DNA from: Planctomycetota bacterium
Lineage (GTDB): Bacteria; Planctomycetota; Phycisphaerae; SM23-33
DNA length: 38,401 bases
Direction: 5' to 3'
Assembly (NCBI GenBank): GCA_024275995.1
Contig: JAJRYB010000004.1
Coordinates: 1 to 38,401 of the forward strand
Made by a program: the position numbers and the translations under genes. The notes under the pieces are model-generated. The model did no database searches and was not told the origin of the DNA. It saw only the letters and a list, made by a program, of their open reading frames with translations. Shown here piece by piece: positions 1 through 38,401 of this stretch (positions within the stretch are counted from its first letter, which is position 1; every line of letters starts with the position of its first letter).

Positions 1-217
1 AGGGAAATGAGGTTTAAAAACAAAGCAAAGCGTTTTTTAATTTCTCTGAATCTCTGTATCTCTGTGTATAATAAGATGTTACGTATTTTTGCCCCTCGAA
101 AACCCCTTTCCAGCCTGTTCCTGGTTGTCCCGGGATTTGCGTACTTGTGCGGACTTGTCCGAAGTGGTACGAAACGGTACGCTTTGGTACGTTCTCGTCC
201 GCTGCCGGCCCGACGGG
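1..217. other. Non-coding stretch downstream of rpoD
   Basis: No gene is recognisable here. The first 110 bases are AT-rich and contain an imperfect AT-rich inverted repeat (about 14-40, TTAAAAAC facing GTTTTTTAA), three copies of CTCTGnnT at 8-base spacing (44-67) and a consensus TATAAT at 67-72 with no convincing -35 box. Bases 141-200 hold a 10-base periodic pattern, listed separately. I see no clear Rho-independent terminator for the minus-strand rpoD operon; the AT-rich hairpin is the only weak candidate. Confidence 0.5.
141..210. repeat. Degenerate decamer repeat, period 10
   Basis: Six consecutive decamers from 141 to 200 fit G-N5-G-T-N-C, and a seventh (201-210) fits with one change. 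Within them GGTACG occurs at 166, 176 and 186, and ACTTGTSCG occurs at 143 and 153. The exact 10-base spacing puts each unit on one face of the DNA helix. The stretch begins 8 bases beyond the rpoD stop codon. No function is known to me. Confidence 0.6.
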
Positions 218-1900
218 TCAGGCTCCTTCCTCTACGGGTTGGCTGTCCAGGAAGCCTTCGAGCTTGCGTGCCCGGACCGGATGCTGGAGCTTGCGGATGG
301 CTTTGGCCTCGACCTGGCGAACACGCTCGCGGGTGACCTTGAATATCCGACCCACTTCCTCCAGCGTGTAGGTGTACCCGTCGCCGATACCGTAGCGAAG
401 CTTGATGATCTCCCGCTCGCGATAGGTGAGCGTCTTGAGTACCTCTTCGATGCGGTCCTTGAGCATCTCGGTACCGGCGGTTTCCACGGGGCTTTCGGCC
501 GTCTCGTCTTCGATAAAGTCGCCGAAGTAGCTGTCCTCGCTCTCGCCGACGGGACGATCGAGACTTATCGGATGCCGGGATATCTTCAGCACGCGCCTGG
601 ACTCGGAGATGCTCATTCCCGCCTCGGTGGCGATCTCCTCGATAGTAGGCTCGCGGCCCAGCTGCTGCACGAGACGCTTGGAAATGTTGCGGAGCTTGCT
701 CATCGTTTCGATCATGTGCACCGGAATGCGGATTGTCCGTGCGTGATCGGCGATGGCGCGCGTGATCGCCTGGCGAATCCACCAGGTGGCGTACGTGGAG
801 AACTTGTATCCACGACGGTATTCGTACTTGTCCACCGCGCGCATGAGCCCGGTGTTGCCCTCCTGGATGATGTCCAGGAAGCTCAGGCCGCGATTGCGAT
901 ATTTCTTGGCGATGGACACGACCAGTCGCAGGTTCCCACCGGAAAGTTCGCGCTTCGCCTGCTCGTAATCGTTAAAGACTTTCTGGATCGCCTTGACGCG
1001 CTTCGGCAGCATATCGAGCGGTTCCATGACAAGGTCGATCAGGCCCTGGCATTCCTCCTCCATGACTTCCAGGTCTTCGGGTGGAATGCGGTTTTCCTCG
1101 GCGTGATCGATCAGGCGGCGCAGTTCGAGCATCTTGTTGCAGACGTGCTCGAGCTTGTACATCAGCGGCTGAATCTTCGAAGTCCGCAGCGACAGTTCTT
1201 CCAGAAGCTTGGCGGCACGGCGTCCGCGGCGCCACAGGCGGCGCTTGGCGAGGCGCCGCTGCGTGTCCGATTTTCTGGAAGAACGCAGCACGCGCCAATC
1301 GGCGGCATTGGCCTCGATCATTACGTTGAGCGTGGCGAGGTTCGCGGGCATCCGCTCGGTGATCGTCTCTTTCGAGAGATTCTCAGCCGTCGATATCTTC
1401 ATCGTCCTGTCGAACGGAAGATCGCCCGCTTGAACCTGCGTGAGAGTATCCACCGCCTGGATGAGGCAATATCCGCTCTCGAGAACGCGACGCCGAAAAT
1501 GCATTCGCGTCATCTCGATCTTCTTTGCCAGCGCGATCTCCTCCGAGCGTTTCAACAGCGGGATCTCGCCCATCTGCGTGAGATACATCCGGACCGGATC
1601 GTCGATCCGCTTCCTCTCCACTTCGAGCTCGTCGCCCTTGCGCTTGGTGGAGGCGGCCTTTCCGGGCTTGCCCTCAACTGCCGCAAGGTCGCCATCGGTA
1701 AAGTCGTCCCGCTGGCGGGCTTCGATCTCGTCGATGAGTTCGATCCCCATCTCGTCGAGCGTCATGAGCAGGGAGTCCAGCTTGTCCGGAGAGACAGCCT
1801 CGTCGGGGAGATCTTCGTTCATCTCCTCGTACGTGAGGTATCCCCGCTTCTTGCCCTTGGCAATCAGCTTCATCAGGCTGGTATCAAGGGATTCTGGCAT
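218..1900 (-). CDS. rpoD: RNA polymerase primary sigma factor (sigma-70)
   Basis: This is the housekeeping sigma factor that directs RNA polymerase core to -10/-35 promoters. The 560-residue protein has a region 1.1-like N terminus ([19 protein letters not shown]), region 1.2 ([11 protein letters not shown]), and a basic non-conserved insert. Region 2 lies at about 320-395 ([19 protein letters not shown], then [13 protein letters not shown]), followed by region 3. Region 4 lies at about 475-545 ([19 protein letters not shown]). Region 1.1 plus the full 1.2-4 set marks a group 1 sigma rather than an alternative one. The ATG is preceded by AGGAG six bases upstream. It is the last gene of a minus-strand cluster with dnaG 119 bases upstream, and the gap holds a strong promoter, so rpoD can be transcribed alone or with dnaG. 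Confidence 0.97.
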
Positions 1901-1964
1901 CCGTAACTCCTGCGTCCTAAGGGTAATCGTGTCGTGATGCGCACCGAGGGTATAGGAACTACGT

Positions 1965-1994
1965 ATTTTATGCTGCCCCTTCGCGCAATGTCAA
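1965..1994 (-). promoter_or_regulatory. Sigma-70-type promoter of rpoD
   Basis: On the minus strand a perfect TTGACA (1989-1994) and TAAAAT (1965-1970) are separated by 18 bases, lying about 65 bases upstream of the rpoD ATG. The -35 box matches consensus at 6/6 and the -10 box at 5/6. It sits in the dnaG-rpoD gap and would give rpoD its own transcript. Confidence 0.7.
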
Positions 1995-2019
1995 GTCCTG
2001 CATGAAGAGATTCTTACGT

Positions 2020-3822
2020 TCATCGTATCTTCGGGTGACGACGAACGTCACCTTCCGTTACGCCCTGGCGGAGACGATCGTTCAATTCCCGGAGCGTCTT
2101 CTCATCATACCCGGACTGCTTGAGATGCTCGATTTGCCCGCGCTGACGACGATAAATCATCAGTTCGATCGCCCCGGCGAGGGTCTCTTCAAAGTTTCCC
2201 CGGCTGGCGCCTTCCGTCACCATCTCGGCCAGGAGCGAACCGTGAACAGCAATTTCCTCCGACGCCAACATACTGTCCAGGCTGAAGTTACCGTCCATGC
2301 CCAGCGACCAGACCTTTCGAGCGATCTGCTGGAGAACCAGGTCGGAAAAATCGCTCGCGTCGATTCGCTCTGCGGCAGCATCGAACAAATCCGGGTTGTT
2401 CAGCAGCACCTCCAGCACCTGCCGCTCCGGGATAGAAACGCTTTCCTGCCGGTAGGTTCCCTCCGCCGGTTCGTCTCCTTTCGCGCTGGAGCGGGGCAAG
2501 CGTCTGGAAAGGCGACGCATCTGCCGTTGGAGGTCCGAGGGGGCGACGTTAAGCATATGCCCGATGTGTTGGACAAGTTGCCCTTCGCGTATGTGGTCTA
2601 TCGCCCCGTAGGTGGACGAGGAAACCACCAGCCGAAGGAACTCCTCGATCAGCCGCCTCCTGTCGGCGAGGTTGCCGCCCGCCTGTCGGTACGCTTCGAG
2701 GCGACGCTGCCAGACATACTCCAGGGCATCGGGCGCCTCGTCGATGAGTTTCTTCAGGGCGTCGGGACCCTCGGCCAGGCAATAATCGCAGGGGTCCTTT
2801 CCCGAGGGAATCGTCGCCACACGAACGTGTATCTGCTGCGCGAGGAAGACCTCCAGCGCCCGTTCGGCGGCGGCGGCGCCGGCGACGTCGGCGTCGAAAA
2901 CGAGCACCGCCTCCCGCGCGTACCTGGACAGCAGTCGCACATGCCTGTCGGTGAGCGCCGTTCCGAGAGTCGCCACCACGTTGCCCACGCCACTTTGCAG
3001 CGGGACCAGCGCGTCGAGGTAGCCTTCGACGATAATAGCGCACCCTGCCGAGACAATCGCCTCGCGGGACCAGTTCAATGCATAGAGATTGGACGACTTG
3101 TCGAACAGCATCGACTCGGGCGAGTTGAGGTACTTCGCCCTCTCCGTCTCATCGAGCGCCCGGCCGCCGAACGCTATCACGCGCCCCATTGCATCGAAGA
3201 TCGGGAATATGAGGCGGTTGCGAAACCTGTCGTAGACGCCCGCGCCGCCGTCGCGTCGCGAAACCAGGCCCGCCGCCAGAAGCAGCGCCTGGGTGTATCC
3301 TTTTCGACCTGCCTCCTGGGCGAAGGCGTCCCACGAATCGGGCGCATAGCCGAGTCCGAACCGCCGGATGGACTCGTCGGTCAACTGCCGTCGGCGGGCA
3401 TACTGCAATGCCGACGCGCCACCGGAGTCGTTCAACTGCTCGCGGTAGAACCTCGCCGCGAAAGTCACCGCGTCCAGAAGTTCCTTCTTGCCGAATCCCG
3501 TTTCATCCGGGGACTTGCGGAGATCGGTCTGAGGCAGTTCGATGTGCGCCCTTTCGGCGAGCGTCCGCACCGCCTCGGGGAACTCCATCTTCTCGTAGAG
3601 CATCAGGAACTGCATCGCCGAGCCGCCCGCGCCGCAGGCGAAGCACTTGAATATCTGCTTTACCGGCGAAACGTACATCGAAGGCTTGTGATCTTCGTGG
3701 AACGGGCAGAGTCCGACGTACTCCTTACCGCGATTCTTCAGCGCGACGTACTGCGAGACCAACTCGACGATATCCGTCGCCTGCTGGACCCGTTGAATGA
3801 ACTGTTCCGGGAACCTCGCCAT
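2020..3822 (-). CDS. dnaG: DNA primase
   Basis: Synthesises RNA primers for chromosome replication with the replicative helicase. The 600-residue length is normal for the family. The N-terminal CHC2 zinc-binding domain is intact (Cys39, His42, Cys60, Cys63 within CPFHEDHKPS...CFACG). The TOPRIM catalytic core follows, with the EGYLDAL motif near residue 264 and the acidic FDAD metal-binding motif near residue 307. A helical C-terminal part would be the helicase-interaction region. The ATG has a GAGGAC-type ribosome site. The upstream RNase HI-like gene ends 12 bases before it and rpoD follows, the classic dnaG-rpoD pairing of macromolecular-synthesis operons. rpsU, the usual first gene in proteobacteria, is replaced here by cdsZ and the RNase HI-like gene. 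Confidence 0.97.
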   Translation of the reverse strand: MARFPEQFIQRVQQATDIVELVSQYVALKNRGKEYVGLCPFHEDHKPSMYVSPVKQIFKCFACGAGGSAMQFLMLYEKMEFPEAVRTLAERAHIELPQTDLRKSPDETGFGKKELLDAVTFAARFYREQLNDSGGASALQYARRRQLTDESIRRFGLGYAPDSWDAFAQEAGRKGYTQALLLAAGLVSRRDGGAGVYDRFRNRLIFPIFDAMGRVIAFGGRALDETERAKYLNSPESMLFDKSSNLYALNWSREAIVSAGCAIIVEGYLDALVPLQSGVGNVVATLGTALTDRHVRLLSRYAREAVLVFDADVAGAAAAERALEVFLAQQIHVRVATIPSGKDPCDYCLAEGPDALKKLIDEAPDALEYVWQRRLEAYRQAGGNLADRRRLIEEFLRLVVSSSTYGAIDHIREGQLVQHIGHMLNVAPSDLQRQMRRLSRRLPRSSAKGDEPAEGTYRQESVSIPERQVLEVLLNNPDLFDAAAERIDASDFSDLVLQQIARKVWSLGMDGNFSLDSMLASEEIAVHGSLLAEMVTEGASRGNFEETLAGAIELMIYRRQRGQIEHLKQSGYDEKTLRELNDRLRQGVTEGDVRRHPKIR

Positions 3823-3834
3823 CGGAAGTCCTCG

Positions 3835-4275
3835 CTAGGTGGCCGCGTCTTCCACGTTTCGTTTCGCGTTGATCGCCTGGTTTACAAGACGGTCGGCGTG
3901 TTGATTGCGTTCACGCCGAATGTGCTGAATACCGAACCGATCGAACTTACCGGCCAGGATACCGGCGCATTCGAAGAGCGGTTTCAACCCTTCGTTCTTC
4001 ACGCGGTATTGTCCCAGCATCTGACGGACAAGCAATTCCGAATCGCTGAACACGTCGATTTCCGAGGCGCCAAGCGCCGTCGCTGCTTCCAGGGCGGCGA
4101 TGAGCGCCCGATACTCAGCTACGTTGTTGGTCGCCCGTCCCAGGTAGTAGCCGCCTTCGTGAAGCACCGTTCCGTCGTCGCTGGAGGCTATCACCACACC
4201 CGCGCCGGCGGGTCCCGGGTTCCCCCTCGCCCCTCCGTCGATATGCACCGTCACGCGTAGCAGGCTGCGCTTCAT
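3835..4275 (-). CDS. Ribonuclease HI-like protein
   Basis: A 146-residue RNase H fold protein expected to cut the RNA strand of RNA:DNA hybrids such as primers or R-loops. The four acidic residues of the RNase HI active site are all in place: Asp13 (HIDGGARGN), Glu54 (NNVAEYRAL), Asp78 (FSDSELL) and Asp128 (ERNQHADRL). The chosen start is the ATG at 4275, because the DGG strand begins about 10 residues later, as in the family. A longer in-frame reading to 4377 would run into cdsZ and adds non-homologous residues. It lies between cdsZ (22 bases away) and dnaG (12 bases away), which fits a role near primer metabolism. It belongs to the short RnhA-like branch without an N-terminal hybrid-binding domain. 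Confidence 0.9.
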   Translation of the reverse strand: MKRSLLRVTVHIDGGARGNPGPAGAGVVIASSDDGTVLHEGGYYLGRATNNVAEYRALIAALEAATALGASEIDVFSDSELLVRQMLGQYRVKNEGLKPLFECAGILAGKFDRFGIQHIRRERNQHADRLVNQAINAKRNVEDAAT

Positions 4276-4297
4276 GTCACCAATCCCGAGAAGGAAG

Positions 4298-5053
4298 TTA
4301 CGTAGCCGGCAAACCCTCGACCATACGTTCCAGATACAGGATCCGGCCGCAGTTATCGCATCGGCGCATCTCGTCACGAGAGTTCAGTGCGTTCACGTGC
4401 TCGGCGTTGAGCGACATATAGCAGCCGCCACACGTGTACTGCTGGCGAGGCTCCTTTCCGTGGACTTCGATTACCGCCATCGCCTCGCCGTCATAGTTTT
4501 CGGCTATGCGCTCGAATATCGACAGAAACTCATCCGGAACGGAACCCGCCGCCTCGGCACGCTTGGCAACGAGACCCTCCAACATCGCTTCGAGACGCGC
4601 GATCTCCTCGGCGCTGTTCCTGTTGACCTCGGCGAGACGCTTGTCCTCGGATTCTATCAACGACCGCGTTCGGGCGATCTCTTCCTTGAGGGCATCGACG
4701 TCCTGCATCTCCCTCAGCGTGGTCTCCTCAAGCTTGGCGTTGTCGGCTTTTATCGTGTTGATCTGCGTGAGGAGAGACGAATACTCCTTGTTGGTCTTGG
4801 CTGTATTGAGCGCCGTGCGAAGTTTGGAAACCTGCTCCTCCTTCACCTTGAGATCGAGTTCCGCACCGTCGGCAAGCTTACGCTTGTCAAGCGACTGCTG
4901 TTCCTGCGCCTCCAACTGCTCGCGCAGCTCCCCGATCTTACGCTCCTGAGCTGTTACCGCACGCTTTCGTGTTTCCAGTCGTCTGCGCACATGCGCGATC
5001 TGACGTTCGACGGACTGAAGTTGGAGCAATGCCCCAAGCAGCGTTGTTGCCAT
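4298..5053 (-). CDS. cdsZ: CdsZ-type coiled-coil zinc-ribbon protein
   Basis: This is a 251-residue protein of the C4-type zinc-ribbon (formerly DUF164, zf-RING_7) family. Residues about 5-170 are charged and heptad-like, predicting a long antiparallel coiled coil. The C terminus holds a four-cysteine ribbon (CGGC ... CDNC) followed by GRILYLE, the family signature. Members are widely conserved; a role in helping genome replication or macromolecular synthesis has been proposed, but the biochemical function is uncertain. It is the first gene of the minus-strand operon cdsZ, RNase HI-like, dnaG, rpoD. An AGAGGG ribosome site and a good promoter lie upstream. The name follows the family; the exact function is not shown by the sequence. 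Confidence 0.85.
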   Translation of the reverse strand: MATTLLGALLQLQSVERQIAHVRRRLETRKRAVTAQERKIGELREQLEAQEQQSLDKRKLADGAELDLKVKEEQVSKLRTALNTAKTNKEYSSLLTQINTIKADNAKLEETTLREMQDVDALKEEIARTRSLIESEDKRLAEVNRNSAEEIARLEAMLEGLVAKRAEAAGSVPDEFLSIFERIAENYDGEAMAVIEVHGKEPRQQYTCGGCYMSLNAEHVNALNSRDEMRRCDNCGRILYLERMVEGLPAT

Positions 5054-5094
5054 TCGCTCGGCCCTCTTTACTTGTTAAGGTAAACGAGCCACAC

Positions 5095-5123
5095 ATTATT
5101 ACCGGCGACAAGGACGTGTTCAA
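5095..5123 (-). promoter_or_regulatory. Promoter of the cdsZ-dnaG-rpoD operon
   Basis: On the minus strand TTGAAC (5118-5123) and AATAAT (5095-5100) are 17 bases apart, about 42 bases upstream of the cdsZ ATG. The -10 box matches consensus at 5/6 and the -35 box at 4/6. It would drive the whole four-gene operon. Confidence 0.6.
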
Positions 5124-5185
5124 GCATTTTTCGATCTTGCTCGATCGTTGCCTACATAATCCGGGCGCACTTGCATGCACGCAAA

Positions 5186-5212
5186 ACCGGCGATACCATG
5201 AATCCCCCCGGT
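5186..5212 (+). promoter_or_regulatory. Inverted repeat in leader of sugar transferase gene
   Basis: ACCGG (5186-5190) and CCGGT (5208-5212) can pair around a 17-base loop in the untranslated leader of the downstream glycosyltransferase gene. The flanking ACGCAAAACC recalls part of c-di-GMP-I riboswitches, but the P2 hairpin and tetraloop are missing, so no riboswitch is called. Confidence 0.25.
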
Positions 5213-5258
5213 AAACCCGTGGCCTTCCGTATGAAATTCAAAAACTTGCCGAGCGAAA

Positions 5259-6662
5259 ATGGTCAAGCAACACAATCAGCTTATCATCGTCGTCATGGGG
5301 CTGCTGGACCTCGTCGTCACGACGGGAACGTGGGCGGGGTGTTTCTACCTGCGGTTTTATTCCGGATGGTTCAGCGTCGTCGAGAACACGCCGCCGGGAC
5401 TCGCATACATCGCGGACATCGTTATCGTTACGCTACTGCTGACGCTGCTGCTGTTCGGACGCCTGGGTATGTACGGCGTGCGGCGCGGACAGTCCATCCG
5501 AGCGGAGATCGTGGATATCGTCCGGGCGTGCGCGATCGTCTGGATAGTGCTCGTTGCGATAAGCCTTTTTCTGCGAAGCTCACCGGTTTCACGCAAGCTG
5601 CTGGGGATGTTTCTGATAGCCTGGCCGGCGGCGCTTATCTGCTACCGCGGCGCCGTAAGAATGCTCCTGCGGTTTTTCCGAACGCGCGGGCGAAACCTGC
5701 GAACCGTCGCCATCGTCGGAACAGGAAGGCTTGCGCAGAAACTTCTGCACGTGCTCACCTCCCAGCGATGGACCGGATACCAGACGCTCTATTTCGTCGG
5801 TGACACACACATCGGAGACGACCTGCTGGGCGTACCGGTCCACGGACCGATCGAAAACGTCGATCGCATTCTCGCAACCGAGCCAGTGGACGTGGCGTTC
5901 ATCGCACTGCCCAAGCATCACAGCGATCTTCTCGAAAACGTACTCAACAAACTTTCCACCGCCCTGGTGGACCTCAACGTGGTTCCGGACCTGCTGAGCT
6001 ACCACTTCCTCCGTCACGAGGTGAGGCAGATCGGCTCGCTGGGCGTCGTGAACCTTACGCACAGCCCGCAGAGCGGATGGAACGCCACGATGAAGCGGAT
6101 ATTCGACGTCGTACTCTCGCTGGCGGCGATTATCGTACTCTCGCCGCTCATGCTGCTGATCGCGGCGGCTATCAAACTCACCAGCCCTGGAAAGGTGTTC
6201 TACGTCCAGAGACGCGCGAGCCTGGGAGGCGGCGAATTCAACATCATCAAGTTCCGCTCGATGCGACCGAACACAAAGACCGACGGAGAGCAGGACGAAT
6301 GGAGCCCCTCGGAGAACAATCCGCGGGTCACCGTCGTGGGGCGAATCCTGCGAAAGCTCAGCCTCGACGAGCTGCCGCAGCTTTTCAACGTGTTGACCGG
6401 CGACATGTCGCTTGTAGGCCCGCGCCCCGAGAGGCCCGAGTTCATCAAGAGGTTCACCGGGCAGATTCCCCGATACGTGCTGCGTCACCATGTAAAATCC
6501 GGCATAACCGGCTGGGCGCAGGTGAACGGATACCGCGGTAGAACGAGCCTGCACAAGCGGATTCAGTATGACCTGGACTACATAAACCGCTGGTCGTTCG
6601 GGTTCGACCTGTGGATTCTGATATTGACCGTATTTCGTGGATTCGTGAATCGATCGAAGTAG
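5259..6662 (+). CDS. Undecaprenyl-phosphate sugar-1-phosphate transferase (WcaJ-like)
   Basis: Transfers a sugar-1-phosphate from a nucleotide sugar to undecaprenyl phosphate at the inner membrane, the first committed step of exopolysaccharide or capsule repeat assembly. The 467 residues match the large polyprenyl glycosylphosphotransferase class. There are four N-terminal membrane helices (about 8-30, 45-70, 85-108, 112-130), a cytoplasmic nucleotide-binding CoA_bind-like domain ([13 protein letters not shown], about 150-270) and a re-entrant membrane helix near 285-305. The C-terminal catalytic domain carries [30 protein letters not shown] and [13 protein letters not shown]. The sugar specificity, often glucose, cannot be read from sequence. 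The ATG at 5259 precedes the first helix and has only a weak ribosome site. The gene is divergent from cdsZ and 34 bases ahead of mnmE. No other polysaccharide genes flank it. Confidence 0.93.
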
Positions 6663-6696
6663 GCACGCTTCGCTGCGCAGGAAAGATACCTTCATC

Positions 6697-8112
6697 ATGT
6701 CCCATGCGGATGACACAATCGTCGCGATTTCCACTGCCGCTGGTCTCGCCGCTCGCGCGATCGTCCGCCTGAGCGGTCCGGATGCTATCCGCATCGCCGC
6801 AGGGGTATTCTCGCCCGATGAAGGCAGCCTCTCGGAGATGGGCGAGTTCCACAGAACGGATGGGCTTGTCCGGCTGGAAGAAATCGGTATCGAGCTGCCG
6901 GGGAGGGCATACCTGTTCCGCTCGCCGTGCAGTTACACGCGACAGGACGTCGTCGAGCTTCACGTTCCGGGCACGCCGATTGTGGCGACGGCGATAACGG
7001 CCGATCTTGTGGACGGAGGCGCGCGAATGGCCGAGGCGGGCGAATTCACCGCGCGGGCGTTTTTCTCCGGGCGGATCGACCTGTCTCGCGCCGAAGCGGT
7101 CGCCGACGTTATCGACGCCGCCGACGCTGCCGGGCTGCGAGCGGCGATGGGCGCGCTGGGCGGGAGCGTATTCCGGCTGTGCGGGAAAATCACAGAGCGG
7201 ATCGCCCATGCGCTCGCCACTGTCGAGGCGTCAATCGACCTTGCCGAGGAGGACATTCAACTGGCAGGCCCGGATGAACTTTCCGTCGATCTGGAGGGTA
7301 TCGCCCGCGAGCTTCGCGGCGCCGCCGACAGGGCGGCCGATATGCCGGAATCGGCGGACAGGCCTCACGTGGTGCTCGCCGGTGAACCCAACGCGGGAAA
7401 AAGTTCGCTGCTAAACGCGCTGAGCGGAACGGACAGGGCGATAGTCTCTGCACTCGCGGGAACCACCCGCGACGTTCTGAGCGCGACCATGACTTTGGAC
7501 GATGGTGCTGCCGTCATATTGCAGGACGCGGCAGGGCTTGCGGACGGAGGGGGCGAACTCACGCTGGCTGCGGACAATGCAGCACTCCAGGCCCTGCGGC
7601 GCGCGGACGTGCTGCTATTCGTAGTGGACGCTACAAAAAACCCGGGCGAGTATCCTCCGGCGATGCTGGATCGTGTGCTCAGCGCCAACGATCGCGCCGT
7701 TGCGATCGTCCTGGCGAGCAAGATCGACCTGCTCGACGCCGTGACGGCGGAAAGTGTCGTGGAAAACCTGCGGCTCGGCACCGGCCTGGATGTGATCGCG
7801 ACCTCTGCCGTCCGGCCAGACGGGCTGGATAAGCTTCGTGGCGTTCTGAAGGATCGTCTGGACCTGTCCGTCCAGCGATCCGGCAGCGCGCTGGGCCTGC
7901 ACGAAAGGCAGAAGCGATGTCTGCGGGCGGCGGCAGGGGCGATGGACGAAGCCGTCGAAACATTGAAGCTCGCCGGCGAGATCTCCGACGTCGCGGAGAT
8001 CGCAGCAGTGGAATTGAGGGGAGCGCTGGCGCAGTTGGGCGCCATAAGCGGGCAGGTCGTGACGGAAGACATCCTCGGAAAAATCTTCAGCCGCTTCTGC
8101 GTCGGCAAGTAG
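6697..8112 (+). CDS. mnmE: tRNA uridine-5-carboxymethylaminomethyl modification GTPase MnmE
   Basis: Works with MnmG to install the cmnm5 group on the wobble uridine of several tRNAs. The 471-residue protein has the N-terminal tetrahydrofolate-binding, dimerising domain (RAIVRLSG, PCSYTRQDVVELH, AEAGEFTARAFFSGRIDLS). A helical domain is interrupted by a Ras-like GTPase with G1 GEPNAGKS at 229-236, a G2 threonine in GTTRD, G3 as DAAG at about 277-280 and G4-like SKID near 340. The protein ends in FCVGK, the conserved C-terminal motif whose cysteine is needed for modification. G3 is DAAG rather than DTAG and G4 is SKID rather than NKxD, a mild departure from the best-studied members. It follows the glycosyltransferase by 34 bases with an AGGAAAG ribosome site. 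A small palindrome overlaps its stop codon. Confidence 0.95.
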   Translation: MSHADDTIVAISTAAGLAARAIVRLSGPDAIRIAAGVFSPDEGSLSEMGEFHRTDGLVRLEEIGIELPGRAYLFRSPCSYTRQDVVELHVPGTPIVATAITADLVDGGARMAEAGEFTARAFFSGRIDLSRAEAVADVIDAADAAGLRAAMGALGGSVFRLCGKITERIAHALATVEASIDLAEEDIQLAGPDELSVDLEGIARELRGAADRAADMPESADRPHVVLAGEPNAGKSSLLNALSGTDRAIVSALAGTTRDVLSATMTLDDGAAVILQDAAGLADGGGELTLAADNAALQALRRADVLLFVVDATKNPGEYPPAMLDRVLSANDRAVAIVLASKIDLLDAVTAESVVENLRLGTGLDVIATSAVRPDGLDKLRGVLKDRLDLSVQRSGSALGLHERQKRCLRAAAGAMDEAVETLKLAGEISDVAEIAAVELRGALAQLGAISGQVVTEDILGKIFSRFCVGK

Positions 8113-8121
8113 ATACTTGCC
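8104..8121. repeat. Palindrome over mnmE stop codon
   Basis: GGCAAGTA (8104-8111) and TACTTGCC (8114-8121) form an 8-bp perfect inverted repeat separated by GA, spanning the mnmE TAG. No T-run follows, so it is not a standard intrinsic terminator. It may stabilise the 3' end or bind a protein. Confidence 0.4.
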
Positions 8122-8240
8122 TGCGGGGCACGTCGATGCCTACGATTATACGGGCAGGGAGGCCCGGGAGTCCGATCATTCGCCGCGGCGAACGGGTTCC
8201 GCAGCGGCGATGCACTATTCAAATCGAAAGGGGCACGGAA

Positions 8241-8699
8241 ATGCAGATCGAAGAATATCTGAAGCAGAACAACGTTCCGTACGAAACCCACGAGCACTCG
8301 CCAACCTACACCGCGCAGGAAGTCGCCGCCGCCGAACACGTCAGCGGCAAGATGACCGCCAAGACAGTCCTCGTGCGGTCCAAAAAAGGCTACGCCGTGT
8401 GCGTGCTTCCGGCGAACCTGAAACTGGATCTGAAGAAAACGGCGAAGCATCTCAAGGCAAAGTCCGTCCGCCTGGCGGATGAAACCGAGCTGGCGGAGAT
8501 ATTCCCGGACGTCGAGGTGGGCGCCGAGCCACCGTTCGGAAACCTGTACGACCTTCCGACGCTGGTGGACGAGCACCTCGCAACCGACGAGGAAATTCTT
8601 TTCCAGGCGGGTTCGCACAGGAAGGCGGTCCGGCTGAAATACGCCGATTATGCCGCACTCGTGAAGCCGGACGTCCACGACCTGTCAGTGAAAGCGTAA
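8241..8699 (+). CDS. YbaK/ProX-type aminoacyl-tRNA deacylase
   Basis: A stand-alone editing domain (YbaK/INS superfamily) expected to hydrolyse mischarged aminoacyl-tRNA, such as Cys- or Ala-tRNA(Pro). The 152 residues cover the whole domain, with a TAQEVAAAEHVSG start, the catalytic-type lysine in KMTAKTVLV, and the GxxPPFG loop (VGAEPPFGN) that shapes the substrate pocket. The ATG at 8241 follows a GAAAGGGG ribosome site and begins the domain exactly. A longer in-frame reading into the mnmE 3' end has no homology. It lies 128 bases after mnmE, and both act in tRNA quality. The amino acid and tRNA edited cannot be decided from sequence. Confidence 0.88.
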   Translation: MQIEEYLKQNNVPYETHEHSPTYTAQEVAAAEHVSGKMTAKTVLVRSKKGYAVCVLPANLKLDLKKTAKHLKAKSVRLADETELAEIFPDVEVGAEPPFGNLYDLPTLVDEHLATDEEILFQAGSHRKAVRLKYADYAALVKPDVHDLSVKA

Positions 8700-8731
8700 C
8701 GGGTACATCGCCACCTGCGCGTCGGTTGAAA

Positions 8732-9268
8732 TCATCTCGTCCGCCGGACCGCCTCGGAGACGATCTCGGCGATTTCCCGCAGATGGTTTATATGCACCCA
8801 TGCGATATCCGGTTCGCTCTGCGATCCGTCGCATCGAAACCAGAGCGTGCCGATCCCGAGCATCCGTTCGTCGAACCTCGCCGATGGAAGCACCTGGCGA
8901 ACCGCGCGCAGCGGGCACTCGACGATCAGCACGACCCGTATCCCGCGAATATGCAGCAGCCTCCGATCGGTCAGCACGTACAGCCGAGCGAGCCATTGCA
9001 GGCATGCCCACAGCACGATCGCGCACCCGGCCAGCAGCAGGCCCAGGACTATCATCCGGCGGGGCAGGGACAGGTCCCACGTTTTATCGGCCAGGAAGAC
9101 CCCCACCGCCGCGACGACGGCGAGCAGAAGGCGAGGCAGCGCCAGAAGCATGACGAACCATCCGCTGGGTTTGATCGCCAGAATGACGGTTTCACCTTCG
9201 CCGAGCGCCCCTTCGAGCGATGCAGGAGCGGCGACGGGCACCACCTCGGCCGGTCCGGCGGGACTCAT
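8732..9268 (-). CDS. Small membrane protein with bacterial PH-like domain
   Basis: A 178-residue protein with two adjacent hydrophobic helices (about 37-60 and 70-93). It continues with LYVLTDRRLLHIRGI, the typical opening of bacterial PH (bPH2-type) domains placed after membrane hairpins. The remaining strands (VVLIVECPLRAVRQV, GTLWFRC) and a final helix fit that fold. Its ATG overlaps the hpt TGA (ATGA), so the two are translationally coupled. The function is unknown. Such proteins are common membrane components and are not enzymes by known precedent. It converges with the YbaK-like gene 32 bases away, with no obvious terminator between. Confidence 0.7.
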   Translation of the reverse strand: MSPAGPAEVVPVAAPASLEGALGEGETVILAIKPSGWFVMLLALPRLLLAVVAAVGVFLADKTWDLSLPRRMIVLGLLLAGCAIVLWACLQWLARLYVLTDRRLLHIRGIRVVLIVECPLRAVRQVLPSARFDERMLGIGTLWFRCDGSQSEPDIAWVHINHLREIAEIVSEAVRRTR

Positions 9269-9846
9269 GACGCGCCCCCTTTCGCATGCGCCTTGAGCAC
9301 GCAGATGTCCGGCAGGTTGCGATACAGGTGCTTGAAGTCCAGCCCGTATCCGACGACGAACTCATCCGGTACGTCAAAGCCGACGAAGTCCGCGCCGGCG
9401 AGAGGCTTCCTGCCCGCAACGAGCTTGCGAAGCAGCACGCAGCTGCGAACGCTCGCGGGTTTTCGCCGCTCGAGCGCCGCGGCAAGGCTCGCCAGCGTCC
9501 TGCCGCTGTCGAGTATGTCGTCCACGATAAGAATGTCCCTGCCGGAAAGGTCCGCGGGTATGGGCAGGTTGAACTTCGGCGAGGACGATTCGAGTGTGCC
9601 GTCAGGATAAGAGCTGATCGAGATCAGGTCAATCCGCATCGGCAGCGGAAGTCGGCGGATAAGGTCCGACGTGAAAATCAGCGAACCGGTCAGGACGGGC
9701 AGGATCGTCAGCTCCCGGCCGTCGTAAACGGCTGCGATCTCTCCGGCAAGGCTGGCGACACGGAGGGCGATTTCGTCACGCGATACGAGAACCTTCTCGA
9801 CGTTGTGCCACAAGCGATCAGTGGACATGATCTCGTCGCCAACCAT
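9265..9846 (-). CDS. hpt: Hypoxanthine phosphoribosyltransferase
   Basis: Purine salvage enzyme that condenses hypoxanthine (or guanine) with PRPP to give IMP or GMP. The 193 residues show the type I phosphoribosyltransferase core, with the PRPP-binding motif ILIVDDILDSGRTL at 105-118, the flexible loop with SxSSYPDGT near 77-85, and the C-terminal purine-stacking segment DFVGFDVPDEFVVGYGLD. Length and motif order match bacterial Hpt. The start at 9846 has a GAGGGC ribosome site; a second ATG six codons later (MSTD) is also possible. It is coupled by a 4-base overlap to the PH-domain gene, and the context does not suggest a special role. Confidence 0.94.
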   Translation of the reverse strand: MVGDEIMSTDRLWHNVEKVLVSRDEIALRVASLAGEIAAVYDGRELTILPVLTGSLIFTSDLIRRLPLPMRIDLISISSYPDGTLESSSPKFNLPIPADLSGRDILIVDDILDSGRTLASLAAALERRKPASVRSCVLLRKLVAGRKPLAGADFVGFDVPDEFVVGYGLDFKHLYRNLPDICVLKAHAKGGAS

Positions 9847-9876
9847 TGACTTGCCCTCTTGATATGTTACCGACGC

Positions 9877-9905
9877 ATCCTACTTGTCGGGCGGAGGAAA
9901 TGCAA
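9877..9905 (-). promoter_or_regulatory. Possible hpt promoter
   Basis: On the minus strand TTGCAT (9900-9905) and TAGGAT (9877-9882) are 17 bases apart, about 30 bases before the hpt ATG. Match is moderate (3/6 and 4/6), and the position rather than the score is the main support. Confidence 0.3.
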
Positions 9906-9948
9906 TTCTGACGACAACGAACATACTACAGCCGTGTTAAAAGACGAG

Positions 9949-9977
9949 TTGAGATGGTTTGGCGAAAATGATAGTAT
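9949..9977 (+). promoter_or_regulatory. Promoter of the secreted-protein gene
   Basis: TTGAGA (9949-9954) and TAGTAT (9972-9977) are 17 bases apart. The predicted start of transcription, near 9984, falls inside the inverted repeat at 9982-10002. Confidence 0.5.
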
Positions 9978-9981
9978 TGTC

Positions 9982-10002
9982 GTGTCTCAACTATCGAGAC
10001 AC
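9982..10002 (+). promoter_or_regulatory. Inverted repeat at the predicted transcription start
   Basis: GTGTCTC (9982-9988) and GAGACAC (9996-10002) form a perfect 7-bp inverted repeat around AACTATC. It lies just after the -10 box of the preceding promoter and 18 bases before the AAGGAGA ribosome site. It could be a repressor operator or a 5' mRNA hairpin. Confidence 0.45.
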
Positions 10003-10031
10003 ACGCCCGCAAACTTGACAAGGAGACAATC

Positions 10032-11552
10032 ATGCTTGCAGTACGAACGAGGCTGGCGATTCTGAGCGTGGCAGCGGCGATGGTGCTTTGCGCATGCCCA
10101 CTTATGGCGCAGGAGGCGCCTGTGCCGCCGAAAATCGCGCCGGTAGTCGAACTGCCCAAGGCTGAATCCGTCCTCACACACATTCCCGACGACGCCATGG
10201 GCTTCGTAGCCGTGCCGAACGTGCAGGGAACCATCGAGCGCGCAGAGGAGTACCTGAAGGAAGTCGGTATAACCGAAATGATGAAAAGCCTCCTTCCCGA
10301 CGGCGTTCTTCCGGCTATCAAAAAGGCGGGGAAGCTGGGCGATGGGTTCAATCCCAACGGCGGGTTAGCACTGGTGATGCTGGACATGAAAAAGTTCGGG
10401 CTGGACCTTAAGACGATCGAGAAGATGAAGCTCGCCGGGCAGGAAGTGAAACTGCCGATGGTGTTCCTCGTTCCGGGTACGAGCATCGAGGGCGTGTTCG
10501 GCAACTACCCGATCTCGGACGTCAAGGACATGGAGGGGTTCAAGAAGATCGGCCTGCGAATGGGCGAAAGCTATGCGGTGCGGATCGGCGGATACGTAGC
10601 TCTCAGCCCACGACTCGATGCGCTCAAGAGCCTCATGCAGGCGAAAAAATCCGTTGTCTCGTCGCTGTCAAAAAAACACGCCGAGGTCGTGGCGAGGTCG
10701 GACGTCGTGCTGCACATCGACATGCAGGTGTGCAAGACGACCTTTCTCGACATGCTGACGCTATTCGAAAAACAGATCGATGAAGCGAAGCTGGCGGCAA
10801 CCCACCCGGCGGCGCCCGACGAGAACGGGATCACCCAGCCCAATCCGATGGCGAACATGGAGTCGTTCTTCCGGATTTATCTAGCCATCTATCGGGAAAT
10901 ACTGCCGCAGCTGGACGCGGCTACGATAAGCCTGCGGTTCGGCGAAAAAGGGCTTGTGTTCGAGGAATACGTCGATTTCCTGCCGGACAGCCTTCTCGGA
11001 AAGGTTCTCGCAGCATATGAACCCAGCGGAAAGAGCCTGCTCAACCGCCTGCCGAACCTCACGTACGTCCTTGCGATAGGATCGTCGGGAACCACCGAAA
11101 AAAGTCGAGCCGAGACGGCGAAGCTCTCCAGGCGTTTCTCGGAGATTATCCTGAAGAACATCAAGGGGCTTTCCGAGGAGAACCGCACGAAAATCTCCAA
11201 GCTGTCCGAACAGGCGAACGAGCAGATTACCGGGATACAGGTCGTTTTCGGCGGCGCGCCTCAAGGCAGCGGCGTGTTCGGCGGTGCGATGGTTCTGGAA
11301 TGCAGGAACTCCGCCAAAATGAAAGACCTGCTGGCAAAGATTATCGCCTGCTCGGCGGACCTCATCAACGCCTCCTCCGATGACGCAGAAAAGAACAAGA
11401 TGAAGATTCGCTACGAGAGGAATGTCGGTAAAGTAGGCGCGATCGACGTGGACGCGATTTCCCTTGAAATCCCAGCCATCACCAACATGTCCGACGAAGA
11501 ACGCCAGGAAATAAAGACGGTGCTGGGCGACGAGAGGCTTCGTTTCTCGTAG
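10032..11552 (+). CDS. Secreted protein of unknown function, N-terminal part (frameshifted)
   Basis: I do not recognise the function. The first 26 residues are a Sec signal peptide (basic start, AILSVAAAMVLCACPLMAQ, cleavage probably after AQ), so the product is periplasmic or surface-located. The mature part is mixed alpha/beta, with HIPDDAMGFVAVPN near residue 50 and several lysine-rich helices. It resembles the large periplasmic proteins of unknown function common in Planctomycetes. A strong AAGGAGA ribosome site precedes the ATG by about 6 bases. The frame stops at 11552 in the middle of what looks like a continuing domain. The next frame resumes at once with FLVAAVDDKTVLVTFGG and runs to 11989. 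One missing base near 11546 would join the two into about 652 residues. A sequencing or assembly error and a genuine mutation are both possible. Confidence 0.75.
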   Translation: MLAVRTRLAILSVAAAMVLCACPLMAQEAPVPPKIAPVVELPKAESVLTHIPDDAMGFVAVPNVQGTIERAEEYLKEVGITEMMKSLLPDGVLPAIKKAGKLGDGFNPNGGLALVMLDMKKFGLDLKTIEKMKLAGQEVKLPMVFLVPGTSIEGVFGNYPISDVKDMEGFKKIGLRMGESYAVRIGGYVALSPRLDALKSLMQAKKSVVSSLSKKHAEVVARSDVVLHIDMQVCKTTFLDMLTLFEKQIDEAKLAATHPAAPDENGITQPNPMANMESFFRIYLAIYREILPQLDAATISLRFGEKGLVFEEYVDFLPDSLLGKVLAAYEPSGKSLLNRLPNLTYVLAIGSSGTTEKSRAETAKLSRRFSEIILKNIKGLSEENRTKISKLSEQANEQITGIQVVFGGAPQGSGVFGGAMVLECRNSAKMKDLLAKIIACSADLINASSDDAEKNKMKIRYERNVGKVGAIDVDAISLEIPAITNMSDEERQEIKTVLGDERLRFS

Positions 11553-11557
11553 CGGCT

Positions 11558-11989
11558 GTGGACGACAAGACGGTGCTCGTGACGTTCGGCGGATCGAAGG
11601 CGTTCCTTGCCGAGACGATCAAGGCCGCGACAAACGGCGGGACGATCCCCACCAGCATGGGTGTTGCCGATTTGCTCAAAGAGCTTCCGTTCAAGCCCTC
11701 CGTCGTCGGACTGTTCAACCTGACGAACCTCGTGAAGGTCGTCTTCAACGCCGCGAACGCCATGGGCGTCGGCGCGATGCTTCCACCAATCGCCATGGAA
11801 GACCAGCCGCCGGTCGTCTTCGGAACGTCGATAGAAGGCAGCGGCGCGCACTTGGTTACAATCGTACCGAACGCACTGGTCAAAGAGGTCGTCCGGACGG
11901 TCGTGCCGGTTGTGCAGATGATGATCAAGATGCAACAACAAATGCTGGAAGAGCAATTCCGCCAGGAACAGGGAGAAGAGGATTTCTGA
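11558..11989 (+). CDS. Secreted protein of unknown function, C-terminal part (frameshifted)
   Basis: This is the continuation of the preceding gene in another frame, not an independent gene. The GTG at 11558 has no ribosome site, and the same frame reads back sensibly (FLVAAVDDK) to about 11543, inside the end of the upstream frame. The 143 residues include VLVTFGGSKAFLAETIKAA and a glutamine/methionine-rich tail (MMIKMQQQMLEEQFRQEQ). The tail probably forms a helix. The gene ends just before a strong intrinsic terminator. No known domain is recognised. Confidence 0.6.
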   Translation: MDDKTVLVTFGGSKAFLAETIKAATNGGTIPTSMGVADLLKELPFKPSVVGLFNLTNLVKVVFNAANAMGVGAMLPPIAMEDQPPVVFGTSIEGSGAHLVTIVPNALVKEVVRTVVPVVQMMIKMQQQMLEEQFRQEQGEEDF

Positions 11990-12017
11990 CGAATAATTCG
12001 TAACGTGAGCGAACCAT

Positions 12018-12051
12018 GCGGCGGGTCGTTTCTGCGATCCGCCGCTTTTTT
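12018..12051 (+). terminator. Rho-independent terminator
   Basis: An 11-bp stem (12018-12028 with 12035-12045, one G-T pair) with a 6-base loop is followed by TTTTTT (12046-12051). It closes the transcript of the secreted-protein gene and lies 29 bases after its stop. It also sits just beyond the 3' end of the converging zinc-ribbon gene. Confidence 0.9.
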
Positions 12052-12058
12052 GCGTAAG

Positions 12059-12571
12059 TCATCCCAATTCGCTTCGGAGCTGCTTGAGGAACCCACGCAG
12101 CACGGCAGGTGGGATGTCCTTCAGCGCCGGTTCGGGAATTTCGTCCAGCAGGAAATCGTCCACCGCCTCCATGCCGATGTCTCCAAACGTCTTGAGCTTC
12201 TCGGCGTGAAACTGCGCCCGTTCGAGATTGCTGCCGGCCATGTCCAGGCAGTAGTTGATCACAAAATGGCGCAGGTCTGCGCCGTTCAGGTCGTCGCGAT
12301 GCTCCAGCGGAGCCTGCTCGCCACCAGGCTCGTCGTCCGAACGCAGAAGGCGCTCCGCCTCCATGAGCGCGTCCACTTCGTGCTGCATGCGTTCCTCTTC
12401 CGCCGGATCTATCGGCGCCAGCGGAATAGCATCGTCGTCTTCGGCGACGGCAGGGTTAGGCACAACGTTACCGTATCCGCAAAAGGGGCATTTGCCCGTC
12501 TTGCCCGCTCCGCCGGCCGGCGCCTGGATCTCTCTGCCGCATCCGCCACACTCGAATTTGACCGTGTCCAT
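12059..12571 (-). CDS. Zinc-ribbon protein of unknown function
   Basis: A 170-residue soluble protein. The N terminus carries a two-knuckle zinc ribbon (CGGC at about 8-11, CPFC at about 28-31) of the kind that begins many planctomycetal proteins. An acidic linker follows (AEDDDAIPLAPIDPAEEE). The C-terminal half is helical (LRHFVINYCLDMAGSNLERAQFHAEKL, then DIPPAVLRGFLKQLRSELG). I know no catalytic motif for it. The ribbon may bind nucleic acid or protein. It is divergent from the radical SAM gene 61 bases away and convergent with the secreted-protein gene, with the terminator between. Confidence 0.7.
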   Translation of the reverse strand: MDTVKFECGGCGREIQAPAGGAGKTGKCPFCGYGNVVPNPAVAEDDDAIPLAPIDPAEEERMQHEVDALMEAERLLRSDDEPGGEQAPLEHRDDLNGADLRHFVINYCLDMAGSNLERAQFHAEKLKTFGDIGMEAVDDFLLDEIPEPALKDIPPAVLRGFLKQLRSELG

Positions 12572-12632
12572 CGCTCTAACCTCCCCTGCTGCTCGCTCGT
12601 CGAGATGCCTTGCTCGAGACCAACATTACCTT

Positions 12633-14456
12633 ATGATAACAACCACGAAACGATATTCCATGAACAGGTTCACAAACATAGGACAATCCATCAGCGAGCG
12701 GCTGCTGCCATGCGTGCGAAACCCCGCGCAGTACATCGGGTTGGAGATCAACGCCCGGCGTAAAGACCTCTCGGCTGCGGAGGTTACCGTGGCGATGGCG
12801 TTCCCGGACTCCTACACGATCGGCATCAGCCACCTGGGCAGCCAGATTCTCTACCACTCGCTCAACGACCTGCCATCCGTCGCGTGCGACCGAGCCTACT
12901 GCCCCATGCCGGACGCCGAGCAGGTCATGCGCAGCGAAGGGATTCCCCTGTTCGGCTGGGAAAGCCGCTGCCCGCTGGGCGAGTTCGATATCATCGGATT
13001 TTCACTTCCTTACGAGTTATGCGTTACGAACGTGCTGACGATGCTGGACCTTGCCGGCGTTCCCATCCACGCTGCCGAGCGCCGCGAATGCGATCCAATC
13101 ATCGTCGGCGGCGACAGCCTTGCCGACAGCCCGGAACCGCTGGCGGAATTCTTCGACCTGTTCCTTATCGGCGACGGCGAAGCGCCGCTCAAGCAGCTCG
13201 TCAAACTCGTCGGGGATATGAAAAAAACCGGCGCCTCGCGCGAAGATATCATCCTTTCGGCAGCGGTCAACATCGACGGCGCGTATGCGCCGCGGTTCTA
13301 CGAGCCGAGGTATAACGATGATGGAACCCTAGCCGCCCTTTCGCCGATGCGGAGAGACGTGCCCGCGGAAATTCGCCGGGCGCATTTGTCGAACCTGTCC
13401 GATTCGCCCCCCTTGCGCCGCCCGCTCGTTCCGCTGGCTGAGGGCGTCCACGAGCGCGTGATGCTGGAGATTATGCGGGGCTGCCCCAACGCCTGCCGGT
13501 TCTGCCAGGCGGGCGCCACGCGCCTGCCCGTCCGCTTCCGAAGCGTCGATGAACTTCTCGACGTCGCTCGGGACGCCTTGGACGCGACCGGCTACCGGGA
13601 GATATCTCTGCTGAGCCTGTCCACCAGCGATTACCCGCATCTGGCTGAATTGATAGCCCACCTCCAGGCTGAGTTCAGCGAGCGGAAGGTGTCTATCTCG
13701 CTACCGTCATTGCGAGTCGATTCGCAGCTCGCCCTGTTGCCGAAACTCGCCAGCGACGTCCGCAAGGGAGGCTTGACCATCGCCGCCGAGGCAGGCTCGG
13801 ACCGATTGAGAAAGGCGATCCGGAAAAACATTTCCGAGGACGACATGCTAGCCGGCGTGCAGGCCGCCTACCGGACAGGCTGGAAGCGCGTGAAGGTGTA
13901 CTTCATGGCCGGCCTCCCCGGCGAGACAGAGGCGGACATCGACGCGATATTCGACCTGTGCAGGCGCCTGAGCCTTACCGGCAAGGAAGTAATGGGCCAG
14001 CCCGGAGCGATCCTCGCAAGCGTATCGTGGTTCGTCCCCAAGCCGCACACGCCGATGCAGTGGTGCGCCATGCGCGATGCGGAATATTTTTTCGCCGTTC
14101 GCAATCGCCTCAAGGACCTTTCCCGGCGGTCCGCGGTTAACTTCAAGTTCCACTGGATCGAGCGGAGTGTTCTGGAGACGGTAATCGCCCGCGGCGACCG
14201 TCGCATCGGCGACGTTATCGAGGCTGCGTGGCGAAACGGCGCGCGGATGGATTCGTGGAACGAGTATTGGAACTACGATCACTGGTCGGAAGCCTTCGAG
14301 GAAACCGGGACCGACCCTGCCTTCTACGCCCACCGCGAGATTCCGCCCGACGAGCTGACGCCCTTCTCCCACATCCGCTGCTTCCGCGGGGAAGATTTTT
14401 TACGGCGCGAATATGAAAAAATGCGGGAGATGCTGGAACAACAGCCACAGAGGTAA
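12633..14456 (+). CDS. B12-binding-type radical SAM protein (TIGR03960-like)
   Basis: Radical SAM enzyme with an N-terminal cobalamin-binding-like Rossmann domain (about 60-230, PDSYTIGISHLG, IIVGGDSLADSPEP, GDGEAPL). The SAM/4Fe-4S domain has the cluster motif CPNACRFCQAG near residue 288. Later motifs include LSTSDYPHL, LRVDSQ, IAAEAGSDRLRKAIRKNI, VYFMAGLPGETEADI and WFVPKPHTPMQW, all typical of the TIGR03960 family. The substrate of this family is not established. In many genomes it is adjacent or fused to a DUF2344 (TIGR03936) partner, which is absent here. Two starts are possible, ATG 12633 or ATG 12660 (MNRFTNIG); neither has a clear ribosome site and the longer one is given. The last codon is only 7 bases from the converging pyrK-like gene. 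Confidence 0.85.
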   Translation: MITTTKRYSMNRFTNIGQSISERLLPCVRNPAQYIGLEINARRKDLSAAEVTVAMAFPDSYTIGISHLGSQILYHSLNDLPSVACDRAYCPMPDAEQVMRSEGIPLFGWESRCPLGEFDIIGFSLPYELCVTNVLTMLDLAGVPIHAAERRECDPIIVGGDSLADSPEPLAEFFDLFLIGDGEAPLKQLVKLVGDMKKTGASREDIILSAAVNIDGAYAPRFYEPRYNDDGTLAALSPMRRDVPAEIRRAHLSNLSDSPPLRRPLVPLAEGVHERVMLEIMRGCPNACRFCQAGATRLPVRFRSVDELLDVARDALDATGYREISLLSLSTSDYPHLAELIAHLQAEFSERKVSISLPSLRVDSQLALLPKLASDVRKGGLTIAAEAGSDRLRKAIRKNISEDDMLAGVQAAYRTGWKRVKVYFMAGLPGETEADIDAIFDLCRRLSLTGKEVMGQPGAILASVSWFVPKPHTPMQWCAMRDAEYFFAVRNRLKDLSRRSAVNFKFHWIERSVLETVIARGDRRIGDVIEAAWRNGARMDSWNEYWNYDHWSEAFEETGTDPAFYAHREIPPDELTPFSHIRCFRGEDFLRREYEKMREMLEQQPQR

Positions 14457-14463
14457 CGGCCTG

Positions 14464-15435
14464 TCACCAGATAACGTCGCCCGCGCTGAATACCGGGCCG
14501 TCCGTACAGCAGAGTTTGAAGGACCAGCCCTGTTCGGAATCGTCGCGTATTTTCACGATACAGCTTTGGCAGGTTCCCATGCCGCAGGCCATGTGACGCT
14601 CCATCGCCAGGAAACATTCGATCCCCCGTTCGATACAGATATCCCCTACCGCCTGCATCATCGGCTCGGGCCCGCAGGAGTAAACGACCACATCGTCAGC
14701 GCCCAGCTTCCCGGCATCCAGCCAGCGTTCGAACGGCTCGCTGACAAGCCCGGTGAAACCCAACGACCCGTCGTCGGTCGCCACGGCAGTCGGGACGGAC
14801 CACTCTGCCAGCTCCGCGACACACTCTGCCGGACTGCCTTCCGGCGAAACGTGCCCGCCCGTCAGCAGATGCAGCGGAAACAGTTCCGCGGACCGTGCTC
14901 CGAGGAAGGCGGCGATGTTCTTTCCCCCAGCCGTCAGAGCTTCGGCAAGGTAGAGCATCGGCGGGATGCCCACCCCACCACCCACAAGCACCGCAGAGGG
15001 CTTACCAGGTAGAATCCGGAAACCGTTTCCCAGCGGCCCGAGTATGCTGATCGACGAGGCAGGCTTAAGCTCGCTCATCCAGTGCGTTCCGACGCCGACG
15101 GTCCGATAGATCACGTCCAGTTCGACCTTGCCGTCGCAATCGCGGCGTCCGGCCAGGCTGAACGGCCGCCGGAGCATCGTCTCGCGATCCGTCAACTCCG
15201 GCTGGGTGAAACGCGGGGTTCCACCTGCGGGCCAATCGACCTGCCGGGCGCCGAGCAAGTCGTCCAGGGGGCGACATTGAAGGTTCACGAATTGACCCGC
15301 TCGCGTAGTCGGGAACTGAGGCAGGGTGAGGACCATACGCCAGTGATCCCGGCAGAGCGGCTCATTTGCGAGCACTTCCGCAATGAACGCTCCGCGAAGA
15401 CGGGCTGTATCTGAATTGCCGCACATGCGAGCCAT
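14464..15435 (-). CDS. pyrK: Dihydroorotate dehydrogenase electron-transfer subunit-like protein (PyrK)
   Basis: An FAD/2Fe-2S oxidoreductase of the ferredoxin reductase superfamily. In class IB dihydroorotate dehydrogenase, PyrK passes electrons from PyrD to NAD. The 323 residues contain the FAD-binding RRPFSLAG motif, the nucleotide-binding GPLGNGF and VGGGVGIPPMLYLAE motifs, the CGPEPMM motif, and a C-terminal cluster of Cys284, Cys289, Cys292 and Cys310 (CGMGTCQSC ... CTDGPVF) exactly as in PyrK. It is longer than typical PyrK (about 260) because of an N-terminal extension and an insert near residues 55-80. No pyrD lies beside it, so the assignment to pyrimidine synthesis rests on the family alone; sulfide dehydrogenase or NfnA-like proteins are related alternatives. 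It is divergent from argH. Confidence 0.82.
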   Translation of the reverse strand: MARMCGNSDTARLRGAFIAEVLANEPLCRDHWRMVLTLPQFPTTRAGQFVNLQCRPLDDLLGARQVDWPAGGTPRFTQPELTDRETMLRRPFSLAGRRDCDGKVELDVIYRTVGVGTHWMSELKPASSISILGPLGNGFRILPGKPSAVLVGGGVGIPPMLYLAEALTAGGKNIAAFLGARSAELFPLHLLTGGHVSPEGSPAECVAELAEWSVPTAVATDDGSLGFTGLVSEPFERWLDAGKLGADDVVVYSCGPEPMMQAVGDICIERGIECFLAMERHMACGMGTCQSCIVKIRDDSEQGWSFKLCCTDGPVFSAGDVIW

Positions 15436-15477
15436 GGTAGAGTCCCGGCTCGCGCCGCGTCAAGCGGGGACATCTCG

Positions 15478-15506
15478 TTGACAGGTCGCCCCACGGTTCA
15501 TACCAT
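15478..15506 (+). promoter_or_regulatory. Promoter of argH-thiL-tsaE
   Basis: Consensus TTGACA (15478-15483) and TACCAT (15501-15506) are 17 bases apart, followed by a strong GGAAGGAG ribosome site (15513-15520) seven bases before the argH ATG. The predicted untranslated leader is only about 15 bases. No ARG-box-like operator is evident. Confidence 0.65.
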
Positions 15507-15527
15507 CCGTTCGGAAGGAGAAGCTTC

Positions 15528-16955
15528 ATGTCGCTCAAATCGCGAAAAAATCCGTCCAAGGCTACGAAGGCATCGAGCGGGTCCAAAAAATCCTGGCAAG
15601 GTCGGCTGTCCGCGGACGCGGACGCCGCGACGGCGGAACTGGTCGCCTCGCTGGATATCGACCGGGCGCTGTGGCGTTATGATATCGTCGGCTCGATCGC
15701 TCACGCGCGCATGCTCAGTGAGCAGAAGCTTCTGAGCCGGCCGGAGTTCAAACGCATTCATGACGGGCTTCTGAAAATAGCGGCGGACATCGAATCCGGT
15801 CGGCTTGAGATGCCCATCGAGTTGGAAGACATACACATGGTCATCGAGAAGGCGTTGACGGACCGGATCGGCCAGGCCGGCGCGAAGCTGCATACCGGTA
15901 GAAGCCGGAACGACCAGGTCGCAGTTGACCTGCGTCTCTGGGCGCGTGACGCCGTAGATGGACTGATCGGCAAGATTGCCGGCGTTCAGCGGGCGCTGGT
16001 AACGCTCGCCGAAGCGCAGGGCAAAGTGGTAATGCCCGCGTACACGCACTTGCAGCGAGCCCAACCAATCGTCGCGGGACACGCCCTGCTCGCTTACGCG
16101 GAGATGCTCCAGCGCGACGCGGATCGCCTTGCCGACGCGCGGGCGCGGATCAACGTCTGCCCCCTGGGCTGCGGCGCGGTAGCCGGCACGTCACTGCCGA
16201 TTGACCGGGCGCGCACGGCTGAGCTTCTGGGCTTCCCCAAGTTCGCCCGAAACAGTATCGACGCCACCAGCGACCGCGACTTCCTCGCGGAGCTGTGCTT
16301 CTGCTGCGCCATGCTCGGCGTGCACCTGTCACGCTGGGCGGAAGACTGGATCATCTATTCGTCGACGGAGTTCGCTCTCATCGAACTGCACGACGCGTAC
16401 TGCACGTCCAGTTCGATGATGCCGCAGAAAAAAAATCCCGACACGCTGGAACTCATCCGCGGAAAGAGCGCCTCGGTAATCGGATCGCTCGTCGGTATGC
16501 TGACGCTGCTCAAGGCGCTTCCGCTGGCGTACAACCGCGACCTCCAGGACGACAAGCGATTCGTGTTCAATTCCGTCACGACGATGGAACAGGCGCTGAC
16601 CGTCTCGGCTGGACTTGTCGCAACGTCGCGCCTGCGCGAAGAGAAAATCTCAGCCGGCATCGACGAGGGATACCTGGACGCCACGAGCCTGGCGGAGTAC
16701 CTCGTCGGCAAAGGCGTCGCCTTCCGCCAGGCCCACCACATCGTGGGCGAGCTGGTATCGCGAGCGGAGCGGTCGGGCAAGACGCTCTCTGAACTTCCGA
16801 TGGAAATTCTACGCTCTGCCTGCGGGAAAATCGGCGCCGACGTCGCGGGATATCTCGGCGCCGCCAACGTCGTAAAACGCTACGCATCCGACGGCGCCGC
16901 AGGGGCCGGGCAACTCCGCAAACAGCTTGCGTACTGGAAACGAAAACTGGCCTGA
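15528..16955 (+). CDS. argH: Argininosuccinate lyase
   Basis: Catalyses the last step of arginine synthesis, splitting argininosuccinate to arginine and fumarate. The 475-residue protein of the fumarase/aspartase superfamily carries the conserved regions: an N-terminal DIDRALWRYDIVGSIAHARML block, DIHMVIEKAL with HTGRSRNDQ, THLQRAQPI, and the signature loop SSSMMPQKKNPD around 293-304, which includes the catalytic serine. The first 25 residues are a lysine/serine-rich extension not needed for catalysis. The start is fixed by a strong ribosome site. An A8 run codes for part of QKKNP and is conserved as protein. thiL begins two bases after its stop, so argH heads an operon with thiL and tsaE. 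Confidence 0.97.
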   Translation: MSLKSRKNPSKATKASSGSKKSWQGRLSADADAATAELVASLDIDRALWRYDIVGSIAHARMLSEQKLLSRPEFKRIHDGLLKIAADIESGRLEMPIELEDIHMVIEKALTDRIGQAGAKLHTGRSRNDQVAVDLRLWARDAVDGLIGKIAGVQRALVTLAEAQGKVVMPAYTHLQRAQPIVAGHALLAYAEMLQRDADRLADARARINVCPLGCGAVAGTSLPIDRARTAELLGFPKFARNSIDATSDRDFLAELCFCCAMLGVHLSRWAEDWIIYSSTEFALIELHDAYCTSSSMMPQKKNPDTLELIRGKSASVIGSLVGMLTLLKALPLAYNRDLQDDKRFVFNSVTTMEQALTVSAGLVATSRLREEKISAGIDEGYLDATSLAEYLVGKGVAFRQAHHIVGELVSRAERSGKTLSELPMEILRSACGKIGADVAGYLGAANVVKRYASDGAAGAGQLRKQLAYWKRKLA

Positions 16956-16957
16956 TC

Positions 16958-17890
16958 ATGCGCGAGCGAAACATCATCGACTGGATCCGCCGCCAGGGCG
17001 ACTTTCGTCCCGAGGCGGTGCCCGTAGGCCCGGGCGATGATTGCGCAATCGTCCGCTGCGGCAGCGAGCGTGTGCTGATCACGACCGATCAGGTTCTCGA
17101 CGGTGTTCACTTCAGACTAGCCGAGCACGGACCCGCAGCGGCGGGACGCAAGGCGATGGCGCGGAACCTGTCGGACTTCGCAGCGATGGCGGCCCGCCCT
17201 ATCTCAGCCACCGCCACCGTCGCCCTTCCGAAAGGTTCCAGCGATGAACTCGCCAAGGCGGTTTATCGCGGGCTTCGCGAATCGGCCGACGTGTTCCGCG
17301 TCGATCTTGTCGGCGGGGACATAGCCGCGTGGGACGCCCCGCTGGCGATCAGCGTAACGGTGATAGGCAGGCCCGCCGGCGTAAGCGGCCGGATCGAGCC
17401 TGTCCTGCGAAGCGGGGCCCGCGCCGGTGACGCCGTCTGCGTAACGGGCGAGCTTGGCGGAGCGTGGCGGACCGACAGGCACCTGACGTTCACGCCCCGC
17501 GTGGGAGAGGCCGTTGCACTGGCGCTGAAGTACCGCCTGAGATCGATGATCGATATTTCAGACGGCCTGGCGACGGACCTGCACCATATCTGCCGGGCGT
17601 CCGGCGTCGGTGCGGAGATAAACGCCGCCGACGTACCGGTCCACGCCGACGCTATCGAACATACGGACACACCCGCCGATGCGCTGCTGGCTGCACTAAC
17701 GGACGGCGAGGACTACGAACTGCTCTTCACGCTTCCCAAACGCCAGGCGAAAAAACTCTGCGAGCAGGATCGCCTTCCGATAAAGGTGACGAGAATCGGT
17801 ACGATCGTCTCCGGCGGCGAGGTGCTGCTGGTGCGTCCGGATGGCCGGCGCGAAGAACTGACGCCGGACGGATGGGAGCACAAAACGTGA
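16958..17890 (+). CDS. thiL: Thiamine-monophosphate kinase
   Basis: ATP-dependent phosphorylation of thiamine monophosphate to the cofactor thiamine diphosphate. The 310 residues belong to the PurM-like ATPase family. They show the nucleotide/metal motif GPGDDCAIV near residue 25, TDQVLDGVHF near 50, ARNLSDFAAMAARP, VGGDIAAWD, VTGELGGA, the DISDGLATDL block near 200 and the late GEDYELLFT motif. All are characteristic of ThiL. The start is two bases after the argH stop and the gene ends in a GTGA overlap with tsaE. No TPP riboswitch is present, and expression appears tied to argH. Confidence 0.95.
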   Translation: MRERNIIDWIRRQGDFRPEAVPVGPGDDCAIVRCGSERVLITTDQVLDGVHFRLAEHGPAAAGRKAMARNLSDFAAMAARPISATATVALPKGSSDELAKAVYRGLRESADVFRVDLVGGDIAAWDAPLAISVTVIGRPAGVSGRIEPVLRSGARAGDAVCVTGELGGAWRTDRHLTFTPRVGEAVALALKYRLRSMIDISDGLATDLHHICRASGVGAEINAADVPVHADAIEHTDTPADALLAALTDGEDYELLFTLPKRQAKKLCEQDRLPIKVTRIGTIVSGGEVLLVRPDGRREELTPDGWEHKT

Positions 17891-18327
17891 ACGATCCCGC
17901 CACGGAATGTGTGGAGACGCTCAGTGCCGCCGAGACCATCGACTTTGGGCGTGCGCTGGCGAAAAGACTCTCCGCGGGAGACTGCGTAGCCCTGATAGGC
18001 GATCTCGGGGCTGGAAAAACGGTGCTCGCGCGGGGAATCGCGAAAGGGCTTGGGCTGGAAGACGAACGGCTTGTTTCCAGCCCGACCTACGTGCTCGTCC
18101 ACGAGTACGACGCGCCGGTCACCATATATCACATCGACCTGTATCGCATGGGCGCGCCCGACGAGGAGTTGAGCGACCTGGGCCTGGATGAAATGCTCGC
18201 CGGCGGCGTGGTTTTGATCGAATGGGCCGACAGGGTCCGCAACATGCTCCCCGCAGATCGATGGGAAATACGCATCGAGTTGACCGGCCCGGAAAAACGC
18301 CGCGTCACGTTACGGCGCGTGCGTTGA
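17887..18327 (+). CDS. tsaE: tRNA threonylcarbamoyladenosine biosynthesis ATPase TsaE
   Basis: Energises the TsaB-TsaD complex that makes t6A37 on ANN-decoding tRNAs. The 146-residue length is standard. The P-loop GDLGAGKT lies at 38-45, and SPTYVLVHEY, HIDLYRM, LGLDEMLAGGVVLIEWADR complete the family motifs. The start is the GTG at 17887, whose last two bases overlap the thiL TGA; no ATG exists near the expected N terminus. The stop codon is embedded in the -35 box of the argB promoter. tsaB and tsaD are not in the window. Confidence 0.94.
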   Translation: MNDPATECVETLSAAETIDFGRALAKRLSAGDCVALIGDLGAGKTVLARGIAKGLGLEDERLVSSPTYVLVHEYDAPVTIYHIDLYRMGAPDEELSDLGLDEMLAGGVVLIEWADRVRNMLPADRWEIRIELTGPEKRRVTLRRVR

Positions 18328-18352
18328 CAACGCCGGCAAAGTCCGGTATTTT
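18324..18352 (+). promoter_or_regulatory. Promoter of argB-argF
   Basis: Consensus TTGACA (18324-18329) overlaps the tsaE stop codon (18325-18327), and TATTTT (18347-18352) follows 17 bases later. Transcription would begin near 18359, about 34 bases before the argB GTG. Confidence 0.65.
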
Positions 18353-18392
18353 TCGTGGTTTCCCGCCACCTGGGCATATAAAGAGAAAGACC

Positions 18393-19289
18393 GTGGAAGA
18401 CGCAGTCGTCAAAGCCAATACGCTCGTCGAGGCGCTGGGATACATCCAGCGATTCGTCGAAAAGATCGTCGTCGTCAAAATCGGCGGATCGATCATGGAC
18501 GACGAACAGGCGCTGAGAGACATGCTCACGGACGTTGTCTTCATGAACACCGTCGGCATGCGCCCGGTGATAGTCCACGGCGGAGGCAAGGCGATATCCA
18601 CCGCCATGGAAAAACAGGGTTTGGAGGTTCAGTTCGTCCAGGGACGGCGCTACACGGACCAGCGCACGCTGACGGTCGTCGAGCACGTCCTGTGCAACGA
18701 GATAAACCGCCACCTCGTAACGGTGATCGAGACGCTCGGTTCGGCCGCCATGGGCCTGCACACGCTCAGTAATTGCGTATTGTTCGGCGAGAAACTGTTC
18801 CTCCATGAGGACGACCGGCAGATCGATATCGGCTTGGTTGGACGGGTTACGAACGTCACGGCCAGGCTGATCAAGCTTCTCTGCCAGGCGGACACGATTC
18901 CCGTAATCGCTCCGCTGGCGCGCGATAAAACCGGGATGCGTCTCAATTGCAACGCAGATACCGCCGCCGGCGAGATAGCTTCCGCGCTCAAGGCGGAAAA
19001 ACTCGTCGTGGTGTCCGACACGCATGGAATCCGGCGCGATCCTGACGATTCGCAAAGTGTGATTCAGACCGCCGACGAATCCGAGATTCGCGGAATGATC
19101 GACGATGGAACCATATCGGCAGGCATGCTGCCAAAAGTCGAAGCATGCCTGCGTGCGATTGACGCGGGCGTGGCGAGGACACACATCATCGACGGACGGT
19201 TCCCCCACTCGCTGCTGCTGGAGATATTCTCCGACAAGGGCGTGGGGACGCTCATCCAAAAACGCCGCGGAGGTAGCGAAGGTAGCTGA
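18393..19289 (+). CDS. argB: Acetylglutamate kinase
   Basis: Phosphorylates N-acetylglutamate, the second and often feedback-controlled step of arginine synthesis. From the chosen start the protein has 298 residues, normal for ArgB. Motifs of the amino acid kinase family are present: VVVKIGGSIMDD near the N terminus, PVIVHGGGKAIS, the GRRYTDQRTL segment, LNCNADTAAGEIASAL and a VVVSDTHGI variant of the nucleotide site. The start is taken as GTG at 18393 (VEDAVVKANTL) behind an AAGAGAAAG ribosome site; the frame is open further upstream, but that extension overlaps tsaE and is not homologous. An N-terminal helix before the kinase core is present, as in arginine-sensitive hexameric forms, so arginine inhibition is possible. 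argF follows after 86 bases. Confidence 0.95.
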   Translation: MEDAVVKANTLVEALGYIQRFVEKIVVVKIGGSIMDDEQALRDMLTDVVFMNTVGMRPVIVHGGGKAISTAMEKQGLEVQFVQGRRYTDQRTLTVVEHVLCNEINRHLVTVIETLGSAAMGLHTLSNCVLFGEKLFLHEDDRQIDIGLVGRVTNVTARLIKLLCQADTIPVIAPLARDKTGMRLNCNADTAAGEIASALKAEKLVVVSDTHGIRRDPDDSQSVIQTADESEIRGMIDDGTISAGMLPKVEACLRAIDAGVARTHIIDGRFPHSLLLEIFSDKGVGTLIQKRRGGSEGS

Positions 19290-19375
19290 TGGGAAAATCC
19301 GCTTATTAAGCACAAAAAAACTGCATACTTACAGAAACGCCGATAACGGCGCGACGATCCACTGGACCAGGCACC

Positions 19376-20293
19376 ATGATAAAACATTTTGTCAACCTTG
19401 CGGACTTTTCCGCCGAGCAGTTGCGGAACCTCCTGACGCGCGCGCTGGCGGACAAGGAACTGTTCCGCGCGGGTTCTCTTCCGGCATCGCTGAAACGCAA
19501 GACGCTGGCTATGATTTTCGACAAACCTTCACTGCGTACACGCGTGAGTTTCGATACCGCAATGACTCACCTCGGCGGGCGGGCGATCAACCTCGCGCCG
19601 CAGGAGATCGGTATCGGAAAGCGCGAGGCCGTGCGGGACGTGGCACGCGTGCTGGCGCGGATGTGCGACGGCATAATGGCGAGAACGTTCAGCCACGACC
19701 TTATCGAACAACTCGCCCGGTGGAGCAGCGTTCCCGTCATCAACGGTCTGACGGACTATTCGCACCCCTGCCAGGCGATGGCCGACGTCATGACGATCGA
19801 GGAAAAGCTCGGCGAACTCGCCGGAAGAACCCTGGCGTTCATCGGCGACGGGAACAACGTCGCGCGCAGCCTTGCCGTAGCGTGCGAGAAATTCGGTATG
19901 AAGTTCATCCTCGCCACGCCGAGCGGATACGAACTGGAAGACGATTTCACCTCGCAAATGGACCCGGCTTCGTTCAGCCAGACCAACGACCCGGCCGAGG
20001 CGGTCCACGGCGCGGACGTGCTGTATACCGACACGTGGATATCCATGGGACAGGAAGACGAGCGGAAAAAACGCATGAGCGATTTTTCCGGATTCACGAT
20101 CTCCGGCGAGCTGCTGTCCGGAGCGCCCGCCGGCGCGATTGTTCTGCACTGCCTGCCGGCCTACCGCGACTACGAGATCACCGATGAAGTATTCGAAGCG
20201 CACGCCGAGACAATATTCGAACAGGCGGAGAATCGTCTGCACTTCCAGCGGACACTGCTTAACGTCCTGATCGGCGAAGGCGGCGTGGCGTAA
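19376..20293 (+). CDS. argF: Ornithine carbamoyltransferase
   Basis: Makes citrulline from ornithine and carbamoyl phosphate. The 305 residues carry the carbamoyl-phosphate loop FDKPSLRTRVSFD (the K-P-S-x-R-T-R form seen in many anaerobic and planctomycetal enzymes), the AREAS-like DGIMARTFSHD block, the conserved SHPCQAMADVMTI (HPCQ), GDGNNVARSL and the ornithine-site HCLPAYR. The HCLP motif and lack of acetylornithine-specific loops favour ornithine over N-acetylornithine as substrate. The ribosome site before the ATG is weak. In the 86 bases after argB there is only a small GCTTATTAAGC palindrome (19301-19311) and an A-run, so argF probably shares the argB promoter. With argB and argH here, argC, argJ, argD and argG must be elsewhere. 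Confidence 0.95.
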   Translation: MIKHFVNLADFSAEQLRNLLTRALADKELFRAGSLPASLKRKTLAMIFDKPSLRTRVSFDTAMTHLGGRAINLAPQEIGIGKREAVRDVARVLARMCDGIMARTFSHDLIEQLARWSSVPVINGLTDYSHPCQAMADVMTIEEKLGELAGRTLAFIGDGNNVARSLAVACEKFGMKFILATPSGYELEDDFTSQMDPASFSQTNDPAEAVHGADVLYTDTWISMGQEDERKKRMSDFSGFTISGELLSGAPAGAIVLHCLPAYRDYEITDEVFEAHAETIFEQAENRLHFQRTLLNVLIGEGGVA

Positions 20294-20526
20294 AGGCTTC
20301 CCGTCGAAAAAATCGCCTCCCTCCGACCTTCCGCGCTTTCTCTCTGTAATTTACGGGAACCCATGCGCCTCCCGGCGCGTCCAATATATTGAGGGTTCGA
20401 GAACGAATTGCTGCGGTACGGCGCGGGTTTAGCGGGAAGGCCCCGTAAATCCGCGCTACTTTGCGCTCATTTCGCCGCCTTCGTCGAGCATGGACGTGTG
20501 AGGAGGATTGAGATAGACTAACGCGC
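20294..20526 (+). other. Non-coding, possibly structured stretch before rph
   Basis: These 233 bases hold no gene. A perfect 9-bp inverted repeat joins ATTTACGGG (20349-20357) and CCCGTAAAT (20442-20450). Inside is a tight hairpin (20363-20369 with 20374-20380, loop TCCC), and GCGCGG (20421-20426) can pair with CCGCGC (20451-20456) in an arrangement that crosses the outer stem. A GAGGAGG sequence at 20500-20506 lies about 20 bases before the rph ATG, further than usual for a ribosome site. It could be an RNA element, a small RNA or a dispersed palindromic repeat. Confidence 0.4.
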
Positions 20527-21261
20527 ATGGCCGCAGCACAAAGACACGACGGAAGGCGAGCGAACGAACTGAGACCCGTGAAAATAACGCCGAACTTCGT
20601 TCGCAAAGCGCAGGGTTCCTGCCTGATGGAAATGGGCGGGACTCGCATCATATGCACAGCCAGCTTCGTCCAAGGGGTTCCGGCGTGGCGTGAAGGTAAA
20701 TCAAAGGGTTGGGTAACGGCTGAATACGCCATGCTTCCGGCGTCCACAGGTTCGCGCAAGCGGCGTGCGTCGCTGAAGCCGGACAGCCGGGGCGTCGAGA
20801 TCCAGAGGCTCATCGGGCGCGTGCTTCGCGGCGTCGTCCGGTTTGACCGGCTGGGCGAGAACACGGTGTATCTGGACTGCGACGTCCTGGAGGCGGATGG
20901 TGGGACGCGAACCGCCGCGGTGACCGGGGCACAGGTGGCGATGGCGATAGCGATGTCCAGGGCGCGGGCGCAAGGCCTCTGCGAGCGCGGCGTGCTGAAA
21001 GGCTCCGTAGCGGCGGTTTCGGTCGGAATCGTCGACGGTCGCGCGATGCTCGACCTGGACTACGCGGAAGACTCCGCCGCCGAGGTCGACATGAACGTAG
21101 CGATGACCGGCGGGGGGAAGTTCGTCGAGGTCCAGGCGACAAGTGAGCGAAAACCCTTCGATGGCGATCAACTATCGAAAATGCTGCGCCTCGCAGCAGG
21201 TGGAATACGCAAGCTCATGAAACTCCAGCGTGAGGCTGTGGAGAAAGGCAAGCGCGAATGA
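20527..21261 (+). CDS. rph: Ribonuclease PH
   Basis: A 3'-5' phosphorolytic exonuclease that trims the 3' ends of tRNA precursors and degrades structured RNA, usually as a hexamer. The 244-residue length is standard. The protein opens with the family motif DGRRANELRPVKI, then GTRIICTASF, the phosphate-site region with SRGVEIQRLIGRVLRG, the DCDVLEADGGTRTAAVTGA block and a C-terminal DLDYAEDSAAEVDMNVAMTG. All are diagnostic of RNase PH. The ATG at 20527 is the only start in frame after a stop at 20509-20511. Its last bases overlap the start of the lipoprotein gene (ATGA), so the two are coupled. Confidence 0.95.
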   Translation: MAAAQRHDGRRANELRPVKITPNFVRKAQGSCLMEMGGTRIICTASFVQGVPAWREGKSKGWVTAEYAMLPASTGSRKRRASLKPDSRGVEIQRLIGRVLRGVVRFDRLGENTVYLDCDVLEADGGTRTAAVTGAQVAMAIAMSRARAQGLCERGVLKGSVAAVSVGIVDGRAMLDLDYAEDSAAEVDMNVAMTGGGKFVEVQATSERKPFDGDQLSKMLRLAAGGIRKLMKLQREAVEKGKRE

Positions 21262-22190
21262 AACGCAATGCGATGTTGGCGATCATGTTTGCGGTCGCGT
21301 TCGCGGCAGGATGCGATGATTTCTCGTTCATGCCGTGGGAGGAAACCAACGCACCGTCCAGAACGCCGGGTGGGAAGATATCAGCCGGTAAAGGCATGAA
21401 ATACACCGTCCTTCTGTATTCGTTCGGCGGCTCGAGGCACATCGAAGAATCCCGCTACTACAAGGACAACACGGAAAAACATGCCCGATGGCGCGGGTTG
21501 TACATCGTCCACACAGACACGCACAGCCGTCTGTTCTGGGGACAGTATCGCACGATGGCGAGCGCCAGGTCACGCCGCGACAGGGCTCGCAAGTGGAAAA
21601 CCGCCGCCGGTCAACAACCGTACCAGGGCGCGATCATAATGGACATCCCGGGCAGGCAGGTCGGACCCGCCCAGTGGGACCTCACGAATGCCGACGGCGC
21701 TTACAGCGTCGTCGTAGCGGTGTTTTACGACGTCCCGGAAATGAACTACGCCGGACGAAAGGAATTCGCCGTGAAGTACTGCCGGCAACTCCGCGAAAAA
21801 GGGGAGCAGGCGTTCTACGATCACGGGCAGACCCACTCGGCGGTAACGATTGGACTGTTTCCCGAGACCGCCATTCGAATGCGCCGGAAGGGCGTGCAGA
21901 CTATTCCCGTCGTGCAGGACCCCCGGATGCGCGCGCTGATGGATCGCTACCCGCGACTGGCGGTGAACGGACGGGAGGAACGCGTGCCGATACAAGTGTC
22001 GACGGACGGTGGGCCAACGGCGCAATGGAAAGGCAGCAAATCGTATCCCATCCGTATTCCGCGCAAGGAAGGCACATATGCAACTCATCGTCCTGGCTAC
22101 AAGCAACCCAGGCAAGATCCGGGAAATCAGCCGAGTTCTCAACCCGCTTCCGATCTCGACGATCTCCGTCGGAGAATTTGGGGACGTTGA
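21258..22190 (+). CDS. Putative lipoprotein of unknown function
   Basis: A 310-residue protein with a lipoprotein-like signal (AFAAGC, Cys19; the -3 residue is alanine rather than leucine, so processing is likely but not certain). The mature part has YTVLLYSFGGSRHIEESRYYKD, which resembles a SPOR-like or Sel-like repetitive alpha/beta unit, a dense Arg/Lys stretch near 110-120, and a disordered Pro/Gln/Ser-rich C terminus (PRQDPGNQPSSQPASD). No enzyme motif is recognised. The start overlaps rph by 4 bases with a GGAGAAAGG ribosome site. Its last 37 codons lie on top of the beginning of rdgB in another frame (22078-22190), an unusually long overlap. Loss of an earlier stop codon in a lipoprotein gene tail could explain it. 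Confidence 0.75.
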   Translation: MKRNAMLAIMFAVAFAAGCDDFSFMPWEETNAPSRTPGGKISAGKGMKYTVLLYSFGGSRHIEESRYYKDNTEKHARWRGLYIVHTDTHSRLFWGQYRTMASARSRRDRARKWKTAAGQQPYQGAIIMDIPGRQVGPAQWDLTNADGAYSVVVAVFYDVPEMNYAGRKEFAVKYCRQLREKGEQAFYDHGQTHSAVTIGLFPETAIRMRRKGVQTIPVVQDPRMRALMDRYPRLAVNGREERVPIQVSTDGGPTAQWKGSKSYPIRIPRKEGTYATHRPGYKQPRQDPGNQPSSQPASDLDDLRRRIWGR

Positions 22191-22701
22191 GCAACCCGAA
22201 GAAAACGGCGAAACATTCGCCGAAAACGCACGCGACAAGGCGACGTATTACGCCCGCTTCACGGGTCGGTGGTGCCTGGCGGACGATTCCGGACTCGAAG
22301 TCGACGCGCTGGGAGGCGCCCCCGGCGTACGCAGCGCCCGGTACGCAGCCGACGACTATCCCGCCGATACACCGAGGGAAATAATCACCCGTGCAAACAA
22401 CGCCAGGCTCCTGAAGGAGTTGGAGGGCGTTCCGGACGATCGCCGCACCTGCAGGTTTCGGTGTTGCCTGGCGCTATCGGACGGGAAGTCTGTGCTAATC
22501 GAAACAGCCGGAACGCTGGAGGGTCGAATCGCCCACGAACCGCGCGGCGATAACGGCTTCGGGTACGATCCGCTCTTCTACCTGCCCGAACTCGACTGCA
22601 CCGTCGCACAACTCCCCCCCGACAGAAAGAACGAAATCAGCCATCGCGGAAAGGCGCTTCGCCGCTTCGCTGAATTGCTCGATAAACTGCTCGGCGAGTA
22701 A
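22078..22701 (+). CDS. rdgB: dITP/XTP pyrophosphatase (Ham1 family)
   Basis: Hydrolyses non-canonical purine triphosphates (dITP, XTP) to monophosphates, keeping them out of DNA and RNA. The 207-residue length is standard. The protein starts directly with the substrate-binding strand LIVLATSNPGKIREI, then carries the metal-binding GLEVDALGGAPGVRSARYA segment, GRIAHEPRGDNGFGYDPLF and a final ISHRGKALRRF. The ATG at 22078 has an AAGGAAGG ribosome site and is fixed by the conserved N terminus, so the 113-base overlap with the upstream lipoprotein gene is real on this reading. It ends one base before the stop of the converging membrane-protein gene. Confidence 0.95.
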   Translation: MQLIVLATSNPGKIREISRVLNPLPISTISVGEFGDVEQPEENGETFAENARDKATYYARFTGRWCLADDSGLEVDALGGAPGVRSARYAADDYPADTPREIITRANNARLLKELEGVPDDRRTCRFRCCLALSDGKSVLIETAGTLEGRIAHEPRGDNGFGYDPLFYLPELDCTVAQLPPDRKNEISHRGKALRRFAELLDKLLGE

Positions 22702-22702
22702 A

Positions 22703-23482
22703 TCATGTAGCGGCGCCGCGCCGATGGAGAAGCGTCGTGGCTGCGAGAATCCCCGCGATTGCCCCCCATACGACGACGGCAGTGTACCATTGAACCGGTG
22801 GTGGCGCAGCCGATCCGTCCTGGCCGATGATCGTCAGATTGTACATCAGCCCGCGTGCGTGCCAGACGTATCCGATGCTTTCCGACGTCGCGGAGAAAAC
22901 CGAATACGCCGGGTTCACGTACACCGCGCAGGTAACGATCGCATCGGAGGTTCGCCCGGTGGTCGAGTTGAGCAATCCGTTGACCCACATGGGCGTACTG
23001 AGCGCCGCGAAGACCGCCACTACAAAGACAATCGCCGACGCGTGCCGCCCCGTGACGCTGCGAGAGCAACGGGTAGCCGCCACCCCCGCGAGTCCCACGG
23101 CTGCGTAAATGCAGTATATCCGCATGACGGAAAAGAACGTGATGTAAGATTCCCCGGCTGCGCTGGATCCGCTCGACAGCCAAAGCACCATCAGGACCGC
23201 ACCAGAGGCGTCCACCACACACCCGCCACGGAAAAACGCCCAGAACCATCCCCCCGCACCGGCTGCGAATATGGGCGACGCAAGTGCGACCCATGCCAGC
23301 GTCGCCAATAGCGTCGCGACAAAACTTTCCGGTGATTCTCCGCTTCCGGTCGCCACGAACACAGCCATCGGAACGGCAACGGTACCCGTAACGGCGGCAA
23401 GAATCGGCCATCCATGCCGACGCAACCTTCCGCCAGCCGGCTGAATCTGTGCCGCAGGTGTCTCCTGCTCGTCCAGTGTCAT
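22703..23482 (-). CDS. Polytopic membrane protein of unknown function
   Basis: A 259-residue integral membrane protein with about six hydrophobic helices (near 25-45, 55-80, 85-105, 115-140, 150-170 and 232-252). A polar Thr/Ser-rich loop between about 175 and 230 (NSTTGRTSDAIVTCAVYVNP) may face the periplasm. No family is recognised. It is the last gene of the minus-strand cluster that begins with the PilM-PilN fusion and lies 39 bases after the YdjY-domain gene, so it may belong to the same assembly system. Its stop is one base away from the rdgB stop on the other strand. Confidence 0.7.
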   Translation of the reverse strand: MTLDEQETPAAQIQPAGGRLRRHGWPILAAVTGTVAVPMAVFVATGSGESPESFVATLLATLAWVALASPIFAAGAGGWFWAFFRGGCVVDASGAVLMVLWLSSGSSAAGESYITFFSVMRIYCIYAAVGLAGVAATRCSRSVTGRHASAIVFVVAVFAALSTPMWVNGLLNSTTGRTSDAIVTCAVYVNPAYSVFSATSESIGYVWHARGLMYNLTIIGQDGSAAPPPVQWYTAVVVWGAIAGILAATTLLHRRGAAT

Positions 23483-23521
23483 TGCAATTACGCTCCCGCA
23501 ATGAAAAAACTATTCCTTCTT

Positions 23522-24691
23522 TCACTCTGCCCTGTCGCGGGCTCTATATGCGTCTAACGCCTTGCGCAGCGATGTTTCGTATTCCCGCCAGAGCTTTTTC
23601 TTCGCCTCCAACTCCTCGATCTTCCGGGCGATTTCCTTCAGGGCAGCATCGGCCTGTTCATCCGGCGGGATGATGTAATCTTTCGGGTTGGCGAACTTCG
23701 TAGCCCATTCCTTCAGGTCACGCCGCAGTTGTCTTTCCGTTCTGGGCAGCAGCAGGACACCTACTGGAAGTCGCTGCTCGTCGAACTCGCGTATGCCGGC
23801 GATTCGAAGGATCTCGCGTGCCCGCTGGGCGTCCTCGACGAACGACCGCCCGGCGAGGCGAATGTAGACCATCGCTTTTTTGTGCCGCGACGAAAATTTC
23901 ACAGCCCACGCGGCCAGTTCCTTGTCAGTCACGGGCTTTCCGCTGAGGCGCATTGTTCCGAACCGGTCGATCTCCAGAAGTGCGCGCGCGTGATCGGCAT
24001 TTTCGGCGTCACCAAGCGGCGTAATAATTACCGTAACGGGCGTTTTCACCGCGGGGATGGCGTTCGTGTTGGCGGAAAATTCCAGCAGGTCCTTCTTGTC
24101 CGAACTCTCGAAAGGAACGTCTATCACCGATGACGCAAAGTTCGAAACGGAGATGACCTCGCCTTCCTCGTCCGCCCAGTAGACGCCGTTCGCAAGCACA
24201 AGCGATCCGACGAAAACCCATTTCTTCGGTGACGAGGCGGCACGCTTCGGTCCCCGATTGAGCCAATCCGCCGCCGGCGCACGACGAACCTTTCCGTCGG
24301 CGTCTTTCCACTCCAGGAAAATCGAAAGCTCCGCACCCTGCGGCGGCAGGCGCTTGCCTTCCCACCAACGGGCGGGTTTACCCGGCGAGAGACCCAGCGC
24401 CAACAGTGCCGCATGAATGTGCGACGGTTTGGCGCGGGTTCGCAGGATACTCTCGTAATCGCGTTTACCCCACTCGCAAACGAGGAACTCCAGCATTCCC
24501 TTTTGCCGACAGACTTCCGCCTCCAGCAGAATTTTTCGTGCGGCCAGGTCCACGCGAAGGTGAGGGAGTTTCAGGATCTTTCCGCCTTTACCGGCCGGGG
24601 CGGTCGAAACGGAGCCGGCCGGGGCGTCTTGACCGAACGCAACCGCCGAGAGGTACAGGACGAAAAACACACCGTAATAACGCATGGACAT
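23522..24691 (-). CDS. Secreted YdjY-domain protein with ExbD-like segment
   Basis: A 389-residue exported protein (signal peptide, about 1-21, ending AFGQ). Residues about 40-215 fit the YdjY domain common in Planctomycetes: LEFLVCEWGKRDYESILRTRAKPSHIHAALLALG, then KWVFVGSLVLANGVYWADEEGEVISV, then IDVPFESS ... LEFSANTNAIP. Residues about 220-310 resemble the periplasmic domain of ExbD/TolR (VTVIITPLG, FGTMRLSGKPVTDKELAAW, KAMVYIRLAGRSFVEDAQRAREIL), but the ExbD membrane anchor is missing. The C-terminal 45 residues are a charged coiled coil. The ATG has an AAGGAG ribosome site. It sits after the secretin, with the secretin terminator between, and before a membrane protein. The ExbD likeness is an inference from pattern, not a proven homology. 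Confidence 0.75.
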   Translation of the reverse strand: MSMRYYGVFFVLYLSAVAFGQDAPAGSVSTAPAGKGGKILKLPHLRVDLAARKILLEAEVCRQKGMLEFLVCEWGKRDYESILRTRAKPSHIHAALLALGLSPGKPARWWEGKRLPPQGAELSIFLEWKDADGKVRRAPAADWLNRGPKRAASSPKKWVFVGSLVLANGVYWADEEGEVISVSNFASSVIDVPFESSDKKDLLEFSANTNAIPAVKTPVTVIITPLGDAENADHARALLEIDRFGTMRLSGKPVTDKELAAWAVKFSSRHKKAMVYIRLAGRSFVEDAQRAREILRIAGIREFDEQRLPVGVLLLPRTERQLRRDLKEWATKFANPKDYIIPPDEQADAALKEIARKIEELEAKKKLWREYETSLRKALDAYRARDRAE

Positions 24692-24735
24692 GAACGGTCT
24701 CCTTCCAAAAGTCTTGAACCCCGCGGAACAAACAA

Positions 24736-24772
24736 CGGGCTGCAGCTCCCTGCAACAGGAAACCGCAGCCCG
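24736..24772 (-). terminator. Intrinsic terminator after the secretin gene
   Basis: Read on the minus strand, CGGGCTGC (24765-24772) pairs perfectly with GCAGCCCG (24736-24743). An inner CCTG/CAGG stem forms in the loop, and a T-rich run (TTGTTTGTT) follows. It lies 30 bases beyond the secretin stop and ahead of the YdjY-domain gene. Confidence 0.65.
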
Positions 24773-24801
24773 GATGAAAACCTATTTTCTTCTACACCGT
24801 T

Positions 24802-27800
24802 TTACCGGTCGGGGAACTGACGTTCTTCTTCCTCGCGCTGGATGATGATCTTCGGCTTGATCATGATCAGCAACGTCTGTTCATCGCGAACGCGCCCGCG
24901 ATTGGTGAAAAGGCGGTTGATGATCGGGATTTTGCTGAGGATCGGAACACCCATCTCGTTCTCGAGCTCGCTGGCGAGTTTCTGTCCGCCCAGCAGCAGC
25001 GTTCCGCCATCCGGAACGGATACCGTCGTCTGCAGGTCCTGGACCGTCACTATCGGCAGCTGAACCGTACCGGTTCCGACGTTCAACTGTGTCAACTGGT
25101 TGAGCGTGGAAACCTGCGGGCGGACGGTGATCGTCACGTAACGCCGGTCGGCGGAGACGGTCGCCTCGACGTCCAGCACCGTTCCGGTGGGCACATAGCT
25201 GATAATCGGACGCAATTCACTGGTGTTGTCCGCAACGACCGGTTCAAACGCCGAAACATAGGCCTGCTGCTGGCCGACCGTCACGTACGCCCGCTGGCCG
25301 TTGAACAAGGTAATTCGCGGCGCGGTAAGCTGACGCGTGGACGAATGCGCCTGAGTAGCCTGGATGAGGAAGTTGACCTGGATGTCGTCCAGGAAAACCC
25401 CGCTGACGCTCAGTGCCGGGGACGTAACCGCTGCACCGATGCTGGCTGCACCGAAGCCCGGGGTCTGCTGGGAAAGCATGTTTCCAAAGCCGATCTGGTT
25501 TTGTGCAGCCCCGGTCACAACGCCGACGGGGGTCAACGACGAGGTGCCTGGTTTTCCGGCGCCCCAACCGCTCCCTCCACGAATCGGAACCTGCGCACCA
25601 GTGAACGGATCGGTGACGAAGTTCTGATTGATGGCGTTGTTCCCTGCCAGCCCCGATCCGATGTTGAAGAATAAATCCAGATCGACGCCGATCGAATTGA
25701 GATAACCGCTCGAAACCTGGATGAACCTCGACTCGATCGATATTTGCAGCGCCCGCGCCTCTCGGAGCTGGTTCACCAGCGTCACCAGATTCTGCTGGTT
25801 TTCCGCGGTCTGTGTAACCACAAGCTGCCCATGAAGTTCCCGGATCGCACCAATCTCGCCGGTCGGACGCCACGAATTCGGGTCCACCGTTTCCTTGATC
25901 AGGGTGATGATATTATTGATAAGCTCGCTCCGCGGGATAAGGTTGTCCTCGCCGGTGCGATTATTATCGCCGGTATCGTTCCCGAAGATCGATCCGTTGG
26001 AGCTGCTACTGGTGTTATTTCCGGACGCACCGCAGATGTCGGACAGTTCGATCCGCGGGCCCGGGAAGTTCGGAACGCGGAAAATCAGGTCGCGGATGTC
26101 ATACACTCGCGTGACCGTCCTGCGCGAGAGGTCTTCCTTCGTGGAAATCGTGATCACACCGTCGTCCAGGATGTAACTCAACGGATTCACGCCGCCAACG
26201 TCGTCCAGAATGACCCGCAGGGCCTTTTCGAATGTCACGTCTCGCAACTGGACCGTAACCGGCGTCGTCTTGTCGATACCCGCAGCCTGGAGGGCGTTCC
26301 ACTTGACGTGAAGGCTCAGGCCCGATATGTCCCGCAGAAACTCCACGACGTTCTCGAACTTGATCTCGTTGAAGTCGAGCTTCGGCACGCGAACGCCCAG
26401 CTTCTGGCGCACCAGGCGATCGGTTTCGCTCTGCCCTCCGCCGCCCACTCCGAACGGGGCGCGGCGAACCGTAAGCTCCCGCCAGTTGCGCGGATACCGC
26501 AACAGCTCGTACCACGGGATCTCCGCCTCGCGAAGATCTATCAGGACGCGCTGCTCCTGGTACCGCTGCTCCTTATCGAGGCGTCTCTCTTCCTGAAGCA
26601 GGATAAACTGCGTCAGAAGCTCTCTACGCTCTGAAGCCCAGCGATTATTCGGGTCCAATTCTATGATCTGGTCCAGAATTTCCTTTGCGGATGCGTACTT
26701 GTGCTCGCCGGTTAGCGTCTTGGCACGCTGGGTAAGCGTGGCGATCATGTTCGCACGACGCATACGGGTGTCCCGTTCGCGCTTTTCCTGGGCGACGACG
26801 ATTTCCTGCTGCTTGATGCGAACCATCGCCCGCTGCCAATCGTCTCGCTTCAGGCTGATATGCTTAAGCTGGGCTTGGACCTTGCGGAGCAGTTCGCGAT
26901 ATTCGCGATCCGGGAAGTACCGCTTGTTCTTCTCGGCAACGGTTTCCGCCGATCGTGCGAAGTTCTCCGCACTATCGAATTCCTCTGCACTGTCTGCGCC
27001 CGCCAAAGCCTCCTGCGATCGGGCCATCGTCTTATCGTATTCGAGCTGCGCCATCTGCTTGGAAACCCGCAGGTTCTCCTGCAGACGCGTGAGGATGCCT
27101 TCGCCCTTGGGGGAAGCCGTCAACTGCCTGGCGTGTTCCAACAATCTCTGCGCCTCGCTGAGGTCAGGCTGGAGCACCAGGGCACGTTCGAACAGCGCCA
27201 CGGCCCGCTCGGGTTGATTGTTGTCCATCGCCTTTTTACCCGTAATGAGCAGATCTCGCGCCTTGGCGTGACGACGGGCGACGTCGCGAAGCATCTTGCG
27301 ATCACCCTTCGGTTCGGCGGTGACCACCTTCGGCTGGACCTTCGGCTGGATGACCTTGGGTTCTGTTTTCGGTCCGGTCTCCGCGACGGTAACGGCCGAT
27401 GCGACCTTGATCTTGGCGACGACTTCGGCGTGCTTGACCTTTGCGGTACGGTACTCCGTGGGGGTGAGAACCTTATCCGCGTGCTTTTCGGTGGCGAGGA
27501 CCGCTTCGAAGCCGGACTTGGCTTCCTCGAGCTTCTTCGCATGGAGGGCCGCGACGGCGTCATTGTAGGCTGCACGCGCGGTCAACTGCTTCTTGTGCAG
27601 CGCATCGGCCTTGTTGAGGTACAGATCGATCCGGCGCTTCACGTCGGACGGTAGAGCGTTGGGCTCTTTTTCCAGGATCTTTGTCGCATCCAGGAACGCG
27701 GTCTTTGCCTTCTGGAACTCATAGCTTTCCCACAGCTTAACACCTTGATTCCAGCACTTCCTGGCATCGTCAGAAGCCTGTGTTCCATTGTCCGCCCACA

Positions 27801-27870
27801 CCAGACCAGAAGCCGCGGCCAGGATGGCGACCGGAAGAATCACTGAGAAAACCCGGCGTAGATTCAGCAC
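24802..27870 (-). CDS. Type II/IV-pilus-type secretin with long helical N-terminal region
   Basis: An outer-membrane secretin of 1022 residues, expected to form the gated ring of a type IV pilus or type II secretion-like machine. A signal peptide (about 1-26, ending VWADN) is followed by an unusual region of about 430 residues rich in Ala, Lys, Glu and Gln with TPR-like repeats (QPERAVALFERALVLQPDLSEAQ) and coiled coils. At about 490-600 lies an N0/STN domain (LDFNEIKFENVVEFLRDISG, then VTVQLRDVTFEKALRVIL). An N1-like segment and Ser/Asn/Gly-rich linkers follow. The C-terminal pore, about 700-1010, has the signature VPILSKIPIINRLFTNR. An AAGGAG ribosome site and a 295-base leader precede it. 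Typical PilQ and GspD proteins are 600-750 residues, and the extra length lies in the helical N-terminal part. PilQ fits best from the neighbouring PilMN and PilO genes. Confidence 0.9.
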   Translation of the reverse strand: MLNLRRVFSVILPVAILAAASGLVWADNGTQASDDARKCWNQGVKLWESYEFQKAKTAFLDATKILEKEPNALPSDVKRRIDLYLNKADALHKKQLTARAAYNDAVAALHAKKLEEAKSGFEAVLATEKHADKVLTPTEYRTAKVKHAEVVAKIKVASAVTVAETGPKTEPKVIQPKVQPKVVTAEPKGDRKMLRDVARRHAKARDLLITGKKAMDNNQPERAVALFERALVLQPDLSEAQRLLEHARQLTASPKGEGILTRLQENLRVSKQMAQLEYDKTMARSQEALAGADSAEEFDSAENFARSAETVAEKNKRYFPDREYRELLRKVQAQLKHISLKRDDWQRAMVRIKQQEIVVAQEKRERDTRMRRANMIATLTQRAKTLTGEHKYASAKEILDQIIELDPNNRWASERRELLTQFILLQEERRLDKEQRYQEQRVLIDLREAEIPWYELLRYPRNWRELTVRRAPFGVGGGGQSETDRLVRQKLGVRVPKLDFNEIKFENVVEFLRDISGLSLHVKWNALQAAGIDKTTPVTVQLRDVTFEKALRVILDDVGGVNPLSYILDDGVITISTKEDLSRRTVTRVYDIRDLIFRVPNFPGPRIELSDICGASGNNTSSSSNGSIFGNDTGDNNRTGEDNLIPRSELINNIITLIKETVDPNSWRPTGEIGAIRELHGQLVVTQTAENQQNLVTLVNQLREARALQISIESRFIQVSSGYLNSIGVDLDLFFNIGSGLAGNNAINQNFVTDPFTGAQVPIRGGSGWGAGKPGTSSLTPVGVVTGAAQNQIGFGNMLSQQTPGFGAASIGAAVTSPALSVSGVFLDDIQVNFLIQATQAHSSTRQLTAPRITLFNGQRAYVTVGQQQAYVSAFEPVVADNTSELRPIISYVPTGTVLDVEATVSADRRYVTITVRPQVSTLNQLTQLNVGTGTVQLPIVTVQDLQTTVSVPDGGTLLLGGQKLASELENEMGVPILSKIPIINRLFTNRGRVRDEQTLLIMIKPKIIIQREEEERQFPDR

Positions 27871-28165
27871 TGCAAAACTCCTTATCAGAAATCATCATTG
27901 TTGCATTCTTGCGAACACCGTTAACGGATGAATCGCCCACACCGTGATAACGTCCCGATGCGCAGTCGCACCCTATCCACGTTTGCCCGCAAATCCATCG
28001 GTTATACGAACGTTATGACAACGATGAAATCTATGAATGCCTTCCACAGACGGTCCAAACCTGCCCGCGGGCTGGCGAGAATACGTTAACTCTCAGACAC
28101 TTTGCAAGCTCAAAATCCACCCGTCACAAAACGTCGGGATTTCCCGGACAACAATCCCGGTTCCT
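27871..28165 (-). other. Leader region of the secretin gene
   Basis: This is 295 bases between the stop of the proline-rich protein gene and the secretin ATG. It has an AAGGAG ribosome site seven bases before the ATG and a candidate minus-strand promoter, TTGCAA (28102-28107) and TATTCT (28078-28083) with an 18-base spacer. That promoter would leave a leader of about 200 bases. A small CCCGGT/ACCGGG hairpin (28156-28173) overlaps the stop codon of the upstream gene. No gene was seen here. Confidence 0.35.
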
Positions 28166-29926
28166 TTACCGGGCTTCGTCCAGAAGCTTCCTGTACCGCG
28201 GCGAACCGCGGTCTGTTATCAAGTCTCGCGTACGAAGCCGACCTTTGGCGTCCAGGTACAGCAATTCGGCTGCAAAGTTACGTATGCCTTCTACATACAC
28301 CTTTCGGTCATATTCGACATTTACGGCCACTGAACCTGTACCAAAATTCACCTTCCTGTCGATCGTTTCACCGGTTCGCGGATCGTTTACGGTCACGGAG
28401 CGGTCCCATCCAATCGCCCGACCCGCCACCACTTCGAAGGTCGTACTGACGCGCTGGCCCAGGCTTTGGGCAAAAACGCGGACGGTAACCTGCCTGTCTC
28501 GAGCCGATCCGACCAGGAAAAATTCCGTCGCCGTCGGGATGAACACCGCCTCCGACCACTCGCTGCGAGGGCTCGAAACCGACGTCACCAGGGCATCGGG
28601 CTGCTGGTTCTCTGCGAGTTCCTTTTCGTAGGTAAGCAGCGGGTTCACCAACTCCACCTGGATGGAATACTGATAATACTTCATGCTTTCCAGGCCCGTA
28701 TCGTGCACGACGATCAGGACCGTCCCGGCTGCACGCTGCTGCTCCAGGCTCGGCAGCTGCGGAATCGTGATGCCTTCGGGGCGCTTCTCGTCCGCCTTTT
28801 TCCCCGGTAAAGGAACGCGGGTCACCGGCTGACGGGGCCGCCTGACAGTGGACACCGGTGGTCTCGGAAGCATGGCACCTGGCGGGGGACCAAACTCCTC
28901 CGGCATCATGCGACGAGGATCTGGCTGACGAACAGGGGACCGGGGAGTGCGACGGATTGTCGGCGGAGGCGCAACGATCCGGCGAGGGTCTTCCACGGGC
29001 GTTCTCGGCGCGATGCTCTTGGGATCGATCTTCATGGCTGTGGACATTTCCGTCACGGCGTTTTGCGGAATGTGCCACCGCCAGGAAACGTACTGGTTAC
29101 CGGCGGGCCAATAAACCTCCGGGTACTCCGGCTGGAGTATGTGTTTCTGCCAGACCGGGTTTAAGAGCGCCTCGATCGCATCGCGCACCTGTTTGAGATT
29201 CTCGCCTTTCTTGTACTGCGGAATTTTCGGTACGTCGACGGGGTTGCCTTCCTGGTCGACGAGCTGGATTCGGTCGCCCCGGATTTCCTTCGCCTCGCCC
29301 CACTGCCCTTCCGGTGTTCGCTCGCGACGGAAGACCCGAACGCGAATAACCGCCAACTGCAATGGGATTCTAGTATTACGAAGTTTTTCGTTCCATGCGC
29401 GGACCAGTTCGCCCCAAGGGAACACCACCGCCAGACGACCGACGAGCATATCCGAAGCGTCTTCGGTCCGGGGAAGTTCCCAACCCGCCCAGACGGCCGG
29501 TTTACTGGGTGCGGGAACAATCTTTTCCATGTCTGCAAGCGTCGGTGGTTCAAACGTCGGACCAACGCCCGAGCCGCCTCCCGTCAATGGTTTGTACGGC
29601 AGACCAAAATCACAGCAGGTCAAACCGGTGAACGGTTCGCGACGAAGCATGGCGAACTCCTCGGGCCAATTGGGCAGATCGGGCTCGACGACCTCGACAT
29701 CGTCGATCCGTCTGCGAATCGCCTCCGCAGCCTGAAGCAGGCGATCGTCGGCCTCCATCGGCGAAACCACTTCATCGCCGATACCCAACGGGCCGGGCAC
29801 TTTTACCAGTCGGGGCGAAGATGAGACCCAGTGGGAAAGCGCGTAGACAAGCAGCAGAACGCAAATTGCCAACACGCCTTTTTCGACGTGTCGTTCAAAT
29901 ACGCTGACTTCCGTATCCTTGGCCAT
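28166..29926 (-). CDS. Proline-rich single-pass inner-membrane protein of the secretin cluster
   Basis: A 586-residue protein of no recognised family. An N-terminal charged tail precedes one membrane helix (about 17-34, LAICVLLLVYALSHWV). The large exported part contains two ordered regions (about 60-260 and 400-586) joined by a Pro/Arg-rich linker (RRTPRSPVRQPDPRRMM). By position it lies between the PilO-like gene and the secretin, where PilP is normally encoded. The Pro-rich linker between globular domains fits a protein that reaches from the inner membrane to the secretin. Homology to PilP cannot be claimed from reading alone. The start at 29926 places the helix correctly, and the upstream PilO-like gene ends 56 bases before it. 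Confidence 0.75.
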   Translation of the reverse strand: MAKDTEVSVFERHVEKGVLAICVLLLVYALSHWVSSSPRLVKVPGPLGIGDEVVSPMEADDRLLQAAEAIRRRIDDVEVVEPDLPNWPEEFAMLRREPFTGLTCCDFGLPYKPLTGGGSGVGPTFEPPTLADMEKIVPAPSKPAVWAGWELPRTEDASDMLVGRLAVVFPWGELVRAWNEKLRNTRIPLQLAVIRVRVFRRERTPEGQWGEAKEIRGDRIQLVDQEGNPVDVPKIPQYKKGENLKQVRDAIEALLNPVWQKHILQPEYPEVYWPAGNQYVSWRWHIPQNAVTEMSTAMKIDPKSIAPRTPVEDPRRIVAPPPTIRRTPRSPVRQPDPRRMMPEEFGPPPGAMLPRPPVSTVRRPRQPVTRVPLPGKKADEKRPEGITIPQLPSLEQQRAAGTVLIVVHDTGLESMKYYQYSIQVELVNPLLTYEKELAENQQPDALVTSVSSPRSEWSEAVFIPTATEFFLVGSARDRQVTVRVFAQSLGQRVSTTFEVVAGRAIGWDRSVTVNDPRTGETIDRKVNFGTGSVAVNVEYDRKVYVEGIRNFAAELLYLDAKGRLRTRDLITDRGSPRYRKLLDEAR

Positions 29927-29982
29927 TTCGGCCTCCTGTAAAGCTCACACTTACTTGCTGCAATCTTCCTATAACGCCGGCA

Positions 29983-31575
29983 TCAACGCCTCGTCGTCCT
30001 GGGCTTCTGCATCCTGGCCAGGTCCCTTTTACGAAGAACGGAGGAATTTTTGGCGTATAGCACCTTGAGGACATCCACCGGCATCAACGGCGGGTACTTG
30101 TCCGACCATGCACCTTTTTTTCGGATACCGGCACCTTCGACCCGCTTGTCGGGATCCCATCGCCCGCGGGTCCAATCGGACAACATCACGAACTCGCCGT
30201 AGATGGTCACCTGCATGACAGGATCGGTGCCGAAATAATACCGATCGTCGCCCGCCCGGTCGTTTGCACGCGCCGTGGAACGGGTTGTCTTCGTTCCAAT
30301 CTGGATTATTTCGGTCTGGAGCACCGTATGGTAGCTGCGTCCCTGGAGATTCTTCATCAGCAGCGGCAGGTGCCGCGTGGGCATGATCACGGTGAACTTG
30401 TAGTGGACTACCTCGAATTTCCGGTTCGTGCTGCGACCGGTAAACCCGATCGTTTCTCCCGACGATGTGCCGCCTGCCCTTTCCAAGGGGCCGGGCATAC
30501 CCGGCTCAAACTCCGGGCCGCGCGGTCCGCCGGGGCCTGGACCTGGACCTGGGCCGGGGCGGGGAGATACCCTGCCACGTGACAGTATCGGCGCCGCGCC
30601 GGCACGCACGTAGTAATTTTCGTCGACATCGACGCTTACCAGTCGTTTGACGGCCGCGACACTCACGCGAGGCCGCTTTGGTTTGGGGGTGTCCCGCTCG
30701 AGGGCGATGTTGTTCGTGTCCCTGATTGCGCCAACGATGTCTTTCTGCACCAGCAGGTTCACAAAACTTCGCCACAACTCAACGTCCGTCGCGCCGACCC
30801 GCTCGACCGGGAAGACCATGTCGAAAGATCCCAGCGTCGCATACGTCACGCCCGCGCGAGAATGGAACAGCACAGAGGTTTCGAAACCTTCCACCTTGGC
30901 CTGATCCTCGACGTTCCTGGTCTCCTCGCCCCTCGGCGCCCTGATGACGATCCTGCCATCGCCCGGAATAGCGCCGCGAGGCTCCATCGGGGCAACGGGG
31001 GCTACGGGGGCAACGGGAACGCCCAGGCGACCGGCTGCGTCGTCACGCTCCGCATCCAACACCCGGCGGTGTCCGCTCGCCTTGATGCGATGCCTGGCCT
31101 TGTCAACTTCCACCTTGATCTCAGCGTCTGTTGGAGGGCGCGTGGCCTCCAACTCCTTCAGCAACGCTTTGAGCTCCTCGATGTATTTTTTGGTTACCTC
31201 GAACCCGAGGGCGTATTTTCCGTAAAGTTCCCGGTCGATCGGGAACGCGGGAACCATTTCGACCTTGTTCGCGTCGTCCCGCTTCGGAACTTTCAACATG
31301 TCGAAACGGTTCGAGTTCCATTCGACGATCTTGTTGCCGATTTCCTTGGCGCGACCCTGTACGGCCTCGACACGCCTCTTCTCGGCCTTGACGGTGAGCA
31401 AATTCGCCTTGCTGTGGAAAAGGCTCTTCAGATCTTGCGCCGCTTTTTCCCGCGGCGCCTGCCTCTCGTCGACAAGCCCGCTCTTACTGAACGAACCTAT
31501 CAGCAGGATCACGCCGACGACGGCAGTCACGACCGCCACTATCACCAGAAACAGGTTTCGCCTTACGAATTCCAT
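29983..31575 (-). CDS. PilO-like inner-membrane assembly protein
   Basis: A 530-residue protein with one N-terminal membrane helix (about 7-27, FLVIVAVVTAVVGVILLIG). A charged coiled coil follows to about residue 165 (KEIGNKIVEWN, KKYIEELKALLKELEA), and the rest is a large periplasmic part. This helix-coil-globular layout and its place after PilMN fit PilO, although it is far longer than the usual 200 residues. Low-complexity sequences interrupt it: VAPVAPVAP and a Pro-Gly run (RPGPGPGPGPGG), both coded by short DNA repeats. Near 430-460 a KFTVIMPTRHLPLLMKNLQGRSYHTVL segment looks like the ferredoxin-like PilO/PilN fold. The start is the ATG at 31575 with a GGGAG ribosome site; the reading upstream of it is open but overlaps the pilMN end region. 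Confidence 0.75.
   Translation of the reverse strand: MEFVRRNLFLVIVAVVTAVVGVILLIGSFSKSGLVDERQAPREKAAQDLKSLFHSKANLLTVKAEKRRVEAVQGRAKEIGNKIVEWNSNRFDMLKVPKRDDANKVEMVPAFPIDRELYGKYALGFEVTKKYIEELKALLKELEATRPPTDAEIKVEVDKARHRIKASGHRRVLDAERDDAAGRLGVPVAPVAPVAPMEPRGAIPGDGRIVIRAPRGEETRNVEDQAKVEGFETSVLFHSRAGVTYATLGSFDMVFPVERVGATDVELWRSFVNLLVQKDIVGAIRDTNNIALERDTPKPKRPRVSVAAVKRLVSVDVDENYYVRAGAAPILSRGRVSPRPGPGPGPGPGGPRGPEFEPGMPGPLERAGGTSSGETIGFTGRSTNRKFEVVHYKFTVIMPTRHLPLLMKNLQGRSYHTVLQTEIIQIGTKTTRSTARANDRAGDDRYYFGTDPVMQVTIYGEFVMLSDWTRGRWDPDKRVEGAGIRKKGAWSDKYPPLMPVDVLKVLYAKNSSVLRKRDLARMQKPRTTRR
30535..30558. repeat. Hexamer repeat coding for Pro-Gly run
   Basis: Plus-strand GGCCTGGACCTGGACCTGGG-type hexamers code, on the minus strand, for alternating Pro and Gly in the PilO-like protein. 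A second, 9-base repeat near 30988-31020 codes for APV units. Both could vary in unit number without breaking the frame. Confidence 0.5.
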
Positions 31576-31607
31576 AACAGTACACTCCCGGGCATCAGCG
31601 CCCGTCC

Positions 31608-33797
31608 TTAATCCGTCTCGTTTTTCGCGATCCCATCGTCCTCGACGCGCACCATCCACGTCAGTGTGAACCGCGTATCATTGACGCTTTCCTCACCCGT
31701 GAGCGGATCGGGCACCTTCGGCCCCTGCTCGGTTTTGTCCCCATCCGTTCGCGGACCTCCAGTCAGGGGCCCGGTCAGCATGTCGCTCGGGCGACCAGCA
31801 GGCCTTGCCACGACGCCGGTTCTGCGACCCGCCGCCTCGCCGACCTGTTTGAGTTCCAGGCGAAACTCTCCCACCACCGACAACGACGGCAGCGTAACGG
31901 AGATTTCCTGGATCCTGCGTTTCAGCAGGTTGTTGATAAGCGTATTGGCGTCGTTTTTGCTCAGCGGCGTCCACCCTTTCATCGACAGGAGGAAGCCGGG
32001 CTTTGCTCTTCCGGTGGTTGTCGCGCGGGAGATCCGGCGTCTGTCTCTACCAGCCGGAGCGGCAGACGCCGCCGAGTCCTCCGGGCGCAGAGCCGTATCG
32101 ATGTTATCGTAAAACTTCGCGGTCAGACCTTCAATCACGATGATCCGACGCTGCCGGCGTTCGATGTCTGTAAACTTCTTCAACATCGAGTCGCGAAGCT
32201 TCCCGGCGTCCAGCCGCCCTATTGCCGCCAGGATCGATTGAGCGTTCCTCAGGCCCGCTAAAAGAGACTCGCGCTCCGCCGGGTCGCTTACGTGCCGAAT
32301 AGCCTCGACCTTCGCCTGCTCGCTCTGCACGAGCTTGATCCGCTCCAGGCGCATCTTCTCGTCTGGCAGGTTCTCCAGGCCGTCCAGAATCTTCCGATCA
32401 CGCACGGTCATCGGACCCATCGTTACGTCCAGGATAGATCGCGACACGAGCGAATGAACGGAAGGCCAGAAGCTTCGATAACCAAACAGGTTACGGAATA
32501 ATCCGATCTCTTTCTCTTCGCTGGTGCCCTGGTTGCGGAGGCGGTTGAACTCGGCCCTATAGCCCTCGTACTCCTGTATGATAGATTGCGCCTGGCGAAG
32601 TTTGCTCTCCCCTTCAGCGAAGGTTCCGGCATCCAGGTTCGCCCGATATAGCGGGCCCGCCAGCGACGCCAGGATCAATGCCGCCGAGGCTGCAAACCAG
32701 GGCCTCTTGCGACGCCAGGCGCGATGCCGGGCAATCGCGACCGGAAGCAGGTTCGTATTGACGGCCGTCTGCTCCAACCCCTGAAGCGCCAGCCCGTACG
32801 CCACGGCAAAAGACGGCACGTTCTCGGTGAACGTCGGGGCGTTGACGGCAGGGGATGTGTCGAGATGATTGTAGCTGTCAATGCGCGCGACCGGAATGCC
32901 CAAATTCTGTTCGAGGAATTTCTGGAGCCCCGGAAGGCGGAAACCGTTACCAAGTCCGACCAGGCGGGCAAAGCGACTCTCACGGTGCAGCGACGTATAG
33001 TATCCTATGGACCGCTGGATTTCCTGAACGAGGTCCGCGAACACCGGACGCATAGCCTGGAAAATCTGGCGGGCGTACTTGCTGCTTGCGGCGGTGCGTT
33101 TCAACCGCTCCGCCTTGGAGAACGACAGCTTGAACGCACGCACGAGCGCCTCGGTGAAGTTGTTCCCACCGATCTGGATGGTCCGTGTCCAGATGCGGGC
33201 GCCGTCGGCGATGACAAGGTCGGTCTTGTTCGCACCCACGTCCGCCAGCAACGTAGCACCGTCGGCAGAAGCCTGTCCGTCGAACACCATGAAGTTGTAA
33301 AGCGCCAACGGCGCCATCTGCACGATGTCCACGTCCATCGCAACTTCGGCGAAGTGTTCGAGCATGTTCCCGACGTCAGTGCGTTTCATGGCGAAAATAC
33401 CCACTTCCACGTCGGGCGAGTCGGGGTCCTCGAACGTCTGGTAACGCCAGATGACCTCATTGATGGGAAATGGGATCTGCTGCTCCGCCTCGAAACGAAC
33501 AATGTCCGGGACGCGCTTGGCCTCGACGGGGGGAAGCTTCACGAACCGCGTGAAGCTCGTCTGGCCCGGAACCGATACCACCAGTGCCGAACCGGCAACG
33601 TGGTTGCGGGCAAGGAATTGCTCCAGGGCGGTACGAATGAGCTGCCGACGGTCCGCGTCAGGCTGGGAAAGAATCTTCGGATGCTCTATGATGTCAAACG
33701 CCTCGACCCGAAGCTCGCCGTCCACATCGCGAAGCTTCAGGGCCTTGAGAGCACACTGACCTATATCGATGCCCCACACACTCTTCGCTGTCGCCAT
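31608..33797 (-). CDS. PilM-PilN fusion, pilus/secretion assembly platform
   Basis: A 729-residue protein that joins two parts normally encoded by separate genes. Residues about 5-340 are PilM, an actin-like cytoplasmic ATP-binding protein (SVWGIDIGQCALKALKL, PPVEAKRVPDIVRFEAEQQIP, LADVGANKTDLVIADG, LVGLGNGFRLPGL). At about 346 comes NTNLLPVAIARHR, the conserved INLLP stretch by which PilN binds the groove of PilM. A membrane helix (about 364-382) and a coiled-coil plus periplasmic region follow to the end (TPLSKNDANTLINNLLKRRIQEI). The fusion tethers PilM to the membrane in a 1:1 ratio. The ATG at 33797 has AAGGAG five bases upstream; a GTG two codons earlier is less likely. The cluster lacks PilB, PilC and PilT, which must be elsewhere. 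Confidence 0.88.
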   Translation of the reverse strand: MATAKSVWGIDIGQCALKALKLRDVDGELRVEAFDIIEHPKILSQPDADRRQLIRTALEQFLARNHVAGSALVVSVPGQTSFTRFVKLPPVEAKRVPDIVRFEAEQQIPFPINEVIWRYQTFEDPDSPDVEVGIFAMKRTDVGNMLEHFAEVAMDVDIVQMAPLALYNFMVFDGQASADGATLLADVGANKTDLVIADGARIWTRTIQIGGNNFTEALVRAFKLSFSKAERLKRTAASSKYARQIFQAMRPVFADLVQEIQRSIGYYTSLHRESRFARLVGLGNGFRLPGLQKFLEQNLGIPVARIDSYNHLDTSPAVNAPTFTENVPSFAVAYGLALQGLEQTAVNTNLLPVAIARHRAWRRKRPWFAASAALILASLAGPLYRANLDAGTFAEGESKLRQAQSIIQEYEGYRAEFNRLRNQGTSEEKEIGLFRNLFGYRSFWPSVHSLVSRSILDVTMGPMTVRDRKILDGLENLPDEKMRLERIKLVQSEQAKVEAIRHVSDPAERESLLAGLRNAQSILAAIGRLDAGKLRDSMLKKFTDIERRQRRIIVIEGLTAKFYDNIDTALRPEDSAASAAPAGRDRRRISRATTTGRAKPGFLLSMKGWTPLSKNDANTLINNLLKRRIQEISVTLPSLSVVGEFRLELKQVGEAAGRRTGVVARPAGRPSDMLTGPLTGGPRTDGDKTEQGPKVPDPLTGEESVNDTRFTLTWMVRVEDDGIAKNETD

Positions 33798-33924
33798 AAC
33801 CACTCCTTGGCACTACGGACATTAACCGCCTGCCGCGGACGCGCACGGTATCCTTGCGCCCACAAGGCCCTTACTCGTCGACGAACATCCGGGCAATTGC
33901 CACAATGATTCTTGAACGGTTTCG

Positions 33925-33954
33925 TATAATATGTACTTCGTACACGAACAGCAA
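33925..33954 (-). promoter_or_regulatory. Promoter of the pilMN cluster, overlapping a divergent -10
   Basis: On the minus strand TTGCTG (33949-33954) and TATTAT (33926-33931) are 17 bases apart. On the plus strand a perfect TATAAT (33925-33930) covers almost the same bases, and would serve mtaB, though its -35 region is weak. The element is nearly symmetric (TATAATAT). Confidence 0.55.
33932..33944. promoter_or_regulatory. Palindrome in the divergent promoter (possible operator)
   Basis: TGTAC (33932-33936) and GTACA (33940-33944) flank TTC. The palindrome lies between the -35 and -10 boxes of the pilMN promoter and just downstream of the mtaB-direction -10. A bound regulator there would block both directions. 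A wider TTCGT/ACGAA pair (33921-33925 and 33943-33947) surrounds it. Confidence 0.4.
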
Positions 33955-33987
33955 TCTTACTTTAGAGCAATTCGCGATTGAAACGCC

Positions 33988-35478
33988 ATGCTCGTATTTC
34001 GCATAGTAACATTAGGCTGCAAGGTCAACCAGTACGACGGCTGCGCAATCAGCTCCGCGCTGCGCGCCGAGGGGCTTTCACCAGCCAACGACGGAAACCC
34101 AGCCGACCTTACGGTCATCAACACCTGCTGCGTAACGTCGACCGCGATGCGCAAAAGCCGGCAGGCCATTCGGCGTGCGGTCCGCCGTGCGCCGGAGGCG
34201 TTCGTACTCGTCGCGGGATGCTACGGCGATTACGATCCGCAACGAATCGGGCAGGTTCTTTCGGAACTGAACGTGCCTCGTCAAAATCGCCTCGTCGTCG
34301 GACACCACGACGACCTGGCGAAACACATCCGCTTGCTCATACGAAAGTTACGCCTCTCCGGAGTCGACCGGAAAACGCCTTCGCACTTACCTGGCAGCTC
34401 GGCCGGTGCTGGGGGGGATGACATACGTATGAGTGCGGAATGTATCACTTCTCGCCCGACCGCCGGTGGGTCTATAAGAACGCGCCGAATGGAAGCGGTC
34501 AAGGATAATGTCAGCCAGGAAACCCTCGGACCAATCGAGCGGTTCGGCGCTCACCAGCGTGCGTTCGTGAAGGTCCAGGACGGGTGCGATGCGTTCTGCT
34601 CGTACTGCATCGTGCCGTTCACCCGCTGCCGCGTACTCTCGAAGGACATGGATTCCGTCGAGAACGAATGCCGTCGACTCGTCGCAAACGGGCACAGGGA
34701 AATTGTGCTGTGCGGCGTATTTCTTGGCGCATACGGACGGACGACCGCGATTCGCCGGCGGTGGGATACTGCGCCGTCCATGCTGCCCGCGCTGATCGAG
34801 CGAATCGGCGGCATTGAAAATCTCTGGCGTCTGCGCCTGAGCAGCCTGGAACCTGCCGACGTGACGGACGAACTGCTTGCGTCGGCGGCAGGCTTGCCGA
34901 ACTTCGCGCCGCACCTGCACCTGCCGCTCCAGAGCGGCTCGGCCGATATCCTGCGACGAATGAACCGCCAGTACACGCCGGACGATTTTCTGCGATCTGT
35001 CGATCGCCTGCGAGGGGCGTTCGATCGGCCCGCCGTCACAACCGACATAATCGTGGGCTTCCCCGGCGAAAGTGAAGAGGATTTCCGACGGACGCTGGAC
35101 ATCGCGCGCAGCGTCGGGTTCGCCAAGATCCACGCTTTCCCGTTCAGCCCCATCCGCGGGACCGTCGCCTGGCGGCGCCGCGCCGAGGCGCCTCCTTCGG
35201 ACGTCGTGAAGGATCGCCTTTCACGCCTTTGCGCGGTGGAAGCTGAAACCGCAGCCGCATTCCGCCGGCAATTTGTGGGCGAGACGATGGAAGCCCTGGT
35301 CGAAAGCGGCGCAGGACCCCGTGGCGACCGCAAGGCGATGACGGACCGCTACATGACCGTCGAGTTTTCGCACCCCGAAACGCACGCCGGCGACCTGACG
35401 GGGCAAGTGGTGAGCGTTCGCGTCACCGCCGTGACGGACGAAGGCCTTTCCGGGCGACGCGAAAGCGTTATCGCTTAG
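33988..35478 (+). CDS. mtaB: tRNA t6A37 methylthiotransferase MtaB
   Basis: A radical SAM enzyme of the methylthiotransferase family that turns t6A37 into ms2t6A37 in tRNA(Lys). The UPF0004 domain opens with RIVTLGCKVNQYDG and has the three cluster cysteines Cys11, Cys47 and Cys78 (TLGC, NTCC, AGCYG). The SAM cluster motif Cys200-x3-Cys204-x2-Cys207 is in GCDAFCSYCIVPFTR. Other marks are GVFLGAYG, LHLPLQSGSADILRRMNR, DIIVGFPGE and AFPFSPIRGT. The last 70 residues are a TRAM RNA-binding domain. TLGCKVNQYD and GAYG favour MtaB over MiaB or RimO. The linker between domains (about 115-190) is longer than usual and low in conservation. A TATAAT lies 58 bases upstream. Stop and next start are 41 bases apart. 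Confidence 0.92.
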   Translation: MLVFRIVTLGCKVNQYDGCAISSALRAEGLSPANDGNPADLTVINTCCVTSTAMRKSRQAIRRAVRRAPEAFVLVAGCYGDYDPQRIGQVLSELNVPRQNRLVVGHHDDLAKHIRLLIRKLRLSGVDRKTPSHLPGSSAGAGGDDIRMSAECITSRPTAGGSIRTRRMEAVKDNVSQETLGPIERFGAHQRAFVKVQDGCDAFCSYCIVPFTRCRVLSKDMDSVENECRRLVANGHREIVLCGVFLGAYGRTTAIRRRWDTAPSMLPALIERIGGIENLWRLRLSSLEPADVTDELLASAAGLPNFAPHLHLPLQSGSADILRRMNRQYTPDDFLRSVDRLRGAFDRPAVTTDIIVGFPGESEEDFRRTLDIARSVGFAKIHAFPFSPIRGTVAWRRRAEAPPSDVVKDRLSRLCAVEAETAAAFRRQFVGETMEALVESGAGPRGDRKAMTDRYMTVEFSHPETHAGDLTGQVVSVRVTAVTDEGLSGRRESVIA

Positions 35479-35519
35479 CCCCCTTGCTCTCGAAGCGCCT
35501 CGCCGGTACATTCGCACCC

Positions 35520-36290
35520 ATGTCCGACGAGAGAGAACATCTCATCAGTGCAGCCGAGCAGTTGCTCGCCATCGAAGACCTGCTCGGCGGCAAATACATG
35601 CCCGCTGTGCGAAACCCCCTGCCGGAAATCGAACCATCCGCACTGCCACCGGCCGCTCTTATCGGAGAAGATACGATGACGCCGGAGGATAAAACCCGTG
35701 AGTTGGCGGCAATGAACGACGGTGAGGTGAAAAACTGCCGGCGATGCCCACTGGGTAAATCGCGGACGAACACCGTTTTCGGCGAGGGTGATCCCAACGC
35801 CGAACTGGTTTTCGTGGGCGAGGGACCGGGCGCGGACGAAGACCGCACGGGCAGGCCCTTCGTGGGTCGGGCGGGCGAGCTGCTCACGAAGATGATCCTC
35901 GCGATGGGCCTGACGCGCGAGCGGGTGTTTATCTGCAACATCGTAAAGTGTCGCCCGCCGGGTAATCGCGCCCCGGCTACGGAAGAAGTGGACGCCTGCT
36001 GGGGCTACCTCGTGCGACAGCTGCAAATTATCCGTCCGAAGGTTATCGTCACGCTGGGCAACCCCGCCACGCAGAACCTGCTCGACACGCGGACGGGAAT
36101 TACGCGCCTTCGCGGGCAGTGGCAGAAACTTCCCGATCTCGGCGAGGGGCTCGGCGGCATCGACGTTATGCCTACCTTCCACCCGGCCTATATCCTGCGA
36201 CAATACACGCCGGAAAACCGAGGGAAGGTCTGGGACGATCTCCAGAAAGTCCTGGTCAAACTGGGCATGGAACTGCCGAAGAAACAGTAG
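35520..36290 (+). CDS. Family 4 uracil-DNA glycosylase
   Basis: Removes uracil from DNA in base-excision repair; family 4 enzymes contain a 4Fe-4S cluster. The 256 residues include an N-terminal extension of about 65 residues and the catalytic domain. The cluster cysteines are Cys73, Cys76, Cys144 and Cys160 (CRRC ... KCRPPGN ... CW), with the family spacing. Motif 1 is GEGPGADEDRTGRPFVGRAGELL and motif 2 is FHPAYILRQ. The start is the ATG at 35520 (MSDEREHL); an upstream TTG and an internal ATG (MTPEDK) are alternatives. The YdcF-type gene follows 13 bases later and shares the mRNA. Confidence 0.92.
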   Translation: MSDEREHLISAAEQLLAIEDLLGGKYMPAVRNPLPEIEPSALPPAALIGEDTMTPEDKTRELAAMNDGEVKNCRRCPLGKSRTNTVFGEGDPNAELVFVGEGPGADEDRTGRPFVGRAGELLTKMILAMGLTRERVFICNIVKCRPPGNRAPATEEVDACWGYLVRQLQIIRPKVIVTLGNPATQNLLDTRTGITRLRGQWQKLPDLGEGLGGIDVMPTFHPAYILRQYTPENRGKVWDDLQKVLVKLGMELPKKQ

Positions 36291-36303
36291 GGGAAGACAG
36301 ACT

Positions 36304-37291
36304 ATGAAATTCGCACGTCTTACAGCATGCATTCTGGGCGCTTTCGCGATGTTGAACATCCTGGGGGGGGGGGTTGCTGCGTCCCGGATTCGACGCGAAC
36401 GTCTGGTGGATCGACATGCGGGCACTTCCTGGCTGGCTGGGCGCGGCGATTTTGCTCACCGGATCGTCGGCGCTGCTGACGATGGCAATTCTCCCTCGAA
36501 TGTCTCGGAAAGCTCGGTTGCTGATTGCGGTTCCCGTCGCGACGATGCTGACAATATGCCTGTGCAACGCAGCCGTGTTTTACAGCCTGGTCCTCTCCGG
36601 TGAAATCCACACCGCCCTGATCGTTCCCCTGTCGCTACCAATCGCGGCGATGCTGGCGTGGATCCTTCGATGCATCCACGCCGCCAGGTCGGTGCCGCTT
36701 CGTTCCAGCGGGCGCGCCGCCAGATGGGTTGTCACGGCAGTTCTTGCGGGCGCCATCCTGCTTTCGATACCGTTGGCGCAGATGTTCTGCTTCGGCAAGA
36801 CGGACTATCGCCGAAATGCCGACGTTATCGTGGTATTCGGCGCCGGCGTTTATGCCGATGGAAGCATGTCACTGGCGCTGGCGGACAGAATGCGAACGGC
36901 GATTCGCCTGCACAAGCAGGGCTACGCCGAAGCGATGGTCTTCTCGGGCGGGCCAGGGCAGGGTAGCGTCCACGAAACTGAAGCGATGCGCCGTATGGCG
37001 ATCGAACATGGCATTGAACCGGAGGCTATCTTCCTCGACCGCAACGGGCTGAACACGCGCGCTACAGTCGCCAACACATGTGCGATGTTCGACCGCACCC
37101 GCTGGCGGCGCGTGCTGGCGGTCAGCCACTTCTACCACCTGCCCCGAATAAAGATGGCCTATCAGCGCGCCGGGTTGGAAGTATTTACGGTTCCCGCAAA
37201 AGAAACACGACCTCTCAATGCGATGGGATACTTCATCGCCCGCGAGGCGGCCGCTTGGTGGGCCTACTACCTGCGCCCGCTGGCAGCGTGA
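36304..37291 (+). CDS. YdcF-type (DUF218) membrane protein, out of frame at a G11 tract
   Basis: The DUF218/YdcF (SanA/ElyC-like) fold is at residues about 170-320 of the repaired protein: ADVIVVFGAGVYADGSMSLALADRM, MVFSGGPGQGSVHETEAMR, DRNGLNTRATVANTCAMF, VLAVSHFYHLPRIKMAYQ. Several membrane helices precede it. The family is linked to envelope metabolism, but its reaction is not settled. Translation should start at the ATG at 36304 (MKFARLTACILG), which has a GGGGAAG ribosome site. This frame enters an 11-G run (36363-36373), shifts and ends at about 36603. Ten Gs would give one protein of 328 residues, reading LGGGLLRPGFDANVWWID across the join. The only start in the second frame is a TTG right after the run. 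This suggests phase variation, or a base-call error in the homopolymer. Its end overlaps the converging SGNH-like gene by 25 bases. Confidence 0.8.
36363..36373 (+). repeat. G11 homopolymer tract
   Basis: Eleven consecutive Gs lie 59 bases into the YdcF-type gene. The tract is the longest homopolymer I see in the window, and the reading frame is correct with 10 and broken with 11. Confidence 0.9.
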
Positions 37292-38310
37292 GGACCGCCG
37301 GCTGCGCTAATCTTTTTCGCCAGGTCTTCCGAAAGCTTCGTAGCGTCGTTGGGATACGTTCCACCCGGCGGGTTCTGCCCGGCGAAACCGTTGCTGTGGA
37401 TGTGGCTGCCATCATAAGTGTGATATGCGTCCTGGTCCATCTCGATCCATGTCCCGCCTGCCGTCTCGAACCGCCGGCGGAAGTCCGCCTCGTCGAAGCC
37501 GCTCTTTTCGCCCTCCAACTTCACCATCGCGGCGCACGAAGGCACGCGAAACGCGTACACGCGAATACCACCTTTGCGCCAGCGACGCACCGCCGCTGTG
37601 ATATTTGCAATCGCCCGCTCGCAGACCTTGTTATTCTCGAAGATATTTTCGTAAGCCCGAAGCGCCTTGCGCGGCATCTGCGGAACACGAGTGCCTGCAA
37701 CCCATCCGTCGGCGTGGTAAAATTCGTAGTAGCGTCGTTTGGCGGGCTTCGGAAAAATACCGCGCCACAGGTCGCGTAGTGAGAGCGGCTCGAAGAACGC
37801 GATCAACGGCGACGGTAGAGACGCCATCAGCGCCGACTGCGTCGACAGTTCCCGCCGGGCGCTCAGGAAACCGTTGTCGCGCATCGCAGACGGCGTCAGC
37901 GAGTGCGGTGTAATTCCCAATACGATCGTACGGTTCGCCCTCCCTGCCTCCAGCACGCTCTCAATCGCCGAGAGATACTCCTTCGAATAACCCGACGAGT
38001 TGAACCCGAAATTCACGACGCGAACCGGGCCCAGTTTTTTTCGCATCACTTTTTGCATCGCGGCCGGGCTTACGGACCGGTATACGCGGGAATCGCCCGC
38101 CACCACCATGTCCGCCACGCCTCGCCACGCCGCCTTCCGCAGCCAGAATACCTGCGGATACACGCCCCAGTTCGTTCCCGCGGGGCGCAGCAGGCCGGCG
38201 CCCACGATCAGCGCGACGGCGAGGCAGGCCGTAACCGTCATGCGGTCTCTCAGGAACCGCCAGAGAACACTCGTTCGTCGCATTTCGGTTTCCGGGACGG
38301 CTTCCGGCAT
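37267..38310 (-). CDS. SGNH/AlgX-like protein, probable partner of an MBOAT acyltransferase
   Basis: A 347-residue protein with an N-terminal membrane helix (about 27-44, TACLAVALIVGAGLL) and an exported domain of SGNH/DUF1574 type. The GDSR motif (VVAGDSRVYRS) near residue 71 supplies the block I serine, and DGSHIHSNG near residue 310 supplies the terminal Asp-x-x-His pair. Such proteins, like AlgJ, AlgX and DltD, move acyl groups to envelope polysaccharides together with an MBOAT protein, and the end of one lies just upstream. The start is the ATG at 38310 behind a GAGG ribosome site; the longer reading into the upstream gene is spurious. The substrate is unknown. Confidence in the fold is moderate and in the partnership fair. 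Confidence 0.78.
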   Translation of the reverse strand: MPEAVPETEMRRTSVLWRFLRDRMTVTACLAVALIVGAGLLRPAGTNWGVYPQVFWLRKAAWRGVADMVVAGDSRVYRSVSPAAMQKVMRKKLGPVRVVNFGFNSSGYSKEYLSAIESVLEAGRANRTIVLGITPHSLTPSAMRDNGFLSARRELSTQSALMASLPSPLIAFFEPLSLRDLWRGIFPKPAKRRYYEFYHADGWVAGTRVPQMPRKALRAYENIFENNKVCERAIANITAAVRRWRKGGIRVYAFRVPSCAAMVKLEGEKSGFDEADFRRRFETAGGTWIEMDQDAYHTYDGSHIHSNGFAGQNPPGGTYPNDATKLSEDLAKKISAAGGPHAASGRR

Positions 38311-38330
38311 AAAAATCCTCGTCAGAACTG

Positions 38331-38401
38331 TCAGAACTGAAAATATATGAACGCGATGCCGGGCCCGCGAAGGTACACGCACGCGGCTATCAGCGCGGCA
38401 A
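38331..38401 (-). CDS. C-terminal end of an MBOAT (AlgI-type) acyltransferase, partial
   Basis: Only the last 22 residues and the stop codon are in the window; the rest lies beyond the right edge. They read as a hydrophobic helix ending in GIAFIYFQF. The xFIYFQF end is characteristic of AlgI-like membrane-bound O-acyltransferases, which pass acetyl groups across the inner membrane to sugar chains. The stop is 20 bases before the SGNH-like gene ATG, so the two form one transcript. The identification rests on a short sequence and the neighbour. Confidence 0.6.
   Translation of the reverse strand, partial: AALIAACVYLRGPGIAFIYFQF

Follow-up and report, generated by a model that had tools for sequence, protein, structure and literature searches.

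Introduction

Homopolymers near the 5′ end of a gene are a known layout for phase variation, and the described cases include the poly-A tract of B. subtilis swrA, the poly-T tract of C. coli flhA and the poly-G tract of P. putida flhB (PMC2831843). In the literature searched we found no report of simple-repeat phase variation in planctomycetes. Frameshifts can also have plainer origins, and a prokaryote-wide survey considered singleton frameshifts that lack clustered relatives to be probable indel mutations or sequencing errors (PMC3711429). Among proteins with a DUF218 domain, threonine, histidine and glutamate residues have been proposed as a triad in SanA, and the predicted location of E. 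coli YdcF is cytosolic (PMC12176290).

Here we describe a DUF218 membrane-protein gene, frameshifted at a G run, at 36304..37291 on the plus strand of a 38,401-nt stretch of planctomycete DNA (the window). We propose, with a probability of about 0.75, that the G run is specific to this lineage and prone to slippage, that it lies in a probably dispensable gene and that it carries one G too many, either as a real recent allele or as a homopolymer miscount.

Results

A run of 11 Gs breaks the reading frame in the consensus

An uninterrupted G11 occupies 36363-36373 (plus strand), beginning 59 nt into a gene that starts at ATG 36304, and it is the sole G/C run of at least 8 in the window. The start codon is preceded, at a 9-nt spacing, by a Shine-Dalgarno-like AGGGGA (36289..36294, plus strand) that overlaps the 3′ end of an intact upstream gene of the uracil-DNA glycosylase family (35484..36290, plus strand; Pfam PF03167, E 1.1e-39). 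With G11, the frame from ATG 36304 meets a stop codon at 36601..36603 (plus strand), and the resulting 99-residue truncated product would consist of the first membrane segment and about 76 unrelated residues, with the DUF218 domain lost. A second frame of 305 codons (36374-37291), offset by +1 relative to that of ATG 36304, is open directly after the tract. When one G is removed in silico, the two ORFs (36304-36603 and 36374-37291) fuse as MKFARLTACILGAFAMLNILGGG-LLRPGFDANVWWID..., and the joined G10 reading across the tract is MKFARLTACILGAFAMLNILGGGLLRPGFDANVWWIDM...; lengths of G7 and G13 are also in frame. Gain or loss of a single unit in this tract, which lies inside the ORF, toggles the gene between G11, out of frame, and G10, in frame. 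The earlier note on this DNA had described the tract, the ribosome site and ATG, a frame end near 36603 and G10 read-through into an intact YdcF domain, and each of these descriptions agrees with what we find.

Elsewhere in the window, a series of minus-strand genes (24802-33803) resembles by sequence the set of assembly genes for a type IV pilus or a type II secretion system and includes a secretin-like gene (24802-27870) and a PilM-like gene (31608-33803).

Orthologues read continuously across the tract site

A search of relatives and genome contigs returned 26 full-length orthologous loci, 23 of them distinct, at about 40-51% identity and from genomes outside the genus. In the alignment, nearly all 23 distinct orthologues carry the N-terminal pattern RG.A.FLGGF.LLNL.G(E/N)L..PGFDAN.WWID. 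The window gene encodes the pattern up to LLN..G on the 5′ side of the tract and PGFDAN.WWID on the 3′ side in the other frame, the conserved loop LLRPGFDANVWWIDM (36374..36418, plus strand) lying directly 3′ of the tract. Because a single orthologue motif continues across the tract, the two frames are, on this alignment, one gene and not two, broken by about one G. A separate downstream gene starting from TTG 36374 was also considered and is ruled out, as the upstream first transmembrane segment and motif match the orthologues.

At the tract site the relatives have a G-rich stretch, GGC GAA/AAT CTG, which ends the first transmembrane segment. The best-scoring orthologue, L075, reads GLAAFIGGFSLLNLLG-NLLRPGYDANIWWID; since L075 has one glycine fewer than the G10 reading, whereas G7 fits the usual orthologue length, the run probably grew within the present lineage. 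A comparison of G-run lengths among homologues had been suggested by the earlier note, and every orthologue found codes the same residues without the run, the nearest being about 50% identical. No tract is retained in any of the 23 distinct orthologues, whose longest G run, with the whole ORF checked, is 6.

The downstream frame encodes an intact DUF218 domain

The DUF218 domain (Pfam PF02698, E 2.8e-24) spans 36821..37213 on the plus strand, residues 150-280 of the downstream frame, and its score of 86 bits against a gathering threshold of 27.6 places the protein within the family. The motifs HETEAM, NT..T..NT and SHFYHLPR are kept, and it is plausible, judging from these conserved motifs rather than from an alignment with SanA, that the residues of the SanA triad have counterparts here. 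Hydropathy indicates about five transmembrane segments ahead of the domain. The first of them, FARLTACILGAFAMLNILG (36310..36366, plus strand), corresponds to the first helix of an orthologue model and runs into the tract. The positive charge of the loops after helices 2 and 4 suggests that the N-terminus is probably inside and the DUF218 domain on the outer face of the inner membrane.

Structure was predicted for the intact orthologue L036, standing in for the window protein (mean pLDDT 74, pTM 0.69). The model has five long helices followed by an alpha/beta domain, and its top PDB match is E. coli YdcF (3ca8_A; Foldseek E 2.4e-3, probability 1.00), at a modest TM-score of 0.38/0.47. By this measure the orthologue is predicted to have a YdcF-like fold; a sequence search of the PDB gave no match. 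The top NCBIfam matches are SanA, at 29.5 bits (cut-off 363), and ElyC, at 24.6 bits (cut-off 205), which leaves the protein outside both equivalogs. The description of the locus as a YdcF-type envelope gene holds at the level of the DUF218 domain, and fails beyond it in that E. coli YdcF has a predicted cytosolic location whereas about five transmembrane helices are present here, as in the membrane-anchored branch.

A patchily distributed gene with an undecayed downstream frame

A full-length homologue is present in 3 of 34 other family genomes (about 4 of 35 counting the gene's own genome). Given this patchy distribution and the lack of a second close copy in its own genome, the gene is probably dispensable and its loss tolerated. 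The 305 downstream codons contain no stop and no second lesion; by our computation, a frame of the same composition that was free of constraint would accumulate about 27 stops per substitution per site. Because the downstream frame shows no decay and the DUF218 motifs are kept, the frame break is recent, reversible or not real.

Long G runs are ordinary in this genome and its family

Markov models predict 0.001-0.018 G/C runs of at least 11 in the window, where one is observed. Across the genome, 3 such runs are observed, one of them at a contig end, against 0.08-1.2 expected; for runs of at least 10 the count is 5 (one being the contig end) against about 1.4, a mild excess of the longest runs, and for runs of at least 8 it is 31 against about 28 under an order-4 model. 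The G11 is notable within the window and not exceptional genome-wide. Runs of at least 10 Gs occur in 55 of 60 genomes (own included), at up to 27 per genome, and the level in the present genome is ordinary for the family.

Coding calls at runs came from a codon-usage model for which the window's genes served as the training set. By these calls the same genome has about 19 coding G/C runs of 8-10 that keep the frame, a G10 in flhF among them; the window G11 is longer than any other coding run seen in the genome, and it alone was out of frame, its frame break having been detected through the orthologues and not by the codon-usage test. For the family we sampled 60 runs of at least 10 Gs from 21 genomes, of which 23 lay in noncoding DNA, 17 had coding sequence on one flank, 10 were at contig ends, 9 kept the frame and 1 was a strand switch. 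No frame switch was seen among the 60, and all 9 runs with coding on both sides were in frame; breaks less than about 100 nt from a gene start escape this test, so that some may be hidden among the 17 one-sided runs. Genes with in-frame runs include KsgA (L096), PrmC (L142) and histidyl-tRNA synthetase (L146), as named from sequence motifs. Because G10-G11 tracts sit in frame in housekeeping genes, a long coding G run is by itself no mark of a switch. The in-frame runs also indicate that such assemblies as a rule give homopolymer lengths correctly.

A set of switch genes in the same genome was considered and rejected, as its other runs of at least 10 Gs comprise the in-frame one of flhF, one that ends a contig and apparently intergenic ones; the coding runs are in frame, and no enrichment of long tracts in surface or variable genes was found in the genome. 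Loss of mismatch repair as the cause was likewise rejected, MutS and MutL being present with open frames.

Several of these runs have features of their own. The flhF gene (L071, contig C18, minus strand), assigned by sequence and adjoining flagellar genes, carries its G10 at about codon 91; it also has an in-frame TAA at about codon 243 within a conserved stretch (RTYA*IVEV) and is otherwise intact, possibly a nonsense allele or an error. In the related genome G025, an in-frame G11 (L103, position 1502) encodes the glycine-rich DLCCGGGGWA near codon 10 of a protein that resembles a DNA cytosine methyltransferase, a better-placed phase-variable candidate than the window gene. In the related genome G010 an in-frame G11 (L150, position 1502) lies near codon 37 of a protein whose N-terminus is hydrophobic and which has a metalloprotease-like HETGHMFSMYHC motif. 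In the related genome G008, on many contigs, many of the runs of at least 10 Gs lie less than 100 bases from contig ends or are closely paired, which suggests a G-rich repeat that breaks assembly. Contig C42 of the window's own genome ends exactly in a C14 run (38026-38039).

Discussion

We propose that an ordinary DUF218 gene, encoding about five transmembrane helices and then the DUF218 domain, has acquired a long G run in the present lineage from the G-rich stretch that ends its first transmembrane segment. With one G too many in the consensus, translation from the ATG would stop at 36603 and the DUF218 domain would be lost. The extra G most likely came from strand slippage at the run, an event that the undecayed downstream frame suggests was recent. 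Alternatively, the run was miscounted during sequencing or assembly; we give a miscount and a genuine recent slip nearly equal odds. If the run is real, Gs would be gained and lost at homopolymer rates and the gene would be able to revert, but such reversion would be a side effect of the run and not an evolved switch.

The earlier note had named a miscount as the plain alternative, and we retain it as one of these two origins, tentatively and at somewhat less than even odds. On this account the tract really has 10 Gs and the gene is unbroken, which accords with the error-prone nature of long homopolymers, the own-genome C14 run that stops exactly at a contig end and a gene that is otherwise whole; one category of singleton frameshifts in the prokaryotic survey was likewise read as sequencing errors and not as genuine indels (PMC3711429). 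Weighing against a miscount are the roughly 19 other coding G/C runs of this genome that are in frame, flhF included, the coding runs of at least 10 Gs in relatives, nine of nine of which keep the frame where coding sequence flanks both sides, and the window's other genes, among which no further frame break was noticed. The reading favoured in the earlier note, slipped-strand phase variation, which we take to mean that selection keeps the tract as a reversible on/off switch, fits the layout only: the tract lies 59 nt from the start, single-base changes toggle an otherwise intact ORF for an envelope-type protein, and the position matches known phase-variable genes (PMC2831843). The run is found in no orthologue (at most 6 Gs, congeners being outside the set), the genome has no excess of long G runs relative to its family, coding runs of at least 10 Gs in relatives preserve the frame and belong to housekeeping genes, and the mismatch-repair genes are intact. 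We therefore consider it unlikely that a maintained poly-G switch of a membrane-anchored DUF218 envelope protein varies within this Phycisphaerae-type planctomycete population.

It is less probable still that the gene is a settled pseudogene, dead and decaying in the present lineage. The frame break and the lack of the gene in most family members would suit such a history, but 305 codons without a second lesion and with the key motifs kept would not. Long runs can be slippery for the ribosome or the polymerase, and ribosomal +1 frameshifting or RNA polymerase slippage could in principle yield some full-length protein from G11. We regard such programmed recoding as very improbable, for neither a run nor a frame break occurs at the site in any orthologue, nothing there is conserved, and transcriptional slippage is known mostly on A/T runs (PMC3711429).

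Should reads show the tract to be variable, it would exemplify phase variation by a simple repeat in a planctomycete lineage, and a true switch would act on a family of cell-envelope factors now linked to peptidoglycan balance. Caution is warranted: because housekeeping genes in these genomes also carry G10-G11 runs, a tract and a frameshift in one assembled genome are weak evidence for a switch.

Like swrA, flhA and flhB, the window gene has a homopolymer near its start whose length sets the frame; whereas tract variation was seen experimentally in those genes, the window offers one consensus and no relatives with the tract. The protein resembles the E. coli inner-membrane proteins SanA and ElyC in being membrane-anchored with a DUF218 domain, but it scores far below their equivalog cut-offs and differs from them in its approximately five transmembrane helices and in the N-terminal WWID motif common to its same-class relatives. 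E. coli YdcF (PDB 3CA8) is the top structural match of the orthologue model, and the window protein adds to that likeness a membrane part that YdcF does not have.
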